From Micromonospora coerulea (lineage in GTDB: Bacteria; Actinomycetota; Actinomycetes; Mycobacteriales; Micromonosporaceae), in contig NZ_JAEMUW010000011.1 in NCBI RefSeq assembly GCF_016598485.1, positions 1 to 64,000 of the forward strand: DNA of 64,000 bases, given 5' to 3'. The notes under the pieces are model-generated. The model saw nothing but the letters and a program-made list of their open reading frames with translations, did not search any database and had not been told where the DNA came from. Position 1 is the stretch's first letter; each line of letters starts with the position of its first letter. Position numbers and translations under genes: made by a program. Shown piece after piece: positions 1-64,000 of the stretch.

Positions 1-13
1 ATACACCTCAATC

Positions 14-35
14 GGCCTTGAGTTTAGGTCAGTGC
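14..35. repeat. Left arm of 22-bp perfect inverted repeat
   Basis: The arm starts GGCCTTGAGTTTAGG and matches the reverse complement of 752-773 at all 22 positions; with a 1-nt gap the match extends a few bases inward. The pair encloses about 760 bp with one gene (266-676). No target-site duplication or transposase is visible. Apart from this arm, bases 1-265 show no convincing gene. Confidence 0.85.
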
Positions 36-265
36 GCCAGCACCATATGGGATTCGGTCGTCCCCGGAGGATTCGGGCGTTCAGGTCCAAAATCTCGACC
101 ACATCAAGCGCACTGGTATTACCCAACCGACGGCCCGTTCACGTGAGGCTTGAACGTGGAAACCTAACCTTCCCGTGATACGAGCAAGTTTCACCACGTG
201 CCGGTGACCGTCGACGCCACACTGAAGAGTGGGTCCATCAGCGGGAGCTGCCGTGGCGCACACTG

Positions 266-676
266 TCAGGCGGGCTGTCGCAGCCGCACCGCCGTCCCAA
301 GAGCATTGTCGATCAGGTACCGCCAGCGTCCATCCGCGCCGCGGCGCACGACATCACTTGCCGAGCCTTCGACGTGTACGTGCTCGCCGTCGGGACCTGT
401 GCCATCAATCGACCAGTCTAGCACGATCTGGGCGATATCGCCGGCAACGAACACATGGCGCGCCTTGGCCTTCAGCGGCAGACCGAGTCTGAGATCGCGC
501 TCAAGTTCGGCAGCGATCTCAGTGGGATCAGTGAGGGGTCGCCCGTCTTTCGCGACGAGCACGACCCCCGGCTCGAACTGGGCCATCATTGCGCTGACCT
601 TGCCGGAGTTAAATCGCTCAACCAGCGACGCGACGACGCCTTCGGGTTCAGTGGCGAGTGGATAGGGCTCCGACAT
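266..676 (-). CDS. SnoaL-like / NTF2-fold protein (DUF4440 type)
   Basis: A 136-residue single-domain protein with the small alpha-plus-beta cone layout of SnoaL/NTF2-like proteins: an N-terminal helix containing LVERFNSGKVSAMMAQFEPG, then strands around VLVAKDGRPLTDPTEIAAEL, and a C-terminal DVVRRGADGRWRYLIDNAL. That last segment is the usual final strand pair of DUF4440 proteins. The substrate cannot be told from sequence; such proteins range from cyclases to ligand-binding folds. The ATG has a strong AGGAGGGTAAA ribosome site. It is the only gene between the two arms of the 22-bp inverted repeat, so it may have been carried in as a cassette. The local sequence is less GC-rich than the rest of the window. 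Confidence 0.7.
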   Translation of the reverse strand: MSEPYPLATEPEGVVASLVERFNSGKVSAMMAQFEPGVVLVAKDGRPLTDPTEIAAELERDLRLGLPLKAKARHVFVAGDIAQIVLDWSIDGTGPDGEHVHVEGSASDVVRRGADGRWRYLIDNALGTAVRLRQPA

Positions 677-751
677 TTTACCCTCCTGTTCGTGTTGGTT
701 GAACCGCGATGCGGCGATTACGACTCAGCGCTCCGTCGGTCTACCCAGGCG

Positions 752-773
752 GCACTGACCTAAACTCAAGGCC
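752..773. repeat. Right arm of 22-bp perfect inverted repeat
   Basis: The partner of 14-35, in opposite orientation. It lies 76 bp upstream of the minus-strand start at 676, so it could serve as a regulator site (the CCTTGAG..TAGG core is reminiscent of MerR-family dyads) as well as, or instead of, a transposon end. Confidence 0.85.
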
Positions 774-801
774 TTTTGCTGATAATGGTTCCGTTTTCGG
801 C

Positions 802-822
802 GGGGGCGGGGGCGGGGGTGGG
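802..822 (+). other. G-quadruplex-type G-run
   Basis: Three runs of five G and one of three G, separated by single C or T bases, on the plus strand. This is a near-ideal intramolecular G4 pattern with one-base loops. It sits in the non-coding stretch 677-925, where no gene was recognised. Confidence 0.6.
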
Positions 823-925
823 ACTCGGGATGCGAGGAAGCTCCTGATAGGACATGGATTGACTAGATCAACATGTTCCAGGATACCGAAGACCGTCAGG
901 GGGCCGGGCCCGTATTGAGCGCTGG

Positions 926-1183
926 CTACTCAGTCAGCCGACAGTTGGACTCCTGCCGGATCGTCTCCGTGAGGCCCCGCCAGGTGCCGGCAGAGGTCTT
1001 CATAATCCGATCAACCATCGAGCGGGCGGATGCTTCGTCCGGGAAGTCGTGCGAGACCTCCTGCCCACCGTCACCACCGAGGCGGCCACGGACCCGCCAG
1101 AGCCGGCCGTCAGAGACCAACCAGATGTCGCGCCGGGCCATACGACCCCAAGACCCGTCCCACCAGCGACCACGCACCTCCAC
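926..1183 (-). CDS. Small Trp/Arg-rich hypothetical protein
   Basis: An 85-residue protein with a GTG start. The segment ARRDIWLVSDGRLWRV followed by a glycine-rich turn and DFPDEASARSMVDRIM looks like real, conserved actinobacterial small-protein sequence: two beta strands, a turn, then a helix that begins with an acidic cap. I do not recognise a named family. The ribosome site is weak. There is no obvious operon partner. It could still be a spurious reading frame, but the pattern of hydrophobic and acidic residues argues for a folded protein. Confidence 0.5.
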   Translation of the reverse strand: MEVRGRWWDGSWGRMARRDIWLVSDGRLWRVRGRLGGDGGQEVSHDFPDEASARSMVDRIMKTSAGTWRGLTETIRQESNCRLTE

Positions 1184-1338
1184 CAGCGGTCAGGCAGCTC
1201 GATCTCGTGCGCTCGAAAAAGGCGGGTCAGGTTGCCGTACCGGGGTGCCCGGGCTCAAGGGGTAGATCACGAAGTGCCGTGCCTGTCCGGGTCATCCAGG
1301 TGACGGGAGAGTGGGACCGGCGGCCCCCGAGAATTGCG

Positions 1339-1875
1339 TTAGATAGACGCGCGCACGCTGCGCGTCCGCGCCGTAGCGCACGGCAGTCCACCCATGACGA
1401 GCCCCAGGATAAGGTTGAGTAGCGCGACTATCGACAGCAGCGTGTCGGGTACTCGCGCCATCACAGCTCTCAGGGAAACCAGCGCCAGTAGGACGCCCGG
1501 GAGCACGATGGACAGCAGTCCCTCCACCCGGGCGCGCGCCGCGGCCAAAACGACGTCGCGTTCGCCCGGCCATGGTGCCCGGAGCCCACAGATCAAGTTG
1601 TCCGATCGGCGCAGGTCGACGTCTTCCACATCGCGCAGCGGAGGTCGTGTCCACGCCGGAGGCACGCCCAACGCGGCGATGTACTGGGCCCTGCCCACCA
1701 TTGCCCGGAACATGGCGAGCGCCAGACCGAGCTCCGCGAGTATGTACACCAGCGGTCCGAGGTTCGTCGGGCCGTTCGGATCGCCGCCACGGCGCCGATT
1801 ACGCTCGCCAACGATCCCACCGATGAGTAAGTAGACGAAATAGGCAACGGGGATGAGCCAGATGGTGGTCTTCAT
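1339..1875 (-). CDS. Hypothetical membrane protein
   Basis: A protein of 178 residues. I chose the ATG at 1875 because GGAGGT stands just ahead of it; a longer form would start at 1962. Membrane segments are visible at the N-terminus (TIWLIPVAYFVYLLIGGIVG), at roughly residues 40-60 (LGPLVYILAELGLALAMF), and two close to the C-terminus (SIVLPGVLLALVSL and LLSIVALLNLILGLVMGG). Between them lies a soluble loop of about 50 residues with no motif I know. Function unknown. Its neighbours are a small unknown gene and a transposase remnant, so it belongs to the atypical left edge of the window. Confidence 0.6.
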   Translation of the reverse strand: MKTTIWLIPVAYFVYLLIGGIVGERNRRRGGDPNGPTNLGPLVYILAELGLALAMFRAMVGRAQYIAALGVPPAWTRPPLRDVEDVDLRRSDNLICGLRAPWPGERDVVLAAARARVEGLLSIVLPGVLLALVSLRAVMARVPDTLLSIVALLNLILGLVMGGLPCATARTRSVRASI

Positions 1876-1969
1876 GCTGACCTCCATTCGCTGGTTCCTG
1901 GGACGTACCCAGACGCCCAACTGCTCACCCCGCCTCCTGCTCACATAGACGGGCTTGTCCACTTTTTAG

Positions 1970-2056
1970 CAAGAGATCCTGCGCTGCCTCAAGCGCTACA
2001 TCGTCCGCGACGTCTACACCGCCCTGGCCGCCGACTTCGCTGCCCTGACCACTTGA
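1970..2056 (+). pseudogene. IS110-type transposase 3' remnant
   Basis: Bases 1970-2056 read in one frame as QEILRCLKRYIVRDVY followed by a short tail and a TGA stop. RCLKRYIxRxVY near the very C-terminus is typical of IS110-family (DEDD) transposases of actinobacteria. An in-frame TAG directly precedes it and no other part of the gene is present. The bases after the stop also resemble IS110 right-end sequence, although this is from memory. I read it as the scar of a deleted insertion sequence. Confidence 0.5.
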
Positions 2057-2129
2057 CCTCCACAAAAGCATCGGGAAGCTTGGTCTCCGTGGTCATCCAC
2101 TTTCGAGCGGGCAAGGTTAAGGTGCCGCC

Positions 2130-2450
2130 GTGAAGTCACTCGGATCGCGGGTCCTGCTCGCCCATGCCACGATAGTGCTCGTCCTTGTGGCCGTTTTTCT
2201 TGCTTTGTATGTCAGCGCCGACGGCCCGACCGCAGGTGTCGGCCTCATGCTGCCTGGCCTTCCGCTGCTCGCGCTTGGGCTGCCCTGGTCGGCTGCCTTC
2301 TTTAACGCAGACGGCGATCTCGCCAAAAGCATGTGGCTGGTACTGGTGCTTGGGCCCGCGACGGTCAACGTAGTCATCCACGGCCTGGTCCGCTTGATCT
2401 GGGTCGCCGCGCGACACGTGGGCGACGGAACCTTTGGGCGTCGCAGTTGA
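2130..2450 (+). CDS. Small hypothetical membrane protein
   Basis: A 106-residue protein with a GTG start preceded by AAGGTG. Three hydrophobic segments are seen: ATIVLVLVAVFLALYV, then LMLPGLPLLALGLPWSAAFF, and MWLVLVLGPATVNVVIHGL. The end is short and basic. The layout is that of the many unnamed three-helix proteins found in actinobacteria. No motif suggests a function. Bases 2451-2749 downstream contain no gene I can support. Confidence 0.6.
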   Translation: MKSLGSRVLLAHATIVLVLVAVFLALYVSADGPTAGVGLMLPGLPLLALGLPWSAAFFNADGDLAKSMWLVLVLGPATVNVVIHGLVRLIWVAARHVGDGTFGRRS

Positions 2451-2749
2451 GTGACTCGCCGAGTGACGAAGGGCGCGACGAACGGGCAGCGGCGAACTTT
2501 GGCGGACCGCCTGGGCGGCTCAGGTCCGCTACTCGCCCAGCTCATCGAGTAGCGATCGTTCCTTCGGGACGAAGGGTTCAGCCCCAGTGGGACGGCCGGC
2601 GGAGGTTGACGAGCGCTGGCACGGACGCGACTCGGAGCGTACGAACGATCCTGGACGTGTACGGACGCCATGCACAGAGCTTGTAGGCGAGGCGTCAGGC
2701 AGGGGCAGTCCGCGATGGTTGCAGCGCCGGACGGCACCATAATGGCCGC

Positions 2750-3178
2750 ATGGCAAAGTCGATGATCGATGGGCAGTGGCAGCAGTTCGTCTCTTACGGC
2801 ACCCGCACCGGCAAGCTCGCGACGACACGGGCCGACGGCTCGCCGCACGTCGTCCCGGTGTGGTTCGTACTCGACGGCGACGACGTGCTGTTCAACACCG
2901 GCAAGACCTCGGTGAAGGGCTGCAACCTCGCCCGCGACGGCAGGGCCGTGCTGTGCGTCGACGACGAGAAACCGCCGTACGCGTTCGTGACGCTGCGTGG
3001 GCGCGCGACGATCACCGAGGACCTGCCCGAGATGCGGCGGTGGGCGATCCGGATCGCCGAGCGCTACATGGGGCGGGACCTGGCCGAGGCATACGGGGCG
3101 CGCAACGCCGTGCCGGGCGAACTGCTGGTGCGCCTGACCGTGGAGAAGGTCGTCGGGCACACCGGCATCTCCGACTGA
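2750..3178 (+). CDS. PPOX-class F420-dependent oxidoreductase
   Basis: A 142-residue split-barrel flavin/deazaflavin protein of the pyridoxamine-5'-phosphate-oxidase-like superfamily, of the class actinobacteria use with coenzyme F420 (Rv1155 type). Diagnostic parts are GKLATTRADGSPHVVPVWFV (first strands), DDVLFNTGKTSVKGCNLARD (cofactor phosphate region) and FVTLRGRATITED. These small enzymes reduce varied substrates and often act as homodimers in the cytoplasm; the substrate here is unknown. CATAAT stands 6 bases before the ATG and no ribosome site is seen, so the mRNA may be leaderless. Confidence 0.85.
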   Translation: MAKSMIDGQWQQFVSYGTRTGKLATTRADGSPHVVPVWFVLDGDDVLFNTGKTSVKGCNLARDGRAVLCVDDEKPPYAFVTLRGRATITEDLPEMRRWAIRIAERYMGRDLAEAYGARNAVPGELLVRLTVEKVVGHTGISD

Positions 3179-3278
3179 GCGACCGCCCGCGCGGAAGCAG
3201 CGAGGAAGCATCGAACGTGCCGCCTGTGGCTGACACGTCACCACAGCAGGCGGCGTGGCACAGCACGCGAGATTGGCG

Positions 3279-3306
3279 TTGCCACGTCGGACCTCAGCAT
3301 TATGGT
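3279..3306 (+). promoter_or_regulatory. Promoter for a leaderless mRNA
   Basis: TTGCCA, 16 bases, TATGGT, then six bases to the ATG at 3313. The spacing would place the transcription start on or next to the start codon, and no Shine-Dalgarno sequence is present. Confidence 0.55.
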
Positions 3307-3312
3307 CGGTGA

Positions 3313-3657
3313 ATGATCAGTGGTGCTCATGTGATCATCTACAGCCGTGACCCAGAGGCGGACCGCGCCTTCTTCCGGGACGCGCTCGGCTACCACCACG
3401 TCGACGCCGGCCATGGCTGGCTCATCTTTAAGCTCCCGCCGGCCGAGCTCGCCATGCACCCGAGCGAGGGCGAGCCGGCCCACGAACTCTTCCTGATGTG
3501 CGACGACGTCGCGGCGACCATGGCCGACCTGGCCGCGAAGGGCGTCGAGTTCACGATCCCGGTCACCGAGGAGCGGTGGGGGCTGCGCACCGCCCTGCGG
3601 CTGCCCGGTGGCGGCGAACTCGGTCTCTACGAACCGCGCCACCCGGTCGCAATCTGA
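3313..3657 (+). CDS. VOC-superfamily (glyoxalase/bleomycin-resistance fold) protein
   Basis: A 114-residue single-module vicinal-oxygen-chelate protein. It opens with GAHVIIYSRDPEADRAFFRD, the usual first strand and helix, has the middle segment HELFLMCDDVAATMADLAAKGVEF and ends with the metal-side strand GGELGLYEP. Residues H6 and the terminal Glu of GLYEP fit positions used as metal ligands in this superfamily. The true substrate cannot be inferred; members include glyoxalases, dioxygenases and antibiotic-binding proteins. It reads from its own promoter and converges with the flavin operon on the other strand. Confidence 0.85.
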   Translation: MISGAHVIIYSRDPEADRAFFRDALGYHHVDAGHGWLIFKLPPAELAMHPSEGEPAHELFLMCDDVAATMADLAAKGVEFTIPVTEERWGLRTALRLPGGGELGLYEPRHPVAI

Positions 3658-3768
3658 CGCGCCGGCTCGGCGGCTCGCCCGAGGCCGACCGAAGGGCAGC
3701 CCAGGCAGCAAGAAGGCAAGCGTCGACCGGACAGTCCGAAGAGGTGCAGGTCGAGCTCGCCCGCTGCG

Positions 3769-4503
3769 TTACGCGGGTAGTGACCAGCCGGGCGTGGCCA
3801 GTAGGGCACCGTCGTCGCCGACGAGCAGGGCCTCGTACCCGGGTAGCGTGGCGAGCCAGGTCACTGCCTGGGGTCCCTGCGCCGCCGCTGCGGTGGCGTA
3901 CACGTCCGCCCAGGTCAGAGACGGCCCGATGATGGTGACCGAGCGCAGGCCCCGGGCGGGGGCGCCGGTGTGCGGATCTACGATGTGCGCTCCGCGGTGT
4001 GCAGTGCCCGAGGTCGCGACGGCCCCGTCGACCACCTCGATGGTGGTGAGGAGCTGATCGGGCTGTGCCGGATCCTCCACGCCCACGCGCCAGGATCCGC
4101 GTACCGTCATGTCCCCACCGGCATTCAGGTAGAACGCGTACCCCTCCAGGTGCTCCGCGGCGCGTTCGACGGCCCAGCCCTTGACGAGGCCGGACGGGTC
4201 GAAGCGGGTGCCACCGCCGGGTTCGGGGAGGTAGGCGTTGAAGTAGCCGCCGGTACGCTGCCGCGCCTGCTCGCACAGGTCGAGTACCGCGTCGACCAAC
4301 GGGTCATCTACCGGCTCTCCCCGGTTCAGGGCGTTCAGCCGGCTGTCCGGGCGGTACGGGCTGAAGACGGCGTCCATCGCGCGCAGTTCGGCGAAGGCCC
4401 CGGCGACGGCGTTCGCCGCCGCCGGCGAGTCGGCACCGGGACCACGCACATGCACGCTGACGGGCAGACCCATGATCTGCTCGACGAACGCCTGCCTGGT
4501 CAC
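3769..4503 (-). CDS. apbE: FAD:protein FMN transferase (ApbE)
   Basis: This enzyme moves FMN from FAD onto a threonine of a target protein outside the membrane, using Mg2+. The 244-residue protein shows the family core: FSPYRPDSRLNALNRGE near residues 47-63, the GTRFDPSGLVKGWAVERAAE motif near 110-130, YLNAGGDMTVRG, and the C-terminal SVTIIGPSLTWADVYATAA with its metal-binding Asp. I see no clear signal peptide, and it is shorter than many ApbE proteins. The GTG start overlaps the stop of the FMN-binding gene (GTGA), so the enzyme and its likely substrate are translationally coupled. Confidence 0.92.
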   Translation of the reverse strand: MTRQAFVEQIMGLPVSVHVRGPGADSPAAANAVAGAFAELRAMDAVFSPYRPDSRLNALNRGEPVDDPLVDAVLDLCEQARQRTGGYFNAYLPEPGGGTRFDPSGLVKGWAVERAAEHLEGYAFYLNAGGDMTVRGSWRVGVEDPAQPDQLLTTIEVVDGAVATSGTAHRGAHIVDPHTGAPARGLRSVTIIGPSLTWADVYATAAAAQGPQAVTWLATLPGYEALLVGDDGALLATPGWSLPA

Positions 4504-4964
4504 GGCTTGGCCTTGAAGTGAGCGCCGTCCAGCGCGGCCTGGAGCGACTCCGTGTAGCCCTCGCTGGTCGCCGTCGCCCCGGACACCGCGTCGATCTGCG
4601 CGCTCTGCGCGGCGAGCGCCTCCGTGCGCAGCTGCGGCACCGCGTGCTTGTTGATCTCGCGGGAGCGGCTGTTCGTGCTCGGCACCGTCATCGGCGTGAT
4701 CTCGGTGATCCGGCCGCCGCTGATCTGGGCCTGCACCTGGACGTTCCCCCGCTTCGTCTGCACGACTGGGCCGTCGGCGACGGTGCTGGAACCGGACCGT
4801 GCGATGGTGCCCCGTGACCTACCGGGGTCCGCCGACGCACCGGGGCCGCTTACCACGGCCGGCGTGGCCGAAGGCGAGCTGTCGGCTCCGGTCGACGTCC
4901 GGTAGCTGAAGAGAAGTACCACCACCGCGATCGTGGCCAGGAACCACATGGTGATCCTGCGCAT
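4500..4964 (-). CDS. Membrane-anchored FMN-binding domain protein, ApbE substrate
   Basis: A 154-residue protein with an N-terminal membrane anchor (MWFLATIAVVVLLFSY), a Ser/Ala/Pro-rich linker and a C-terminal FMN-binding domain. The flavin attachment site is SGATATS near residues 128-134; the Thr of SGAT is the residue that ApbE enzymes link to FMN in NqrC/RnfG-type domains. It is therefore probably an extracytosolic one-electron carrier. I chose the ATG at 4964 for its GAGGAGG site; an upstream ATG at 4997 lacks one. It sits between the ferric-reductase-like gene (50 bp upstream) and apbE (4-bp overlap). Confidence 0.9.
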   Translation of the reverse strand: MRRITMWFLATIAVVVLLFSYRTSTGADSSPSATPAVVSGPGASADPGRSRGTIARSGSSTVADGPVVQTKRGNVQVQAQISGGRITEITPMTVPSTNSRSREINKHAVPQLRTEALAAQSAQIDAVSGATATSEGYTESLQAALDGAHFKAKP

Positions 4965-5014
4965 GTCGTCCTCCTCGGGTGGGATTGTGAGCGCCATGAG
5001 GATGGGTGGCCGAG

Positions 5015-6406
5015 TTACCAGGTGAAGCGCTCAAGATGAATGCGCTCCGCCGGCACGCCTGCGTGCCGAGCGGCCCAAACCACCGATTGCATCCATTCAT
5101 CCGGTCCGCAGACGAACACGTCGTGCTGCGCGATGTCCGGGACAAGCTCACGCAAGGCTTTCGCGTCGTCGCCGAACCCGGCCGGCAACCATGAGTCCTC
5201 CCGCCCGCGCGGCCCCAACAGGTACTCCACGCGCAGGCCACGGACGGCCGCGAGGCGCTCCAGTTCCTGGCGAAACACCAGGTCTTCTGCCGAGCGCGCC
5301 CGGTACAGCAGCGTGGCTTCGCCCGGCGCGTACGGTAACTCTTCCAACAACGCCCGCAGCGGGGTGATTCCAATCCCGGACGCGATCATGGTTACCCGTG
5401 GAGCCGTGCGTTGGGCGGCGGTCAGCCGGCCATACGGCCCCTCAATCAGCACACGGGTTCCCGGGCGTAACTCTGACACCGGCTCGCTGCCCTCGCCGCG
5501 GGATCGCACCGTGATCCGCAGCATGTCCTCACGCGGCACCGCGGACAGTGAGTACGGATGGCCGCGACTCCAACCCGGGCCGCTGAGGAAACGCCACTGG
5601 AAGAACTGCCCGGAGTGTGCCGGCAACCGGTCCAGGTGGCGTCCGCGCATGTAGATCGAGTGAACGCCGGGAGCCTCCGGGACGATTGCGGCGATCGTGA
5701 TTCGGTGCCGCATTGTCCGCCAGGCCGGCAGCCCGAGCCGGAAGGCGACCACCGCGCCGGCGCACGCGGCGTACGCGGTCCACCAGTACAGCGTCGCGGC
5801 TCGGGAGCCGGTGAAGTCGGCGCCGGTCCAGAGCTGATGCGGCAGCGCCAGGCCCACGCCGAGGTAGGCGTACAGGTGCAGCAGGTGCCACGCCTCGTAG
5901 CGCAGCCGCCGCCGCGCGGCCCGCAGGGAGGTGAGCACGACCATCGTCAGGGCGGACGCCCCGGCGACCGCCAATAGGATTCCGGGGTACGTGGTGACCA
6001 GGCTCCACGCCTCAGCTGTCACGGAAACCCCACCAGTCGCGGCGTACCCGACCGTGATCAGCGCGATGTGCACGAGCATCAGATCGAAGGACACGAACCC
6101 GACGACGCGGTGCCACCGGGCGAGCCTGTCCTGTCCGTAGGTGCGCTCGATCCACGGCACGCGCGCCATCAGCAGCACCTGGATGAGCAGCAGGTCGGCC
6201 GCGACAAGCCCGGTCAACCGGCCGAGCGACGTCACGCCCGCCGCCCAGCCACGAAGATCCTGCACACCGCCGCCCCGCACCCAGAGCGCGACCACGATCA
6301 GCAGGCTGACCGCGCCGGCCGAGGTGATCGCATCGGCCCACCACGACCACGCGGCGGTTCGTACGGGTCTGGCCGCCGTGCCGGCCGCCTGCGCCTCTCC
6401 AGCCAC
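5015..6406 (-). CDS. Ferric-reductase-like transmembrane flavohaem oxidoreductase
   Basis: The N-terminal half (about residues 25-240) holds some six membrane helices of the ferric reductase domain. Candidate haem histidines lie in RWHRVVGFVSFDLMLVHIAL and EAWHLLHLYAYLGVG. The C-terminal half is a ferredoxin-reductase module: flavin motif GHPYSLS, phosphate loop GPYG, NAD(P)-binding MIASGIGITPLRALL and the terminal VFVCGPDEWMQSV. It would carry electrons from cytosolic NAD(P)H through haem to the outer face, where the FMN protein encoded next could accept them. The GTG at 6406 has GGGAGGGGG ahead of it; the frame is open to 6712 but that stretch looks non-coding. Length 463 residues. Confidence 0.88.
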   Translation of the reverse strand: MAGEAQAAGTAARPVRTAAWSWWADAITSAGAVSLLIVVALWVRGGGVQDLRGWAAGVTSLGRLTGLVAADLLLIQVLLMARVPWIERTYGQDRLARWHRVVGFVSFDLMLVHIALITVGYAATGGVSVTAEAWSLVTTYPGILLAVAGASALTMVVLTSLRAARRRLRYEAWHLLHLYAYLGVGLALPHQLWTGADFTGSRAATLYWWTAYAACAGAVVAFRLGLPAWRTMRHRITIAAIVPEAPGVHSIYMRGRHLDRLPAHSGQFFQWRFLSGPGWSRGHPYSLSAVPREDMLRITVRSRGEGSEPVSELRPGTRVLIEGPYGRLTAAQRTAPRVTMIASGIGITPLRALLEELPYAPGEATLLYRARSAEDLVFRQELERLAAVRGLRVEYLLGPRGREDSWLPAGFGDDAKALRELVPDIAQHDVFVCGPDEWMQSVVWAARHAGVPAERIHLERFTW

Positions 6407-6930
6407 AAGACCCCCTCCCGCACCCGCCCCGCCTGTTCGCCCATCAACCGTCGGATTTCCCCATCGCCATCTCCCGGCATCGGCCGGCGGGCCGGGTGGC
6501 GTGATCGGAGAATCGGTCAGACAAATCGCACCGGACAAAGATGATTGAGCGCGCTCGCGGGACGGGCCCTTGCCGGGGAGCCCGGGCCGACCTGCTCCGC
6601 GTGCCGTGGGCCGACGCGAACCGCGTACCGGTGCCCGGGGAGCCGGCGACGCGCACGACGGCTTCGTCCTGACTCGCCGGTGAACAGACGCGGCGTAGCC
6701 CGTACGCGGCAACCGGCACCTCGACGCGGGCCCCGGATGTCACTCGTACGACTGCCCTCCTCGACCTGATCCGCTCACCACGGAGAACCGCTTCTTCCCG
6801 CATTCGCGCCGTTCATGTCAACGCACCAGATGACCATGCCGGCAGCCGCACGGCGCGAATCCCCCAATGCTCGGGGGAGCGTCGCCCGGGCCGGCGATCG
6901 ACCCGGGCAAGGGGTGGACGCCTGGCAGAC
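6407..6930. other. 524-bp divergent intergenic region
   Basis: This separates the flavin operon (minus) from the LtrA gene (plus). I find no gene. Two small hairpins lie near the LtrA side: a 6-bp stem around 6860-6878 and a 7-bp stem GCCCGGG/CCCGGGC at 6884-6908. No strong promoter match was found for either direction. Confidence 0.5.
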
Positions 6931-8184
6931 ATGTGTCGGAGGCCACGAGCGGCGTGGTACGACTGGGTCAATACCGGGGCGAAGCCGACGGAAGACGAGC
7001 GGCAGATGACGAGCGGTGGCTGGCGCGGTCTGCTGCAGAGCCGTGAGGGGGAGCTGCTCCTCGATCTGGTTTATGTCCTGGTGCTCACCCGGTTCTCGGA
7101 GCGCCTTGTTGAGGACTTCACCACGGATCGGCGGGTCGTCCTGCCTGAAGTCGGTCAGACGGCGCTGCTGCTGCTGGCTCTGTGGTTGGTCTGGGTCCAC
7201 GCGGCATTGGTGACCAGTAAGTACCAGACAGAAGATCCGGTGATCCAGCTGTTGATCGTCATCACCATGTTCGGCAGCCTGATCGTGGCGGTCACGCTGC
7301 CCCATGCGTTCGGCCAGCGAGCGGTGGTCTTCGCGGTCGCGTACGTCGCCGTCCAGGTCGGCAAGCCCGCCATCCTCCTGCTCGCCCGGCGGGACCGGGA
7401 GCGGCACCGCCCCCTGCGACACTTTTGCTGGGGCGCGGTATCCGCCGTGCCGTGGATCGTCGGAGCGGCGCTATTCCCGCAGAGTCCCGAGCGCGGGGTG
7501 CTGTGGACACTGGCGATCACACTGGATTGCGCGGGATTCATACTCGGCTGGCCCATACCGGGGCTCGGTCGGACCCGAGCGGAGGACTGGAGACTCGCGG
7601 GCGCACACCTCGCCGAGCGCTACCAGCAGTTCATCATCATCACGATCGGCGAAACGATCCTGCTCACCGGCATGACGTTCGCCGACGAGTTCACACCCGA
7701 CCGGGTGCTGCCGACCGTGATGTCCTTCGCCACCGCGGTGATGATGTGGCGAATCTATTTCCACCGCGCCGGGACGGTGTTCCCCGCCGCCGTCGAGGCC
7801 GCCCCCCGTCCGGGCAGCCTCGGTAAGTCCGGGTTCTACACCCATCTGGTCATGGTGACCGGCATTCTCGCCACCGGCGTCGGCTACGCACTCGTGATCA
7901 ACGAACCGCGCGGACACCAGGATCCGCTCTGGCTCGCGGTCATCTTCGGTGGGCCCGCGCTGTTCCTGGCCGGGCGGTCCCGCCTCGAGTACGAAGTGTT
8001 TGCCCGGGTGTCCCCGTCCCGGGTGCTCGGACTGCTCGCGCTTGCCGCCTTGACGCCGGTGATGGTCCGCCGGGCGCCGGTGATCGTCACCAGCGCCGCC
8101 GCCGTCGTCCTGATCGGGGTTGCGGCGTGGGACGGCATACGCGAGTGGAGATACCCGGACCAGGCACCCTCGCCACCGCGCTGA
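6931..8184 (+). CDS. ltrA: Low-temperature-requirement protein A (LtrA) family
   Basis: A 417-residue polytopic membrane protein of the LtrA family. The signature is the opening acidic-hydrophobic segment ELLLDLVYVLVLTRFSERL (family form ELFFDLVFV), followed by about ten to twelve membrane helices. A conserved central piece HLAERYQQFIIITIGETILL matches the family's HxxERxxxxxIIxLGE block. The first member was found through cold-sensitive Listeria; the biochemical role is still unclear. ATG 6931 is the longest form; ATG 7006 gives 392 residues and begins close to where most relatives begin. Neither has a convincing ribosome site. Confidence 0.85.
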   Translation: MCRRPRAAWYDWVNTGAKPTEDERQMTSGGWRGLLQSREGELLLDLVYVLVLTRFSERLVEDFTTDRRVVLPEVGQTALLLLALWLVWVHAALVTSKYQTEDPVIQLLIVITMFGSLIVAVTLPHAFGQRAVVFAVAYVAVQVGKPAILLLARRDRERHRPLRHFCWGAVSAVPWIVGAALFPQSPERGVLWTLAITLDCAGFILGWPIPGLGRTRAEDWRLAGAHLAERYQQFIIITIGETILLTGMTFADEFTPDRVLPTVMSFATAVMMWRIYFHRAGTVFPAAVEAAPRPGSLGKSGFYTHLVMVTGILATGVGYALVINEPRGHQDPLWLAVIFGGPALFLAGRSRLEYEVFARVSPSRVLGLLALAALTPVMVRRAPVIVTSAAAVVLIGVAAWDGIREWRYPDQAPSPPR

Positions 8185-8366
8185 ACTGCCCAGTTCCGCC
8201 GCCGCACCGGGATGGATGTTGCCGGATCGCGACCCAACGCAGCCGACCGAAGTCGCCGGGGTCGTGGCGGTTCGGGCTTGCCCGTGCGGTGGAGGGCGAA
8301 AGTCGTCTACGCGTCGGCAAGCACCGATCACCTCGCCCCGCCCACGACCGGCGCCGCTGACGACGA

Positions 8367-8744
8367 CTACGGCACCGGGCCCTTGGGGCTGAACGCCCAC
8401 TCTTCGAAGGCCCGGCACCGGCCGTCCGCGGCGAACTCGAGGATCCACAGGTCCCGGAACTGCTGGGGATCCGGGTCGCCGTAGCGCACCTCCAGCCGGA
8501 CCACCGCCCGCGGGTCGTCAACGGCGACGACCTCGAACCACAGCTCGAATTCCTCGTCGGGACCGGCGCGTTCGGCGTCCCACAGGACGCGCAGGGCCTC
8601 GAGGCCGCGATGCGGATCCTGGAACGGCGCCATCTGATACGTGACGTCGCCGGTGAACAGCTCGTCGAGCTGGTCGGTGCCGGCGGTCCGCCAGGCGCGT
8701 TCGTAGCGCCGGACCCAGGCACGCACGCCGGACTCCTCGATCAT
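8367..8744 (-). CDS. SnoaL-like (NTF2-fold) protein
   Basis: A 125-residue protein with the SnoaL-type pattern: helix WVRRYERAWRTAGTDQLDEL, then FTGDVTYQMAPFQDPHRGLE (the usual D-V-x-Y-x-x-x-P strand and turn), and a final DLWILEFAADGRCRAFEEW. The acidic and aromatic residues in these segments line a ligand pocket in relatives, but the ligand is unknown. The ATG follows GAGAGGAACGCGCC. It is transcribed in the same direction as the carboxymuconolactone-decarboxylase-like gene 195 bp upstream, so it may belong to the same ECF41-controlled unit; this is inference. Confidence 0.78.
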   Translation of the reverse strand: MIEESGVRAWVRRYERAWRTAGTDQLDELFTGDVTYQMAPFQDPHRGLEALRVLWDAERAGPDEEFELWFEVVAVDDPRAVVRLEVRYGDPDPQQFRDLWILEFAADGRCRAFEEWAFSPKGPVP

Positions 8745-8939
8745 GGCGCGTTCCTCTCGTGGGCGGGGTCGGCTTCGGCAGCGGCCGCCGTTCGGGAGGG
8801 CGCGATCAACGGATCCCGACGCTGTCGGAGGCCAGCCACTTCACATCCTGCCCGGCGGACGGGGCTGATGGTGGCGGTCGACCGCACCGGAGGCGGCGAC
8901 CGGCAGGAACGGCCGCCGCCCCCCGTCCCTCGTGGTCGG

Positions 8940-9410
8940 TCAGCCCCAGTACTGGGGAGCCTGCTGCCGGGTCGTCGCGTTGATCCGGTTGAAGAAGTTG
9001 GTGGTGGCCAGCCACACCACCAGCGCGGCGAGGCCCTTCTCGTCGAAGTGCCGGGCGGCCTCGTCCCAGATCGCGTCGGGCACCGGGTCGCTCCGGTCGG
9101 CGAGCCGGGTCGCCGCCTCGGTCAGGTCGAGCGCGGCCCGCTCCGCCTCGGTGAAGTACGGGGTCTCCCGCCAGGCGGCCAGCGCGAAGAGCCGCTCCTC
9201 CGTCTCGCCGGCCTTCCGGGCGCTCCGGGCGCCCGAGTCGACGCAGGCGCTGCAGCCGTTGATCTGGCTGGCCCGCAGGTGGACCAGCTCCAGGGTGCTG
9301 GTCGGGACGCCGGCGGAGTGCGCCGCCTTGTAGAGCAGGTTGACCGCCTGCACCGTGTCGGGAAGCAGCTTGGCCGGGTTCTCGATCCGAGCCTGCATGG
9401 TCATTTTCAT
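8940..9410 (-). CDS. Carboxymuconolactone decarboxylase / AhpD-like protein
   Basis: A 156-residue all-helical protein. The redox motif CSACVDSG near residues 53-60 is the CxxC of AhpD-like alkylhydroperoxidase and CMD proteins, with preceding LELVHLRASQINGC and downstream AALDLTEAATRL and NFFNRINATT as in the family. It probably works as a thiol-disulfide or peroxidase-like enzyme in the cytoplasm. It lies divergently to an ECF41-type sigma factor; linkage of ECF41 sigma genes to a CMD, oxidoreductase or epimerase gene is well established, and that gene is normally the sigma factor's target. ATG 9410 or ATG 9404 could be the start. Confidence 0.88.
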   Translation of the reverse strand: MKMTMQARIENPAKLLPDTVQAVNLLYKAAHSAGVPTSTLELVHLRASQINGCSACVDSGARSARKAGETEERLFALAAWRETPYFTEAERAALDLTEAATRLADRSDPVPDAIWDEAARHFDEKGLAALVVWLATTNFFNRINATTRQQAPQYWG

Positions 9411-9477
9411 CCGTCCTGTCCTGTTAGGCTGGCCAGCGTTCCGTGCGCCGCAGCAGCTTGTCCGTCACCGTCATGTC

Positions 9478-9501
9478 GACGGTCGGACCGGCGGCGTGAC
9501 A
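9478..9501 (-). promoter_or_regulatory. Possible ECF41-type promoter for the CMD-like gene
   Basis: On the minus strand TGTCACG (9501-9495) is followed after 13 bases by CGTC (9481-9478). ECF41 promoters carry TGTCAC-type -35 and CGTC-type -10 boxes, but the spacing here is shorter than I recall for the consensus (about 16), so the match is tentative. Confidence 0.3.
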
Positions 9502-9504
9502 GAT

Positions 9505-9518
9505 GTGACGGCGGTCAC
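9505..9518. promoter_or_regulatory. GTGAC-N4-GTCAC palindrome
   Basis: GTGACGGCGGTCAC, a 5-bp perfect dyad, lies 25 bp upstream of the sigma gene and next to the possible minus-strand -35 box. It could be an operator or part of overlapping promoters. Confidence 0.35.
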
Positions 9519-9542
9519 CCGAGAGCGGTGACGGTGATCGAA

Positions 9543-10442
9543 ATGGCGGGGGCCGTGCACGACACCGACCTGTTGGTGCAGCGCTTCGAGGAGCAGCGTC
9601 CCCGGCTGCGGTCGGTGGCCCAGCGGATGCTCGGCGCGCCGGCGGAGGCCGAGGACGCCGTCCAGGACACCTGGCTGCGGCTCAGCCGCGCCGATGTCGA
9701 CGCCATCGACAACCTGCCGGGCTGGCTGACCACCACGGTGGGCCGGGTCTGTCTGGACCGCCTGCGCTCCGGCCCGGTACGGCACGAACGGCCGGTCGAC
9801 GGGCCGGAGGAGGAGCGGACGCCGGCAGACCCCGGGGGGCGGGACCCGGAGCAGGAGGCGGTGCTCTCCGAGTCGGTGGGGCAGGCCCTGGAGGTGGTGC
9901 TCGGCACCCTCGGCCCGACCGAGCGGCTGGCGTTCGTCCTGCACGACATGTTCGCGGTCTCCTTCGAGGAGATCGCGACCGTGGTCGACCGCAGTCCCGC
10001 GGCCGTACGGCAGATCGCCAGCCGCGCCCGGCGGCGGGTGCAGGGCCGGTCGGCGGCGCCGGAGGTCGACCCCGCCCGGCAGCGCCGGGTCGTCGCGGCG
10101 TTCCTCGCCGCCTCCCGGGAGGGCCGGTTCGAGGAGTTGCTCACCCTGCTCGACCCGCACGTGGTGCTGCGCGCCGACCCGGCCGCCGTACGGATGGGCG
10201 GGGCCGCCGAGACCCGGGGCGCGTCGGCCGTGGCCGCGTTCTTCTCCGGCCGCGCACAGGCCGCGGTGCCGGCGCTCGTCGACGCGCTGCCCGGCGCCCT
10301 GGTGATCGCCGATGGCCGGAACCGCCTCGTGATCAGCTTCACCGTCACCGACCGGATCATCGGCATCGAGGTGGTGGCCGACCCGGAGCAGCTGGGCGAG
10401 CTCGACCTCGTGGTGGACCGGTCGGAAGGGCCGGTTCGCTAA
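9543..10442 (+). CDS. ECF41-type RNA polymerase sigma factor (SigJ-like)
   Basis: A 299-residue sigma factor. Region 2 spans about residues 10-75 (RFEEQRPRLRSVAQRMLG, AEDAVQDTWLRLSR, LPGWLTTTVGRVCLDRLRS) and region 4 about 115-170 (TERLAFVLHDMFAVSFEEIA, then VVDRSPAAVRQIASRARRRV). The last 120 residues form a SnoaL-like domain, the fused regulatory extension that marks the ECF41 group and takes the place of an anti-sigma factor. It begins at ATG 9543; GTG 9534 and GTG 9528 are alternatives. It faces a CMD-like gene, the classical partner, and is followed after 19 bp by an AraC-type gene. Confidence 0.88.
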   Translation: MAGAVHDTDLLVQRFEEQRPRLRSVAQRMLGAPAEAEDAVQDTWLRLSRADVDAIDNLPGWLTTTVGRVCLDRLRSGPVRHERPVDGPEEERTPADPGGRDPEQEAVLSESVGQALEVVLGTLGPTERLAFVLHDMFAVSFEEIATVVDRSPAAVRQIASRARRRVQGRSAAPEVDPARQRRVVAAFLAASREGRFEELLTLLDPHVVLRADPAAVRMGGAAETRGASAVAAFFSGRAQAAVPALVDALPGALVIADGRNRLVISFTVTDRIIGIEVVADPEQLGELDLVVDRSEGPVR

Positions 10443-10461
10443 CCTGACCCGGGAGGGGCCG

Positions 10462-10863
10462 ATGAGCCGCGCGGTGGAGGAGTCCAACCGGGCGATGCTG
10501 CGCGCCCGGGACGCCATGGACCGGTCGTACGCCGAACCGCTCGACGTGCCGGCGCTGGCCCGGATCGCGCACGTCTCCGCGGCGCACTTCATCCGGACCT
10601 TCCGCGCCACCTTCGGCGAGACCCCGCACCGCTACCTGCAACGCCGCCGGGTCGAGCGGGCGATGTACCTGCTGGTGCAGACCGGCCAGCCGGTGACCGA
10701 AATTTGCTACGCGGTCGGGTTCGGCAGTCTCGGCACGTTCAGCCGCACGTTCCGCGACATCGTCGGTGAGTCTCCGTCGGACTACCGGCGGCGTAAGGCC
10801 TCCGCCGCGGCCGTGCCGAGCTGCTTCACCAAATCCTGGATGCGCCCGAGCGCCGCCCGCTGA
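10462..10863 (+). CDS. AraC-family regulator, DNA-binding domain only
   Basis: A 133-residue protein made almost only of the two helix-turn-helix motifs of AraC proteins: LDVPALARIAHVSAAHFIRT with FGETPHRYLQRRRVERA, then PVTEICYAVGFGSLGTFSRT with FRDIVGESPSDYRRR. There is no N-terminal effector domain. Such short AraC proteins often sit beside VOC and DUF998 genes in actinobacteria; here those genes are at 12930-14022, separated by an opposite-strand gene. The ATG follows GGGAGGGGCCG. It may be co-transcribed with the sigma gene just upstream. Confidence 0.85.
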   Translation: MSRAVEESNRAMLRARDAMDRSYAEPLDVPALARIAHVSAAHFIRTFRATFGETPHRYLQRRRVERAMYLLVQTGQPVTEICYAVGFGSLGTFSRTFRDIVGESPSDYRRRKASAAAVPSCFTKSWMRPSAAR

Positions 10864-10868
10864 GCCGG

Positions 10869-12752
10869 TCAGCGGCGGCGCACCCGTGCGCGCACCGTCA
10901 CCCAGAGCCGGTCACCGAGGCTGGTCCGGCGGATCCACCGCAGCCGGGAGAAGCTGTCGTTCGTGGGCCGGCGCGGCTGCGGCGGCGCGGTGATCCGCGC
11001 GTACGTCGCGCCGGTGGAGCGGCGGGTGGTGGCGGGTTCGAGCCGCTCGGAGGCGACCGCCAGCCAGGTGAACTGCTGGAGGATCCGCGCATCGGGGCGG
11101 CCGCCCCGCACCGCCGTCCGCAACGTCTGCTCCACCACCGGGCGGCGCATCAGCCCGGTGAGCGGCCCGTGCGCGGTGTCGAGCAGGTCGGCGATCACCT
11201 CGGCGCCGTCCCCCTCCCACACCCGGGTGGCGGTGGACCGCCCGGTGGCCGCGCTGACGAAGGGTATCCCCGCCCACTCCGGTACGAGCCGGGCGATCAG
11301 CTCGGTGTGCAGCAGCCGGCCACGCTTCTGGGCCGGGGTCAGCCCGAAGGTGGCGGCGACGAAGCCCGGCGTCAGGAACGGGGTGACCATCCCCGTCGTG
11401 TAGGCGGAGGTGTACCAGCGGCGCACCCGCTCCACGAGGTACAGATAGTCGATCAGGTGCAGGTCGCGCAGGCCGACGCCCCGGGCGTGGGCGAAGAGGG
11501 CGGCGATCCGGTCCCGTTCGGCGGTCACCACCTCCGCCGCGACCGCCGCTGTCGGCACCGCCGACAGCAGCTTGGCCATGCCGACCTGCTCCGGTGGCAG
11601 GTCGCTCTGCGCGTCGGCTGCCGGGTACCAGAACCCGACGGCGAGCTCCCCGGCCGCGCCGGTGAAACTCGCCGCCCGGACCTGCTCGGGAAGCGTCGGC
11701 CGGACGGCCGGGCGCGGCAGGTAGGTGGACGGGAACTGGTGGTCGTGCAGTCGTTGCAGCCGCCGGGCGCGTTCCCGCAGGCCGATGGTGAGCACGTTGG
11801 CCGGCGCGCTGCCGAGCACGAGCCGGTGCTCCGGGTCCAGGCCACGCCGGTCCCGCAGGATCTGCACGAGCTGCCGGGCCACCTCACCCTCCGCCCGCAG
11901 GTCGTCGTTGGTGACCAGCCGGGGCGTCCGGCCGGCGGCGACCAGCGACGCGGCGATGAGCCGCGAGTCCTTGCCACCGGACAGGCCGAGGGTGACCTCG
12001 TCGCCGTAGAGCCGGTGCACGCTCGATGCGGTCATGGTGAGGGCGGCGGCCGCCCGGTCCAACTGCTCGTCGAGCGGTCGGCCCTGCCCGGCGAACCCGC
12101 TCATCACCACGTCGTCAACGGCGTACCGGAGCTCGCCGGTCACGGTCCAGCCGCCGCCCGCGCGACGGCGGCCGGTCACCCGCTCGCCGGGGCGGAGCAG
12201 CCGGGTGCCGACGAGCGGCGCGCGGTCCCCGCCGAAGTGCCCGCAGAGCGTGTACGACGCCCAGCCGTCGAGGTCCGGGCGCGCCGAGCCGTGCAGGAAC
12301 GCGGCCAGCGGGCCGAGCCGGGTGCAGAACGCACGGATCCCGTCCGCTTCGCCGGCGAATACCCGGCACATGCCGAGCCAGTCCTGCTGGAGGCTGAACC
12401 GCGCGGGGTCGAGGGCCAGCAGACCGAACGGTGGCACCACCTCCCGGTGCACGTCCTCGCCGGCGAGGAGGCGCCCGGCCAGCGCGGCCGGCCCGCCGGT
12501 CACGTCGAGCCCCACCGGCAGCCCGAGCGAGACCGCGGTGACCGGGCCCTCGGCGGCGACGGTCGGCCACCGGTACGCGCCCGGATCGACGGGGTGCCGC
12601 ACAGTCAGGCCCCAGTCCTCGGCGCCGAACTCATGCCGGCGGTATGCCGGCGGCACCACGTCCGCCAGGGCCCGCTGGGCCCGGGCACGACGGAGCCGCC
12701 GCGCGCTCTCCGGCAGTGGAGACTCGGCGAACCAGGCCAACATGACGTGCAT
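10869..12752 (-). CDS. Asparagine-synthetase-like ATP-dependent amidoligase, no glutaminase site
   Basis: A 627-residue protein with the PP-loop ATP pyrophosphatase domain of asparagine synthetase B: VTLGLSGGKDSRLIAASL near residue 255, where SGGKDS binds the phosphates of ATP. Downstream residues about 280-560 follow the synthetase layout. The N-terminal 240 residues resemble the fold of the glutaminase half, yet the protein begins MHVMLAWF and lacks the Cys at position 2 needed for glutamine hydrolysis. Enzymes of this kind include lasso-peptide cyclases and antibiotic amidoligases. No precursor peptide, PqqD-like or transglutaminase-like partner was found nearby. It is transcribed alone and against its neighbours, suggesting late insertion between the AraC and VOC genes. 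Confidence 0.75.
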   Translation of the reverse strand: MHVMLAWFAESPLPESARRLRRARAQRALADVVPPAYRRHEFGAEDWGLTVRHPVDPGAYRWPTVAAEGPVTAVSLGLPVGLDVTGGPAALAGRLLAGEDVHREVVPPFGLLALDPARFSLQQDWLGMCRVFAGEADGIRAFCTRLGPLAAFLHGSARPDLDGWASYTLCGHFGGDRAPLVGTRLLRPGERVTGRRRAGGGWTVTGELRYAVDDVVMSGFAGQGRPLDEQLDRAAAALTMTASSVHRLYGDEVTLGLSGGKDSRLIAASLVAAGRTPRLVTNDDLRAEGEVARQLVQILRDRRGLDPEHRLVLGSAPANVLTIGLRERARRLQRLHDHQFPSTYLPRPAVRPTLPEQVRAASFTGAAGELAVGFWYPAADAQSDLPPEQVGMAKLLSAVPTAAVAAEVVTAERDRIAALFAHARGVGLRDLHLIDYLYLVERVRRWYTSAYTTGMVTPFLTPGFVAATFGLTPAQKRGRLLHTELIARLVPEWAGIPFVSAATGRSTATRVWEGDGAEVIADLLDTAHGPLTGLMRRPVVEQTLRTAVRGGRPDARILQQFTWLAVASERLEPATTRRSTGATYARITAPPQPRRPTNDSFSRLRWIRRTSLGDRLWVTVRARVRRR

Positions 12753-12823
12753 GGGCGCTTACCCCGAACTCGCGAAACGGATGACTCCGTATCGCGCAAG
12801 TTAACAGTCGGTGACGGACGCCG

Positions 12824-12839
12824 TTGTCCCATGGGACAA
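12824..12839. promoter_or_regulatory. Perfect 16-bp palindrome, probable operator
   Basis: TTGTCCCATGGGACAA lies in the 177-bp divergent spacer between the amidoligase-like gene (minus, start 12752) and the VOC gene (plus, start 12930). A perfect dyad without loop is a typical repressor site. The regulator is unknown. Confidence 0.5.
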
Positions 12840-12929
12840 ACGACCAACATCGGGCAGGGCTGCTGTCCGCCGCCAGCCCAGCAGTTTTGGATAAGCACCA
12901 GCTCACGGGCCCGGTCTAGCGTGATCGGC

Positions 12930-13349
12930 ATGACGATGAATTCGATTTCCCGCTCTCAGCTCTACGTCCTCGACCAGGACGAGGCCCTCGACTTCTACGT
13001 CGGCAAGCTCGGCCTCGAGGTGAACACCGACCAGGACCTCGGCTTCATGCGTTGGCTGACCGTCAACGTCCCCGGCGACCCGGAGCACGAGATCCTGCTG
13101 GAGAAGCCGGGCCCGCCGGCCCTCGACCCGGCCACCGCCGAGCAGGTCCGCGAGCTGCTGACCAAGGGCGCGATGGGCGGCTGGCTCTGCCTCACCACCG
13201 ACGACGCCCGCAAGACGTACGAGGACCTGGTGGCCAAGGGCGTGGACATCACCGACGAGCCGACCGAGCGCCCGTACGGCATCGACTTCGGCATCCGGGA
13301 CCCGTTCGGCAACCGGATCCGCGTCGGCCAGATGTACCCGCGGGTCTGA
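12930..13349 (+). CDS. VOC-superfamily protein (glyoxalase-like)
   Basis: A 139-residue vicinal-oxygen-chelate protein. The opening QLYVLDQDEALDFYVGKLGL and the ending GIDFGIRDPFGNRIRVGQ are the standard glyoxalase-like first strand and final metal-side strand; the middle part has WLTVNVPGDPEHEILLEKPG and LTTDDARKTYEDLVAKGV. The substrate is unknown. TAGCGT stands seven bases before the ATG with no ribosome site, which suggests a leaderless mRNA. The DUF998 gene follows after 13 bp, so they form an operon; AraC, VOC and DUF998 genes recur together in actinobacteria. Confidence 0.85.
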   Translation: MTMNSISRSQLYVLDQDEALDFYVGKLGLEVNTDQDLGFMRWLTVNVPGDPEHEILLEKPGPPALDPATAEQVRELLTKGAMGGWLCLTTDDARKTYEDLVAKGVDITDEPTERPYGIDFGIRDPFGNRIRVGQMYPRV

Positions 13350-13362
13350 GGGGAGCGGACCG

Positions 13363-14022
13363 ATGACCCAGGCGCTTCCGCTCCAGGCACGTCCGAGCAC
13401 CGTCGGTCGGGACCGGGTGCTGCTGGCCGGCGGCCTCCTCGCCGGCCCGCTCTTCGTCGGCTCCGCGCTGGTGCAGGGCCTCACCCGGGACGGCTTCGAC
13501 TTCCGCCGGCACCCGGTGAGCGTGCTCAGCAACGGCGCTCTCGGATGGGTGCAGATCGCCACCTTCCTCACCAGCGGGCTGCTCGTGCTCGGTGCCGCCG
13601 CCGCGCTCGGCCGCCGGGACACCGGTACCCGGTGGCTGCCGCGGTTGCTCGCCCTCTACGGGGCGGGGCTGCTGCTCGCCGGGGTCTTCCGGGCCGACCC
13701 CGCCGACGGCTTCCCCGCCGGCACGCCGCGCGGCGCCGGTGAGGTCAGCTGGCACGGCGGGCTGCACTTCCTCGCGGCGGCGATCGGCTTCGTCGCGCTG
13801 ATCATCGCCGCGGTGGGCGCCGCCCGCCGGGGCGCCCGCCGGGGCGAGCGGAGCTGGGCCGCGTACAGCCTGGCCAGCGGGGCGTACTTCGCGGTGGCCT
13901 GGGTGGCGCTGATCGTCCGGCCGGCGCCGGTAACCATGGTGGGCTTCGGTCTCGCCGTGGCGGTCGGCTGGGCCTGGGTCACCGTGACGCTGTGGCGGGC
14001 GGACCGTGGCCGGGCCGTCTGA
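13363..14022 (+). CDS. DUF998-family membrane protein
   Basis: A 219-residue integral membrane protein with about six helices. Family marks are the first helix and loop LLAGGLLAGPLFVGSALVQG and FDFRRHPVSVLSNGALGWVQ, the FLTSGLLVLGAAAAL helix, the loop GVFRADPADGFPAGTP and HGGLHFLAAAIGFV. DUF998 proteins have no settled function. The start ATG lies 13 bp after the VOC stop with GGGGAGCGGACCG ahead. It is followed by a strong hairpin terminator, which closes this two-gene unit. Confidence 0.85.
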   Translation: MTQALPLQARPSTVGRDRVLLAGGLLAGPLFVGSALVQGLTRDGFDFRRHPVSVLSNGALGWVQIATFLTSGLLVLGAAAALGRRDTGTRWLPRLLALYGAGLLLAGVFRADPADGFPAGTPRGAGEVSWHGGLHFLAAAIGFVALIIAAVGAARRGARRGERSWAAYSLASGAYFAVAWVALIVRPAPVTMVGFGLAVAVGWAWVTVTLWRADRGRAV

Positions 14023-14031
14023 GGTCGGCAC

Positions 14032-14070
14032 GATCGCGGGGGCGCGGGTTAGGCTCGCGCCCCCGCGATC
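14032..14070 (+). terminator. 15-bp perfect hairpin, terminator
   Basis: GATCGCGGGGGCGCG pairs with its exact complement at 14056-14070 across a 9-base loop. There is no U-tract, as is usual in this clade. The loop holds TAGGCT, a -10-like box 31 bp before the next gene, so a promoter may sit inside the terminator. Confidence 0.7.
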
Positions 14071-14085
14071 AGGTGTGAGGTGGGA

Positions 14086-14700
14086 ATGGCGAGTCGGCTG
14101 CTCTACCTGGCCCGGCACGGCGAGCAGCACCGGGCGGAGGACGAGGCGCCGGAGGCCGGGCTCTCCGACCGGGGCCGCCGGCAGGCCACCCTGCTGGGGG
14201 AGCGGTTGCGGGGGCTGCCGCTCGACGCCGTCCACCACGGACCGCTGCGCCGGGCCGCGGAGACCGCCGAGCTGGTCGCCGCCGCGCTGCCGGGTGTGCC
14301 GGTGCGGGCCGCGGAGATGGTCGGGGACCACCTGCCGTACGACACCGACCGGGCCGGCCTGCCACCGGCGTACGCGAACTTCCTGGCCGGATTCGACGCA
14401 CGCGAGCGGGCCGACGGGCCGCGCCGGACGGCGGAGGCCGTAGCCCGGTTCGCCACGCCCCCGGCCGACGGGGACGTGCGCGAGCTGGTGATCACGCACA
14501 GCTTCCTGATCGCCTGGTTCGTCCGGCACGCGCTGGACGCCCCGGAACGGCGGTGGCTGGGGCTGAACCACCACAACTGCGGCCTGACCGTCATCCGCTA
14601 CGGCTCGGGCGGGCCGCCGAACCTGATCGCGGTCAACGACGTGGCGCACCTGCCGCCGGAGCTGCGCGGCACCGGCCTACCGCCGGACTACCGCTTCTAG
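14086..14700 (+). CDS. Histidine phosphatase superfamily protein
   Basis: A 204-residue member of the phosphoglycerate-mutase-like (branch 1) phosphatases. The catalytic RHG motif is in LLYLARHGEQHRAED near residue 12, the second pocket arginine in GPLRRAAETAELVAAALPG, and the second catalytic His in ELVITHSFLIAWFVRHAL. It should transfer a phosphate through phosphohistidine; the substrate is unknown. I prefer ATG 14086 with GAGGTGG ahead over the GTG two codons upstream. Confidence 0.88.
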   Translation: MASRLLYLARHGEQHRAEDEAPEAGLSDRGRRQATLLGERLRGLPLDAVHHGPLRRAAETAELVAAALPGVPVRAAEMVGDHLPYDTDRAGLPPAYANFLAGFDARERADGPRRTAEAVARFATPPADGDVRELVITHSFLIAWFVRHALDAPERRWLGLNHHNCGLTVIRYGSGGPPNLIAVNDVAHLPPELRGTGLPPDYRF

Positions 14701-14766
14701 CTGCGGGGCTCGGCGGCCGGCGGCTGGTGAGCCGGTGCCTGCCCGGACCCGACGGCCGGGCGGCGG

Positions 14767-15354
14767 TCAGCCGGTGACGCCGATCAGCAGTCGTACGAGG
14801 GCCTCGGTGGCCGGCGGGCGTGCGGGGCCTGCGTCACAGTCGACGTAACCGGTGGTCCGGTCGCCGACCGTGAGCCGGTAGGCGAAGGCGTCGGCACAGT
14901 CGCCCGGGTCGGCGGTGGCCGTCGTCTCGGTGCCCAGCCGCGGGTCGGCCAGGAGCTGTTGAAGCCGGTCCTGGTCGGTCGTGCTGAGCCGGCCCGTCCG
15001 GGTGCCGCCGGCCCGGTCGGCCCTGGTCCAGCGGCCGTCGGGCTCGACGGTCACCGTGTCCCGCATGCCGGCGATGCCCCCGGCGCGGACGAGCACGACC
15101 CGGGCGGCGGTGGCCGGGGTGCCCGGGGTGGGGGTCTCCGGGGGCGCCGTGGTGGGGGAGGCGGCGGCGGTCGGCGTGGTGGTGGCGGGCGCCGGGGTCG
15201 CGGTGGGCGGCGTGCCGGTGGCGGTGGGTTCGGCGCCGGTCGGGCCGGTCGACGTGCAACCGCTCAGCGTGGCGAGCAGGGCGGCGATGGTGGCCGCGGC
15301 GGCGGGACTCCAGCTCATGTCGGTCGGACGCGCGCCGGTGCCGCCCGGTTCCCC
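14767..15354 (-). CDS. Putative lipoprotein with Thr/Pro-rich linker
   Basis: A secreted protein of about 195 residues. A hydrophobic stretch AAAATIAALLATLSGC ends in an LSGC lipobox, after which the mature protein would be lipid-anchored on the outer membrane face. A threonine/proline/alanine linker of about 50 residues follows. The C-terminal domain has RVVLVRAGGIAGMRDTVTVE and two cysteines (GDCADAF and GYVDCDAG) that could pair. The start is uncertain: GTG 15354 has a GAGG site, ATG 15318 would give a signal without a positive end. The domain resembles many unnamed actinobacterial secreted proteins. Confidence 0.7.
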   Translation of the reverse strand, partial: GEPGGTGARPTDMSWSPAAAATIAALLATLSGCTSTGPTGAEPTATGTPPTATPAPATTTPTAAASPTTAPPETPTPGTPATAARVVLVRAGGIAGMRDTVTVEPDGRWTRADRAGGTRTGRLSTTDQDRLQQLLADPRLGTETTATADPGDCADAFAYRLTVGDRTTGYVDCDAGPARPPATEALVRLLIGVTG

Positions 15355-15516
15355 CACCTGGGTCGCCTCATCCGTTCGGCCCAAGTGTCCGGCAGGAAAG
15401 CGCTCGCCCTCTTCCCCTTCCTACGCCCTTCGCGGGCCCGGCGGCCACCCCAGGCGGGTGGTCGTCGGGCCCGCGCCGTTATGGTCGGCCGGACCGTCGG
15501 CCCTGGAGGGGGAGAG

Positions 15517-16284
15517 ATGTCGGACGCGGAGCTGACCGTCGAGGTGACCGGCCCGGTGGCGACGGTGGTGATCCGGAACCCGGGGCGCCGCAACGCGATG
15601 AGCGCCGCCATGTGGCGGCAGCTCCCGGTGCTGCTCGACGGGCTGGAGGCGGACCCGGCGGTGCACGCGCTGGTGCTGACCGGCGCGGACGGCACCTTCT
15701 GTGCCGGGGCGGACCTCGGTGACCTGGACGAGCTGCTGGACGCCGGTGACGCCAGCATCGCGGTCGCCGCCGAGGAGCGGCTGGCCAGGTTCGCCAAGCC
15801 CACGGTGGCCGGGATCCAGGGGGCCTGCGTCGGCGGGGGCTGCCAGCTCGCCGTCGCCTGCGACCTGCGGATCGCCGCCGCGGACGCCCGGTTCGGCGTA
15901 CCCCCGGCGCGGCTCGGGCTGGTCTATCCCGCGCCGACCACCCGGCGGCTGGCCCGGCTGGTCGGCCCGTCGGCCGCCAAGCACCTGCTGTTCACCGGCG
16001 AACTGGTCGACGCCGAGCGGGCGCTGCGGATCGGGCTGGTCGACGAGGTGCTGGCCGCCGACGCGGTCGTCGGTCGGGTGGCGGCCCTGACCGCCACCAT
16101 CGCGCAGCGGTCCCGACTGACCGTCGCGGCGGCCAAGGAGATCGTCGACGACCGGGCCGACGAGGAGCGGATCGCCTGGTGGCACGGGCAGGTCCGGGCG
16201 AGTGGCGAGGCCCGCGAGGGGGTGGCGGCCGCCAACGAGCGCCGGCCGCCGCGCTTCGGCTGGGTGCCGCCCGGCCATCCCTGA
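15517..16284 (+). CDS. Enoyl-CoA hydratase/isomerase family protein
   Basis: A 255-residue crotonase-fold protein. The oxyanion-hole segments are visible: GADGTFCAGADLGDLDELL near residues 55-75 and GACVGGGCQLAVACDLRIAA near 105-125. The acid residue position of true hydratases is occupied in the segment FGVPPARLGLVYP, where a second catalytic Glu is not evident, so the reaction could be isomerisation or another crotonase chemistry on an acyl-CoA. The ATG follows GGAGGGGGAGAG. It stands alone and ends at a bidirectional terminator. Confidence 0.88.
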   Translation: MSDAELTVEVTGPVATVVIRNPGRRNAMSAAMWRQLPVLLDGLEADPAVHALVLTGADGTFCAGADLGDLDELLDAGDASIAVAAEERLARFAKPTVAGIQGACVGGGCQLAVACDLRIAAADARFGVPPARLGLVYPAPTTRRLARLVGPSAAKHLLFTGELVDAERALRIGLVDEVLAADAVVGRVAALTATIAQRSRLTVAAAKEIVDDRADEERIAWWHGQVRASGEAREGVAAANERRPPRFGWVPPGHP

Positions 16285-16383
16285 CCGTTCGATCAGGGCT
16301 GGCCGTGGCGCACGTTCTCCGGGGCCGGCTCAGGCACGACGCTCGGGCACGGGACGCGCCGGCGCGGAGGCCAGGGCCAGGAG

Positions 16384-16442
16384 GGCCGGCGGGCGCCGCG
16401 CCGGGGGCGTACCCCCGGCGCGGCCCCCTGTGCCCGCCGGCC
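16384..16442. terminator. Bidirectional terminator hairpin
   Basis: A 13-bp perfect stem (16395-16407 with 16412-16424, four-base loop) is extended by an outer stem GGCCGGCGGG/CCCGCCGGCC. It lies between the convergent enoyl-CoA hydratase and HNH genes. Confidence 0.75.
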
Positions 16443-16449
16443 GGTCTCC

Positions 16450-16893
16450 TCACCGCCCGGCGAGCGCCGCCCAGCCCGGCGTCCCCGGCTCCCGCCGCAG
16501 CGGCATGCCCGCCTCGGCCGGCGTCCGGTCGCCCTTGCGCTGGTTGCACTCGTAGCAGGCGGCGGTGGTGTTCTTCCAGGTGTTCCGGCCGCCCCGGGAG
16601 CGGGGCAGGATGTGGTCGATGGTGCTGGCCGCGGCGTCGCAGTACGCGCAGCGGCGGCCGTCGCGGCGCAGCACGCCGGCCCGGGACCAGGCCGGCCCGG
16701 CGCTGAACCGCCAGCGGGTGACGACGTACCGGACGAGGCGGACCACCCGGGGAACCGGGAAGACCCCGATCAGCTGGTCCGGCTCGGCCTCGTGGATCTC
16801 GGCGACCCGCCGGCAGAGCATCCGGATGGCGTGTTGGACGGTGACCCGGTGCAGCGGGCCGAGGTCGGCGTTGATGACGAGGACGGCGTCCAC
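16450..16893 (-). CDS. HNH endonuclease
   Basis: A 147-residue protein with a C-terminal HNH nuclease domain: first zinc pair CAYCDA, catalytic segment TIDHILPRSRGGRNTWKNTT and second zinc pair CYECNQRKGD. The N-terminal 60 residues, starting VLVINADLGPLHRVTVQHAI, are typical of the family of short actinobacterial HNH proteins found outside introns and phages, whose natural role is not settled. GTG start with GAAGGGAGAG ahead. Confidence 0.9.
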   Translation of the reverse strand: MDAVLVINADLGPLHRVTVQHAIRMLCRRVAEIHEAEPDQLIGVFPVPRVVRLVRYVVTRWRFSAGPAWSRAGVLRRDGRRCAYCDAAASTIDHILPRSRGGRNTWKNTTAACYECNQRKGDRTPAEAGMPLRREPGTPGWAALAGR

Positions 16894-16944
16894 CGGGCTC
16901 TCCCTTCGACTGACGGTGGTGTGGATCCGGCCCGGACAGCGAAA

Positions 16945-16976
16945 AGCCGCCCGGTCCGGGATGCGGACGGGCGGCT
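16945..16976 (-). terminator. Hairpin with short T-run
   Basis: On the minus strand AGCCGCCCG pairs with CGGGCGGCT and is followed directly by TTTT. It lies after the CrtU-like gene and before the HNH gene start and so should separate the two. Confidence 0.6.
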
Positions 16977-17118
16977 GGGCGCGTGGGGACGCGTCAGTCG
17001 GGTCGTCCGGCGACTGGACCTTCGGTTCGGCAACCGTCGCCGAGCAGCCTCGACGGCACGGTGGTGACGTGCGGCTGCGACATCGACGGCTCCCGGAACG
17101 GTGGTTGACCTTGCGCGG

Positions 17119-17247
17119 TCACGGTAGTTCCGCGCGGGAAAGGCGGGCAACGTATTTCGATCCGCCGTCGGCCGGGTGGCGTTGCCGGCCGGCCCGGTGG
17201 TTGGTGGCCATCGCCCGGCGCAGCACGGCCACGTTCAGCGGTGTCAT
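17119..17247 (-). CDS. Possible 42-residue protein coupled to the CrtU-like gene
   Basis: A reading frame from ATG 17247 overlaps the stop of the upstream gene as ATGA. It encodes 42 residues beginning MTPLNVAVLRRAMATNH and ending ARLSRAELP, with nine arginines. Overlap coupling and the position before a terminator suggest translation. It has no recognised motif. It may equally be chance, since short open frames are common at this base composition. Bases 16977-17118 hold nothing further. Confidence 0.35.
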   Translation of the reverse strand: MTPLNVAVLRRAMATNHRAGRQRHPADGGSKYVARLSRAELP

Positions 17248-18773
17248 CGCCGGCCGGCGAGCAGACCGCGCGGCCGGACCGACCGGAGCGGCTCGGTCGC
17301 CCCGCCCGCCCCGCGCAGGATGTGGTTCGCGGCGATGATGCCGGTCGCGGCGGACCGTTCCATCAGCGCGCTCGGGAACTCGGTGCGGATGCCGTCGCCG
17401 GCCAGGTAGAGGCCGTCGGCGTCGGTACGCACCCCGGGCCGCCACGCGTGACTGCCCGGGGTGAACGCGGGTGCCCGCGCCTCCACCCGGGCGCGCAGCT
17501 CCCGGACCGTCAGCTCCGCCACCTCCGGCCAGAGCCCGGTCAGCTCGACCCGCATCCGCTCGGCCAGCTCCTCGGCCGGCACGTCCGGCTCGCAGGCGTA
17601 CGCGTGCAGCTCCACCACCGAACCGCCGGTCCCCTCCGCCCAGCGGCGCGGCCGGTTCTCCAGCCGGTGGTAGAGGGTGACCGAGTCCAGTGTGGGCTGG
17701 CGGGACACCCCGCTGAACACCGCCCGGTCGGCGCGGACGTCCCCATCCAGCCAGTAGCGCGCCACCGCGTACGGCGGACCGGCCTTGCCGAACGCGGGCA
17801 TCCGCGCCACCAGCCGGGGCGCCGCCGCGGCCAGGACGGGGGAGGCCGCGACCAGCGCGGCGAGCGCCGGCGGGTCGACGGCGAGCACGACGTGGCCGGC
17901 GGCGTGCGACGAGCCGTCCGTGACGGTCACCCGCCAGCCGCCCGGCTCCCGGTCCAGCCGGGTGACGGCGGCACCGGTCCGCACCCGCCCGCCGTGCTGC
18001 TCCACGTGCCGGGTCAGCGGCTCCCAGATCGCCGTGGCGTAGTCCTCGTCCGGGCAGTCGAAGGCCAGCCCCTCCGGGTTGCCCAACAGGTAGAAGTGGA
18101 ACTGGGCGATCAGCTCGGCGGCCGACATCTCCGCCTCGTGATTGAAGAACGAGTGCGAGAAGACCTCGAAGAGCATCGCCCGGGCCCGGTCCGGCAGCCG
18201 CAGCGAGGTGAGTAGCTCGTCGGCCGTCATGTCGTCGAACTCGGCGTAGGTGCGCACCGGGTCGTAGCTGAGCAGCGGCAGCGCCGCGTCCCGGTCCATC
18301 CCGCGCAGGTCGGCCAAGCGCACGCTCGGGCTGCGCAGCAGCAGGGCGAGCAGGTTCGCCGGCGGCGCGGGCGGCAGCTTGCCGAACTCCTCGGTGGGCC
18401 ACTGCCCGGACAGGATCGGGTAGCCGGGGATCGGCTTCAGCAAGCCCAGGTCGGGGTCGACCCGGCGGAGGATCGACCGCCAGTTGTAGTACTGCCGGAA
18501 GAACGCGTGGAAGCCGTGCTCGTTGCGCTGCGTCCCGTCCGCCAGGGCCTCCGGCCAGGCACCGAGCCGCCCGCCCAGGGTCGGCGCCGCCTCCAGCACG
18601 GTGACGTCCACCCCGCGCTCGGCCAGCACCACCGCCGCCGACATGCCGGCGATCCCGCCGCCGACCACGACCGCCGCGAGCGGGCGCGGCACGCGGGCGG
18701 CGCCATCGTCGCCGGGGTCCACCACGTGTTCGCGTACGCCGATGAACCGACCGACCACTTGGGACAGCGCCAT
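17244..18773 (-). CDS. CrtU-like FAD-dependent carotenoid oxidoreductase
   Basis: A 509-residue flavoprotein of the amine-oxidase/phytoene-desaturase superfamily. The FAD site is AVVVGGGIAGMSAAVVLAER near residue 35, closed by the terminal YLAGDGIRTEFPSALMERSA. The stretches GFHAFFRQYYNWRSILRR and the following PGYPIL resemble isorenieratene synthase (CrtU), which turns beta rings of carotenoids into aromatic phi rings. No other carotenoid genes are in the window, so the true substrate could differ; squalene-type desaturases are the alternative. ATG 18773 is preferred for its GAAGAGG site over ATG 18815. Confidence 0.75.
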   Translation of the reverse strand: MALSQVVGRFIGVREHVVDPGDDGAARVPRPLAAVVVGGGIAGMSAAVVLAERGVDVTVLEAAPTLGGRLGAWPEALADGTQRNEHGFHAFFRQYYNWRSILRRVDPDLGLLKPIPGYPILSGQWPTEEFGKLPPAPPANLLALLLRSPSVRLADLRGMDRDAALPLLSYDPVRTYAEFDDMTADELLTSLRLPDRARAMLFEVFSHSFFNHEAEMSAAELIAQFHFYLLGNPEGLAFDCPDEDYATAIWEPLTRHVEQHGGRVRTGAAVTRLDREPGGWRVTVTDGSSHAAGHVVLAVDPPALAALVAASPVLAAAAPRLVARMPAFGKAGPPYAVARYWLDGDVRADRAVFSGVSRQPTLDSVTLYHRLENRPRRWAEGTGGSVVELHAYACEPDVPAEELAERMRVELTGLWPEVAELTVRELRARVEARAPAFTPGSHAWRPGVRTDADGLYLAGDGIRTEFPSALMERSAATGIIAANHILRGAGGATEPLRSVRPRGLLAGRR

Positions 18774-18811
18774 GGGCGACCTCTTCGACGACAGGCCTAC
18801 AGTCTGCCCGA

Positions 18812-19303
18812 TCATGCCGCCGGCGGCAGCAGGCAGCGCCGCTCCCGGTCCGAGGCCGGCCAGACGTACTCCAGATCGACCGGGGTGTCACCGAACCGGG
18901 GGCCGTAGTGCGCGGGGTCCTTGCGCAGCAGCGAGGAGCGGTGGCTCAGGTGCAGGTCGTCGCGGCCCAGCCAGGGCGGCAGCTCACCGGCCGCGGCCAG
19001 CTCGGCCTGGGTCCGGATGATGTCGATGCCGCAGGCGGTGGCGAGGTCGGTGGTCATGGTGCCCGCGCACGTGTCCGCCCGGCCCGGCTCGCACCAGACC
19101 GCGCACATGTCCAACCCGTACCGGGTGAGCGCCTCCTCGTACCCGGCCCACATCTTCACCGCCGGGTGGTTGCGCCAGCCGTAGTCCGGGCGGGTCAGCC
19201 CGCGCAGCACCTGGATCGTCTCCACCCGCTGCTTGCCCAGCCGCTTCTGGTCCAGCGCCCGGGCGCTCGCCAGGAAATCCGGGTACGGGAGGAATGTCTG
19301 CAT
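18812..19303 (-). CDS. MSMEG_6728 / pyrimidine-dimer DNA glycosylase-like protein
   Basis: A 163-residue protein starting MQTFLPYPDFLASARALDQK, followed by RLGKQRVETIQVLRGL and GWRNHPAVKMWAGYEEAL. This is the pattern of the family annotated from Mycobacterium MSMEG_6728, related to T4 endonuclease V-like pyrimidine-dimer glycosylases. The C-terminal HLSHRSSLLRKDPAHYGPRF is also characteristic. Activity in these cellular relatives is little tested, so DNA repair is a family-based guess. ATG 19303 was chosen because the family begins there. The CrtU-like gene follows after 38 bp. Confidence 0.8.
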   Translation of the reverse strand: MQTFLPYPDFLASARALDQKRLGKQRVETIQVLRGLTRPDYGWRNHPAVKMWAGYEEALTRYGLDMCAVWCEPGRADTCAGTMTTDLATACGIDIIRTQAELAAAGELPPWLGRDDLHLSHRSSLLRKDPAHYGPRFGDTPVDLEYVWPASDRERRCLLPPAA

Positions 19304-19389
19304 GCCGGCTGCTCTACCCGTCCCGGCGTACGCCATGCTTCATGATCGCGGGGCTGCGCCGGCCGCGAGCGGCTGACTACGATCCGGGC

Positions 19390-21186
19390 ATGGCCGAGCC
19401 CCTGCGCGACCGTGCCCGCCGCGCGACCGGCTGGCGGTTGCGCATGAACGGCGACCTCCGCCCCCACTACGTGGTCTGCGGTCGCGACCCGCTCGCCTAC
19501 TGGGTGGTCAAGGCGCTGCTCGGCCCCGAGCCGGCCGCCGCCCGGGTCCGGGTCACCCTGGTCGTGCCCGAGCGCCGCCGCTCCGACGGCCCCGACGGCC
19601 GCGACATCGAGGGCATCCAGGTGGTCCGGGCCGACCGGCTCGACGAGGCGGCCTTCCGCCGGGCCGGGCTGGCCGGTGCCGACGGGCTGGCCCTGCTGCA
19701 CCAGGACGACGTGGGCAACATGCACGCCGCGCTCTGCGCCCAGGAGATCGAGCCACGGCTGCGTCTGGTGGTACGAATGTTCAACACCAGCCTCGCCAAC
19801 GGCGTACGGCAGATCTTCCCCGACTCGGCGGTGCTCTCCGACGCCTCCATGGCGGCGCCGGCCTTCGTGGCCGCCGCGCTCGGTGAACTCGCCCCCACCC
19901 ATTTCCGGCACGCGGGACGCACCCTCTACGTGGCCCGACGCACCGACGTACGCCCCGGGGACGTGGTCAGCGGACTGGCCGTCACCACCGACCCGGACCT
20001 GGTCCGGGTCCTGCCCGCCGACGAGTCGGCGGCCGACGTGGTGCTGGCCGAGGCGACCGGCCAGCCGCCCGGCACTGAGCTCGCCGCCCGCCGGCTGGTC
20101 CGGGCCCGGCGCCGGCGGGAGCCGGTCGCGATGCTGCTCCGCGCGGCCCGCAGCTTCGCCACCCGCAAGATCGGCATCGCGGTGATGCTGCTGCTCGCGG
20201 TGATCGCCCTGCTCGGCTGGCTCAACGGCCGCGCGGTGGACGTGAGCTGGACCGAGGCGCTCTACCTGACCCTGGTCACCACCCTGAGCGGGCAGGACCC
20301 GGACGTCACCAAGCCGGCCGCCGCCCAGGTCATGCAGGTGGTGCTCAACCTCGCCGGGCTGGCGCTGATCCCGTTGATCACCGCGGTGGTGGTGGACGGC
20401 ATCGTCAACGCCCGGCTGGCCCTGCACGCGGGCCGGATCCAACCGGACCGCTCCGGGCACGTGGTGGTGGTCGGGCTCGGCAACATCGGCACCCGGGTGA
20501 TGGCTCAGCTGCAGGACTTCGGGGTCGAGGTGGTGGCCATCGACAAGGTCGCGGACGCGCGCGGCGCGGCGCTGGCGCACCGGCTCGGCGTACCAGTGAT
20601 CGTCGGCGACGCCGGGCTGGAGGAGACGCTGCGGGGCGCTTCGGTCGACACCTGCCAGGCCCTCGTCGTGGTCTCCACGGACGACGGAACCAACCTGCGC
20701 GCCGCACTGAACGGCCGGGCGCTCAACGCCGAGCTGCGCGTCGTGCTCCGGCTCTTCGACGGCGACTTCGCCGAACGGATCCAGAAAGCGTTCGGCATCG
20801 GCATCTCGGCCAGCGTGTCGTACCTGGCCGCACCCTCGTTCGCGGCGGCGCTGCTGGACCGGGCGGTGATCGCCACCATCCCGGTCGGCCGGCACGCGCT
20901 GTTGGTCACCGAGGTGCCGGTGGTCGCCGGCTCCCCGATCGACGGCCGGCCGCTCGCCGCGGTGGCCCGCCCCGGCGAGGTGCGCCTGCTCGCGCACACC
21001 AGGGCCGGCCAGAAGACCGACTGGACCGCCGATCCCCGGATGGTGATCTCGGCGGGGGACCGGTTGACCGTGGTGGCCCGGCGGGCCGGGCTGAGCGCCC
21101 TGCTCCGCGAGACCACCCCGCCGCCGGCCGCGCCCCCGGCCGCACCGGGCGGCGTTCCCGTGCCGCGGTCCGCCGAGGAGGACTGA
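19390..21186 (+). CDS. Two-RCK (TrkA-N) ion-channel-like membrane protein
   Basis: A 598-residue protein with an unusual order: TrkA-N domain, membrane part, second TrkA-N domain. The first Rossmann domain starts HYVVCGRDPLAYWVVKAL (residues 27-45). Two membrane helices follow (KIGIAVMLLLAVIALLGWL near 265 and VVLNLAGLALIPLITAVVVD near 325) around a pore-loop-like LYLTLVTTLSGQDPDV. The second RCK starts HVVVVGLGNIGTRVMAQL near 357, with the Asp that ends the NAD site in VVAIDK. The canonical K+ filter TxGYG is absent, so ion selectivity is open. TACGAT stands six bases before the ATG without a ribosome site. Confidence 0.8.
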   Translation: MAEPLRDRARRATGWRLRMNGDLRPHYVVCGRDPLAYWVVKALLGPEPAAARVRVTLVVPERRRSDGPDGRDIEGIQVVRADRLDEAAFRRAGLAGADGLALLHQDDVGNMHAALCAQEIEPRLRLVVRMFNTSLANGVRQIFPDSAVLSDASMAAPAFVAAALGELAPTHFRHAGRTLYVARRTDVRPGDVVSGLAVTTDPDLVRVLPADESAADVVLAEATGQPPGTELAARRLVRARRRREPVAMLLRAARSFATRKIGIAVMLLLAVIALLGWLNGRAVDVSWTEALYLTLVTTLSGQDPDVTKPAAAQVMQVVLNLAGLALIPLITAVVVDGIVNARLALHAGRIQPDRSGHVVVVGLGNIGTRVMAQLQDFGVEVVAIDKVADARGAALAHRLGVPVIVGDAGLEETLRGASVDTCQALVVVSTDDGTNLRAALNGRALNAELRVVLRLFDGDFAERIQKAFGIGISASVSYLAAPSFAAALLDRAVIATIPVGRHALLVTEVPVVAGSPIDGRPLAAVARPGEVRLLAHTRAGQKTDWTADPRMVISAGDRLTVVARRAGLSALLRETTPPPAAPPAAPGGVPVPRSAEED

Positions 21187-21208
21187 CGACTCCGGGCCGA
21201 TCGCGCCG

Positions 21209-22453
21209 TCAGCGTCGGCTGGCGACCGTGTGCCGGATGGCGTACCCGGCGGCGCCGAGGGCGAGGACGCCGAAGCCGGTGAGCACGCTGGCCCACGGCA
21301 GGTTGACCGCGAGCACGACGCAGCCGACCAGGCCGGCCGCCGCGAGCAGCTGCACCGGGAGCTTCCGGGCCGGCTCCCGGCCGAGGGTGAGCGCCGAGGC
21401 GTTGGCGATCGCGTAGTAGACCAGCACGGTGCAGCTGGAGAAGCCGATCGCTCCCCGCACGTCGGCGAGCGCGACCACCACGATCACCACGGCGGCGACG
21501 GCCAGCTCGGCGCGGTGCGGGACCTGGTACCGGGGATGCACGGCGGCCAGCGCGCCGGGCAGATCCCGCCGCCGGGCCATCGCCAGCGTGGTGCGTCCGA
21601 CCCCGGCGAGCAGGGAGAGCAGCACCCCGGTCACCGCAACGGTGGCCCCGGCCCGGACCACCCAGGCCAGGCCGGGCAGGCCGGCGGCGGTCACCACGTC
21701 GGCCAGCGGCGCGGCCGAGGCGGCGAGCCGCTCCTCGCCGAGCACGCCGAGCGCCACCACGGCCAGCGCCAGGTAGATCGCCAGCACCACGCCGAGGGCG
21801 AGCGGCACCGCGCGGGGGATGGTCCGCTCCGGGTCGCGGACCTCCTCGCCGAGGGTGGCGATCCGGGCGTACCCGGCGAAGGCGAAGAAGAGCAGGCCGG
21901 CGGCGGTGAGCACGGCCCGGGCCCCGGTGCCGGCGAGGTCGTCCAGCCGGTCCACGGCGACGTGCGGCGCACCGGTCACCGCCACCAGGGCGAGCACCAC
22001 CAGCACGAGGCCGACCAGCGCCCGGGTCGCCGCGGCGGTCTTGCCGATGCCGCGCAGGTTCACCGCGGTCACCGCCACCACCGCGGCGACCGCGACCAGC
22101 CGCGCGTGCCCCGGCCAGAGATACGCCCCGATGGTCAGCGCCATCGCCGCGCAGCTCGCCGTCTTGCCGACCACGAATCCCCAGCCGGCGAGGAACCCGG
22201 CGAACGGGTGCAGCCGCTCGCGGCCGTAGACGTAGGTGCCGCCGGACTCCGGGTAGCGGGCGGCCAGCCGGGCCGAGCTGGTTGCGTTGCACCAGGCGAT
22301 GAAGCCGGCCAGGGCGAGCGCGAGCAGCAGCCCGGCGCCGCCGGCCGCCGCCGCGGCCGGGGCGAAGACCACGAAGACGCCCGCGCCGAGCATCGACCCC
22401 AGACCGACGACCACCGCATCGGGTACGCCCAACCGCCGCCTCAGCTGATCCAT
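21209..22453 (-). CDS. APC-family amino-acid permease
   Basis: A 414-residue transporter with twelve hydrophobic segments and the APC first-helix signature VVVGLGSMLGAGVFVVFAPA. The substrate loop GSMLGAG binds the amino-acid backbone in relatives. Further family marks are RYPESGGTYVYGRERLHPF before helix three, and the helix ALLFFAFAGYARIATLGEEV written here as LLFFAFAGYARIATLGEEVR. Probably an amino acid or amine importer; specificity unknown. The gene begins 9 bp after the PAP2 stop and so shares its transcript. Confidence 0.88.
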   Translation of the reverse strand: MDQLRRRLGVPDAVVVGLGSMLGAGVFVVFAPAAAAAGGAGLLLALALAGFIAWCNATSSARLAARYPESGGTYVYGRERLHPFAGFLAGWGFVVGKTASCAAMALTIGAYLWPGHARLVAVAAVVAVTAVNLRGIGKTAAATRALVGLVLVVLALVAVTGAPHVAVDRLDDLAGTGARAVLTAAGLLFFAFAGYARIATLGEEVRDPERTIPRAVPLALGVVLAIYLALAVVALGVLGEERLAASAAPLADVVTAAGLPGLAWVVRAGATVAVTGVLLSLLAGVGRTTLAMARRRDLPGALAAVHPRYQVPHRAELAVAAVVIVVVALADVRGAIGFSSCTVLVYYAIANASALTLGREPARKLPVQLLAAAGLVGCVVLAVNLPWASVLTGFGVLALGAAGYAIRHTVASRR

Positions 22454-22462
22454 CAGCGAAGG

Positions 22463-23215
22463 CTAGGGCGTCGAGGTGAACGGCCGGTCCCAGGCTCGCA
22501 ACCGGCCGGGGAGCGGCAGGTCGTCCCAGGGCACCCGGTGCAGCAGCCGGTCCAGCAGCAGGCCCAGCAGCAGCCCGGCCACCGAGTCGGTCAGCCAGTG
22601 CCAGCCCAGGTAGGTGGTGGTGCAGAACACGATCACCGGCGGCAGCACGCGGACCGCCATGATCAGGTTGTCCGGTACCGGGCGGTGCAGGGTGCGCAGC
22701 AGCGCGGGAAGCAGCAGCGCAAGGATGCCGTACCAGACGATCGAGTTGGCCACGTGCCCGGACGGGTAGGACACCCCGTAGGGGCCGTCGGTGTGGAAGA
22801 TCTGGACGGTGTCCGGTTCCGGCAGGTAGGGCGGCTTGACGCTGGCGGTGGGTGCGGCCCGATCGGACCAGAGCTTCAGCGGCCCGATGGTCAGGACCGT
22901 CAGCACGAACGCGGCCACCGGCGGTAGCACCGGCCGGATCGACCGGGACCGGACGGCCACCAGCACGCCGAGCCCCGCCGCGAGCAGGGTCAGCGGCGTC
23001 CCCTGGCCGAGATAGTTGAGCACCCGCGCCAACCAGTACGCCGCCGCCGGCCGGTGCGCGTCCGCCCAGTCGGCGACCGCGCGGTCGAGGCCGAGGAACT
23101 GGCCGCTGGCGAGCGCGACGGTCAGCCCGACCAGGGCGGCGAGCAGCAGCGCGTCCCACCACCAGCCGGCCGGCCGGTGCGGCACCCGCTGGCGTACTCC
23201 CGTGGCCTCCCGCAC
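22463..23215 (-). CDS. PAP2-family membrane phosphatase
   Basis: A 250-residue polytopic membrane protein with the three-part acid-phosphatase signature. The segments are PLKLWSDRAAPTASVKPPY (motif 1, with the usual R-P replaced by R-A-A-P), YPSGHVANSIVWYG (motif 2, catalytic His) and TTYLGWHWLTDSVAGLLLGL (motif 3, with H-W-L-T-D). It should remove phosphate from a lipid such as undecaprenyl pyrophosphate or phosphatidate at the outer face. The GTG start has TAGCGT six bases upstream and no ribosome site, so the transcript may be leaderless. Confidence 0.87.
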   Translation of the reverse strand: MREATGVRQRVPHRPAGWWWDALLLAALVGLTVALASGQFLGLDRAVADWADAHRPAAAYWLARVLNYLGQGTPLTLLAAGLGVLVAVRSRSIRPVLPPVAAFVLTVLTIGPLKLWSDRAAPTASVKPPYLPEPDTVQIFHTDGPYGVSYPSGHVANSIVWYGILALLLPALLRTLHRPVPDNLIMAVRVLPPVIVFCTTTYLGWHWLTDSVAGLLLGLLLDRLLHRVPWDDLPLPGRLRAWDRPFTSTP

Positions 23216-23319
23216 GCGACCACGCTACCGGCCGCGGACAGCGCCGGACCGACGCGGGCGGCGGTGCCTGTGTGCCAAGCCACGAAGGGAAGCGCTCGGG
23301 TGGGAGAGCCGGCACACTT

Positions 23320-24537
23320 GTGCCCGTGCGGATCACCTCGGCCCTCGTCGACCCGGCGCTGCTCGACCTTCCCTGGTCGACCCCGCTGGAGGAGTGGCCC
23401 GCCCAGCACCTGGTCGCCCTGCCGCAGGGCATCTCCCGGCACATCGTCCGGTTCGTCCGGCTCGGTGACTACGTGTACGCGTTCAAGGAGACCCGCGAGC
23501 GGATCGCCGAACGGGAGTACGACCTGCTCCGTGCCCTGGAGCGAATCGACTTCCCGTCGGTCGAGGCGGTGGCGATCGTCGCCGACCGGCAGACCGAGGA
23601 CGGGGAACCTCTGGAGTCGGTCCTGATCACCCGGCATCTGCAGTTCTCGCTGCCCTACCGGGCGCTCTTCTCGCACACACTGCGACCGGAGACGATGAGC
23701 CGGCTGCTCGACGCGCTCGCCGCGCTGATCGTGCGGATGCACCTGACCGGCTTCTTCTGGGGCGACTGCTCGCTGTCGAACACGCTGTTCCGCCGGGACG
23801 CCGGGGCGTTCGCCGCCTACCTGGTCGACGCCGAGACCGGGGCGCTGCACAGCTCGCTCTCCAACGGCCAGCGCGGCGAGGACCTGGAGATCGCCCGGGT
23901 GAACATCTTCGGCGAGGCGCTGGACCTCCAGGCCGCCGGGCTGCTGCACGAGTCCATCGACCCGGAGGTGGTCTGCGAGGAGGTCGTGCAGCGCTACGAG
24001 CGGCTCTGGCACGAGATCACCTACGAGCAGCAGGTCGAGCGGGAGGCCCGGCACGACATCGAGGGGCGGATCCGCCGCCTCAACGAGCTGGGCTTCGACG
24101 TCGCCGAGGTGGCCCTGTCGACGGCCGACAACGGCCGCTACCTGGTCCGGCCCAAGGTGGTGGACGCCGGCTACCACACCCGGCGGCTGCTCCGCCTGAC
24201 CGGCCTGGACGCCGAGGAGAACCAGGCCCGCCGGCTCCTCAACGACCTGGACGCGTACCGGGTGGAGAGCGACCTGACCGACGAGCAGCAGGCGGCGCAC
24301 CGCTGGCTGACCGAGGTCTTCGAGCCGGTGGTCCGCGCGGTGCCCGCGCACCTGCGCCACAAGCTTGAGCCGCAGGAGATCTTCGCCCAGATCATCGAGC
24401 ACAAGTGGCTGCTCTCCGAGCGCGCCGGCCGGGACGTCGGGATGGGGCCGGCCGTGCAGTCGTACCTGGCCGACGTGCTGGTGCACCGCCCCGACGAGCA
24501 GGCCGTGCTCGGCGTCGAGGTCCCCGCCGTCGGCTGA
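23320..24537 (+). CDS. DUF4032 protein with kinase-like N-terminal domain
   Basis: A 405-residue protein. The first 210 residues look like a degenerate lipopolysaccharide-kinase/Rio-type fold: FKETRERIAEREYDLLRALE (possible Lys and Glu pair), HLTGFFWGDCSLSNTLF (catalytic-loop-like D-x-x-x-x-N) and AYLVDAETG (in place of DFG). The C-terminal half, containing NELGFDVAEVALSTADNGRY and HKWLLSERAGRDVGMGPAVQ, is DUF4032. The family is widespread in actinobacteria and uncharacterised. Starts at GTG 23320 or GTG 23326; GGGAGAG is upstream. Confidence 0.78.
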   Translation: MPVRITSALVDPALLDLPWSTPLEEWPAQHLVALPQGISRHIVRFVRLGDYVYAFKETRERIAEREYDLLRALERIDFPSVEAVAIVADRQTEDGEPLESVLITRHLQFSLPYRALFSHTLRPETMSRLLDALAALIVRMHLTGFFWGDCSLSNTLFRRDAGAFAAYLVDAETGALHSSLSNGQRGEDLEIARVNIFGEALDLQAAGLLHESIDPEVVCEEVVQRYERLWHEITYEQQVEREARHDIEGRIRRLNELGFDVAEVALSTADNGRYLVRPKVVDAGYHTRRLLRLTGLDAEENQARRLLNDLDAYRVESDLTDEQQAAHRWLTEVFEPVVRAVPAHLRHKLEPQEIFAQIIEHKWLLSERAGRDVGMGPAVQSYLADVLVHRPDEQAVLGVEVPAVG

Positions 24538-24735
24538 CCCGGGTCCCCGGGCCCCTGCCGTATGTGGTGGGCCGCGCGGTCCGACCGCCGACGGCACCTC
24601 TGCCCAGCCGCGGTTCGGCGCCCTTGCGGTTCGGCGCCCTTGCGGTGTGGCGCTTCGCGATGCGGTCCTGGGCCGCTCGGCCCGGTGCCCGGTGCCCGGC
24701 CCCGGCGTGCCGCGGAAGACGTGGTTGTGGCTTCC

Positions 24736-24798
24736 TTTGGAGCTGATGTCGTAAACGAATCAACATGACACCGATTCGTTCGTGATATCAGCTCCAAA
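24736..24798. repeat. 26-bp-arm imperfect palindrome, AT-richer than surroundings
   Basis: Arms 24736-24761 and 24773-24798 match at 22 of 26 positions around an 11-base loop; each end reads TTTGGAGCTGAT. It lies between the convergent DUF4032 and nagA genes, so a bidirectional terminator is likely; a dispersed palindromic repeat is the alternative. Confidence 0.75.
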
Positions 24799-24816
24799 GC
24801 GTGTTCCGAGGTATAG

Positions 24817-24865
24817 CAGCCCGCAGCCCGCAGCCCGCAGCCCGCAGCCCGCAGCCCGCAGCCCG
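24817..24865 (+). repeat. Seven tandem copies of CAGCCCG
   Basis: Seven exact head-to-tail 7-bp units end 3 bp before the nagA stop codon on the other strand. The array is likely to vary in copy number by slippage. Confidence 0.9.
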
Positions 24866-24867
24866 GC

Positions 24868-25977
24868 TCACTCCACCCAGGAGCCGGCGCGCATCACCCG
24901 GACCACGTTCAGGTCGTCGTCGAGGACCACCAGGTCGGCGCGGAGGCCGGCCTGGAGGGCGCCGACCTGGGCGCCGAGGCCGATGGCCCGAGCCGGGGTG
25001 GTGGCCACCATCCGGCAGGCGTCCGGCAGGGCGATACCGGCCGCGACGGCGTGCCGCAGGGCGGCGTCCATGGTCAGCGTGCTGCCGGCGATCGCGCCGC
25101 CCTCGGTCAGCCGGGCCACCCCGTCGGCCACGGTGACGGCCTGGCCGCCCAGCTCGTACGCGCCGTCGGGCATGCCCGCGGCGGCCATCGCGTCGGTGAC
25201 CAGGGCGGCCCGCTCCGGGCCGGCGGCCGAGGTGGCGAAGCCGAGCATGCCGTCGTGCAGGTGGACGCCGTCGGCGACCAGCTCGCAGACCACGTTCGGG
25301 GCCTCCAGCAGGGCCACCACCGGGCCGGGCTCCCGGTGGTGCATGGGACGCATCCCGTTGAACAGGTGGGTGCCAACGCTCGCCCCGGCCGCCACGGCGG
25401 CCCGGGTCTGCTCCCAGGTAGCGTCCGTGTGGCCGATGGCGGCGACCACGTGGTGCGACACCAGCAGCTTGATCGCGTCCAGCGCGCCGTCCCGCTCCGG
25501 GGCCAGGGTGACCATCCGGACCGCGCCCGCACCCGCCTCGATCAGCTGGGCCAGCTCTTCGGTGGACGGGTCGCGCAGGAACTCCGGGTTCTGCGCGCCG
25601 CAGCGGTCCGCCGACAGGTACGGGCCCTCGAAGTGGATGCCGGCCAGCACGCCCGAGGAGACCAGCGGGCGGTACGCCGTCGTGGCGTCCCGCATCAGCG
25701 CGAAGGGGGAGCTGACCAGGCTGGCCAGCACGGTGGTGGTGCCGTGTCGCAGGTGGAACGCGGCGGCCTCGCGGGCCGAGTCGACGTCGCCGGTGGTGAA
25801 GGTGTGCCCGCCGCCGCCGTGGGTGTGCATGTCCACGAAGCCCGGCACGATCCAGTGCCCGTCGCGTACCGACGGGTACTCGGCAACCGCGCGGATCCGG
25901 TCGCCGGCGATCTCCACGCAGCCCTGCCGGATCACGCCCGTCGGGGTCACCACCTTGCCGTTCACCCGCAGGGTCAT
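24868..25977 (-). CDS. nagA: N-acetylglucosamine-6-phosphate deacetylase
   Basis: This hydrolyses N-acetylglucosamine-6-phosphate to glucosamine-6-phosphate and acetate in the cytosol. The 369-residue amidohydrolase shows WIVPGFVDMHTHGGGGHTF (metal-side HxH), HFEGPYLSADRCGAQNPEFL (metal Glu and substrate loop), AAIGHTDATWEQTRAAVAAG and THLFNGMRPMHHREPG (histidines), and LVTDAMAAAGMPDG (catalytic Asp). The ATG follows GGAGGAGAGCTG. It is the last of three genes read from the SIS-domain gene, 35 bp after the ROK kinase. Confidence 0.95.
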   Translation of the reverse strand: MTLRVNGKVVTPTGVIRQGCVEIAGDRIRAVAEYPSVRDGHWIVPGFVDMHTHGGGGHTFTTGDVDSAREAAAFHLRHGTTTVLASLVSSPFALMRDATTAYRPLVSSGVLAGIHFEGPYLSADRCGAQNPEFLRDPSTEELAQLIEAGAGAVRMVTLAPERDGALDAIKLLVSHHVVAAIGHTDATWEQTRAAVAAGASVGTHLFNGMRPMHHREPGPVVALLEAPNVVCELVADGVHLHDGMLGFATSAAGPERAALVTDAMAAAGMPDGAYELGGQAVTVADGVARLTEGGAIAGSTLTMDAALRHAVAAGIALPDACRMVATTPARAIGLGAQVGALQAGLRADLVVLDDDLNVVRVMRAGSWVE

Positions 25978-26012
25978 CAGCTCTCCTCCACAGTCCGGGA
26001 TCAGCAGGTCAG

Positions 26013-26939
26013 TCAGGGCCGGGGCCGGGCGTCCAGGGCCAGCAGCGCGGCGCCGAGGCAGCCGGCCTCGTCGCCCAGCGCCGCCGTGACCAGGCGCGGC
26101 TCCCGATGGAACGTCAGCCGCTCGCGCAGCGCCCCGCGCAGCGGGTCGAGCAGGCGCGGACCGGCCTGGGCCAGGCCGCCGCCGATCACGATGGTGGCCA
26201 CGTCGAAGAGGGCCTGACCGGTGGCGAGCCCGTCGGCGAGCGCCTCGACGGCCTCGCGCCAGACCCGGGCGGCCAGCGGCTCACCGGCCGCCGCGCGGTC
26301 CGCCACCTCGGCGGCGGTCGCGGGAGCACCGGCCATCTCGGCGTACCGGCGGCCGATCGCGGCGGCCGAGGCGACCGCCTCCAGGCAGCCGGGGCGTCCG
26401 CAGCCGCAGCGCGGGCCGTCGGGGCGTACCAGGATGTGGCCGATCTCTCCGGCGGCGCCGTGCGCGCCGACGGCGGCCGACCCGTCGACCACGTGGGCGG
26501 CGGCGATGCCGGTGCCGATCGCGACGAAGAGCACGTGGCCGGCGCCGCGCCCGGCGCCGAGCCGGGCCTCGGCCAGGCCACCGACGCGCACGTCGTGGCC
26601 CAGCGCCGCCGGCAGGCCCAGCCGCGCCTCCGCCAGCTTCCGCAGCGGTACGTCCCGGAAGCCCACGTTGGCCGACCACACGGCCACCCCGCGCGCCTCG
26701 TCGACCACCCCCGGTACGGCGATGCCGCAGGCTACCGGCTCCAGCCCGTCGGCGCGGGCCTTGCCGGCCAGCCCTTCGGCGACCTCCAGGATCGTGTCGA
26801 CCACGGCGTCCGGGCCGCGTCCGGCGTCGGTCGGGTGCCGTTCGGCGTGCACCACCACCCCGTCCGGGCGGACCAGGGCGCACTTCATCCCGGTGCCGCC
26901 CACGTCCAGCGCGACGACGACCTGGGTGGCTGCGGTCAC
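26013..26939 (-). CDS. ROK-family sugar kinase, probable N-acetylglucosamine kinase
   Basis: A 308-residue ROK kinase: ATP site VVALDVGGTGMKCALVRPDG at the N-terminus, catalytic Asp in LPAALGHDVRVGGLAEARLG, GTGIAAAHVVDG, and the zinc/ROK signature GEIGHILVRPDGPRCGCGRP followed by GCLEAVAS. ROK kinases with this zinc motif phosphorylate GlcNAc, glucose or mannose derivatives; GlcNAc is favoured by linkage to nagA. GTG 26939 overlaps the stop of the SIS gene (GTGA), so translation is coupled. Confidence 0.88.
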   Translation of the reverse strand: MTAATQVVVALDVGGTGMKCALVRPDGVVVHAERHPTDAGRGPDAVVDTILEVAEGLAGKARADGLEPVACGIAVPGVVDEARGVAVWSANVGFRDVPLRKLAEARLGLPAALGHDVRVGGLAEARLGAGRGAGHVLFVAIGTGIAAAHVVDGSAAVGAHGAAGEIGHILVRPDGPRCGCGRPGCLEAVASAAAIGRRYAEMAGAPATAAEVADRAAAGEPLAARVWREAVEALADGLATGQALFDVATIVIGGGLAQAGPRLLDPLRGALRERLTFHREPRLVTAALGDEAGCLGAALLALDARPRP

Positions 26940-27865
26940 GCGAGGACCACGGAGCGGGTCAGGTGGCGGGGCGCGTCGGGATCGAGGCCGCGGCTGGTGG
27001 CGAGCGCGACGGCGAACCGCTGGGCGAGGATCAGATCGGCCATCGGGTCGACCGGGGTACGCCCGGCCGCCCAGCTGGTCAGCACGGTGTGGCAGCCGTG
27101 GGTGCGGCTGTGCACGAACGTGGCGCCGGTGGCGGCGACGTCCTCGGGCAGCCCGTCGGGGATCGGCCCGAACGCCCAGACCAGCCGGCCCGGAGCCGCC
27201 ACGGAGATGGGGCCGTGCCGGTAGTCCATGGCCGGGTACGCCTCGGCCCAGAAGGTGGCCGCCTCTCGGCACTTCAGCGCGGCCTCCTGGGCGAGCCCGA
27301 CCGTCCAGCCCCGGCCGAGGAAGGTGACCTGCTCGATGGTGGCCGAGTCGATCGGCAGCGGGGCCCGGACGGCCACCTCGGCGTCGGCGACCAGCCGGCC
27401 GAGGTCGTCACCGAGGTGGGCGCGGAGCAGCGCGAGGGCGGTGGTGGCGAAGCGGGTCTGCACCACCGACCGCTCGTCGGCGAAGGGCATGGTCACCGCC
27501 GCGTCGGCCAGCTCGACCGCCGGGGAGCCGGGATCGCCGACCAGGACCGTGGTGGGCAGCTGCCCGCGCAGCGCGGCGAGCAGCTCCAGCACCTCGGTGG
27601 TGGTGCCGGAGCGGGTGATCGCGATGAGCCGGTCGTAGCGGCGGCCGATGGGGAACTCCGAGGCCTGGAAGGCGTCGGTCTCGCCCTGGCCGGCCTGCTC
27701 GCGCAGGCCGGCGTACGCCATGGCCATGAACCACGACGTGCCGCAGCCGACGACGGCGACCCGCTCGCCGGGGCGCGGCAGGCGGTCGGCGACGGTCGGG
27801 GCGAGCTGCGCCGCCTGCCGCCAGCAGTCGGGCTGGCTCGCGATCTCCGCGTGCACGTACGCCAT
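26936..27865 (-). CDS. SIS-domain sugar-phosphate isomerase/deaminase
   Basis: A 309-residue protein with two SIS modules as in the isomerase half of GlmS and in NagB-II/AgaS: VAVVGCGTSWFMAMAYAGLR (first), LIAITRSGTTTEVLELLAAL with the S-G-T-T phosphate loop, and EAALKCREAATFWAEAYPAM in the second, the GlmS-like E-A-x-x-K-x-x-E. With NagA and the kinase it would convert glucosamine-6-phosphate to fructose-6-phosphate, the last step of GlcNAc use. No glutaminase domain is present, which excludes GlmS itself. ATG 27865 was chosen for GAGGAGTTGTCC; ATG 27898 is longer. Confidence 0.85.
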   Translation of the reverse strand: MAYVHAEIASQPDCWRQAAQLAPTVADRLPRPGERVAVVGCGTSWFMAMAYAGLREQAGQGETDAFQASEFPIGRRYDRLIAITRSGTTTEVLELLAALRGQLPTTVLVGDPGSPAVELADAAVTMPFADERSVVQTRFATTALALLRAHLGDDLGRLVADAEVAVRAPLPIDSATIEQVTFLGRGWTVGLAQEAALKCREAATFWAEAYPAMDYRHGPISVAAPGRLVWAFGPIPDGLPEDVAATGATFVHSRTHGCHTVLTSWAAGRTPVDPMADLILAQRFAVALATSRGLDPDAPRHLTRSVVLA

Positions 27866-27890
27866 GGACAACTCCTCGCATCGGAGACCG

Positions 27891-28012
27891 TTGCGCAATA
27901 CGGCTCGTTATAGCCGTCTTTCGCGCGTTATTCTGCGCGAGCCCGGGTGGCCGTGGCAACCAGCTCCCAGATCGCGCAGCCGAAGGTTTTGCGCACCAGC
28001 AGTTTCGCGCAC
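27891..28012. promoter_or_regulatory. Repeated TTTCGCGCAC-like boxes, probable DeoR operators
   Basis: In the 201-bp divergent spacer lie TTTTGCGCAC (27987-27996) and TTTCGCGCAC (28003-28012), spaced 16 bp start to start, with TTTCGCGCG (27919-27927) and TTGCGCAA (27891-27898) nearer the nag operon. DeoR-family repressors bind such short direct repeats, often at several sites with looping. Confidence 0.5.
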
Positions 28013-28066
28013 TACTGTGCACGCAATCAATCACCGTTCGTGCAGAGTCAGTGGAGGGCCCCCGCG

Positions 28067-28852
28067 GTGGACCGGTACGCCCGATGGAACGCGCTGCTCG
28101 AGATGCTGACCGACAACGGTCGGGTCAGCGTCGAGGAGGCGGCCGGGCGCCTGGAGGTCTCCCAGGCGACCATCCGGCGGGACTTCGACCAGCTCGCCCA
28201 GCAGCAGATGATCACGCGGACCCGGGGTGGGGCGGTGGCCAACGGCGTCTCGTACGACCTGCCACTGCGCTACAAGACCGCCAAGCACTCGGCCGAGAAG
28301 CAACGGATCGGCGCGGCCGCCGCGGCGCTGGTCACCCCCGGCACGGTGGTCGGCCTCAACGGCGGCACCACCAGCACGGAGGTGGCCCGGGCCCTCGCCG
28401 TCCGGCCCGACCTGAACACCAGCGCCGAGGGTGCCCAGCTCACCGTCGTCACCAACGCCCTGAACATCGCCAACGAGTTGCTGGTCCGCTCCCGGATGAA
28501 GGTCGTGGTGGCCGGTGGCGTGGTCCGGCCGAAGTCGTTCGAGCTGGTCGGCCCGCTGGGTGGGGCGCTGCTGCGCGAGGTGACCCTGGACATCGCCCTG
28601 CTGGGCGTGGACGCCATCGACCCGCAGCTCGGGGCCGCCGCCCACCATGAGGGTGAGGCGGCGATGAACAACCTGATGGTCGCCCGCGCCAAGCGGGTGG
28701 TGATCATCGCGGACTCGTCCAAGCTCGGCGGGCACGCCTTCGCCCGGATCTGCTCGGTGGACCGGGTGGAAACGCTGGTCACCGACTCCGGTGCGGCGCC
28801 CGCCGTGGTGCAGGCCTTCCGGGACGCCGGCGTGCACGTCGTCTGCGCCTGA
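28067..28852 (+). CDS. DeoR-family transcriptional repressor of the GlcNAc operon
   Basis: A 261-residue regulator with an N-terminal winged helix (RWNALLEMLTDNGRVSVEEA, then LEVSQATIRRDFDQLAQQQM and TRGGA, the classical DeoR signature) and a C-terminal sugar-phosphate-sensing domain of the ISOCOT fold (VGLNGGTTSTEVARAL, VVTNALNIANELL, GALLREVTLDIALLGVDAID, VIIADSSKLG). It should respond to a phosphorylated amino sugar and repress the divergent SIS-kinase-nagA genes. GTG 28067 follows GGAGGGCCCCCGCG. Confidence 0.9.
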   Translation: MDRYARWNALLEMLTDNGRVSVEEAAGRLEVSQATIRRDFDQLAQQQMITRTRGGAVANGVSYDLPLRYKTAKHSAEKQRIGAAAAALVTPGTVVGLNGGTTSTEVARALAVRPDLNTSAEGAQLTVVTNALNIANELLVRSRMKVVVAGGVVRPKSFELVGPLGGALLREVTLDIALLGVDAIDPQLGAAAHHEGEAAMNNLMVARAKRVVIIADSSKLGGHAFARICSVDRVETLVTDSGAAPAVVQAFRDAGVHVVCA

Positions 28853-28887
28853 GGCGAATCCGGGGAAACCCCGATACATACCCGGTA

Positions 28888-28915
28888 TTGTCCTGGCCTG
28901 CATACCGCGTATGGT
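28888..28915 (+). promoter_or_regulatory. Promoter for the ABC exporter pair
   Basis: TTGTCC, 16 bases, TATGGT, about 37 bp before the TTG start at 28952. It agrees well with the housekeeping sigma consensus of actinobacteria. Confidence 0.5.
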
Positions 28916-28951
28916 GTCCGCTGTCATCGCCAATCATCGGGGGAGGTCAGC

Positions 28952-29959
28952 TTGTCGGCTGTCCTGGAGATAGAAGGTCTCCGCAAGACGTACCGGAGTC
29001 GCCGGCGCGGGGTACGGCACGCGCTCGACGGCTTCGACATGCGGGTCGAGGCGGGCCAGGTGCACGGTTTCCTCGGTCCCAACGGCTCGGGCAAGACGAC
29101 CACCCTGCGGACGCTGCTCGGCCTGATCCGGCCGAACGGCGGCCGGATGGTGATCCTCGGTCACGAGGTTCCGCACGCGCTGCCGGCCGTCGCCGGACAG
29201 GTCGGAGCCATCGTGGAGAGTCCCCAGTTCTTCCCGCACTTCACCGCGCGGGACACCCTCAGCCTGCTCGCCGGCGCGGGGCAGCTGCCCGGGCGGCGGG
29301 TCGACGAGGTGCTGGAGCTGGTCGGGCTCCGGGACCGGGCCGGCGAGCGGGTGAAGACCTACTCGCTGGGCATGAAGCAGCGGCTGGCCGTCGCCTCCGC
29401 GCTGCTGAAGAACCCGAAGCTGCTGATCCTCGACGAGCCCGCCAACGGTCTCGACCCGGGCGGCATCCGGGAGATGCGCACCCTGATGCGCGACCTCTCC
29501 GCCGCCGGCATGACCGTGGTGCTCTCCAGCCACATCCTCGGCGAGATCCAGCTGATCTGTGACTCGGTCACCATCATCTCGCTGGGCCGCCGGGTCGCCT
29601 ACGGCCCGGTGGAGCAGGTGCTCGCGGAGCACTCGCAGAGCAGCGTCCGGATCCGCCTGGAGGCGGTCACCGACCTGCCGCAGGCCGCCGACGTGCTCAC
29701 CCGGGCCGGGGTACGGGTCGCCGCCGAGCCCGATCACCTGATGCTCGCCGGGGTCGACAAGCCGGCCGCGGTCAGCCGCCTCCTCGCCGAGCACGGCTTG
29801 TACGTCAGCGAGCTGGCGCCGGTCGCCGTCGACCTGGAGAGCGTCTTCCTCGAACTGACCGCCACCGCGCCGGTGCCCGGCCAGCACCGGCAGGTCGACC
29901 AGTCCACGAAGGTCGGTGAGCCGGGCTCCGGCGGCACCGGAGGAGGTTGGGGCGCATGA
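28952..29959 (+). CDS. ABC transporter ATP-binding protein
   Basis: A 335-residue ATPase of the drug/bacitracin-exporter type (BcrA/CcmA). Walker A is GFLGPNGSGKTTTLRTLLGL near residue 48, the signature is YSLGMKQRLAVASALLKNPK, Walker B is LLILDEPANGLDPGGIRE and the H-loop is VLSSHILGEIQ. The remaining 100 residues form the usual variable extension. It starts at TTG, supported by a GGGGGAGGTCAGC site; no ATG or GTG fits. Its TGA overlaps the permease ATG (ATGA). Confidence 0.92.
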   Translation: MSAVLEIEGLRKTYRSRRRGVRHALDGFDMRVEAGQVHGFLGPNGSGKTTTLRTLLGLIRPNGGRMVILGHEVPHALPAVAGQVGAIVESPQFFPHFTARDTLSLLAGAGQLPGRRVDEVLELVGLRDRAGERVKTYSLGMKQRLAVASALLKNPKLLILDEPANGLDPGGIREMRTLMRDLSAAGMTVVLSSHILGEIQLICDSVTIISLGRRVAYGPVEQVLAEHSQSSVRIRLEAVTDLPQAADVLTRAGVRVAAEPDHLMLAGVDKPAAVSRLLAEHGLYVSELAPVAVDLESVFLELTATAPVPGQHRQVDQSTKVGEPGSGGTGGGWGA

Positions 29960-30969
29960 GCCTGTACGTCACCGAGCTGCGGCGGCTGGCCAAGCGCCGG
30001 CTCACCCGGCTCCTGCTGGTGCTGCTCGTGCTCGGGCTGGCCGGCATCGCCACCGCCTTCGCCTTCTCCAGCCACAAGCTCTCCCCGGCGGTGGTCGCCG
30101 AGGCGCAGGCCAAATCGGACGCCGATTACCAGCGGGCGGTCAAGGACTGGGAGCGGTCGGTCGCCGAGTGCGACGCCGCCGCCGCGCGCGGCGAGAAGAC
30201 CGAGGAACGGTACGGCCCGGACTGCGGCCGGCAGTGGCAGCCGCAGCCGGAGATGTTCGACCCGAAGTGGAACCTGCCCTACCAGTTCGACTTCCGCGGC
30301 GAGTTCGGCATCTTCATCGCGGTCTTCGCGGGCGCCGTCGCGCTCTTCGCGTTCCTGGTCGGGGCGTCCTTCGTCGGGGCCGAGTGGAGCACCGGCGGGA
30401 TGATGAACCTGCTGCTCTGGCGCCCGAAACGGCTGGCGGTGCTCGGCACCAAGCTGGCCGCCGTGCTGACCGCGCTGCTCGGCGTGAGCGTCGTGCTCGG
30501 TGCGCTCTGGACGCTGGCCTTCTGGCTGATCGGCACGTACCGGGGCAGCACCGCGAAGGTGACCTCCGGGGTCTGGCAGTCCACCGCGATCAGCGGCGTC
30601 CGGGCGCTGGCCCTGGTGCTGGTGGTGGGGGCGGTGGCCTTCGCGCTCGCCTCGCTCGGCCGGCACACCGCGATGGCGCTCGGCGCGGCGGTCGGGGTCG
30701 GCGTGATCAGCGAGATCGGCATCCGGCTGGCCGTCACGATGGCGGGGGTGCGCTTCGGGGAGCGCTACGTCCTGTCCACCTATGCCCTGGCGTGGTTCGA
30801 GAAGCAGTGGAAGCTGATCGACTACCGGTCGTGCGACTTCGTGCAGGGGCAGTGCAACCCGAAGGAGATGCTGGTCACCTGGCAGGACTCCGCGCTGGTG
30901 CTGGGCCTGGGCAGCGCGCTGGTGCTGGTGGTCGCCTTCTGGACGATGCGGCGCCGGGACATCTCCTGA
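29956..30969 (+). CDS. ABC-2-type transporter permease
   Basis: A 337-residue membrane protein. The first helix RLLLVLLVLGLAGIATAFAF is followed by an extracytoplasmic loop of about 80 residues with two cysteines (AECDAAAARG and GPDCGRQWQ), then five more helices, among them FIAVFAGAVALFAFLVGASF. After that segment comes GAEWSTGGMMNLLLWRPKRL, the coupling-helix sequence typical of ABC-2 permeases. A second Cys pair lies in the last loop (YRSCDFVQGQCNPKE). It works with the ATPase encoded just upstream. The ATG at 29956 overlaps the upstream stop and has GGAGG nearby. Confidence 0.87.
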   Translation: MSLYVTELRRLAKRRLTRLLLVLLVLGLAGIATAFAFSSHKLSPAVVAEAQAKSDADYQRAVKDWERSVAECDAAAARGEKTEERYGPDCGRQWQPQPEMFDPKWNLPYQFDFRGEFGIFIAVFAGAVALFAFLVGASFVGAEWSTGGMMNLLLWRPKRLAVLGTKLAAVLTALLGVSVVLGALWTLAFWLIGTYRGSTAKVTSGVWQSTAISGVRALALVLVVGAVAFALASLGRHTAMALGAAVGVGVISEIGIRLAVTMAGVRFGERYVLSTYALAWFEKQWKLIDYRSCDFVQGQCNPKEMLVTWQDSALVLGLGSALVLVVAFWTMRRRDIS

Positions 30970-31067
30970 CGGTCGCCGCGTCCGGTGCGACCGGGGCGGG
31001 CCCTGGTTAGGCTGGGGTCCCCCCGGTCGGTGACGCCTGCCGGCCCCCGCCCTCGGAGAGGAGCGCC

Positions 31068-31517
31068 ATGCCCGCCGACGCCGCCACCGAGCGGCCCGAG
31101 CCGTCCGGGCCTGTCGACGTCGCGCGTCGCGAGGGTGGCGTCACGGTCCCCCCGCCGCGCTCCGCCCCGGCCGTCGAGGCGGATCCGGCCCCGGCGCCTC
31201 CGGCACCTGAGCAGCGGGCCGGGGCGGCGGCGGACGTCCCCGCCCAATCGGGGGACGGGGCGGCGGCGGCCGAGATCGGGCCCGCGGAGGGGTTGACCGA
31301 GCGGGAGCGGCGGATCCTCGCGTTCGAACAGCAGTGGTGGAAGCACGCCGGGGCCAAGGAACAGGCCATCCGGGACACCTTCGGGCTCTCCGCGACCCGC
31401 TACTACCAGCTGCTCAACGGGCTGCTGGACCACCCGGCCGCGCTCGCCGCCGAGCCGGTGCTGATCGGCCGGCTGCGTCGGTTGCGCTCCTCGCGGGCGC
31501 GCAACCGGCGGCGCTGA
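31068..31517 (+). CDS. DUF3263-domain protein
   Basis: A 149-residue protein with a Pro/Ala-rich first half and a C-terminal DUF3263 domain: GLTERERRILAFEQQWWKHA, then GAKEQAIRDTFGLSATRYYQ and LLNGLLDHPAALAAEPVLIG, ending RRLRSSRARNRRR. The domain is helix-turn-helix-like (the LSATRYYQLLN helix) and occurs almost only in actinobacteria; a DNA-binding role is suspected, not shown. The N-terminal tail is disordered by composition. The ATG follows GAGAGGAGCGCC. Confidence 0.88.
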   Translation: MPADAATERPEPSGPVDVARREGGVTVPPPRSAPAVEADPAPAPPAPEQRAGAAADVPAQSGDGAAAAEIGPAEGLTERERRILAFEQQWWKHAGAKEQAIRDTFGLSATRYYQLLNGLLDHPAALAAEPVLIGRLRRLRSSRARNRRR

Positions 31518-31594
31518 CCGGCCAGCCTCCGGTCGCCGTCCGCATGGCGTCCGCCGGTCCGGGTAGGCGGGTCGGCGACGGAGGGAGCGAACCG

Positions 31595-32494
31595 ATGGGG
31601 GCACCAGATCGCCGGTACCCGACCGGGAGTCGCCCGGCGCGGCTGATCGGGGCGGCGCCGATGATGCGGGTACGTTCCGCCTCCGCCCCGGCGCCCGGCA
31701 GACCGGAGAACGAAGATGTGGTCTTCCGGTTCGGCTCGCTGGTCGGGCTCCTGGACGGGGCGACCGTGCCGGAGGGCTTCGACACCGGGTGCGTGCACGG
31801 ACCCGGCTGGTACGTCCGGCACCTGGCCGCCCGGATCGGCCTGGCGGTCGCGGTCCGCCCGGCGGCGACCCTGATGAGCAGCCTCGCGGCGGCCATCCTG
31901 GCGGTCCGCGCCGACCACGGCGGCGACTGCGACCCGGACCACCCGGGGACCCCGTCGTCCACGGTCTGCCTGCTCCGGGAGGGCGGCGACCAGGTGGACT
32001 ACCTGGTGCTCTGTGACAGCCCGCTGGTGCTGGACACCGGCGGGTCGGTGAGCGTGGTCTCCGACGAACGGCTGGACACCGCGCTGGCGGAGCTGCGCGG
32101 CACGGCCGCGGAGCTGCCCGGCGACGTGGACCCGGTGACCCGGTTCCGGCGGGCGGTGCTGGCGCAGCGGGAGCGGATGAACCGGACGCACGGCTACTGG
32201 GTGGCGGCCGCGGACCCGGACGCGGCGTACCACGCGGTGACCGGGACGCTGCCGGTGCGCGGCCCGGGGGCGCTGAGGCGGGCCGCGCTGCTCAGCGACG
32301 GCGCGTCCTGCGCGGTCGAGCAGTTCGGCCTCTTCGACTGGGCCGGGTTGCTGGACGTGACCGCCGCCGAGGGTCCGGAGGGCCTGATCGGACGGGTGCG
32401 GGCGGCCGAGCGGGACCACCCGGACCGGCTGCGCCGGCACAAGCGGACCGACGACGCCTCGGTGGTGTTCTGCGAGTTCGACCCGGCGGACTGA
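31595..32494 (+). CDS. PP2C-like protein phosphatase
   Basis: A 299-residue protein with the metal-binding signatures of PPM/PP2C Ser/Thr phosphatases: PENEDVVFRFGSLVGLLDGA (acidic pair and DGAT), GTPSSTVCLL in place of the GSTA strand, AALLSDGASCAVEQFG (D-G) and RTDDASVVFCEFD (terminal D-D). It is a compact and diverged member. It may act on phosphoproteins of Ser/Thr kinases encoded elsewhere. The ATG at 31595 has GGAGGGAG seven bases ahead; ATG 31661 begins nearer the conserved domain. Confidence 0.7.
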   Translation: MGAPDRRYPTGSRPARLIGAAPMMRVRSASAPAPGRPENEDVVFRFGSLVGLLDGATVPEGFDTGCVHGPGWYVRHLAARIGLAVAVRPAATLMSSLAAAILAVRADHGGDCDPDHPGTPSSTVCLLREGGDQVDYLVLCDSPLVLDTGGSVSVVSDERLDTALAELRGTAAELPGDVDPVTRFRRAVLAQRERMNRTHGYWVAAADPDAAYHAVTGTLPVRGPGALRRAALLSDGASCAVEQFGLFDWAGLLDVTAAEGPEGLIGRVRAAERDHPDRLRRHKRTDDASVVFCEFDPAD

Positions 32495-32645
32495 ACGGTC
32501 CGGCACGCGGCCCGGACCGGCCGGCCGACAGCGGAGCGTGAGGCGGAACACGAAGGCGGTCCGACCGGCCGGTCCGCTCCGCCGGATCGGCAGTCCCGGC
32601 CCAAAGGGCTGGACTCCGGCTGGTACGGGCGGCAGACTGCGGCAC

Positions 32646-33155
32646 GTGGCGGGTGCGGTACGGCTGGAGCCGGTAGACGAGCGGAACCTGGAGCCGTTGC
32701 TCTCCGTAGCGGCCGCCGAGGCGGAGCCGGACGACGTGATGCCGCCGGTGGATGCCCCGGCCGGCTGGTCGCTGGCCCGCCGGGAGGCGTTCCGCGACTT
32801 CCACCGGGCCAGCTTCGGCGGCCTCGACGGCCCCACCCGCACCCAGATGTACGCCATCCTCGCCGCCGGCGAGGTGGTCGGCATGGTCCGGATGACCCGC
32901 TGCGACGAGCCGGCCACGGTGGAGACGGGGATGTGGCTCGGCCGCTCGGCCCGCGGGCAGGGGCTCGGCGCGGTGGCGCTGCGGGAGCTGTTGAGCGCGG
33001 CTGCGGCGGCCGGGATGCAGACCGTCGTCGCCGAGACCACGCCGGACAACGCGGGCGCGTTGTCGGTGTTGCGTAAATGCGGCGCGAAATTGCGTGAGGA
33101 TGGCGCCAAGGTGCGCGCGGAAATGTGTCTGGATTCGGCCCTGCCGGCCCTCTGA
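32646..33155 (+). CDS. GNAT-family N-acetyltransferase
   Basis: A 169-residue acetyltransferase. The acetyl-CoA pyrophosphate loop is GRSARGQGLGAVALRELLSA, preceded by the strand MYAILAAGEVVGMVRMTRC and followed by AETTPDNAGALSVLRKCGAK, which is motif B. The acceptor is unknown. GTG 32646 is the best start but lacks a ribosome site. It stands at the end of the cluster before the gas-vesicle operon. Confidence 0.85.
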   Translation: MAGAVRLEPVDERNLEPLLSVAAAEAEPDDVMPPVDAPAGWSLARREAFRDFHRASFGGLDGPTRTQMYAILAAGEVVGMVRMTRCDEPATVETGMWLGRSARGQGLGAVALRELLSAAAAAGMQTVVAETTPDNAGALSVLRKCGAKLREDGAKVRAEMCLDSALPAL

Positions 33156-33286
33156 GGGCTCTGTTTGCAAGTACATCCTTTCTCCTGCTTGTTACGCTGC
33201 CAGTGACCGGTTTGCGCGGCTTATCCGGTGCGGCGATCTTCATCCGAATGAAGCTGTCACGGCCCACCCAAGAATTGCGCGCGAAT

Positions 33287-33311
33287 GTTTCGCGGTTTGG
33301 CCGCCGGGTAC
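33287..33311 (+). promoter_or_regulatory. SigB-type stress promoter of the gas-vesicle operon
   Basis: GTTT, 15 bases, GGGTAC, about 128 bp before the first gvp gene. It fits the GNNT-N14-16-GGGTAC/T consensus described for SigB of Streptomyces coelicolor. The spacer 33156-33438 is visibly richer in A and T and holds no gene. Confidence 0.55.
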
Positions 33312-33438
33312 TGCCGGCCGGGTCCGCTAATACGGGGCACCCGGTGGCAGGCCTATTGCGCGCTATTCCCCGGTAGCTGATTACCGGCCTGCCCCACGAA
33401 GCGGTGTCCGCGTCCGCCGGGGAGTGAAGGAGAACCGA

Positions 33439-33909
33439 ATGAAGAGCGGAGCACGGGTAGCGCTGGCGGTGGGCTTCGGCTACCTCCTGGGCCGTCGCAA
33501 GAAGCTGCGTACCGCCCTCACCCTGGCCGCCGCGGTGGCCGTGGGACGGGCCAGCCGGAACCCCGGCGGCCTGCTGAAACACGGCAAGGACATGCTGACC
33601 GCGTCCCCCCAGCTGGGTAACCTCGCGAAGCTCGGCAGCCCGCTGGCCACCGCCGGCAAGGCCGCGGCGACCGCCGCCGCCGGCAGCGGCATCGACGCCC
33701 TCGGCGGCAAGCTGCGTGGTGGCGCCGACGCCCTGCGCCGTAAGTCCGGCGGGGGCCGGCCGGACCAGGACGCCGGCGCTGACCAGCGGTCGGCGCCGGA
33801 CGAGGAGCAGGATCTCGCCGACCAGCCCGCAGCTGGCGACGACCAGCAACCGGGTGACCAGGACCGCGACAAGCGGCCGGTCGGGGCCCGCGGGCAGCGG
33901 GGGCGGTGA
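33439..33909 (+). CDS. gvpY: GvpY-like gas-vesicle cluster protein
   Basis: A 156-residue protein. It starts MKSGARVALAVGFGYLLGRR with a glycine-rich membrane-prone helix, a basic KKLRTALTLAAAVAVGRAS second helix, an Ala/Gly-rich middle and a charged, Asp/Gln-rich disordered tail. Position at the head of the operon, directly before the SRPBCC gene, matches the gvpY-gvpZ pair of actinobacterial clusters; the exact role is unknown. ATG 33439 follows AAGGAGAACCGA. Its stop overlaps the next gene's possible GTG start. Confidence 0.65.
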   Translation: MKSGARVALAVGFGYLLGRRKKLRTALTLAAAVAVGRASRNPGGLLKHGKDMLTASPQLGNLAKLGSPLATAGKAAATAAAGSGIDALGGKLRGGADALRRKSGGGRPDQDAGADQRSAPDEEQDLADQPAAGDDQQPGDQDRDKRPVGARGQRGR

Positions 33910-33911
33910 CC

Positions 33912-35132
33912 ATGGCGACCAACCCCAATCTCGCGGACCGGGCCCGACAGCAGCTCGGCGGCGAGCTGCGGAACCTGGCCAGCGCCATCGGCGAGCGGGC
34001 CGTGCAGGCGGTGACCGACCGGGTCACCGGCGCCACCGGCCGGCTCAGCGAGTACGCCAAGTCCGGCGGGGGCCCCGGCCTGATCGCGGCGGCCACCGGC
34101 GCGCAGAAGCTGGCCGAGGGCCACTCCCCGATGAGGGCCATGTTCCATGCCGGCCTGGCCAGCAGTAAGGAGAAGGTGATGGCGGCGTTCGGTCGTGGCG
34201 GCGGCAAGGGTGGCAAGGGCGGCGGCAAGAAGCTCAAGGTCACCAACATCGTCGAGACGATCGAGGTCGGCGTGCCGGTCCGGGTCGCCTACAACCAGTG
34301 GACGACCTTCGGTGACTTCCCGAGCTTCATGAAGAAGGTCGAGCAGGCCGACTGCGAGTCGGACGAGAAGATGACCTGGAAGGCGCAGGTCTTCTGGTCG
34401 CACCGCACCTGGGAGTCGACCATCGTCCGGCAGATCCCCGACCGGCTCATCCACTGGCGCTCGAAGGGCGAGAAGGGCTCCGTCGACGGCACGGTCAGCT
34501 TCCACGAGGTCGGACCCGAGCTCACCCGGATCCTGGTCGTCCTGGAGTACCACCCGCAGGGCCTGTTCGAGCACACCGGAAACCTGTGGCGGGCCCAGGG
34601 CCGACGGGTGCGGCTGGAGCTGAAGCACTTCGTCCGGCACGTGATGACCCAGACCGTGCTCGACCCGGATTCGGTCGAGGGCTGGCGTGGCGAGATCGAG
34701 GACTCCCAGGTGGTCAAGGACCACGAGACCGCGCTGCGCGAGGAGCAGGAGCAGCGCGAGCAGCAGGAGGCCGCCCGGCAGGGCCAGCCGGAGGAACCGG
34801 CGGAGGAGCCGGAGGAGGAACGCCGGCCCGCCGAGCGCGGCCGCCGTCGCGCGCCGCAGCGCCGCCGTCCGCCCGAGGAAGCGGAGGAGTACGAAGCCTA
34901 CGACGAGGGCGAGGACTACGAAGAGGGGTACGACGAGGAGGAGCTCGAGGAGAAGCCGCCGCCGCCCAGCCGCCGTCAGCCGCAGCGCGTCCGGCGTGAG
35001 CCGCCGCGGGAGACCCGGGAGGAGCCGCGGGAGACCCGGGAGGAGCCGCAGCGTCCCCGCCCGGTGCGTCGCGCCCCGGAGGCGCCCCGGCGTCCGGTGG
35101 TCCGCCGGCGCCGGGAGGAGGGCGACCGGTGA
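33912..35132 (+). CDS. gvpZ: GvpZ-like SRPBCC-domain protein with charged tail
   Basis: A 406-residue protein. The middle (about residues 115-255) is an SRPBCC/START-like domain: [59 protein letters not shown] Gly/Lys-rich linker precedes it. The last 130 residues are a polyampholyte: an acidic block with [20 protein letters not shown] followed by an Arg/Pro block with two RETREEP repeats. Such charge-patterned tails are intrinsically disordered. ATG 33912 or GTG 33906 (overlapping the upstream stop) is the start. Confidence 0.75.
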
Positions 35133-35587
35133 GCATCGTGACGACGAGCGCAGGCCAGGCCGAGGGCGGCGCCCTGGAGCGCGGCGGTGCCAGTGGACTC
35201 GCCGATGTCGTGGAGACGGTGCTGGACAAGGGCGTGGTGATCGACGCACAGGTCACCGTGGGCGTGGTCGGCATCCCGCTGGTGGAGATCAACGCCCGGG
35301 TGGTGGTGGCCAGCATCGAGACGTACCTGAAGTTCGCCGAGATGACCGACCGGCTGGACATCACGCCCAAGGAGGGCGGCGGCCTCTCCGGGCTGGTCGG
35401 CGACGTCACCGGCGCGGCCAGACAGGTCACCTCGGGCCTGGGCCAGACCGTCGGTGAGGCCGGCGGCGCCGTCCGCGAGCTGGGCGGAACGGCCGGGGAG
35501 CTGGGTCGCACGGCGGCCGGCACGGTGAATGAGGCGACGGGGCGCCGGCCGGAACGACCCCGCCGACGACGGGACGAGGGACGCTGA
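35129..35587 (+). CDS. gvpA: Gas vesicle structural protein GvpA
   Basis: A 152-residue protein carrying the GvpA core at residues about 20-85: [40 protein letters not shown] and [15 protein letters not shown]. The core forms the amphipathic two-strand ribs of the vesicle wall. The 65-residue Gly- and Arg-rich C-terminal extension is typical of actinobacterial GvpA. Of three GvpA/J/S paralogues in the operon this one is closest to the wall protein, with the [12 protein letters not shown] segment. GTG 35129 overlaps the upstream stop and has GGAGGAGGGCGACCG ahead. Confidence 0.92.
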
Positions 35588-36342
35588 TGGCCGAGGAGAC
35601 CGGGCTCTTCATCTACGGCATCGTGCCGTCCGACGTGGAGCCGACTCCGGACGCCGAGGGGGTCGGCAGCCCGGCCGGCGAGGTCGTCGCGATCCGGTAC
35701 GACGACCTCGCGGCGCTGGTCAGCGAGGTGGGGCTGGAGGAGCCGATGGGCCGGCCCGCCGACCTGACCGCGTACGAGACGCTGCTGGACGGCACCGCGG
35801 CGGTGGCGCCGGTGCTGCCGGTCCGGTTCGGCACCGTGGTGACCGGCCCGGACGCGGTGGAGGACCTGCTGGCCGCCCACCGCGATGAGTTCGCCGCCGC
35901 GTTGGCGGAGCTCGAGGACCGGCTCCAGTACACCGTGCACGGCCGCTTCGACGAGCGGGCGATGCTCGGCGGCTTCCTCGCCGAGAACCCCGATGCGGCC
36001 GCGCTCGCCCAGCAGGTGCGCGGCCGGCCCGAGGCGGAGAGCCGGGAGCAGCGGATCCGGCTCGGCGAGATGATCAGCCAGGGGGTGGAGCTGCGCCGGG
36101 AGGCGGAGAACGCGGCGCTGATCGACGCGCTCACCCCGTACGCGGTGGCGCACGTGGCGCGCCCGCCGAGCAGCGAACTGGACGCGGTCAACGTCGCCTT
36201 CCTGGTGGCTGGCGATGCGGAGGAGGACTTCATCCGGACGGTGGAGGACTTCGCCGAGCAGCGGCGCGAGCTGATCCGGATGCGACTGCTCGGCCCGCTC
36301 GCCGCGTACGACTTCGTCGGCGCGCACCAGTTGGCGGAGTGA
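35587..36342 (+). CDS. gvpF: Gas vesicle protein GvpF
   Basis: A 251-residue GvpL/GvpF-family protein. It begins GLFIYGIVPSD and has the first-domain strands VVAIRYDDLAALVSEV, the loop VLPVRFGTVVTGPDAVEDLL and the second domain with LDAVNVAFLVAGDAEEDFIR and LLGPLAAYDFV near the end. GvpF sits at the gas-facing side in nucleation and binds GvpA in studied systems. The ATG shares its A with the gvpA stop (TGATG). Confidence 0.95.
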   Translation: MAEETGLFIYGIVPSDVEPTPDAEGVGSPAGEVVAIRYDDLAALVSEVGLEEPMGRPADLTAYETLLDGTAAVAPVLPVRFGTVVTGPDAVEDLLAAHRDEFAAALAELEDRLQYTVHGRFDERAMLGGFLAENPDAAALAQQVRGRPEAESREQRIRLGEMISQGVELRREAENAALIDALTPYAVAHVARPPSSELDAVNVAFLVAGDAEEDFIRTVEDFAEQRRELIRMRLLGPLAAYDFVGAHQLAE

Positions 36343-36345
36343 CCG

Positions 36346-36633
36346 GTGGACATCCTGTGGGGGCTGCTGACCCTGCCGTACGCCCCGGTGCGGGGGTTGA
36401 CCTCGGTGGTCAAGGTGATCGCGCGGGAGGCGGAATCGCAGCAGCACAACCCGGTCAACATCCGGCGGGAGCTGGAGGAGCTGGACCGGGCGGCGGCGGC
36501 CGGCGACATCACGCCGGAGGAACGGGACCGGGGACAGCAGCAGGTCCTGGACCGGCTGATCACCCCGGCCGGCGGCGCGGAGGTCACCCCTCCCGAGGCC
36601 GCCGGTCGACGGGGCGACCAGCACCGCGGGTGA
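36346..36633 (+). CDS. gvpG: Gas vesicle protein GvpG
   Basis: A 95-residue small helical protein of the GvpG family: DILWGLLTLPYAPVRGLTSV at the start, the coiled helix NPVNIRRELEELDRAAAAGD and ITPEERDRGQQQVLDRLI. The first segment is amphipathic and may touch the vesicle wall or GvpF. GTG start four bases after the gvpF stop. Confidence 0.92.
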   Translation: MDILWGLLTLPYAPVRGLTSVVKVIAREAESQQHNPVNIRRELEELDRAAAAGDITPEERDRGQQQVLDRLITPAGGAEVTPPEAAGRRGDQHRG

Positions 36634-36643
36634 GGGGACTGAG

Positions 36644-37000
36644 ATGACAGCAGAACGTATCCGTGGCGACGGCGACCGGGAGCGCTCGCGCGACCGGGGC
36701 GCCCGGGACGACGACCGGTACGTCGACGAGGAGGAGTACGAGGCGGTGTCGGCGGCCGAGGCGGCCCGGGAGGGGCTGCGCCAGATCATCGGGCTGACCG
36801 GCAAGGATCCGGTGGGCATCACCTCGGTCCAGCCCACCGACGACGGCTGGCTGGTCGGGGTCGAGGTGGTCGAGGACCACCGCATTCCGGCCTCGACCGA
36901 CCTGCTCGGCCTCTACGAGGTGGAGCTGGACATGACGGGCAGCCTGCTCGGCTACCGGCGGTCGCGCCGGTACCAGCGGGGCAAGGGCGACGGGGGCTGA
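36644..37000 (+). CDS. gvpO: Gas vesicle protein GvpO
   Basis: A 118-residue protein: a charged N-terminal third rich in Arg, Asp and Glu, then the GvpO domain with AAREGLRQIIGLTGKDPVGI, TDDGWLVGVEVVEDHRIPAS and LLGLYEVELDMTGSLLGYRR, ending SRRYQRGKGDGG. GvpO is needed for vesicle formation in haloarchaea and Streptomyces-type clusters; it is thought to be regulatory or chaperone-like. ATG after GAGGGGACTGAG, 10 bp from gvpG. Confidence 0.93.
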   Translation: MTAERIRGDGDRERSRDRGARDDDRYVDEEEYEAVSAAEAAREGLRQIIGLTGKDPVGITSVQPTDDGWLVGVEVVEDHRIPASTDLLGLYEVELDMTGSLLGYRRSRRYQRGKGDGG

Positions 37001-37001
37001 C

Positions 37002-37358
37002 ATGACCACGCCACGGCCACCCTCGGTGGTGCAGAACTCGGGCCAGGTGCTGCCGGCCGGGCACGAACCGGCGAACCTCGGCGACATCCTGGAACGGGTG
37101 CTCGACCGGGGCATCGTCATCGCCGGCGACATCCGGGTGAGCCTGCTCGACATCGAGCTGCTGACGTTGAAGCTGCGGCTGGTCATCGCCTCTGTGGACA
37201 CCGCGCGGCAGATCGGCATCGACTGGTGGGAGCACGACCCGTGGCTCAGCTCGCGGGCCCGCCCGCCGGTCGAGCCGGGGCCGCGCGATCCGGAGGAGGT
37301 CGAGGCGTCCCGGCGACCCCGGGTCGCCGCGCGGGCCGAGCGGGAGGAGTGGGATTGA
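37002..37358 (+). CDS. gvpJ: Gas vesicle protein GvpJ
   Basis: A 118-residue GvpA/J-family protein with ANLGDILERVLDRGIVIAGD, IRVSLLDIELLTLKLRLVIA and SVDTARQIGIDWWEHDPWLS. The IDWWE segment and lack of a long tail separate GvpJ from GvpA. GvpJ is a minor wall or nucleation subunit, enriched near vesicle tips in studied systems. It begins one base after the gvpO stop. Confidence 0.92.
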   Translation: MTTPRPPSVVQNSGQVLPAGHEPANLGDILERVLDRGIVIAGDIRVSLLDIELLTLKLRLVIASVDTARQIGIDWWEHDPWLSSRARPPVEPGPRDPEEVEASRRPRVAARAEREEWD

Positions 37359-38191
37359 GTACGACCGCTGGCACCGCCCCGGTGGCCGGCGCCCCGACGG
37401 CCGGGTCGGGCGTCTGGCTGCACGGCGTGGTGGTCGACGCCGACCCGGCCACGCTGACCGGGATCGCCGGGATGGACGGCAGCCCGATCCGCGCGATCCG
37501 GGCCGCCGGCCTGACCGCCGTGGTCAGTGCCGCACCGCTGGCCGAGTACGGCGAGGAGGCCCTGCGACGCAACCTGGAGGACCTGGCGTGGCTGGAGCGG
37601 GCCGCGCGGACCCACCACACGGTGGTGGACGCGCTGTCCCGGTCCGGCGCGGTGGTGCCGGCCCGGCTCGCCACCGTGCACCGCGATGACGGGCGGGTGG
37701 CCCGGGTGCTCACCGAGCGGCGGGCCGAACTGGTCGCCACGCTGGCCCGGCTCACCGACCGCGAGGAGTGGGGCGTCAAGGGGTACGTCGTCCCCGGGGC
37801 GGTGCCCCGCGGCGCGGAGGCGAGCGTGGGCGGCGGGGCCGGCGCGGCGTACCTGCGGCGGCGCCGGGCCCAGCTCACCGCCCGCGAGGAGGGGCAGCGG
37901 ATCGCCGCCGCCGCGGCCGCCGCCGCGCACACCGCCCTCGCCGGGTACGCGGTCGCCGCCCGCCGGCACGCCCCGCAGGACCGGCGCCTGTCCGGTGCGG
38001 CCACCGCGATGGTGCTCAACGGGGCGTACCTGGTCGAGCGGGCCGCCGTGGCGGGCTTCTCCGCGCTGGTGGGGGCCCTGGCCGACCGGCATCCGGAGCT
38101 CCGGCTGGAGTTGACCGGCCCGTGGCCGCCGTACTCCTTCGTGACGGAACCGGCCGGGGAGCCCGCGCACCAGGTGCGGGAGCCGGCGTGA
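37355..38191 (+). CDS. gvpL: Gas vesicle protein GvpL (second GvpL/F family member)
   Basis: A 278-residue protein with VWLHGVVVDADPATLTGIAG at the start, LTAVVSAAPLAEYGEEALRR, LARAARTHHTVVDAL-type helix (LERAARTHHTVVDALSRSGA) and terminal LELTGPWPPYSF, all as in GvpL/F proteins. It begins with TTG at 37355, which overlaps the gvpJ TGA as TTGA; GGGAGGAGTGGGA stands ahead and no ATG is available nearby. GvpL is an accessory nucleation protein that contacts several other Gvp proteins. Confidence 0.92.
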   Translation: MSTTAGTAPVAGAPTAGSGVWLHGVVVDADPATLTGIAGMDGSPIRAIRAAGLTAVVSAAPLAEYGEEALRRNLEDLAWLERAARTHHTVVDALSRSGAVVPARLATVHRDDGRVARVLTERRAELVATLARLTDREEWGVKGYVVPGAVPRGAEASVGGGAGAAYLRRRRAQLTAREEGQRIAAAAAAAAHTALAGYAVAARRHAPQDRRLSGAATAMVLNGAYLVERAAVAGFSALVGALADRHPELRLELTGPWPPYSFVTEPAGEPAHQVREPA

Positions 38192-38210
38192 CCGCGGCGC
38201 GGGGGTCGGC

Positions 38211-38480
38211 ATGGGCGTGACCACGCTCGCCCCGAGCAGCGCCGACGACCCGCTGGCCTACCGGCCGGTGGCGCTGGTGGACCTGCTCGACCGGGTGCTC
38301 GCCACCGGCGTGGTGATCAGCGGCGACATCACCCTCGCCATCGCCGACATCGATCTGGTCCGGATCTCGCTGCGCGCCCTGGTCGCCTCGGTCGGCGCCC
38401 TCGCGCCGCCTGAGCTGCCCGCGCCGCCGTCGGCCCCGGCGTCCGGCGGTGCGGCCGGCAACCTCGGTGCGGCCGGATGA
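38211..38480 (+). CDS. gvpS: Gas vesicle protein GvpS (third GvpA-family member)
   Basis: An 89-residue shortened GvpA/J-like protein: YRPVALVDLLDRVLATGVVI, SGDITLAIADIDLVRISLRA and LVASVGAL, followed by a proline-rich end. It lacks the helix after the second strand that completes GvpA. Its place between gvpL and gvpK fits gvpS in Streptomyces-type clusters. ATG 19 bp after gvpL; its stop overlaps gvpK (ATGA). Confidence 0.88.
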   Translation: MGVTTLAPSSADDPLAYRPVALVDLLDRVLATGVVISGDITLAIADIDLVRISLRALVASVGALAPPELPAPPSAPASGGAAGNLGAAG

Positions 38481-38863
38481 CCGGCCGGGACCGCCCGCCG
38501 GGACGGGACGAGCCCCGGCGTGACGAGGCGGCCGACCTGGCGGCGGCGTTGGGCCAGCCGGCCTGGGAGGCGCCCCGGGTGACTCCGCTGGACCGCCGGC
38601 TCGCCGTGGACGCCGACTCGGTCGAGCGCGGCCTGGCCAGCCTGGTACTCACCGTCGTCGAGCTGCTGCGGCAGTTGATGGAACGGCAGGCCCTGCGCCG
38701 GGTCGACCTCGGCGACCTGACCGAGGAGCAGATCGAGCGGATCGGGGCCACGTTGATGGCCCTGGAGCAGCAGATGGCTCAGCTCCGTGAGTATTTCGGG
38801 CTGTCGCCCGAGGACCTCAACCTCGACCTGGGCCCCCTCGGTCCGCTGCTGCCGACGGACTGA
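38477..38863 (+). CDS. gvpK: Gas vesicle protein GvpK
   Basis: A 128-residue helical protein of the GvpK family, with VDADSVERGLASLVLTVVEL, LLRQLMERQALRRVDLGDL and IERIGATLMALEQQMAQLRE. It ends YFGLSPEDLNLDLGPLGPLL, the hallmark of GvpK. It is the last gene of the operon. GvpK is essential for vesicle assembly in tested clusters. No gvpN, gvpX or gvpT follows. Confidence 0.95.
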   Translation: MTGRDRPPGRDEPRRDEAADLAAALGQPAWEAPRVTPLDRRLAVDADSVERGLASLVLTVVELLRQLMERQALRRVDLGDLTEEQIERIGATLMALEQQMAQLREYFGLSPEDLNLDLGPLGPLLPTD

Positions 38864-38903
38864 CCACGCGCGCTCGCGACGGTCGGGAGGGGCTGTCACT
38901 GGC

Positions 38904-38949
38904 AGCGATATACCTGAGAGTCATATTTATGCCTCTCAGGTATATCGCT
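38904..38949. terminator. 17-bp perfect AT-rich palindrome, probable bidirectional terminator
   Basis: AGCGATATACCTGAGAG (38904-38920) pairs exactly with 38933-38949 across the AT-rich loop TCATATTTATGC. It stands between the convergent gvpK and AAA+ genes. Its composition stands out sharply from the surroundings. Confidence 0.75.
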
Positions 38950-39059
38950 CGTGGTGTCCACTGACCGGGCCGGCGCTCCCGCCGGTGCCAGTCCGGCCAG
39001 CCGGACCCGTGCGGCCGCGCCGGCTGGACCCGTGCCGGCCCGCTTCCGGCTGGGCGCCG

Positions 39060-41411
39060 TCAGCCGCTCCGCTGCTCCGCGTAGGCGGCGAGCCAGGCGA
39101 CCTGGGTGGGTTCGAGGGAGGGGCGGACGCGCCGACGGGCGGCTTCGACGTTGGCGGCGGTGACCGTGGCGGCCGTGAGGGACTCCCGCATCGCGGCCAG
39201 CGCGGCCTCGCGGACCAGGGCGGCGCAGTCGGCCGCCGAGAAGCCGGCCAGTTCCTCGCCGAGGGTGGCCAGGTCCACGTCGGCGGCGAGCGGCACGTTC
39301 CGGGACGCCGCGCGGAGGATCTCCGCCCGGGCCGGGCCGTCCGGCGGCGGCACGTAGACCAGCCGTTCCAGCCGGCCGGGACGGAGCAGCGCCGGGTCGA
39401 CCAGGTCCGGCCGGTTGGTCGCGCCGACCACCACCACGTTGCGCAGCGCCTCCACCCCGTCCAACTCGGTGAGCAGGGCGGCGACCACCCGGTCCGTCGT
39501 ACCGCCGTCGGTGGCCTGACCGCGCACCGGGGCGAGGGCGTCCACCTCGTCCAGGAAGATCAGGGTCGGCGCGGCCTCGCGGGCCCGGCGGAACAGCTCG
39601 CGGACCGCGCGCTCGCTCTCGCCCACCCACTTGGAGAGCAGCTCCGCGCCCTTCACCGACAGCACGTTGGCCCGCCCCGACCCGGCCAGCGCGGTGACCA
39701 GGTAGGTCTTGCCGCAGCCGGGCGGCCCGTAGAGCAGCACCCCGCGCGGCGGCGTCACGCCCAGCCGGGCGAAGGTGTCCGGGTAGGTCAGCGGCCAGAG
39801 CACCGACTCGGTCAGCGTCTCCTTCACCGCGACCAGGTCACCGACGTCGTCCAGGGTCACCGAGGCGAGCTCCAGGGTGGACGCCGCCATCGTGGTCGGC
39901 CGGACCACCTCCAGCGCAGCGGCGAAGTCGCCCATCGCCACGGTCGGTGTCTCGGCCGCCTTCTGTCGCAGCGCCGCGCGCACCCCGGCCTCGCGGACCA
40001 GCGCCGCCAGGTCCGCGGCGACGAACCCCGGCGTCCGCCCGGCCACCTCGTCCAGCCGGACGTCCTCGGCGAGCGGTACCTGTCGGGTGAGCACGGTGAG
40101 CTGCTCCCGGCGCAACGCCTGGTCCGGCAGGGGGACGGTGATCCGCAGCGAGAGCAGGTCCGGCGCGCGCAGCGCCGGATCCACCGCCTCCGGCCGGCCG
40201 GTGGTGCAGACCACGGCCACCCCGGCCCGGACGGTCTCGGCGAGCAGTTGCCGGAACACCGTCGCCACCGGGCCGGGCTCGTCGGCCGGCGCCAGCGCCT
40301 CCACGTCGGTGACCAGCAGGACGGCCGGGCCGTGGTCACGTACGGCGGTGGCGGCCTCCCGGAGCCGGCGGGCCGCCGCGTCGTTGGTCAGCGCCGCCAC
40401 CTCCGGCGCCCACAGCGGGCAGACCCGGGCCCGGACCCGGGCGGCGACCGCGCAGACCAGCGCCGACTTGCCCGAGCCGGCCGGCCCGCTCAGCAGGACG
40501 CCGAGCGAAACCGTGGTGCCCAACCGGCCCAGTACCTCCCGGTGGTGGAAGCCCAGGTCGAGCAGTTCGGTCAGCTCCTCGGCCTGCGCCCGCAGGCCGG
40601 GCAGCTCGTCGACGCTCGGCGCGTCCTCCGACCCGACCAGGGCCGGCCCGCCGGTTCCGGCCGGTGCGGTCGGCGTACCGTGCGCGGCCCCGCCGGGCGC
40701 CCGTGACGTCGGCAGCGGTTTCCCACCGGACGCGCCGCCCCACCCGCTCCCGGCGGGCGCCGGGCCGCCGGCGGTGGCCGTGGTGTCGGTGAGCCGGCCG
40801 GCCGGGTCCTGGCCGAGCGGTCCGGAGCCGCGGGTCGTCGGCCCGTGCTCCCACCCGACGACGGTGTCCATGGTGACCAGCGGGCCGCCGGCCGGCTCGA
40901 CGGCGGACACGGTGAGCAGGGTGCTGGTCCAGGCGTACCCGACGGTGTTCGCCAGGCTGCGCCGGGCCGCCTCGACCAGGCCGCGCACCGCCGCGTCGGG
41001 AAGCACGTCCTGCGGCAGCAGCGAGACGTCGTCCCCGGCGGTCACCACCTTGCCGAGCAGGGCGAGGCGCAGCATCTCCGGGGACACTGCGGCGACGATC
41101 TCCACCGGGCCGGTGAGCGTGACCCGGCGAGCGGGGGTCACCGGCAGTCGGCTCACCGTCACCTGGCCGCCGTCGCGGACGCCCAGATTGCCCAGCAGCA
41201 GGTCGTCGGCGTACAGCAGGGCGGTGCTGGCGGTCGGCTCGGCCGGCGCGGCGATGCCGGCGGTGACCCGGCGACCGGCCAGCCGCACCGGGTCGCCGGG
41301 GTGCAGTGCCAGCGCGGTCAGCACCTCGGGGTGCAGGCGGACGACGCCGCGGCGGGCGTCCAGCGCCGCCGGCCGCAGGCTCGCGGTCAGGGTCAGGTCG
41401 GGTTCCGCCAC
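39060..41411 (-). CDS. CDC48/VCP-like double AAA+ ATPase
   Basis: A 783-residue AAA+ protein with the CDC48 plan. The N-domain (residues about 1-170) starts LTLTASLRPAALDARRGVVR and holds HPGDPVRLAGRR. After a Gly/Pro/Thr linker comes D1, with Walker A GPAGSGKSALVCAV near 300 but a Walker B of LLVTDVEAL (T-D in place of D-E) and no arginine finger in its second region of homology. D2 is complete: [50 protein letters not shown]2 should drive protein unfolding or remodelling. GTG 41411 has TACTGT seven bases upstream. Confidence 0.88.
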   Translation of the reverse strand: MAEPDLTLTASLRPAALDARRGVVRLHPEVLTALALHPGDPVRLAGRRVTAGIAAPAEPTASTALLYADDLLLGNLGVRDGGQVTVSRLPVTPARRVTLTGPVEIVAAVSPEMLRLALLGKVVTAGDDVSLLPQDVLPDAAVRGLVEAARRSLANTVGYAWTSTLLTVSAVEPAGGPLVTMDTVVGWEHGPTTRGSGPLGQDPAGRLTDTTATAGGPAPAGSGWGGASGGKPLPTSRAPGGAAHGTPTAPAGTGGPALVGSEDAPSVDELPGLRAQAEELTELLDLGFHHREVLGRLGTTVSLGVLLSGPAGSGKSALVCAVAARVRARVCPLWAPEVAALTNDAAARRLREAATAVRDHGPAVLLVTDVEALAPADEPGPVATVFRQLLAETVRAGVAVVCTTGRPEAVDPALRAPDLLSLRITVPLPDQALRREQLTVLTRQVPLAEDVRLDEVAGRTPGFVAADLAALVREAGVRAALRQKAAETPTVAMGDFAAALEVVRPTTMAASTLELASVTLDDVGDLVAVKETLTESVLWPLTYPDTFARLGVTPPRGVLLYGPPGCGKTYLVTALAGSGRANVLSVKGAELLSKWVGESERAVRELFRRAREAAPTLIFLDEVDALAPVRGQATDGGTTDRVVAALLTELDGVEALRNVVVVGATNRPDLVDPALLRPGRLERLVYVPPPDGPARAEILRAASRNVPLAADVDLATLGEELAGFSAADCAALVREAALAAMRESLTAATVTAANVEAARRRVRPSLEPTQVAWLAAYAEQRSG

Positions 41412-41459
41412 CCGCCCGACAGTAGCCGCCGGCACCACCTCGTGCCGGGCGGTGGGCGC

Positions 41460-41936
41460 TCAGGGCAGCGGCCCGGTGTCCTCCAGCAGCGACGGATCGC
41501 GCCGGATCATCTCGGCCAGCCGGGCCGCCGGGTCCGCGCTCAGGCCGTCCTGCCCGGACGCCGGCACCGTCTTCACCGACATCGGCCACACCGGTGGCCG
41601 GGCGACCGCCGCCTCCTCGCCGACCGTCACGTCCGCCCCGGCCCAGGAGACCCGCAGCGGGTACGCCTGGCCGTCGTGCTCCACCCGCAGGGTGACCGCC
41701 AGCCCCGGATGTTCGGCGACCACCCGGCGGACCGCCTCGGCCACCTCCTCCACCGGGTCCCGGTCGGCCGGGCGGCTCCCGCCCCGTAACCGGTACGCGC
41801 CGTGCCCCTCCCGTGGTGGATCGGCGGGTCGGGGCTCCTCCCCACCGGCCTCCTCGCCCGGCCCGCCCGCGCGGCGCCGCAGCGCCTCCTCGCGGCGGGC
41901 CAGCCGGGCCAGGGTCTCGTCCAGATCACCTCTCAT
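41460..41936 (-). CDS. Hypothetical protein of the conservon operon
   Basis: A 158-residue soluble protein. A charged helix RGDLDETLARLARREEALRR opens it, then an Arg/Pro-rich stretch, then a small folded part VEEVAEAVRRVVAEHPGLAV, TLRVEHDGQAYPLRVSWAGA and DVTVGEEAAVARPPVWPMSV. The tail AARLAEMIRRDPSLLEDTGP is helical. I recognise no family. It lies 44 bp after cvnD and 48 bp before the AAA+ gene on the same strand, so it probably belongs to both. ATG 41936 has AAAGGGGTGG ahead. Confidence 0.7.
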   Translation of the reverse strand: MRGDLDETLARLARREEALRRRAGGPGEEAGGEEPRPADPPREGHGAYRLRGGSRPADRDPVEEVAEAVRRVVAEHPGLAVTLRVEHDGQAYPLRVSWAGADVTVGEEAAVARPPVWPMSVKTVPASGQDGLSADPAARLAEMIRRDPSLLEDTGPLP

Positions 41937-41980
41937 CACGTCCACCCCTTTCCCTGAAACGGGTCGAACCGACGGTCGAT

Positions 41981-42736
41981 TCAGGCTCCCCTCTCCCGGG
42001 TCGCCCGGTCCAGCGCGCGATCCAGGACGACCAGCAGGGCGTCCCGTACCGAGAGCCGGTCCCGGGCGTCGAACTGCACCAGCGGCACCTGGTCGCCGAG
42101 CGCCAGCGCCCACCGGACCGAGGCCAGGTCGTGCGCGAGCCGCCCGTCGAAGGCGTTCACCCCGACCACGAAGGGCAGCCCGGCCCGCTCGAAGAAGTCG
42201 ACCGCCGGATAGCAGTCGTCCAGCCGGGCGCTGTCCACCACCACCAGCGCGCCGAGCGCGCCCCGGGCCAGGTCGTCCCACATGAAACCGAACCGCGCCT
42301 GCCCCGGGGTGCCGAAGAGGTAGAGCTTGAGGCTCCGGTCGATGGTCACGCAGCCGAAGTCCATCGCCACCGTGGTGGTGGTCTTCGTCGACCGTACTCC
42401 CGGATCGTCGACGCCGATGCCGGCGCTGGTCATCTCCGCCTCGGTGGTCAGCGGAGCGATCTCGGAGATCGCGCCCACGGTGGTGGTCTTGCCGACGCCG
42501 AACCCGCCGGCGACCAGGATCTTCACCGGGATCGGCGGCTTGCTGGCCGGTACGCCAACGGTCGCCGGGGCGGGCGCCACCGGCGGCCGGTACGGCGGCG
42601 GGGCGGGCTGTGGGACGGTCCGTCCGGCGGCCGCGCCGGGACTGGCCGGCCCGCCGTACCGGGCGGCGGCGCTGTTGCCGGCGAGCCCGCCGGCCGCGGC
42701 GGCGGGCCATTCAGGAGATCGCACGGAGTCCATCAA
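41981..42736 (-). CDS. cvnD: Conservon GTP-binding protein CvnD
   Basis: A 251-residue small G-protein of the Ras-like prokaryotic conservon type. After a 65-residue Pro/Ala-rich leader come G1 LVAGGFGVGKTTTVGAISEI, the switch segment TKTTTTVAMDFGCVTID, G3 LYLFGTPGQARFGFMWDDLA and G4-like VVGVNAFDGRL. Conservon G-proteins are thought to act at the membrane in a complex with CvnA-C. It overlaps cvnC by 26 bp; ATG 42733 is an alternative start. Confidence 0.93.
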   Translation of the reverse strand: MMDSVRSPEWPAAAAGGLAGNSAAARYGGPASPGAAAGRTVPQPAPPPYRPPVAPAPATVGVPASKPPIPVKILVAGGFGVGKTTTVGAISEIAPLTTEAEMTSAGIGVDDPGVRSTKTTTTVAMDFGCVTIDRSLKLYLFGTPGQARFGFMWDDLARGALGALVVVDSARLDDCYPAVDFFERAGLPFVVGVNAFDGRLAHDLASVRWALALGDQVPLVQFDARDRLSVRDALLVVLDRALDRATRERGA

Positions 42737-43199
42737 TCACTCGCAGGATGAGGTCGGGGTGAAGGGCTTCGGCGCCGCCGCCCACGTGCACGTCGAGGTG
42801 GCCGGCGGCGCGCAGGTCGCCGACCAGCACCCGGGTCACGCCGAAGTGCATCCGCGTCTGGGCGGAGATCTCCGCGACGGAGATCGGGTCGGCGCAGAGC
42901 GCCACGATGGCCTGGAGCTCCGGCGGGAGTCGGGACGACACCGCCCACGACCCGCTCTCCGGGCGGGCGGTCACCTGGGTCTCCAGCCCGATCGCCGGGT
43001 CGGCGCCGGCGACCCGCCCGGAGGTCAGCACGAACGGGCGCGGGCCCGGTGGCCCGCCGGCGTCCCCCTCGGCCTTCTCGGCGGGGTACGCCGGGACCGG
43101 GGGCGCCGGCTCGCCGCTCGGGGAGGGCGACCGCAGGTAGGGCCGGATCCGGACATCCGGTTCCGGGTCCGGTTCCTCGCCGGTCACCTCCGGGGTCAT
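42711..43199 (-). CDS. cvnC: Conservon DUF742 protein CvnC
   Basis: A 162-residue protein. The N-terminal PDVRIRPYLRSPSP segment and the C-terminal winged-helix-like part (LQAIVALCADPISVAEISAQ, TRMHFGVTRVLVGDLRAAGH, DLILRVIDGLRAI) define DUF742. A proline-rich linker joins them. It should partner CvnB and CvnD. ATG 43199 overlaps the cvnB stop (ATGA). Confidence 0.93.
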   Translation of the reverse strand: MTPEVTGEEPDPEPDVRIRPYLRSPSPSGEPAPPVPAYPAEKAEGDAGGPPGPRPFVLTSGRVAGADPAIGLETQVTARPESGSWAVSSRLPPELQAIVALCADPISVAEISAQTRMHFGVTRVLVGDLRAAGHLDVHVGGGAEALHPDLILRVIDGLRAIS

Positions 43200-43660
43200 T
43201 GCTGTACGGCGTTCTTCAGCTCGGCGATGAGCCGCGGGCTCAGCGCGCCGCCGGCCCGGCCGGCGAAGAGGGTCATCTCGTACGCGACGGTGCCGAGGTT
43301 CGCCGACCGGTCGGCGACCACGCCGAGCACCGAGCCGCTGCTGATCGCGCTGATCAGCAGGTACCCCTCGGCCATGTCGACGATCACCCGGTTCAGGCCG
43401 CCGAGGGCGTACCAGCTGGCCGCGCCCCCGGCCAGGCTGGTCATTCCGGAGACGACGGCGGCGAGCCGCTCGGCGTTGGACCGGTCCTTGATGGAGGACA
43501 TCGCCATCAGCAGCCCGTCCGAGGAGACCGCGATCGCCTCCATCACCCCGGCGGTGCTGGAGGTGAACGAGTCGAGCAGCCAGTTGAAGGTGCGGGCCTC
43601 CGGGCTGAGTTCCCCGGTGCTCTGGTTGTCGACGTTGTCGTGCAGGAAAGGGCTGGTCAC
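43196..43660 (-). CDS. cvnB: Conservon roadblock/LC7 protein CvnB
   Basis: A 154-residue roadblock/LC7-domain protein, the dynein-light-chain-like regulator of small GTPases. Seen are FNWLLDSFTSSTAGVMEAIA, VSSDGLLMAMSSIKDRSNAE, RLAAVVSGMTSLAGGAASWY and EGYLLISAISSGSVLGVVAD. It would regulate nucleotide exchange or hydrolysis by CvnD. GTG 43660 overlaps the cvnA stop (GTGA) and has GAAGAGGG upstream. Confidence 0.94.
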   Translation of the reverse strand: MTSPFLHDNVDNQSTGELSPEARTFNWLLDSFTSSTAGVMEAIAVSSDGLLMAMSSIKDRSNAERLAAVVSGMTSLAGGAASWYALGGLNRVIVDMAEGYLLISAISSGSVLGVVADRSANLGTVAYEMTLFAGRAGGALSPRLIAELKNAVQQ

Positions 43661-46344
43661 CGTGATGATCCCTCTTCGTAGCGGTGGTGGTCTGGATCGA
43701 CTTCGCGCAGCGCGCGGGCGACGCCCGCCTCGAACTCGGTGATGAGGCGGCGGACCTCGGTCGGGTCTCCGGGGTGCGGGCTGGTCACCGGCGCCTGGGC
43801 CGGCGCCACGGTCAGGTTCGCCCCGGGCACCCGCCGGCTCAGCCGCGGCCGGTCCGGAGTGGGCTCGGTCGGGGGTGCGCTCTGTTCGGCGCGCCGTACC
43901 CCGGACTGGAACTCCTCGACCAGGGCCCGGACGGCGGACGGGTCGGCCCGGGTGGCGTCGATCGGCCCGACCGCCGGCCCGGTACGCGGCAGGCTGGCGC
44001 CCGGCACCCGCTGCCGGATCAGCGGCCGTCCGCCGGCCGGCGCCGCGGCGGGAGCCGGCCAGTTCGGTGGCGCTGTGGCGGGTGCCGGCCCGGCCGGCGG
44101 TGGCGCGGCGGGAGTCAGCGGCGTGGGCGGGTCCGCGGCGACCTGCGGGGCGAAGCCGCTGCCCACGAAGGGTCCGGCGCCGGTCGGGCGAGCGGCGGAG
44201 GCGGGCCGGGCGGGCGGCGGGGTGGCGGGCGGCTCGACCTCGGTCCGGCCGGCCGGAGCGGGCACGCCGCCCTCGCCGGCCGGTTCCCCGGCCGCGCCGA
44301 AGGCGTTCCACGACTCCGCGGTCTCCAGGCTGTGGGTGGCCCGGCTGAGCAGCGCCGGGTCGAAGCCCAGCTGGTCGTCGAGGGTCACCGGGCCCGGGGC
44401 TGCGGTGAGTGCCCGACGAGGCCGGGCCGGCTCGCCGAAGCCCCGCCGGTCCCGCGCCGGTACGGCGGCCCGGGCCACCGTGGCACCGGCCCGGTCGGGC
44501 CGGCGGATCACCAGCAGCGCGACGGGGATCTCCAGTCGGGCGGTCACCCCGCCGCCGGCGGTCGGGGCGAGATCCACGGTCCAACCGTGCCGGCGGGCCA
44601 GCCGGCCCACCACGAAGAGCCCGAGCACCTCGGTCGGGGCCAGGTCGAGCCGTTCCCGCCGGGTGAGCCGGGCATTTTCCTCGGCGAGCCGGTCCTCGGT
44701 CATGCCGATGCCGCGGTCCACCACGGTCAGCCGCGCCCCGCCGTCGGTCAGCTCGCCGCCCACCACCACCCGGGTGTGCGGCGGGGAGAAGGCGGTGGCG
44801 TTCTCCATCAGCTCGGCCAGCGCGAGCACCAGGTCGCCGACGATGGCGGGCGCCGCCGACACCCCGGGCGGGACCTGCACGTCGACCCGGGTGTAGTCCT
44901 CGATCTCGCCGAGCGCCAACCGGACCACGTCGACGAGCTGCACCGGGGCGACGTGCCCGTCGGCGCCGGCCGCGCCGGAGAGCACCACCAGGCTGCCGGC
45001 GTTGCGGCGCAGCCGGCTGGAGATGTGGTCGAGAAGGTACAGGTGCTCCAGCCGACCGGGGTCGGTCTCCTGCCGTTCCAGCCGGTCGATCAGCGCGATC
45101 TGCCGGCCCACCAGGTTCTGCGTACGCCGGCCGACGTGGCCGAACATCTGCGCGACGTTGCGCCGGCCGGCGACCTGCCGTTCGACGAGGCGGGCGGCGG
45201 TGCTCTGCACCCGTTCGAAGGCGCGGGCCAGGTCGCCGATCTCGTCCCTGGCCCCTACGTCGACCGGGTCGAGCCGGACCGGTTGGCCGGCCTCGGACTC
45301 GTCGTCGACCACCCGGACCAGCTCGGCCTCGGCGACCCGGGCGACCCGGTCGGCGGAGCGGGTGAGCCGAGTCAGCGGCCGGGCCACCGTCCGCGCGACG
45401 GCCATGCTGAGCAGCACCACGATCAGCAGGATCAGGGCGGCCGCCCCACCCACCAGCCAGGCCGCGGTGAGCGCGTCGCGCTGCTCGGTGCCGGTCTCGG
45501 CGATGACGTCCGCGACGATCTTCTTCTCCACGAACTGGCCGAGGGTGATCATCGAGCGGACGGACGGGAAGAGGGCGTCAAGCGGCACCGCGGCGATCGC
45601 CGCGATCGGGTCCTTGACGCTGTCGACGAGGAAGGTCGGGCTGGTCCGGGCCGCCACCGCCGCGTCGTCCAACATGGCCAGCTGGTACTGCTCGGCGGTG
45701 ATCAGACTGCGGAACCGCAGGTTGTCCACCTGAAGCGCGGCCATGCAGGCGATGTAGGCGGCGGCCGCCTTCGGGTCGCTGGTCGCCTTGACCAGCACGA
45801 TCAGGGTGGCGCAGGCGCCCAGCCCCTCGTCGGCCCGCAGCAGCGCGTCCAGGGCCAGCACCTGCCGCCCGGCCGAGGTCTCGGTGTCCACCCCGAAGGG
45901 CAACCGCAGCGCCTCGATCAGCGCCATGTCGACCGGTCCGAAGGCGTGCATGAGCTGGGTCGGCGTCGCCTTCCCGGCCAGCACCGCGGTGCGCAGGTCG
46001 GCCAGCTTGCGGACCCCGTCGAGGGCGGCGGCGACCCGGTCGGGGAGGGGTTCGGCCCGCAGGTCGGCGACCCGGTCGTCGACGGCGGTCGACTTCTGGA
46101 TCAGCTCGGTCCGGGTCACCCGGCCGAGCAGCAGTCCGACGGAGAGCAGCCGTTCCTGCTGGAGGTCCTGGACGAGGCTGCCGATCCGGCTGGCGACCCG
46201 GACGGTGTCGGCGGTGTCGCCGGCCCGCTGGGCGGCGGCCACCCGGTCGAGCACCACCGGTACGGCCAGCCCGACCATGCTGAGCAGCGGGATGATCACC
46301 AGCAGGGCGAGCTTGCCCCGGATCCGGAGCCTACCGAGCAGCAT
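43657..46344 (-). CDS. cvnA: Conservon sensor histidine-kinase-like protein CvnA
   Basis: An 895-residue membrane sensor. It has TM1 at about residues 10-32 (LALLVIIPLLSMVGLAVPVV) and a long extracellular nitrate/nitrite-sensing-type helical domain to about 300. TM2 (AALILLIVVLLSMAVARTVA) and a HAMP segment with DEIGDLARAFERVQ follow. A GHKL ATPase domain (N-box LAELMENATAFSPPHT, VVDRGIGMTEDRLAEENARL, GLFVVGRLARRHGW) comes next, and about 220 residues rich in Pro and Ala form the tail, with two blocks ending in VEEF/ITEF repeats. No phospho-acceptor His motif of a classical kinase is evident. Confidence 0.92.
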   Translation of the reverse strand: MLLGRLRIRGKLALLVIIPLLSMVGLAVPVVLDRVAAAQRAGDTADTVRVASRIGSLVQDLQQERLLSVGLLLGRVTRTELIQKSTAVDDRVADLRAEPLPDRVAAALDGVRKLADLRTAVLAGKATPTQLMHAFGPVDMALIEALRLPFGVDTETSAGRQVLALDALLRADEGLGACATLIVLVKATSDPKAAAAYIACMAALQVDNLRFRSLITAEQYQLAMLDDAAVAARTSPTFLVDSVKDPIAAIAAVPLDALFPSVRSMITLGQFVEKKIVADVIAETGTEQRDALTAAWLVGGAAALILLIVVLLSMAVARTVARPLTRLTRSADRVARVAEAELVRVVDDESEAGQPVRLDPVDVGARDEIGDLARAFERVQSTAARLVERQVAGRRNVAQMFGHVGRRTQNLVGRQIALIDRLERQETDPGRLEHLYLLDHISSRLRRNAGSLVVLSGAAGADGHVAPVQLVDVVRLALGEIEDYTRVDVQVPPGVSAAPAIVGDLVLALAELMENATAFSPPHTRVVVGGELTDGGARLTVVDRGIGMTEDRLAEENARLTRRERLDLAPTEVLGLFVVGRLARRHGWTVDLAPTAGGGVTARLEIPVALLVIRRPDRAGATVARAAVPARDRRGFGEPARPRRALTAAPGPVTLDDQLGFDPALLSRATHSLETAESWNAFGAAGEPAGEGGVPAPAGRTEVEPPATPPPARPASAARPTGAGPFVGSGFAPQVAADPPTPLTPAAPPPAGPAPATAPPNWPAPAAAPAGGRPLIRQRVPGASLPRTGPAVGPIDATRADPSAVRALVEEFQSGVRRAEQSAPPTEPTPDRPRLSRRVPGANLTVAPAQAPVTSPHPGDPTEVRRLITEFEAGVARALREVDPDHHRYEEGSSR

Positions 46345-47497
46345 CGAAGGGCCCCCACCGCTCAGGTTCACCGGGTCGGCCCGGCCCGACCGGTTGGAGC
46401 GGACGCGGCGCGGCCGGCGGCTGCCACGCCGGCGGCGGCGCGCCGGAGTCCTTCCGCGCCCGTCGCTCGTCGACGGCGTGCCGGCGGGCCCGGCGGCGCG
46501 CCGCGAGCAGCACCCCGGCCAGGACGACGACCAGCAGCACACCGAGCGCGGCGGCGGTGACCGCCACCCAGCGGTCCCGGTCGAGCCCGTCGACCCGCTC
46601 GCTCAGCAGCGCGTCCAGCTGGTCGAGGATGACCGGTTGCAGCTGCTTGGCGGCGGACTGCGCGTTGAGCCGGGCGGCGGCCACCTGGCCCGGGTCGGTG
46701 CCGGAGCTTCCGGTCGGCGCGGAGAGCGCCGCGAGCGCCTCGACGGCCCGCTGGTAGGTGTCCAGCGGAGTGAGGACGTTGGCGCCCAGTTCGGTGCTCT
46801 CCGAGTTGTCCACCGCGGCCCGCAGGTCGGCGCCCAGTTCGGTGGCCGGTCCGAGCGCGCCGACCCGGAGGGCGGCCAGTTCGGCGATCGCCCGCGGTCG
46901 CTCGGCGGCCGGGCGCTGGGCGGTCAGCGCGGTGAGGTCGGCGAGGCGGCCGGCGGCCACGATCGCCTGGGGCAGGTCCGCGCCGATGCCCTCCTGGAGG
47001 TAGAAGGAGTCGGGCTGCGGGTCACGGATCAGGCCGGAGCTCTCCCGGACCTTGCGGTACAGGGCCAGCAGCAGGTCGGTGACCTCCCCGTACGCGACGA
47101 AGGCGGCCTGCGGGTCGGTGATCCCCCGGTCGGGCAGGGCCTCCAGTTTGGCGCGCAGCCCGGACCACCGATCGTGGCTGCGCAGCTCGTCCCCCACCGC
47201 GCTGTCGACGGTGGTGGCCTGCTCGACGGCGGCGGTGAGCGCGTCACGGGAGACGGGTCGGCCGCTGACGGCCGCGGACTGGGCGTCCACCAGGGCGTCG
47301 GTGACCGGACCGAGGGCCCGCAGATACTGCACGCCGAGCCGTTCCCGGGTCGCCAGGTCGCGGTCGTCCCCGGTCGACCGGTGCGTCTGGGCGAAGAGCA
47401 GCCCCACGGGCGCGAGCAGGGCCGCGACGAGCAGCAGGGGCAGGACACGACCCGGTACGGCGGGCCGGCGACGGACCCGCGGCGCGGGGACGGTCAT
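46331..47497 (-). CDS. Two-pass membrane protein, probable co-sensor of the conservon
   Basis: A 388-residue protein with an N-terminal helix (PGRVLPLLLVAALLAPVGLL), about 290 residues outside the membrane made almost wholly of helices, a second membrane helix (WVAVTAAALGVLLVVVLAGV) and a basic, Pro-rich cytosolic end. The outer domain looks like the helical sensor part of CvnA (DALVDAQSAAVSGRPVSRDA, SSGLIRDPQPDSFYLQEGI), but no kinase or HAMP part is present. It overlaps cvnA by 14 bp. ATG 47497 follows GGAGGAGACAGACC. Confidence 0.8.
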   Translation of the reverse strand: MTVPAPRVRRRPAVPGRVLPLLLVAALLAPVGLLFAQTHRSTGDDRDLATRERLGVQYLRALGPVTDALVDAQSAAVSGRPVSRDALTAAVEQATTVDSAVGDELRSHDRWSGLRAKLEALPDRGITDPQAAFVAYGEVTDLLLALYRKVRESSGLIRDPQPDSFYLQEGIGADLPQAIVAAGRLADLTALTAQRPAAERPRAIAELAALRVGALGPATELGADLRAAVDNSESTELGANVLTPLDTYQRAVEALAALSAPTGSSGTDPGQVAAARLNAQSAAKQLQPVILDQLDALLSERVDGLDRDRWVAVTAAALGVLLVVVLAGVLLAARRRARRHAVDERRARKDSGAPPPAWQPPAAPRPLQPVGPGRPGEPERWGPFDAAR

Positions 47498-47873
47498 GGT
47501 CTGTCTCCTCCGGCGACGGCGGGGGACTTCCTGGTGGTGGCGGGGTCGCCGATGGGGTCCCGTGCACCGGACCGGAAAACTAGTCGAAGCTCGCGGGGGT
47601 GTGACGGCCATCGCTGAGTCAGCTTCGCGTCACTTCCAGCGATGTCACGTCTTGTTGACCTTGTCGCCACAGAGTGTTCCGCGAGCCGTGCGGCATGGGA
47701 CGATCAGCAGGGGTTTATCCGTCTACACGTCAATGCACGGGATCCGAATTCATCTCGCTGGGATGTTGTGGACGTTGCGCGGTCGATCGAACTCACGCGC
47801 CGATCAGGGCAACCGGACGGACGTACGGCGGATCTCAGCCAATGCTCAGGGTCCCCGCCGTACCGTGTGCCGC
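47498..47873. other. 376-bp divergent intergenic region
   Basis: It lies between the conservon operon and the S15-ABC fusion gene. No gene found. TTGACC occurs at 47655-47660 and TACCGT at 47861-47866, seven bases before the ATG at 47874, so the fusion gene may be leaderless. On the minus strand TAGTTT near 47580 could serve the conservon. Confidence 0.4.
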
Positions 47874-50744
47874 ATGAGATCACCGCTGTCGGCCGCGCGG
47901 GTCCGGCGTGCCCTGGCCACCCGCCGACGCCGGGTGGTCGCCGCGTCCGTGGCGGTCGTCCTGGTGGCGGCCGCCGCGCTCTGGGCGGCCCGGCCGCAGC
48001 CGGCCGACTTTCGCGCCGAGCCGGCGATGGTCACCGTCCGTTCCGGACCGGCCGGCGACCAGCCGGTCGACCTGGACACCACGCTCTATCTGCCGGCGGA
48101 CGCCTCGGCCGGGCGCAAGGTCCCGGCGGTCCTGCTGGCGCACGGCTTCGGCGGCACCAAGGAGTCGGTCCGCCCGGACGCCGAGGACCTGGTCCGCCGC
48201 GGGTACGCCGTGCTCACCTGGACCGCCCGGGGCTTCGGCCGCAGCGGCGGCGAGATCCACCTGGACAGTCCCGACTACGAGGTGCGGGACGCCGCTCGCC
48301 TGCTGGACCGGCTCGCCGCCCGCCCGGAGATCCGTACCGACGCCGCCGGTGACCCCCGGGTCGGCGTGGTCGGCGGCTCGTACGGCGGCGGCCTGGCCCT
48401 GCTGCTGGCCGCCCAGGACCCGCGGGTCGACGCGATCGTCCCCATGATCACCTGGAACGACCTGTCCCGCGCCTTCCTGCCGGAGAGCACCGGCAGGGCG
48501 CCCACCGAGGGCGTGTTCAAGAAGGGCTGGGCCGGCATCTTCTTCGGTGGCGGCGGCAGCGCCGGCTCGGGGCCGGCCGGCATCTCCGGCACCACGGCCG
48601 CGCAGCCGCAGGGCGCCCCGGCGTCGGCCGGCGCGCCCAGCCCGCGGCCCGGTGCCGGCCCCGGCACCGGATCCGGGCGCGCCCCGGCCGGTGCCGCCGA
48701 CCCGTCCTGCGGCCGGTTCGCCGCCGACGTCTGCGCCGCGTACCTGCGGATCGCCACCACCGGCCGGGCCGACCAGGCGGCGGTGGACCTGCTGCGGCGC
48801 TCCTCGCCCGCCGGCGTGCTGGACCGGATCAAGGCGCCCACCCTGCTGGTGCAGGGGGAGGCGGACACCCTCTTCCCGCTGGCCGAGGCGGACGCCAACG
48901 CGCGGGGGATCGCCGCCGCCGGCACCCCCGTCCGGGTCGCCTGGTTCACCGGCGGCCACGACGGCGGCGCCGGACCGACCAGCGACTCCGACCGGGTGAA
49001 GTTCCTGACCGCGCAGTGGCTCGACCACTATGTCAAGGGCGATGGCGCGGCCCCCGGCGACGGCTTCACCTTCTCCCGGATCGCCGGCTTCGACGCGCTC
49101 GACCGGGGCCTGGTGGCCACCGGCTACCGCACCGCCGACTACCCCGGGGTCACCGGCGACGCCCGCCGCGAGGTCCAGGTCACCGGCCCGACCCAGCAGA
49201 TCGCCAACCCGCCCAACGGCAACCCGGCGGCCATCTCCGCGGTGCCGTTCGCCGGGGCGCTCGGCTCGCTGCTGAACGGGGTGGCCGGCGACATCCCCGG
49301 CCAGCACGTTCGGTTCGAGTCCGCGCCACTCGACGAGGCGGTGGACGTGGTCGGCGCGCCGACGGTCCGGATCCGGGCCGCGTCGCCCACGGGCGAGGCG
49401 GTGCTCTTCGTCAAGCTCTACGACGTCGACCCGGCCGGTGCGGCGACACTGCCCGACGGCCTGGTCGCCCCGGTCCGTCTCACCGGCCTGCCGAAGACCA
49501 TCGACGCCGCCCAGCCGGTCCCGGTCACCCTGCCGGCGATCGTCCGCCGGATCGAGGCCGGGCACCGGCTGCGGATCGTGGTGGCGACCTCCGACCAGGC
49601 GTACGCCACGCCGCCGGAGCCGACCGTCTACACGGTCGCCCCGGGCGGCGGCCCGGTGACCCTGCCGACCGTGGACGGCGAGCCGATCCCCACCACCGCC
49701 ACGGTCTGGCGTTGGGTGCTGGCCGGGCTGCTCGCCGCGATCGCGGTCGGGCTCGTCGTGGTCGTCCTGGTCGCCCGCCGCCGGCACCGCCGCCAGGACA
49801 GCTCCGTCCACCCGGAGTACGCGGGCATCCCGCTCGCCGTCCGCCAGCTCCGCAAGGAGTACGCGGACGGCTTCGTCGCGGTCTCCAACGTGGACTTCGA
49901 GGTGCACCCCGGCCAGGTGGTCGGCCTGCTCGGCCCGAACGGTGCCGGCAAGACCACCACCCTGCGGGTGCTGATGGGGCTGACCCAGCCCACCGCCGGG
50001 GAGATCTACGTCTTCGGGCACCGGCTGGTGCCCGGCTCGCCGGTGCTCTCCCGGATCGGCGCGCTGGTGGAGGGGCCGGGCTTCCTGCCGCACCTGTCCG
50101 GGCTGGAGAACCTAAAGGCGTACTGGCGGGCGACCGGGCGGCCGTGGGCGGACGCGCACTTCGACGAGGCGCTGGAGATCGCCGGCCTCGGTTCGTCGGT
50201 GCACCGCCGGACGAAGAACTACAGCCACGGCATGCGGCAGCGCCTGGCGATCGCGCAGGCCATGCTCGGCCTGCCCGAGCTGCTGGTGCTGGACGAGCCG
50301 ACCGACGGCCTGGACCCGCCGCAGATCGCCGAGATGCGCCGGGTGCTCCAGCGGTACGCCACCGACGGCCGGGCGGTGCTGGTCTCCAGCCACCTCCTCG
50401 CCGAGGTGGAGCAGACCTGCACCCACGCGGTGGTGGTGAACAAGGGCCGGATCGTGGCGTCCGGGCCGGTCGAGGAGATCGTCGGGGACTCGCCGAGCGT
50501 GCTCTTCGAGGTGACCGACCCGGCCGCCGCGCGGACGGTGCTGGACCGGCTGCACGGGGTCCGGGTGCTGCCCGACGGCGACGGCGGGCTGGTGGTGGAC
50601 ACCAACGGCACCGCGCGCAGCGAGGTGGTGGCCGAGCTGGTCCGGGCCGGCATCGGGGTGGACCGGGTGGTGCCCCGGCGCCGCCTGGAGGACGCGTTCC
50701 TCGCCCTGGTGGGCGAGAACTCTCGGGGAAGCGGTGACCGGTGA
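47874..50744 (+). CDS. Fused extracellular S15-type alpha/beta hydrolase and ABC ATPase
   Basis: A 956-residue chimera. An N-terminal signal anchor (VAASVAVVLVAAAALWAA, residues about 22-40) leads to an outside hydrolase of the X-Pro dipeptidyl-peptidase/CocE kind: VPAVLLAHGFGGTKESVRPD, nucleophile GGSYGGG with Ser near 169, acid in VQGEADTLFP and His in WFTGGHDGG, then a jelly-roll-like C-domain to about 590. A membrane helix near 612-636 (WVLAGLLAAIAVGLVVVVLV) is followed inside by an ABC ATPase: Walker A GLLGPNGAGKTTTL near 687, signature YSHGMRQRLAIAQA, Walker B LLVLDEPTDGLDPP. The permease gene follows with overlap. Linker residues about 225-275 are Gly/Ala/Pro-rich. Confidence 0.9.
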   Translation: MRSPLSAARVRRALATRRRRVVAASVAVVLVAAAALWAARPQPADFRAEPAMVTVRSGPAGDQPVDLDTTLYLPADASAGRKVPAVLLAHGFGGTKESVRPDAEDLVRRGYAVLTWTARGFGRSGGEIHLDSPDYEVRDAARLLDRLAARPEIRTDAAGDPRVGVVGGSYGGGLALLLAAQDPRVDAIVPMITWNDLSRAFLPESTGRAPTEGVFKKGWAGIFFGGGGSAGSGPAGISGTTAAQPQGAPASAGAPSPRPGAGPGTGSGRAPAGAADPSCGRFAADVCAAYLRIATTGRADQAAVDLLRRSSPAGVLDRIKAPTLLVQGEADTLFPLAEADANARGIAAAGTPVRVAWFTGGHDGGAGPTSDSDRVKFLTAQWLDHYVKGDGAAPGDGFTFSRIAGFDALDRGLVATGYRTADYPGVTGDARREVQVTGPTQQIANPPNGNPAAISAVPFAGALGSLLNGVAGDIPGQHVRFESAPLDEAVDVVGAPTVRIRAASPTGEAVLFVKLYDVDPAGAATLPDGLVAPVRLTGLPKTIDAAQPVPVTLPAIVRRIEAGHRLRIVVATSDQAYATPPEPTVYTVAPGGGPVTLPTVDGEPIPTTATVWRWVLAGLLAAIAVGLVVVVLVARRRHRRQDSSVHPEYAGIPLAVRQLRKEYADGFVAVSNVDFEVHPGQVVGLLGPNGAGKTTTLRVLMGLTQPTAGEIYVFGHRLVPGSPVLSRIGALVEGPGFLPHLSGLENLKAYWRATGRPWADAHFDEALEIAGLGSSVHRRTKNYSHGMRQRLAIAQAMLGLPELLVLDEPTDGLDPPQIAEMRRVLQRYATDGRAVLVSSHLLAEVEQTCTHAVVVNKGRIVASGPVEEIVGDSPSVLFEVTDPAAARTVLDRLHGVRVLPDGDGGLVVDTNGTARSEVVAELVRAGIGVDRVVPRRRLEDAFLALVGENSRGSGDR

Positions 50745-51646
50745 TGGCAGGCTCTTCGGTCGGGTCGCGGGACGCGGCCGGTGCGGTCGGCCCGGGCGGG
50801 GCGGCGGCGGGCTACCGGCCGTCGGCCACCCTGCCGTTCGCGGCCGAGTTCCGCCGGCAGGCGTCGCGGCGGCGTACCCAGTTGGCGCTCGGGTTCATGG
50901 TGCTGCTGCCGCTGATCATCCTGATCGCGTTCCAGTTCGACTCCGGCGGCGACGACGACAACGGGCGCAACGAGTTCGCCAGCCTGGTCGACCTGGCCAC
51001 CTCGGGCGGGCTCAACTTCACGCTCTTCTCGATCTTCGTGTCGGCGTCGTTCCTGCTGGTCGTGGTGGTGGCCCTGGTCTGCGGGGACACGGTGGCCAGC
51101 GAGGCGAGCTGGGGCAGCCTGCGCTACCTGCTGGCGATCCCGGTGCCCCGGGCCCGGCTGCTCACCGTGAAGCTGCTGGTCGCGCTCGCGTACTCCGGTC
51201 TGGCCCTGCTGCTGCTCGCCGGCACCGCGCTGCTCGCCGGCACCCTGCGGTACGGCTGGTCGCCGTTGCGCAGCCAGGTCTCCGCCGAGCTGGCGCCCGG
51301 CGAGGGGCTGCTGCGGCTGCTGGCCGTGCTCGGCTACCTGGCGATCGTCCTGCTGGTGGTGGCCGGGCTGGCCTTCCTGCTCTCGGTGACCACCGACGCC
51401 GCGCTCGGCGCGGTCGGCGGCGCGGTGCTGCTCTGGATCCTCTCCAGCATCCTGGACCAGATCACCGCGCTCGGCGGCCTGCGCGCCTTCCTGCCGACCC
51501 ACTACAGCAGCGCCTGGTTGGGACTGCTCTCCACGCCGGTGCAGACCGACGACGTGGTGCGCGGCACGATCTCGGCGGTCGGCTACGCGACGCTCTTCTG
51601 GGGGCTGGCCTTCTGGCGCTTCACCCGCAAGGACGTCACGAGCTGA
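50741..51646 (+). CDS. ABC-2-type permease partner of the hydrolase-ATPase fusion
   Basis: A 301-residue membrane protein with six hydrophobic segments: LALGFMVLLPLIILIAFQF, LFSIFVSASFLLVVVVALVC, the coupling segment GDTVASEASWGSLRYLLAIP, VALAYSGLALLLLAGTALLA, LGYLAIVLLVVAGLAFLLS and the last pair. It ends WRFTRKDVTS, as many ABC-2 permeases do. GTG 50741 overlaps the fusion gene's stop (GTGA); ATG 50744 is equally possible. Confidence 0.9.
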   Translation: MMAGSSVGSRDAAGAVGPGGAAAGYRPSATLPFAAEFRRQASRRRTQLALGFMVLLPLIILIAFQFDSGGDDDNGRNEFASLVDLATSGGLNFTLFSIFVSASFLLVVVVALVCGDTVASEASWGSLRYLLAIPVPRARLLTVKLLVALAYSGLALLLLAGTALLAGTLRYGWSPLRSQVSAELAPGEGLLRLLAVLGYLAIVLLVVAGLAFLLSVTTDAALGAVGGAVLLWILSSILDQITALGGLRAFLPTHYSSAWLGLLSTPVQTDDVVRGTISAVGYATLFWGLAFWRFTRKDVTS

Positions 51647-51683
51647 CGACGGTCCCGCTTGATCCACTCCAGGTTCGGCGGGG

Positions 51684-51712
51684 CGGGGTGTCCCGGTCGG
51701 TCCGACACCCCG
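51684..51712. terminator. Bidirectional terminator hairpin
   Basis: CGGGGTGTC pairs perfectly with GACACCCCG across 11 bases. An outer TGATCCAC/GTGGATCA pair (around 51660 and 51730) frames it. It separates the convergent permease and ArsR genes. Confidence 0.7.
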
Positions 51713-51755
51713 ACCTGCCGCACTCCGCGTGGATCAGCGGGTCGGGGCGCGAGGG

Positions 51756-52061
51756 TCAGGAGCGGGCGGGGGCGGTGAGGACCGCGTCGAGCAGACCGGG
51801 GTAGAGGCGGTCGAGTTCCTCGCGGCGCAGCCGGACGTACCGGCTGGTGCCGGCGACCCGGGTCCGGGTCAGGCCGGCCTCGCGGAGCACCTTGAAGTGG
51901 TGGCTCCGGGTGGCCTTGGCGATGCCGAGCTCGATGGTGCCGCAGACGTGCTCGCCGCCGTCGGCCAGGGTCCGCACGATCTTCAGCCGTACGTCGTCGG
52001 CCAGCGCCGCGAGCACGGCGGTGACCGGTACGTCGCGCAGTTCGGGTTCGTGCAGCTCCAT
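51756..52061 (-). CDS. ArsR-family HTH repressor
   Basis: A 101-residue winged-helix regulator: VLAALADDVRLKIVRTLADG, then the recognition region IAKATRSHHFKVLREAGLTR and the wing VAGTSRYVRLRREELDRLYP. The conserved S-H-H-F-K-V-L-R-E-A-G of ArsR proteins is intact. No metal-binding CxC is present, so it may answer to something other than arsenite-type metals. It is divergent from a DMT exporter, and two TTCGA..TCGAA dyads lie between, the expected autoregulated arrangement. Confidence 0.9.
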   Translation of the reverse strand: MELHEPELRDVPVTAVLAALADDVRLKIVRTLADGGEHVCGTIELGIAKATRSHHFKVLREAGLTRTRVAGTSRYVRLRREELDRLYPGLLDAVLTAPARS

Positions 52062-52077
52062 GTGACCAGTGTAACCG

Positions 52078-52099
52078 TTGTTCGACAGTCGTCGAACAA
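52078..52099. promoter_or_regulatory. ArsR-type operator 1
   Basis: TTGTTCGAC-N4-GTCGAACAA, a perfect 9-bp dyad 16 bp upstream of the ArsR start. It would let the repressor control its own gene. Confidence 0.65.
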
Positions 52100-52121
52100 G
52101 CTCCTAGAGTCAGTGCCGTTG

Positions 52122-52139
52122 GTTCGACGATACTCGAAC
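52122..52139. promoter_or_regulatory. ArsR-type operator 2
   Basis: GTTCGA-N6-TCGAAC lies 12 bp upstream of the exporter ATG, shares the TTCGA half-site with operator 1 and sits 40-44 bp from it (centre to centre), which is four helical turns. Confidence 0.6.
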
Positions 52140-52151
52140 ATTGGAGCTGTG

Positions 52152-53150
52152 ATGCGTTCTCGTCACGCCACCTTTCCGCTCTTCGCGGTGCTCAGCTGGG
52201 GCGTCATGTTCCCCGTGCTGGCCAGCGCGCTGACCCGGGTCGACGCGCTGAACCTCACCACCGCCCGGTACGGGCTCGCCGCCGCCGTGCTGCTCGCCCT
52301 GCTGCTGGTCCGGGAGGGCGGCGGCGCCCTGCGGGCCGGTGGGCGGGCGGTCGAGCTGGTCGTGCTCGGCGTGCTCGGCTTCGCCGGGTTCAACGTGCTG
52401 ACCAACCTGGCGCTCGGGCATGCCGCCCCGCAGCAGATCGCCCTCTTCGTCGCCACCACCCCGCTGGTCACCCAGCTGGTCCGCTGGGCGCGGGACGGCG
52501 TACGCCCCCGGCCGGTGCTGCTCGGCTTCTCGCTGCTCGCCCTCGTCGGCGTCGGCCTGGTGATCACCCGGGGCCGGCTCGACGGGCTGGGCCAGTTCGG
52601 CGTCGGCGGGCTGCTGATGATCGGTGCGGTGCTCGGCTGGGCGGTCTACACCCACGGCGCGAGCCGGTTCACCGACTGGTCACCGCTGCGCTACACCACC
52701 CTGACGGCGGTGGCCGGCACGGCGGCCATGCTGGCCGCCAGCCTCACCGCCGACCTCGCCGGCTGGCAGCACCTGCCGGCCGCCGCCGACCTCGGTGCGG
52801 TCGCCCCGCAGCTCGCGTACGCCGTGATCGTCGCCGCCGTCCTCGCGGTGCTCGCCTGGAACACCGGGGTGCAGCGGCTCGGCGCGGCCGACGCCGCCCT
52901 CTTCATGAACCTGGTCCCGGTGACCACCTTCGTGGTGCAGACCGTGCGCGGCTACCGGCCCGGTGCGGTGGAGCTGGCCGGCGCGGCCCTGACCATCGCC
53001 GCCCTGGTCGCCGCCAACCTGCTCACCCGCGCACGGCCCGCCCCCGGCGGCGCGGCGGCCCGCACCGGTGCGCCCGCCGCCACCCCCGTGCCGTTCGCCG
53101 TCACCGACCGACCGGCGGTCACCGACCCGATCGCCGTGGTCGCGCGCTGA
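52152..53150 (+). CDS. EamA/DMT-superfamily exporter
   Basis: A 332-residue protein with ten membrane helices in two EamA repeats. The first starts FPLFAVLSWGVMFPVLASAL and holds the typical N-L-T-T-A-R-Y-G motif after helix 2; the second starts GLLMIGAVLGWAVYTHGASR. The C-terminal 35 residues are Pro/Ala-rich. DMT proteins export amino acids, purines or drugs. Its control by the divergent ArsR-type repressor suggests efflux of a molecule that the repressor senses. ATG follows TTGGAGCTGTG. Confidence 0.88.
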   Translation: MRSRHATFPLFAVLSWGVMFPVLASALTRVDALNLTTARYGLAAAVLLALLLVREGGGALRAGGRAVELVVLGVLGFAGFNVLTNLALGHAAPQQIALFVATTPLVTQLVRWARDGVRPRPVLLGFSLLALVGVGLVITRGRLDGLGQFGVGGLLMIGAVLGWAVYTHGASRFTDWSPLRYTTLTAVAGTAAMLAASLTADLAGWQHLPAAADLGAVAPQLAYAVIVAAVLAVLAWNTGVQRLGAADAALFMNLVPVTTFVVQTVRGYRPGAVELAGAALTIAALVAANLLTRARPAPGGAAARTGAPAATPVPFAVTDRPAVTDPIAVVAR

Positions 53151-53161
53151 GCTGAGCACTT

Positions 53162-53215
53162 GGGGTGGGGGGTGGGGGTTCATAGCGTGGGAAGTGGGGG
53201 CGGTGGGGGCGGCGG
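53162..53215 (+). other. G-run cluster upstream of the riboswitch
   Basis: Runs of four to six G separated by single T, then further GGG and GGGGG groups to 53215. At least two G-quadruplex patterns are possible. It fills most of the spacer between the exporter and the SAM riboswitch. Confidence 0.5.
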
Positions 53216-53247
53216 GATTGCTTAGACTTGGCGGCACAACTGAATAC

Positions 53248-53377
53248 CTCATCCAGAGGGGCTGAGGGATACGGCCCGACGACGCCCCGGCAACCACCCG
53301 CGCGCTCGATGACGAGCGAGGAGCGGGCAGGTGCCAATTCCGTCCCCGCCGCAGGGTGCGATGCGGGGAAAGATGAG
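53248..53377 (+). promoter_or_regulatory. SAM-I (S-box) riboswitch upstream of threonine synthase
   Basis: The aptamer shows the S-box landmarks in order: P1 5' strand CTCATC (53248-53253), AGAGGGGCTGAGGGATACGG, CCCGGCAACC, GGTGCCAATTCC and the P1 3' strand GATGAG (53372-53377) preceded by GGGGAAA. The ribosome site AGAGG (53376-53380) touches the P1 3' strand and a GAGG-N4-CCTC mini-hairpin (53377-53388). So SAM binding could hide the ribosome site. TAGACT at 53223-53228 is a fitting -10 box. Confidence 0.92.
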
Positions 53378-53391
53378 AGGAACTCCTCGAC

Positions 53392-54681
53392 ATGACGTCG
53401 ACGCTTCCCGCCGCCACCGGCATCGACACCACCCTCAGCCCGGCCCGCGCCCTGGTCTGCCGCGCCTGCCTCGCGCGCTACCCGCTCGCGGCGCAGCACG
53501 CCTGCTACGAGTGTTTCGGCCCGCTGGAGGTCGACTACGACGCCGCCGCGCTCGCCACCGTCACCCGGGAGCAGATCGAGGCCGGCCCGAAGAACCTCTG
53601 GCGGTACGCCGCGCTCCTCCCCGCCGGCCAGGATCCGGCCACCCGGGTGACCGTGGACCCCGGGCTCACCCCGCTGGTCGCCGCCCCGCACCTCGCCGCC
53701 GAGCTGGGCATCACCGCCCCGCTCTGGGTCAAGGACGACAGCGCCAACCCGACCCACTCGTTCAAGGACCGGGTGGTGTCGGTGGCGCTGACCGCGGCCC
53801 GGGCGCTCGGCTTCACCCGGTACGCCTGCGCCTCCACCGGCAACCTGGCCAACTCGGTCGCCGCGCACGCCGCCCGGGCCGGGGCGCCGTCGGTGGTCTT
53901 CATCCCCAGCGACCTGGAGCAGGGCAAGGTGGTGACCACGGCCGTCTACGGCGGCGAGCTGGTCGCCATCGACGGCTCGTACGACGATGTGAACCGGCTC
54001 TGCGGCGAGCTGGTGGAGACCGACGAGTTCGAGGACACCGCGTTCGTCAACGTGAACGTCCGGCCGTACTACGCCGAGGGCTCCAAGACCCTGGGGTACG
54101 AGGTGGCCGAGCAGCTCGGCTGGCGGATCCCGGCGCAGGTGGTCATCCCGATGGCCTCCGGCGAGCTGCTCACCAAGATCGACAAGGCGTTCTCGGAGCT
54201 GGTGGAGATCGGCCTGGTCGAGGCGCCGGCCGGCGGCTGGAAGGTCTTCGGCGCCCAGTCGGCCGGCTGCAACCCGATCGCCACCGCGCTGCACGCCGAC
54301 CGCGACACCATCACCCCGGTCAAGCCGACCGGCATCGCCAAGTCGCTCAACATCGGTGACCCGGCCGCCGGCCTGTACGCCCTCGAAGCCGTCCGTCGTA
54401 CCGGCGGCTGGATGGAGTACGCCGACGACGACGAGATCCGCGCCGGCATCCGGCTGCTCGCTCGGACCACCGGCGTGTTCGCCGAGACGGCGGGTGGGGT
54501 GACCGTGGCGGTGCTGCGCAAGCTGGTCGAGTCCGGCCGGCTGGACCCGGCGGCGGAGACCGTCGTCTTCAACACCGGCGAGGGCCTGAAGACGATCGAC
54601 GCCGTCGCCGGCGAGGTCGGCCCCACCCACCGGATCAAGCCTTCCCTGCGCGCCGCCCGCGACGCCGGCCTCCTCGGCTGA
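53392..54681 (+). CDS. thrC: Threonine synthase
   Basis: This PLP enzyme turns O-phosphohomoserine into threonine. The 429-residue protein begins with a Cys cluster (CRACLARYPLAAQHACYECF, two CxxC) as in the longer bacterial form. PLP lysine is in NPTHSFKDRVVSVALTAARA; the phosphate loop is ASTGNLANSVAAHAARAG; SAGCNPIATAL and FNTGEGLKTIDAVAG follow later. O-phosphohomoserine stands at the threonine/methionine branch point, which explains a SAM-sensing leader. The downstream order paaN, csp, groEL resembles the conserved actinobacterial arrangement. Confidence 0.95.
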   Translation: MTSTLPAATGIDTTLSPARALVCRACLARYPLAAQHACYECFGPLEVDYDAAALATVTREQIEAGPKNLWRYAALLPAGQDPATRVTVDPGLTPLVAAPHLAAELGITAPLWVKDDSANPTHSFKDRVVSVALTAARALGFTRYACASTGNLANSVAAHAARAGAPSVVFIPSDLEQGKVVTTAVYGGELVAIDGSYDDVNRLCGELVETDEFEDTAFVNVNVRPYYAEGSKTLGYEVAEQLGWRIPAQVVIPMASGELLTKIDKAFSELVEIGLVEAPAGGWKVFGAQSAGCNPIATALHADRDTITPVKPTGIAKSLNIGDPAAGLYALEAVRRTGGWMEYADDDEIRAGIRLLARTTGVFAETAGGVTVAVLRKLVESGRLDPAAETVVFNTGEGLKTIDAVAGEVGPTHRIKPSLRAARDAGLLG

Positions 54682-55024
54682 CCGACCCGCGCCCTCCGCC
54701 GGGCCCGCCCCGCTCCCACGTCGCCGAACCGGGCGCGGGCAGGGCCGGTCGGGGGACGGCGGATCGCCCGGACGGGGGATCGGGCGGATCCGTGGGGTAA
54801 CTGGCTTTTCGCTGTGAGTACGGAAAACCCGCCGCTAAGGACTTGACGACAGGTTTCGGACGGCGCAAGATGCTCCGTGCGGGAGGGCGTTTCGCCGGAG
54901 ACTTTCCAAGTTCTTACGACCCAGCGCCGAAGGCGTTGTGCGATCGTCCCTCCCGACCAACGTCGCCTTTGGGGCCAGCGAAATTCGCTGGCCCCGATCG
55001 CGTTCCGGGCGCACCCTCGTCGAC
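54682..55024. other. 343-bp intergenic region with a promoter
   Basis: No gene supported. It holds the -35/-10 pair listed below and, after it, a leader of about 146 bases ahead of the acetyltransferase gene. The leader has no recognised structure. Confidence 0.5.
54843..54871 (+). promoter_or_regulatory. Housekeeping-type promoter
   Basis: TTGACG, 17 bases, CAAGAT. This is the closest match to the vegetative consensus in the window and would drive the gene starting at 55025. Confidence 0.5.
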
Positions 55025-56044
55025 ATGGGCATCACGATCGCGCCGTTCGACGCCGCCGACCCGGCCGCGATCGACGAGGCGTACCGGATCGGCGCGGCGG
55101 CCAACGAGGCCGATCTCCCCGACTTTCCGCCGTTCTGCCGGCAGCGCTTCCACGCCGCGGTCGGGCACCCGATGCCGGGCAACTCGCCGCGCTGGGCGCT
55201 GGCCCGGCTGGACGGCGTGCCGGCCGGCTACCTGGGGCTGGACCTGCCGCAGCTCGACAACACCGACAACGCCACCGTCGACCTGGTCGTGCACCCGGCG
55301 TACCGGCGGCGCGGCGTCGGCCGGGCGCTGCACGAGCACTGCCTGCGGCTGCTCGGTGAGCACGGCCGCAAGCGGGTGATGGGGATGGCGGTCTCGGCGC
55401 TGCCCGGGGGGATCGCCCGGCCGGACGTGGGCGGCGCCTTCGCCGCCGCGATGGGCGCCCGCCCGGTGCTCGCGGAGGTGCGCCGCCGGCTGGCGACCGA
55501 CGGGGTCGACCACGTCGCGCTCGACACGCTGACCGCCGACGCCCGGGCGCACGCCACCGGCTACCGCTTCGTCCGCTGGCAGGGCGACACCCCGGAGGAG
55601 TACGCCGCCGACGTGGCCTACCTCGACGGCCGGCTGATGACCGACGCGCCCCTCGGCGACCTGGAGTGGGAGCCGGAGCGGGTCGACGTCGCGCGGCTGC
55701 GGGGCACCGAACGGGCGTTGGACGCCCGGGGCCGCTGCCGCTACCACCACGCGGCCGTGCACGAGGCGACCGGCCGGGTGGTCGCCTGGACCCTGATCGA
55801 CCGCGGTCCGAGCGCCGACTGGCACGCCTTCCAGCAGATCACCATCGTCGATCCGGCGCACCGGGGGCACCGGCTCGGCCTGTTCACCAAGGCGGCGAAC
55901 CTGCGCTGGGTGCTGCACCACGAGCCGGCGCTGCGGGCGATCGACACCTGGAACGCCGCCGAGAACCGGCACATGATCACGATCAACGAGCAGCTCGGCT
56001 TCCGCCCGGTGGATGCCTGGACGGACTGGCAGCTCACCCTCTGA
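55025..56044 (+). CDS. Double-GNAT acetyltransferase (mycothiol-synthase-like plan)
   Basis: A 339-residue protein with two GNAT modules. The first (about residues 1-160) has VDLVVHPAYRRRGVGRALHE with the acetyl-CoA loop intact. The second (about 180-339) has ITIVDPAHRGHRLGLFTKAA, also a fairly intact loop, and TWNAAENRHMITINEQLGFR as motif B. Mycothiol synthase and several antibiotic-resistance acetyltransferases share this plan; the N-terminal sequence differs from true MshD. The acceptor is unknown. ATG 55025 was chosen at the start of the domain. Confidence 0.85.
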   Translation: MGITIAPFDAADPAAIDEAYRIGAAANEADLPDFPPFCRQRFHAAVGHPMPGNSPRWALARLDGVPAGYLGLDLPQLDNTDNATVDLVVHPAYRRRGVGRALHEHCLRLLGEHGRKRVMGMAVSALPGGIARPDVGGAFAAAMGARPVLAEVRRRLATDGVDHVALDTLTADARAHATGYRFVRWQGDTPEEYAADVAYLDGRLMTDAPLGDLEWEPERVDVARLRGTERALDARGRCRYHHAAVHEATGRVVAWTLIDRGPSADWHAFQQITIVDPAHRGHRLGLFTKAANLRWVLHHEPALRAIDTWNAAENRHMITINEQLGFRPVDAWTDWQLTL

Positions 56045-56215
56045 CCGCGCCGGGTCCGGCGGCGTCGAGCCGCCGGGCCAGCTCGGCACCGCCCGGTGGA
56101 AGTCCTCGTCCCCGCTGAACCGGTGCCCGTGCCGGGGCGATTGAGTGGCAGCTGACGATCAACCTTGTGACAAGCCCCTACTGATCGCGGCGGCTCCTGT
56201 TGCATGATGGCGGGC

Positions 56216-57889
56216 ATGACGGAGACCCCGCACCCCCTGTACGACAGGCACGCCGACACCCTCAACCGCGCGCTGACCGCGATCACGGAGCGGGGATACT
56301 GGTCGGCCTATCCCGAGTCACCCAGCCCCCGGCTGTACGGCGAGACCGCCGCCGCCGACGGTAAGGCCGCCTTCGAGGCGTACCTGAACGGCGACTTCCC
56401 CCTGGACCAGCCCGGTGACGGCGAGACCGTGGCCACCGAGGCCAGCCCGTTCGGGCTGGCGCTGAACGTGCGCTACCCGCACGCCGGGGCCGACCAGCTG
56501 GTGACCGCCGCCTCCGCCGCCCTGCCGGCCTGGCGCGACGCCGGCCCGCAGACCCGGGCGGGGGTCTGCCTGGAGATCCTGGACCGGCTGCACAAGCACA
56601 TCTTCGAGCTGGCCAACGCGGTGCAGTTCACCAGCGGGCAGGCCTTCGTGATGGCCTTCCAGGCCGGTGGCGCGCACGCGCTGGACCGCGCGCTGGAGGC
56701 CGTGGCCTACGCGTACGCGGAGATGACCCGGCACCCGGGGACGGCCGGCTGGGAGAAGGCCGCCGGCAAGGGCGACCCGCTGCGGATGACCAAGACCTTC
56801 CACGTGGTGCCGCGCGGCGTGGCGCTGGTGATCGGCTGCAACACCTTCCCGACCTGGAACTCGTACCCGGGGCTGTTCGCCTCGCTGGTCACCGGCAACC
56901 CGGTGGTGGTCAAGCCGCACCCGCGGGCCGTGCTGCCCCTGGCGATCACGGTGAAGTACGCCCGTGAGGTTCTCGCCGAGGCCGGCTTCGACCCGAACCT
57001 GGTGCTGCTCGCCCCCGAGGCCCCCGGCGAGAAGCTCGCCTCCACCCTGGCCCTGCACCCGGCCGTGCGGATCGTCGACTTCACCGGTTCCACCGAGTAC
57101 GGCGACTGGCTGGAGGCGAACGCCCGGCAGGCCGCCGTCTACAGCGAGAAGGCCGGCCTGAACACGGTGGTGATCGACTCCACCGACGACTTCGCCGGCC
57201 TGTGCCGCAACCTGGGCTTCACGCTGACCCTGTACAGCGGCCAGATGTGCACCACCTCGCAGAACCTGCTGATCCCCCGCGACGGCATCGAGACCGACCA
57301 GGGGCACAAGAGCTTCGACGAGGTGGCCGCCGGGATCGCGGGCGCGGTCGGCAAGCTCACCGCCGACCCGGCCCGGGGCGTCGAGCTGACCGGCGCGATC
57401 GTCAACGACGGCGTGCTGGAGCGCCTCGACGAGGTCACCAAGGTGGGTGAGCCGGTGCTGGAGTCGCGGACCGTCGAGCACCCGGCGTTCCCCGGCGCGG
57501 TGGTCCGGACGCCGACCATCGTCAAGCTGGCCGCCGACGACACCGCGACCTACTCGCGGGAGTGGTTCGGGCCGATCTCGTTCGCCATCGCGACCGACTC
57601 GACGGCGCACAGCCTGGAGATCCTGCGCACCACGGTGGGGGAGAAGGGCGCGCTGACCGCCGGCGTCTACTCCACCGACGAGGCGGTGCTGGACGCGGCC
57701 GAGGCGGCGGCGATCGACGCCGGCGTGCACCTGTCCTGCAACCTGACCGGCGGCGTCTTCGTCAACCAGTCCGCGGCGTTCTCCGACTTCCACGGCAGCG
57801 GCGCCAACCCGGCCGCCAACTCCGCGCTGACCGACGGCGCGTACGTGGCGAACCGGTTCCGGATCGTGCAGAGCCGCCGGCACGCCTGA
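56216..57889 (+). CDS. paaN: Aldehyde-dehydrogenase-family PaaN
   Basis: A 557-residue protein of the PaaN family in the aldehyde dehydrogenase superfamily, linked to phenylacetyl-CoA ring-cleavage (oxidation of the open-chain aldehyde). Seen are HPLYDRHADTLNRALTAITE and RGYWSAYPESPSPRLYGE at the N-terminus, which mark PaaN. The NAD region VIGCNTFPTWNSYPGLFASL, the general-base segment YSEKAGLNTVVID, and catalytic Cys in YSGQMCTTSQN follow. No other paa gene is present in the window. The start could also be ATG 56204; no ribosome site is clear, and CATGAT lies seven bases before 56216. Confidence 0.9.
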   Translation: MTETPHPLYDRHADTLNRALTAITERGYWSAYPESPSPRLYGETAAADGKAAFEAYLNGDFPLDQPGDGETVATEASPFGLALNVRYPHAGADQLVTAASAALPAWRDAGPQTRAGVCLEILDRLHKHIFELANAVQFTSGQAFVMAFQAGGAHALDRALEAVAYAYAEMTRHPGTAGWEKAAGKGDPLRMTKTFHVVPRGVALVIGCNTFPTWNSYPGLFASLVTGNPVVVKPHPRAVLPLAITVKYAREVLAEAGFDPNLVLLAPEAPGEKLASTLALHPAVRIVDFTGSTEYGDWLEANARQAAVYSEKAGLNTVVIDSTDDFAGLCRNLGFTLTLYSGQMCTTSQNLLIPRDGIETDQGHKSFDEVAAGIAGAVGKLTADPARGVELTGAIVNDGVLERLDEVTKVGEPVLESRTVEHPAFPGAVVRTPTIVKLAADDTATYSREWFGPISFAIATDSTAHSLEILRTTVGEKGALTAGVYSTDEAVLDAAEAAAIDAGVHLSCNLTGGVFVNQSAAFSDFHGSGANPAANSALTDGAYVANRFRIVQSRRHA

Positions 57890-57897
57890 CCGGGCGG

Positions 57898-57929
57898 GAC
57901 GGGCCCCTGCCCGACGGGAGGGGCCCGTC
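57898..57929. terminator. Bidirectional terminator hairpin
   Basis: GACGGGCCCCT pairs perfectly with AGGGGCCCGTC over a 10-base loop in the 43-bp gap between the convergent paaN and acetyltransferase genes. Confidence 0.8.
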
Positions 57930-57932
57930 CGC

Positions 57933-58463
57933 TCAGGCCGGGCGGCGCATCTGGAGTTCGCGCAGGGTCGGGATCTTCGGGTGCGGCACCCGGACCCCCG
58001 TGTCCACGAAGCCCAGCTTCTGGTAGGCCCGGCAGGCGCGGTCGTTGCCGACCACCACCTCCAGCATCAGCTCCGGCCGGCCGCACGCGCGGGACCAGGC
58101 CGCCACCTCGTCGACCAGGTGGGCGAGGAGTCCGCTGCCCCGCCAGGCCGGGGTGAGGTACACGGCGTAGATGACGGTGAGGCCGGGCTCGTCCGGGGCG
58201 GCCGTACCGCCGGCGTGGCCGACGAACCGGCCACCGGGGTCGGCGACGAACTGCGCCGTCGCGGTGCCGCGCGACACCGCGGCGATCCGGGCCGCGTAGT
58301 CGGCGTGCGGGCGGGCGGCGGCCTCCGCGACGGTCTCCAGGAAGGCCAGCGGCGCGTCGGCCAGCATCTCCAGCCGCAGTGCCCGCATCCGGGCGGCGTC
58401 CGGCGGGCGGACCCGGCGGACGGTGGCCCTCCGGGTGGCGGTCGTGGTCGGCGCGGTCGTCAT
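57933..58463 (-). CDS. GNAT-family N-acetyltransferase
   Basis: A 176-residue single-domain acetyltransferase: VRRVRPPDAARMRALRLEML, then VIYAVYLTPAWRGSGLLAHL with the acetyl-CoA loop, and ELMLEVVVGNDRACRAYQKL ending GFVDTGVRVPHP. The pattern fits the RimI-like group. ATG 58463 has no ribosome site but lies just after a TATGCAT element, so it may be leaderless. Substrate unknown. Confidence 0.87.
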   Translation of the reverse strand: MTTAPTTTATRRATVRRVRPPDAARMRALRLEMLADAPLAFLETVAEAAARPHADYAARIAAVSRGTATAQFVADPGGRFVGHAGGTAAPDEPGLTVIYAVYLTPAWRGSGLLAHLVDEVAAWSRACGRPELMLEVVVGNDRACRAYQKLGFVDTGVRVPHPKIPTLRELQMRRPA

Positions 58464-58686
58464 GTGGCATGCATACCGGAGGGACGAACGTCCATGTCGC
58501 GCCGGGGCCGATCCCGCCCGGAATGCGCCCGATTTGTGGTCGTGCGCCGCCGTCACGCCTCGTGTAGCGTGCGATTTCGGTCACCGATTCAGCGGCCGTC
58601 GCCGATCGCCGGAACGGTGTCGCGGGCGCGGGCGCGGCCCGTGTCCCGGGGGTTGAGGAACGCCGCGCAGAGTGAGGAAGTGCACC

Positions 58687-58890
58687 GTGGCACAGGGCAC
58701 CGTGAAGTGGTTCAACGCCGAAAAGGGCTACGGCTTCATCGCCGTCGACGGCGGGCAGGACGTCTTCGTCCACTTCTCCGCGATCGAGATGGACGGCTAC
58801 AAGGCGCTGGACGACGGCCAGCGGGTCGAGTTCGAGATCGCCCAGGGTCAGAAGGGCCCGCAGGCCGAGCGCGTCCGCGTCGTCGCCTGA
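58687..58890 (+). CDS. Cold-shock protein (CspA family)
   Basis: A 67-residue single cold-shock domain: [20 protein letters not shown] with RNP1 KGYGFI, then [20 protein letters not shown] with RNP2 VFVHF, and the end [13 protein letters not shown]. It binds single-stranded nucleic acid as an RNA chaperone. The GTG is preceded by GTGAGGAAGTGCACC. The 223-bp spacer upstream may hold a long cold-shock leader but no landmark was found. Neighbouring groEL and paaN follow the actinobacterial order. Confidence 0.93.
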
Positions 58891-58999
58891 GCCGGCGCGG
58901 CCCGTCCGGCGGCGTCTCCAGCCCGACCAGGGGCTGCGGTGCGGACGTGCACCGGGGAAGATCATGAGCCGTTCCAGCCATCGCCGCTGAGGAGGGTTC

Positions 59000-60232
59000 A
59001 TGTCCGACCAGCCCCCGTCGGGTCCCGTCGATCCGGTCTCCCCGCCGCCACCCGGTGACCGGGGACGGGCCGATCCGACGTCGTTCCCCGTGCCGGTCAC
59101 CGATCCGAGCGCGGTACCCGGCCAGGGGGCAGCGCCGGCCGTGCCCGCCGCCACCGACCCCGCCGCGCCCGTCGTCCCCGGCCAGCCCGGGGTGCCGTAC
59201 CCGGCCGGGCAGCCGCAGGAATGGAGCTGGTCCGCCCCGGGCGGCCCCGCCGGCCCGTACGCCACGGCCTACCCCGGTGGGCCGTACGCCTCTGGGGCGT
59301 ACCCCGGGGCGCCGTATCCCGGGGGTACCTATCCCGCCGCGCCGTATCCCGGCGGGGCGTACCCGGGCTGGTATCCGGCGGGTGCGGGGTGGGATCCGAA
59401 CGATCCGCTGGTCACGCCCCCGCACGCCGGGATCGGCGGGTGGTTCGCCCGCTGCGCCGGCGCGGTACGCCGCGGCTGGCGCCTGCTGGTGCCGATCATG
59501 CTGCTCACCCAGGCGGCGCCGGCCGCGGTGATCTCGGTGCTCTCCCTCGCCCTCGCCCCGTCCGGCGAGGTGGGCACCGCCGCCGACGGCGCCCCCGTCC
59601 TGCCCGACGGCTATTTCCGGGACGTGCTGGCCTTCTACGCCGCGGTGCTCGCCGCGAGCCTGATCCTCGGCCCGGTGCAGAGCCTCGGTTGGGCGGCGGG
59701 CACCTGGGTGGTCACCCGGCAGGCCGCCGGCGAGCCGGTCGGCCTCGGCGCGGCGTTCCGCTTCGGGCTGCGCCGGGTGCTCGGGCTCTGGGGCTGGACG
59801 CTGCTCAGCTCGCTGCTCATCGGGGTGGGGGTCTGCTTCTGCCTGCTGCCCGGGCTCTACCTGGCCTTCGCCTTCGCCCTGGTCGGTCCGGTGTACCTCT
59901 TCGAGCGGGAAAACCCGATCGGCCGCTCCTTCCGGATCTTCCACCAGCGCTTCGGCATGGTGCTCGGTCGGGTCGCGCTGGTCGTGGCGGCGCTGCTCGT
60001 CGGCGTCCTGGTCGGGTTCGTGGTGGAGGCGGTCGGCCAGTTGCCGTTCGGCACCCACCCGATGGACTCGCCGGGCACGGCGGCCGGCTCGGCCGCGGTG
60101 GCGCTGGTGGCCGCCGTCCTGGTCGTCCCGGTCTACCTGGCGCAGCTGGTGGGGCTGCTCGTCACCTACGCCGAGCAGCGCGCCCATGAGGGCCCGGTGA
60201 ACGCCGCCCGACTGGCGACGGAACTCGGCTGA
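59000..60232 (+). CDS. Membrane protein with Pro/Gly/Tyr-rich cytosolic tail
   Basis: A 410-residue protein. The first 150 residues are low-complexity: Pro/Ala-rich, then repeats of YPGG, YPGA and YPAA units between about 90 and 128. The rest has six membrane segments, among them [20 protein letters not shown] and [37 protein letters not shown] segment is like that of glycerophosphodiester-phosphodiesterase membrane-domain proteins. The function is unknown. It sits between csp and groEL, and its ATG has GAGGAGGGTTC ahead. Confidence 0.8.
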
Positions 60233-60246
60233 GCGGCGGCATCCTG

Positions 60247-60273
60247 CTTGCACTCGGCAAGGGAGAGTGCTAA
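60247..60273. promoter_or_regulatory. CIRCE element 1 (HrcA operator)
   Basis: CTTGCACTC-N9-GAGTGCTAA, a near-perfect match to the TTAGCACTC-N9-GAGTGCTAA consensus. It covers a -35/-10 pair TTGCAC-N17-TAAACA, so repressor binding would block the promoter. Confidence 0.9.
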
Positions 60274-60281
60274 ACAGGTCA

Positions 60282-62131
<1,850 letters not shown>

Positions 62132-62152
62132 GTCCAGTTCCACCGAACGCCG

Positions 62153-62188
62153 AAAGGGGGCGGGCCGCGTCTGCGGTCCGCCCCCTTT
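62153..62188. terminator. Bidirectional terminator hairpin after groEL
   Basis: AAAGGGGGCGG pairs perfectly with CCGCCCCCTTT. The ends carry short A and T runs so it should work in both directions, for groEL and for the small gene opposite. Confidence 0.85.
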
Positions 62189-62195
62189 CCGTCCG

Positions 62196-62438
62196 TCACG
62201 TCGGCAGTGGCCGCTGGTTGCGTCGTTTGTGCGTCCGGTCGTACGGCGGCGAGATCCGGATCGGCTCGTCCACCGGTTGCCGCGTCTCCTCGACGTCCGG
62301 TTCGTCGGCGCCAACCATCTCGGCCAGCTGTTCGGCGTCGCCGTAGTCGAGCCGGTCGAACGGCAGTTGCCCGGGAAGCTCGGTGACCGGTGGCCAGCGG
62401 CTTGGCTGGTCGTCGGTCCGTTCGTCATCCGTGGTCAT
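62196..62438 (-). CDS. Small acidic hypothetical protein
   Basis: An 80-residue protein rich in Asp, Glu and Pro. It contains SRWPPVTELPGQLPFDRLDY, a central acidic helix GDAEQLAEMVGADEPDVEET and a basic end THKRRNQRPLP. No family recognised; by composition it is mostly disordered. The ATG has a strong GAGGAGGCAGCC site, which argues that it is expressed. Confidence 0.65.
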   Translation of the reverse strand: MTTDDERTDDQPSRWPPVTELPGQLPFDRLDYGDAEQLAEMVGADEPDVEETRQPVDEPIRISPPYDRTHKRRNQRPLPT

Positions 62439-62531
62439 GGCTGCCTCCTCTACCGGCAACCGTAGGGGGCGGTCGATGACCGACGCCGGTAAACGGGATT
62501 ATTGGCGTCTATATCCCTTTCGCCCCATTGG

Positions 62532-63467
62532 CTATCCGGCCGGGTGCCCGCCAATCTCCTTCCGGTACAGGAAGAACACCCGCTCGATCCGCGCGCCCGC
62601 GCTGCCCGAGTAGAACGGCACCGGCCCCACCCAGCCGATCTGCGCCGCGCCGATCCCGGCCGCCGCCTGGTCCCGCAGGCAGCGGCGCAGCAGCACCCCG
62701 CCGATGCCGGAACCCTCCGCCGCCGGGGCCGTTCCCATCGGCCCGAACCAGCTCGGCCGCGAAGACCCGTACGCGGCGAAGCCGAGGATCTCGCCGTCCC
62801 GCTCGGCGAGGTGCGCCCCGGCGCCCGGCCGCCCGACCGAGCCGGCCAGCTCGCCGTCCCACGTCCCGCCGAAGGTGGCCCGGGCGAACGTGGCCAGCGC
62901 CGCCAGGTCCGCCGGCTCGGCGCGGCGCACCGTGACGCCCTCACCGGCCAGCCGGCGTTCGGCGGCCTCCGTCGACCGCAGCGCCGGCGAGCGGTCCGAC
63001 AGGTCCGCGGTCATGTTCCAGGCCGTCCGGTCCTGCCGGTAGCCGAGCCGCAGTGCCGCGCAGACCGCCGGCGTGTACCGCACGTCGATCCCCGGCCAGG
63101 CGTAGTACGGCGGGTTCCCGGCCAGCAGCAGCTCGGCCGCGCCCAGCCCGGCGAGCCGCCGTTCCGCCTCGGTCAGCAGGGCCCGCCCGACCCCCCGGCG
63201 GCGTGTCTCGGGCGCCACCGCCACCAGGTCGACGTGCCCGAGCCGGGCGTCCCGCTGGGCCACCGACCCGACCAGCGCCCCGACCAGCTCCGCGCCGCGT
63301 ACCGCGCCGAGCAGCACCACCGGACGGTCGGCCGCCGCCCGGGTGGTCAGGGCGTCGAGGATGGCCGCCGCTTCGGCGCCGTCCTCCGGTAGGTCCAGCG
63401 CCCGCCGGCACAGGTCGACCACCGCGGGCAGGCGGTCCGGGCTCAGCTCGATGATCTCCACGTCCAT
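62532..63467 (-). CDS. Double-GNAT acetyltransferase
   Basis: A 311-residue protein with two GNAT modules. The first has VDLVAVAPETRRRGVGRALL with an intact acetyl-CoA loop and ELLLAGNPPYYAWPGIDVRY; the second has AEGSGIGGVLLRRCLRDQAA and the end FYSGSAGARIERVFFLYRKE. The segment GNPPYYAWPGID is found in GNAT proteins that act on sugar or cell-wall compounds, though the acceptor is unknown here. ATG 63467 follows TAGGGT by eight bases, a possible leaderless start. Confidence 0.85.
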   Translation of the reverse strand: MDVEIIELSPDRLPAVVDLCRRALDLPEDGAEAAAILDALTTRAAADRPVVLLGAVRGAELVGALVGSVAQRDARLGHVDLVAVAPETRRRGVGRALLTEAERRLAGLGAAELLLAGNPPYYAWPGIDVRYTPAVCAALRLGYRQDRTAWNMTADLSDRSPALRSTEAAERRLAGEGVTVRRAEPADLAALATFARATFGGTWDGELAGSVGRPGAGAHLAERDGEILGFAAYGSSRPSWFGPMGTAPAAEGSGIGGVLLRRCLRDQAAAGIGAAQIGWVGPVPFYSGSAGARIERVFFLYRKEIGGHPAG

Positions 63468-63527
63468 GGTCGCCGACCCTAGGTCATCCGGCGGCCGGTC
63501 GGCACCGCCCGATCGCACCCGGTTCGC

Positions 63528-64000
63528 TCAGCCGGCGCGAGCGGCGCGCACCGCGGCGTACGCGTCGACCACGCCCGCCCCGACCAGGTCCGCGTCGCCG
63601 CCGCAGCGAGGCGCCTCCGGGTCGTCGGGACGTACCCCGGCCGGAGTGGCGGTCTTTCGGAGGATCCGCCCGGTCCGCTCCAGGTCCCCGACCAGCGCCG
63701 GGTTCGCCGACCACATCAACGCCACCACCCCCGCCACCTGCGGCGTCGCCATCGAGGTGCCGGCCAGGGTGGCGTACCCGCCGCCCGGGAACGCCGACAG
63801 CACGTCCGCGCCGGGCGCGACCAGGTCCGGTTTCGCCGCCCCACCGGTCGCCGGCCCCCGGCTGGAGAAGCGGGTGAGCTGCCGCGCCCGGTCCACCGCG
63901 CCCACCGTCAGCACGTCCGGGTACGGCGCCGGCGGATCGGCCACCGAACCGCAGTACGGACCGGTGTTGCCGGCGGCCGCGACCACCAGGATGCCGGCAA
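63528..64000 (-). CDS. Subtilase (S8) serine protease, C-terminal part
   Basis: The gene runs off the right end of the window, so only the last 156 or so residues are seen. They contain the oxyanion Asn segment LVVAAAGNTGPYCGS, the RFSSRGPATGG loop, KPDLVAPGADVLSAFPGGGY and the catalytic Ser in GTSMATPQVAGVVALMWSAN. The Asp and His parts of the triad would lie beyond 64000. A Cys pair (GPYCGS and PRCGGD) may form a disulfide, as expected for a secreted enzyme. The protein ends without a membrane anchor. Confidence 0.92.
   Translation of the reverse strand, partial: AGILVVAAAGNTGPYCGSVADPPAPYPDVLTVGAVDRARQLTRFSSRGPATGGAAKPDLVAPGADVLSAFPGGGYATLAGTSMATPQVAGVVALMWSANPALVGDLERTGRILRKTATPAGVRPDDPEAPRCGGDADLVGAGVVDAYAAVRAARAG

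Follow-up and report, generated by a model that had tools for sequence, protein, structure and literature searches.

In the 64 kb stretch of Micromonospora coerulea DNA analysed here (the window), a SAM-I riboswitch most probably controls directly the translation of a metM gene, whose product would make homocysteine from O-phosphohomoserine and thereby serve methionine and SAM synthesis (probability about 0.87). The gene (53392..54681, + strand; 429 aa) is annotated as threonine synthase, but homology, class-wide linkage and the available portions of PMC12172450 point to a MetM-like gene, a probable O-phosphohomoserine-dependent homocysteine synthase. It is probably not a threonine synthase, and the annotated name is disputed here.

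A SAM-I riboswitch had been proposed for this leader in the initial annotation, and the proposal was confirmed. RF00162 (SAM-I, S-box; Rfam) matches the window at 53246-53379 on the + strand and scores 72 bits there, against a gathering score of 44.4 (E 6.7e-15), and in cmscan the model is covered from end to end (1-108 of 108). The 5' strand of P1, CUCAUC (53248..53253, +), and its 3' strand, GAUGAG (53372..53377, +), are recognizable in the sequence, in the cmscan alignment and in the minimum-energy fold; in this fold P1 and the helices inside it form (z -2.69; 3 of 200 shuffles fold equally well). The hallmarks of SAM-I are a pseudoknot between the P2 loop and J3/4 and a kink-turn. As judged from its sequence, the leader is a SAM-I riboswitch, and binding of SAM would be expected from the family to which it belongs. 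No second Rfam family reached its gathering threshold in the 64 kb window, and no other RF00162 was found in the 6.8 Mb genome among the 150 of 335 first-look candidates that were scored; the control set for this search gave matches in 3 of 14 controls.

Upstream of the aptamer, the hexamer TAGACT (53223..53228, +) is a candidate -10 promoter element. In 70 of 80 leaders from Micromonosporaceae it precedes the P1 5' strand by exactly 25 nt, and it is this conserved spacing that suggests its function. These leaders were drawn from the best 80 of 474 relatives, 73 of the 80 being named Micromonospora; one relative without a leader (L098) was left out, so that the set consists of 79 leaders plus the window. 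A promoter scan of the window leader with an E. coli-type consensus returned no promoter. Further upstream of the riboswitch, a regulator of the ArsR/SmtB family (51756-52061, - strand) is divergent from an ORF which by reading resembles a membrane transporter.

The linkage of riboswitch and gene extends through the class. In a sample of 197 genomes from 76 genera, a close homologue (E <= 1e-70) was present in 131 genomes and 50 genera; identity to the window protein was 93-95% in two other members of the genus and 57-68% outside the genus, in other families of the class. All 131 carriers have RF00162 5' of the homologue and in the same orientation, at a distance of 3-292 nt to where the protein match starts. 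RF00162 is matched only in part (44.7-49.1 bits), at 231-292 nt from the protein match, in G075, G102, G138 and G191, four genomes of a single genus. Altogether 138 RF00162 matches were obtained in 135 genomes of the class, 131 at the metM-like gene and 7 elsewhere, one of the latter (G002) below the gathering score. Since the class search was done with stricter filters, which left about 18 scored candidates per genome, SAM-I at other places may be under-counted.

Several matches at other places had recognizable surroundings. Two of the seven matches away from metM (L269 and L271; genomes G019 and G050) precede genes which, named by reading, resemble sulfonate-type ABC uptake systems. In G025 (L270), a SAM-I and a SAM-IV riboswitch are arranged divergently with 164 nt between them (4093-4182 on - and 4347-4461 on +). 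A second SAM-I match occurs in G119 (L268) and G043 (L267), which belong to one genus: the former has it immediately 5' of an ORF resembling an acetyltransferase; in the latter it scores 45.7 bits, barely above the cut-off, and the downstream sequence is similar, with no ORF of at least 150 aa listed.

The arrangement at the start of the gene argues for control of translation. The ribosome binding site AGAGG, identified in the sequence at 53376..53380 (+), had been described as directly abutting the P1 3' strand. The closeness holds, but the term abutting does not, since the site overlaps the last two bases of P1. The best match to the 16S complement is GAGG, which ends 11 nt before the start codon, and the ATG at 53392 is located 14 nt past the end of P1. 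According to the rule of Barrick and Breaker (2007), as given in the available part of PMC2258182, direct translation control applies when no more than 15 nt separate the start codon from the end of the aptamer core, which is usually P1; the same part of that paper already describes such control for actinobacterial riboswitches. The window leader falls within this distance, some of the 131 class leaders exceed 15 nt, and compared with the SAM-I riboswitches described there (PMC2258182, available part), in which the ribosome site lies in the P1 3' strand, no difference in kind was seen.

The class leaders are built alike. GATGA with G, A or C as the next base stands ahead of the start codon in all 131, a count that has to be read with the fact that the leader script searched for the GATGA-type motif itself and then covered the 6-30 nt after it, inside which all 131 were resolved. 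Frequent sequences after this P1 motif are GATGAGGAG (65 leaders), GATGAGAAG (21) and GATGAGGGG (14). An SD was found in 131 of 131 leaders, which is a weak count because a 4-nt match suffices. That the riboswitch works via transcription termination or Rho and not via translation would fit the dominance of transcription attenuation among Firmicutes riboswitches (PMC2258182, available part), and the sequence alone is compatible with Rho-dependent effects. We nevertheless regard this as very unlikely. No terminator-like site was found in 53100-53500 around the window leader; in all 131 class leaders an in-frame start codon follows 8-20 nt past the P1 3' strand (median 15), and a run of four T between P1 and start occurs in only 1 of them. 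These observations uphold the earlier suggestion of translation instead of termination, the lack of a terminator at the window leader making direct translational control of the gene likely.

Direct control of translation could operate as follows. When SAM is plentiful, it would bind to the aptamer and P1 would be stabilised. Since the ribosome site begins within the P1 3' strand and only 14 nt separate P1 from the start codon, closed P1 would block the binding of 30S, and MetM synthesis would fall. When SAM is scarce, P1 would open and MetM would be made. The OFF direction of the switch is presumed here from the riboswitch family.

A small GAGG/CCTC hairpin had also been suggested to take part in this control. 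GAGG (53377-53380) can indeed pair with CCTC (53385-53388), giving a perfect stem of 4 bp with a 4 nt loop at 53377..53388 (+), and one could imagine that this hairpin sequesters the ribosome site and that P1 merely controls the hairpin. Yet the pairing as such is all that was borne out. The exact form occurs in just 26 of the 80 Micromonosporaceae leaders, and 41% of shuffled window spacers yield an equally long stem. In the 131 class leaders the longest stem between purine block and spacer has a mean length of 3.34 bp, as against 3.34 bp after shuffling; with the 90 unique spacers the values are 3.29 and 3.20, and only 2 of the 90 reach p <= 0.05. Moreover, the minimum-energy fold does not contain the stem. 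Sequestration by the hairpin thus appears extremely improbable, and the GAGG/CCTC stem is best regarded as incidental to a purine ribosome site lying beside a pyrimidine-rich spacer. Another hairpin, formed around the start codon (UCGAC-AUGAC-GUCGA), was seen in the minimum-energy fold; it was given no weight because by eye it is not kept in Salinispora or L102.

In the initial annotation the target of the riboswitch was taken to be threonine synthase. With 241 bits the window protein is above the cut-off (167.1) of TIGR00260, the threonine synthase model, so that automatic annotation would name the gene thrC; this counts against MetM. TIGR00260 has five further matches in the genome, two of them strong; one of these, on C49, lies immediately downstream of lysA and hom and is the canonical ThrC (the genes were named by reading their translations). 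The linkage to hom that characterizes threonine synthase is thus occupied by the canonical gene and is lacking at the window gene. The window protein is a paralogue distinct from the ThrC of its own genome (36.5% identity), and its gene is preceded by a SAM riboswitch, like metM of S. albulus; both are features of MetM. With canonical ThrC (the protein from C49 and that of M. tuberculosis, 2d1f) it shares the common PLP enzyme kinship and the motif SFKDR; it differs from them in having an extra cysteine-containing N-terminal stretch and in being encoded behind SAM-I and not beside lysA and hom. Sixty alignment columns separate the paralogue from ThrC, including H122 in the PLP-lysine motif, where ThrC has G, in a comparison of 30 paralogues (the best-scoring of 131) with only 4 ThrC, 3 of these from the same genus. 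The genome encodes a third paralogue that resembles threonine synthase; it has N-terminal cysteines, shares 34% identity with the window protein and is located at about 5272-6447 of L008 (G000 C42).

The usual entry from homoserine to methionine could not be detected in this genome, since neither the MetX model TIGR01392 (matches in 9 of 14 controls, none over the model cut-off) nor the MetA family PF04204 (matches in 8 of 14 controls, 6 over the cut-off) had a match. The family of PLP enzymes of Cys/Met metabolism has three strong members in the genome, and these could hide another user of O-phosphohomoserine, a point against MetM. Within the class, MetX with at least 300 bits was found in 63 of the 131 genomes with the paralogue as compared to 62 of the 66 without it. 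The threshold of 300 bits is our own choice, because none of the 197 genomes and none of the 14 controls reached the model cut-off of 500 bits. Fisher's test for paralogue versus MetX gives p 2.5e-11, which overstates the evidence because the genomes are related. Among the 68 paralogue genomes without MetX of at least 300 bits, six have an intermediate MetX match (90-164 bits) and none has MetA, which was found in 4 of the 197 genomes. The 63 genomes carrying both paralogue and MetX count against MetM, and in these the paralogue is therefore not the sole route. Canonical ThrC was present in 192 of 197 genomes; the 5 genomes without it all lack the paralogue, and hence all 131 carriers have ThrC. 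A methionine enzyme able to replace MetX would be expected to show the pattern of the survey; the threonine synthase of the cell would not.

These data also bear on the alternative in which the gene product is truly a second threonine synthase and SAM either lowers the threonine branch or brings about a partitioning of homoserine phosphate. It would agree with the match to TIGR00260, with the conserved SFKDR motif and with the report, in the available part of PMC12172450, that a Microcystis homologue made threonine in vitro. Against it stand the canonical ThrC in all 131 carriers, the invariable position of the gene behind SAM-I together with its greater frequency where MetX is missing, and the columns that differ from ThrC, H122 versus G included (30 paralogues compared with 4 ThrC). 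There is very little chance, in our view, that this alternative is correct. Neither a threonine synthase as target nor a lowering of the competing threonine branch by SAM was borne out, given the separate ThrC, the undetectable homoserine acyltransferase and a paralogue family that has SAM-I in front of each of its 131 members and is often present where MetX is absent, which fits MetM.

MetM itself has been described in Streptomyces. According to Hasebe et al. (2024; doi 10.1128/aem.01247-24), as cited in the available part of PMC12172450, the Streptomyces enzyme acts on O-phosphohomoserine as a homocysteine synthase; the same source states that in S. albulus MetM prevents methionine auxotrophy and that metM has a SAM riboswitch upstream. 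Like the window gene, Streptomyces albulus metM is threonine synthase kin behind a SAM riboswitch in an actinomycete. Its reaction has been reported (PMC12172450, available part); for the product of the window gene, likened to it here by description, we infer the same reaction, the formation of homocysteine from O-phosphohomoserine. The cyanobacterial homologue, which is 51.6% identical to MetM, is described in that part of PMC12172450 as a threonine synthase and deaminase that is not fully a MetM in its cells, which counts against MetM here. In S. lividans, the part of PMC8079986 that was available lists RF00162 upstream of SLIV_16930-SLIV_16925, filed as threonine biosynthesis (the position in its table was taken as a start site). 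As in the window, SAM-I thus precedes a gene filed under threonine biosynthesis; the S. lividans riboswitch, likened here by description, has two genes behind it, whereas no carrier gene follows the window gene. In the open-licence literature, which misses most subscription journals, and in the portions of it available, SAM riboswitch, threonine synthase and Actinobacteria were found together only in a C. difficile review.

The gene order downstream was compared with that of G148 (L273), a genome from another family. There the metM homologue is followed by a carrier-like protein of 91 aa with a terminal GG, a cold-shock protein and groEL. The window also has a cold-shock protein gene (58672..58890, +; an ORF with a KWFN motif by reading) and groEL (60509..62131, +) downstream, the groEL of L273 being 88% identical and located about 1.3 kb after metM. 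The presence of both synteny markers in the window and in L273 supports orthology.

The carrier gene itself is missing here. In Microcystis, the metM homologue is adjoined by a carrier-family gene similar to S. albulus metO (PMC12172450, available part). A ThiS-family carrier (PF02597), as counted by eye, directly follows metM in 19 of 26 genomes and is absent in 7, including this genome and G073 from the same genus; PF02597 has no match on the window contig, and carriers are encoded elsewhere in the genome. The lack of an adjoining metO-like gene here and in G073 counts against MetM. The sulfur carrier neighbour is a feature of many metM loci and not of the enzyme itself. The CysO-like candidate of the genome lies in the order mec-cysO-cysM on C42 (names from reading the translations). 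This carrier (L276, 5871-6359; G000 C42) extends about 20 residues past the expected Gly-Gly end and would therefore need trimming, perhaps by the adjoining JAMM-like protein, which is Mec-like by reading. A second carrier-like protein of 91 aa, ending in VAGG (L274, 3835-4110; G000 C114), has no recognised cysteine or methionine gene adjoining. Possibly, Micromonospora MetM has no dedicated carrier and shares CysO with cysteine synthesis, or uses free sulfide; we put this forward tentatively and would not call it the expected outcome. If CysO were shared, one carrier would feed both sulfur amino acids, and SAM would control only the homocysteine branch via the riboswitch.

As far as the accessible portions of PMC12172450 and PMC2258182 go, the literature already covers this type of switch and its mechanism as well as the likely function of the gene. 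What is new here are the counts given above and the finding that the carrier neighbour is missing from this genome and from G073. As the target is most likely MetM, a threonine-synthase paralogue that would feed methionine and SAM synthesis in a genome without a detectable homoserine acyltransferase, the riboswitch would exert an ordinary end-product feedback by SAM and not an odd control of threonine. The apparent paradox that SAM represses threonine synthesis is thereby removed, the gene being most likely misnamed. The anti-correlation with MetX speaks, on independent genomic grounds, for the O-phosphohomoserine route to methionine, and where actinomycete genomes label this paralogue as threonine synthase, the label is probably wrong.
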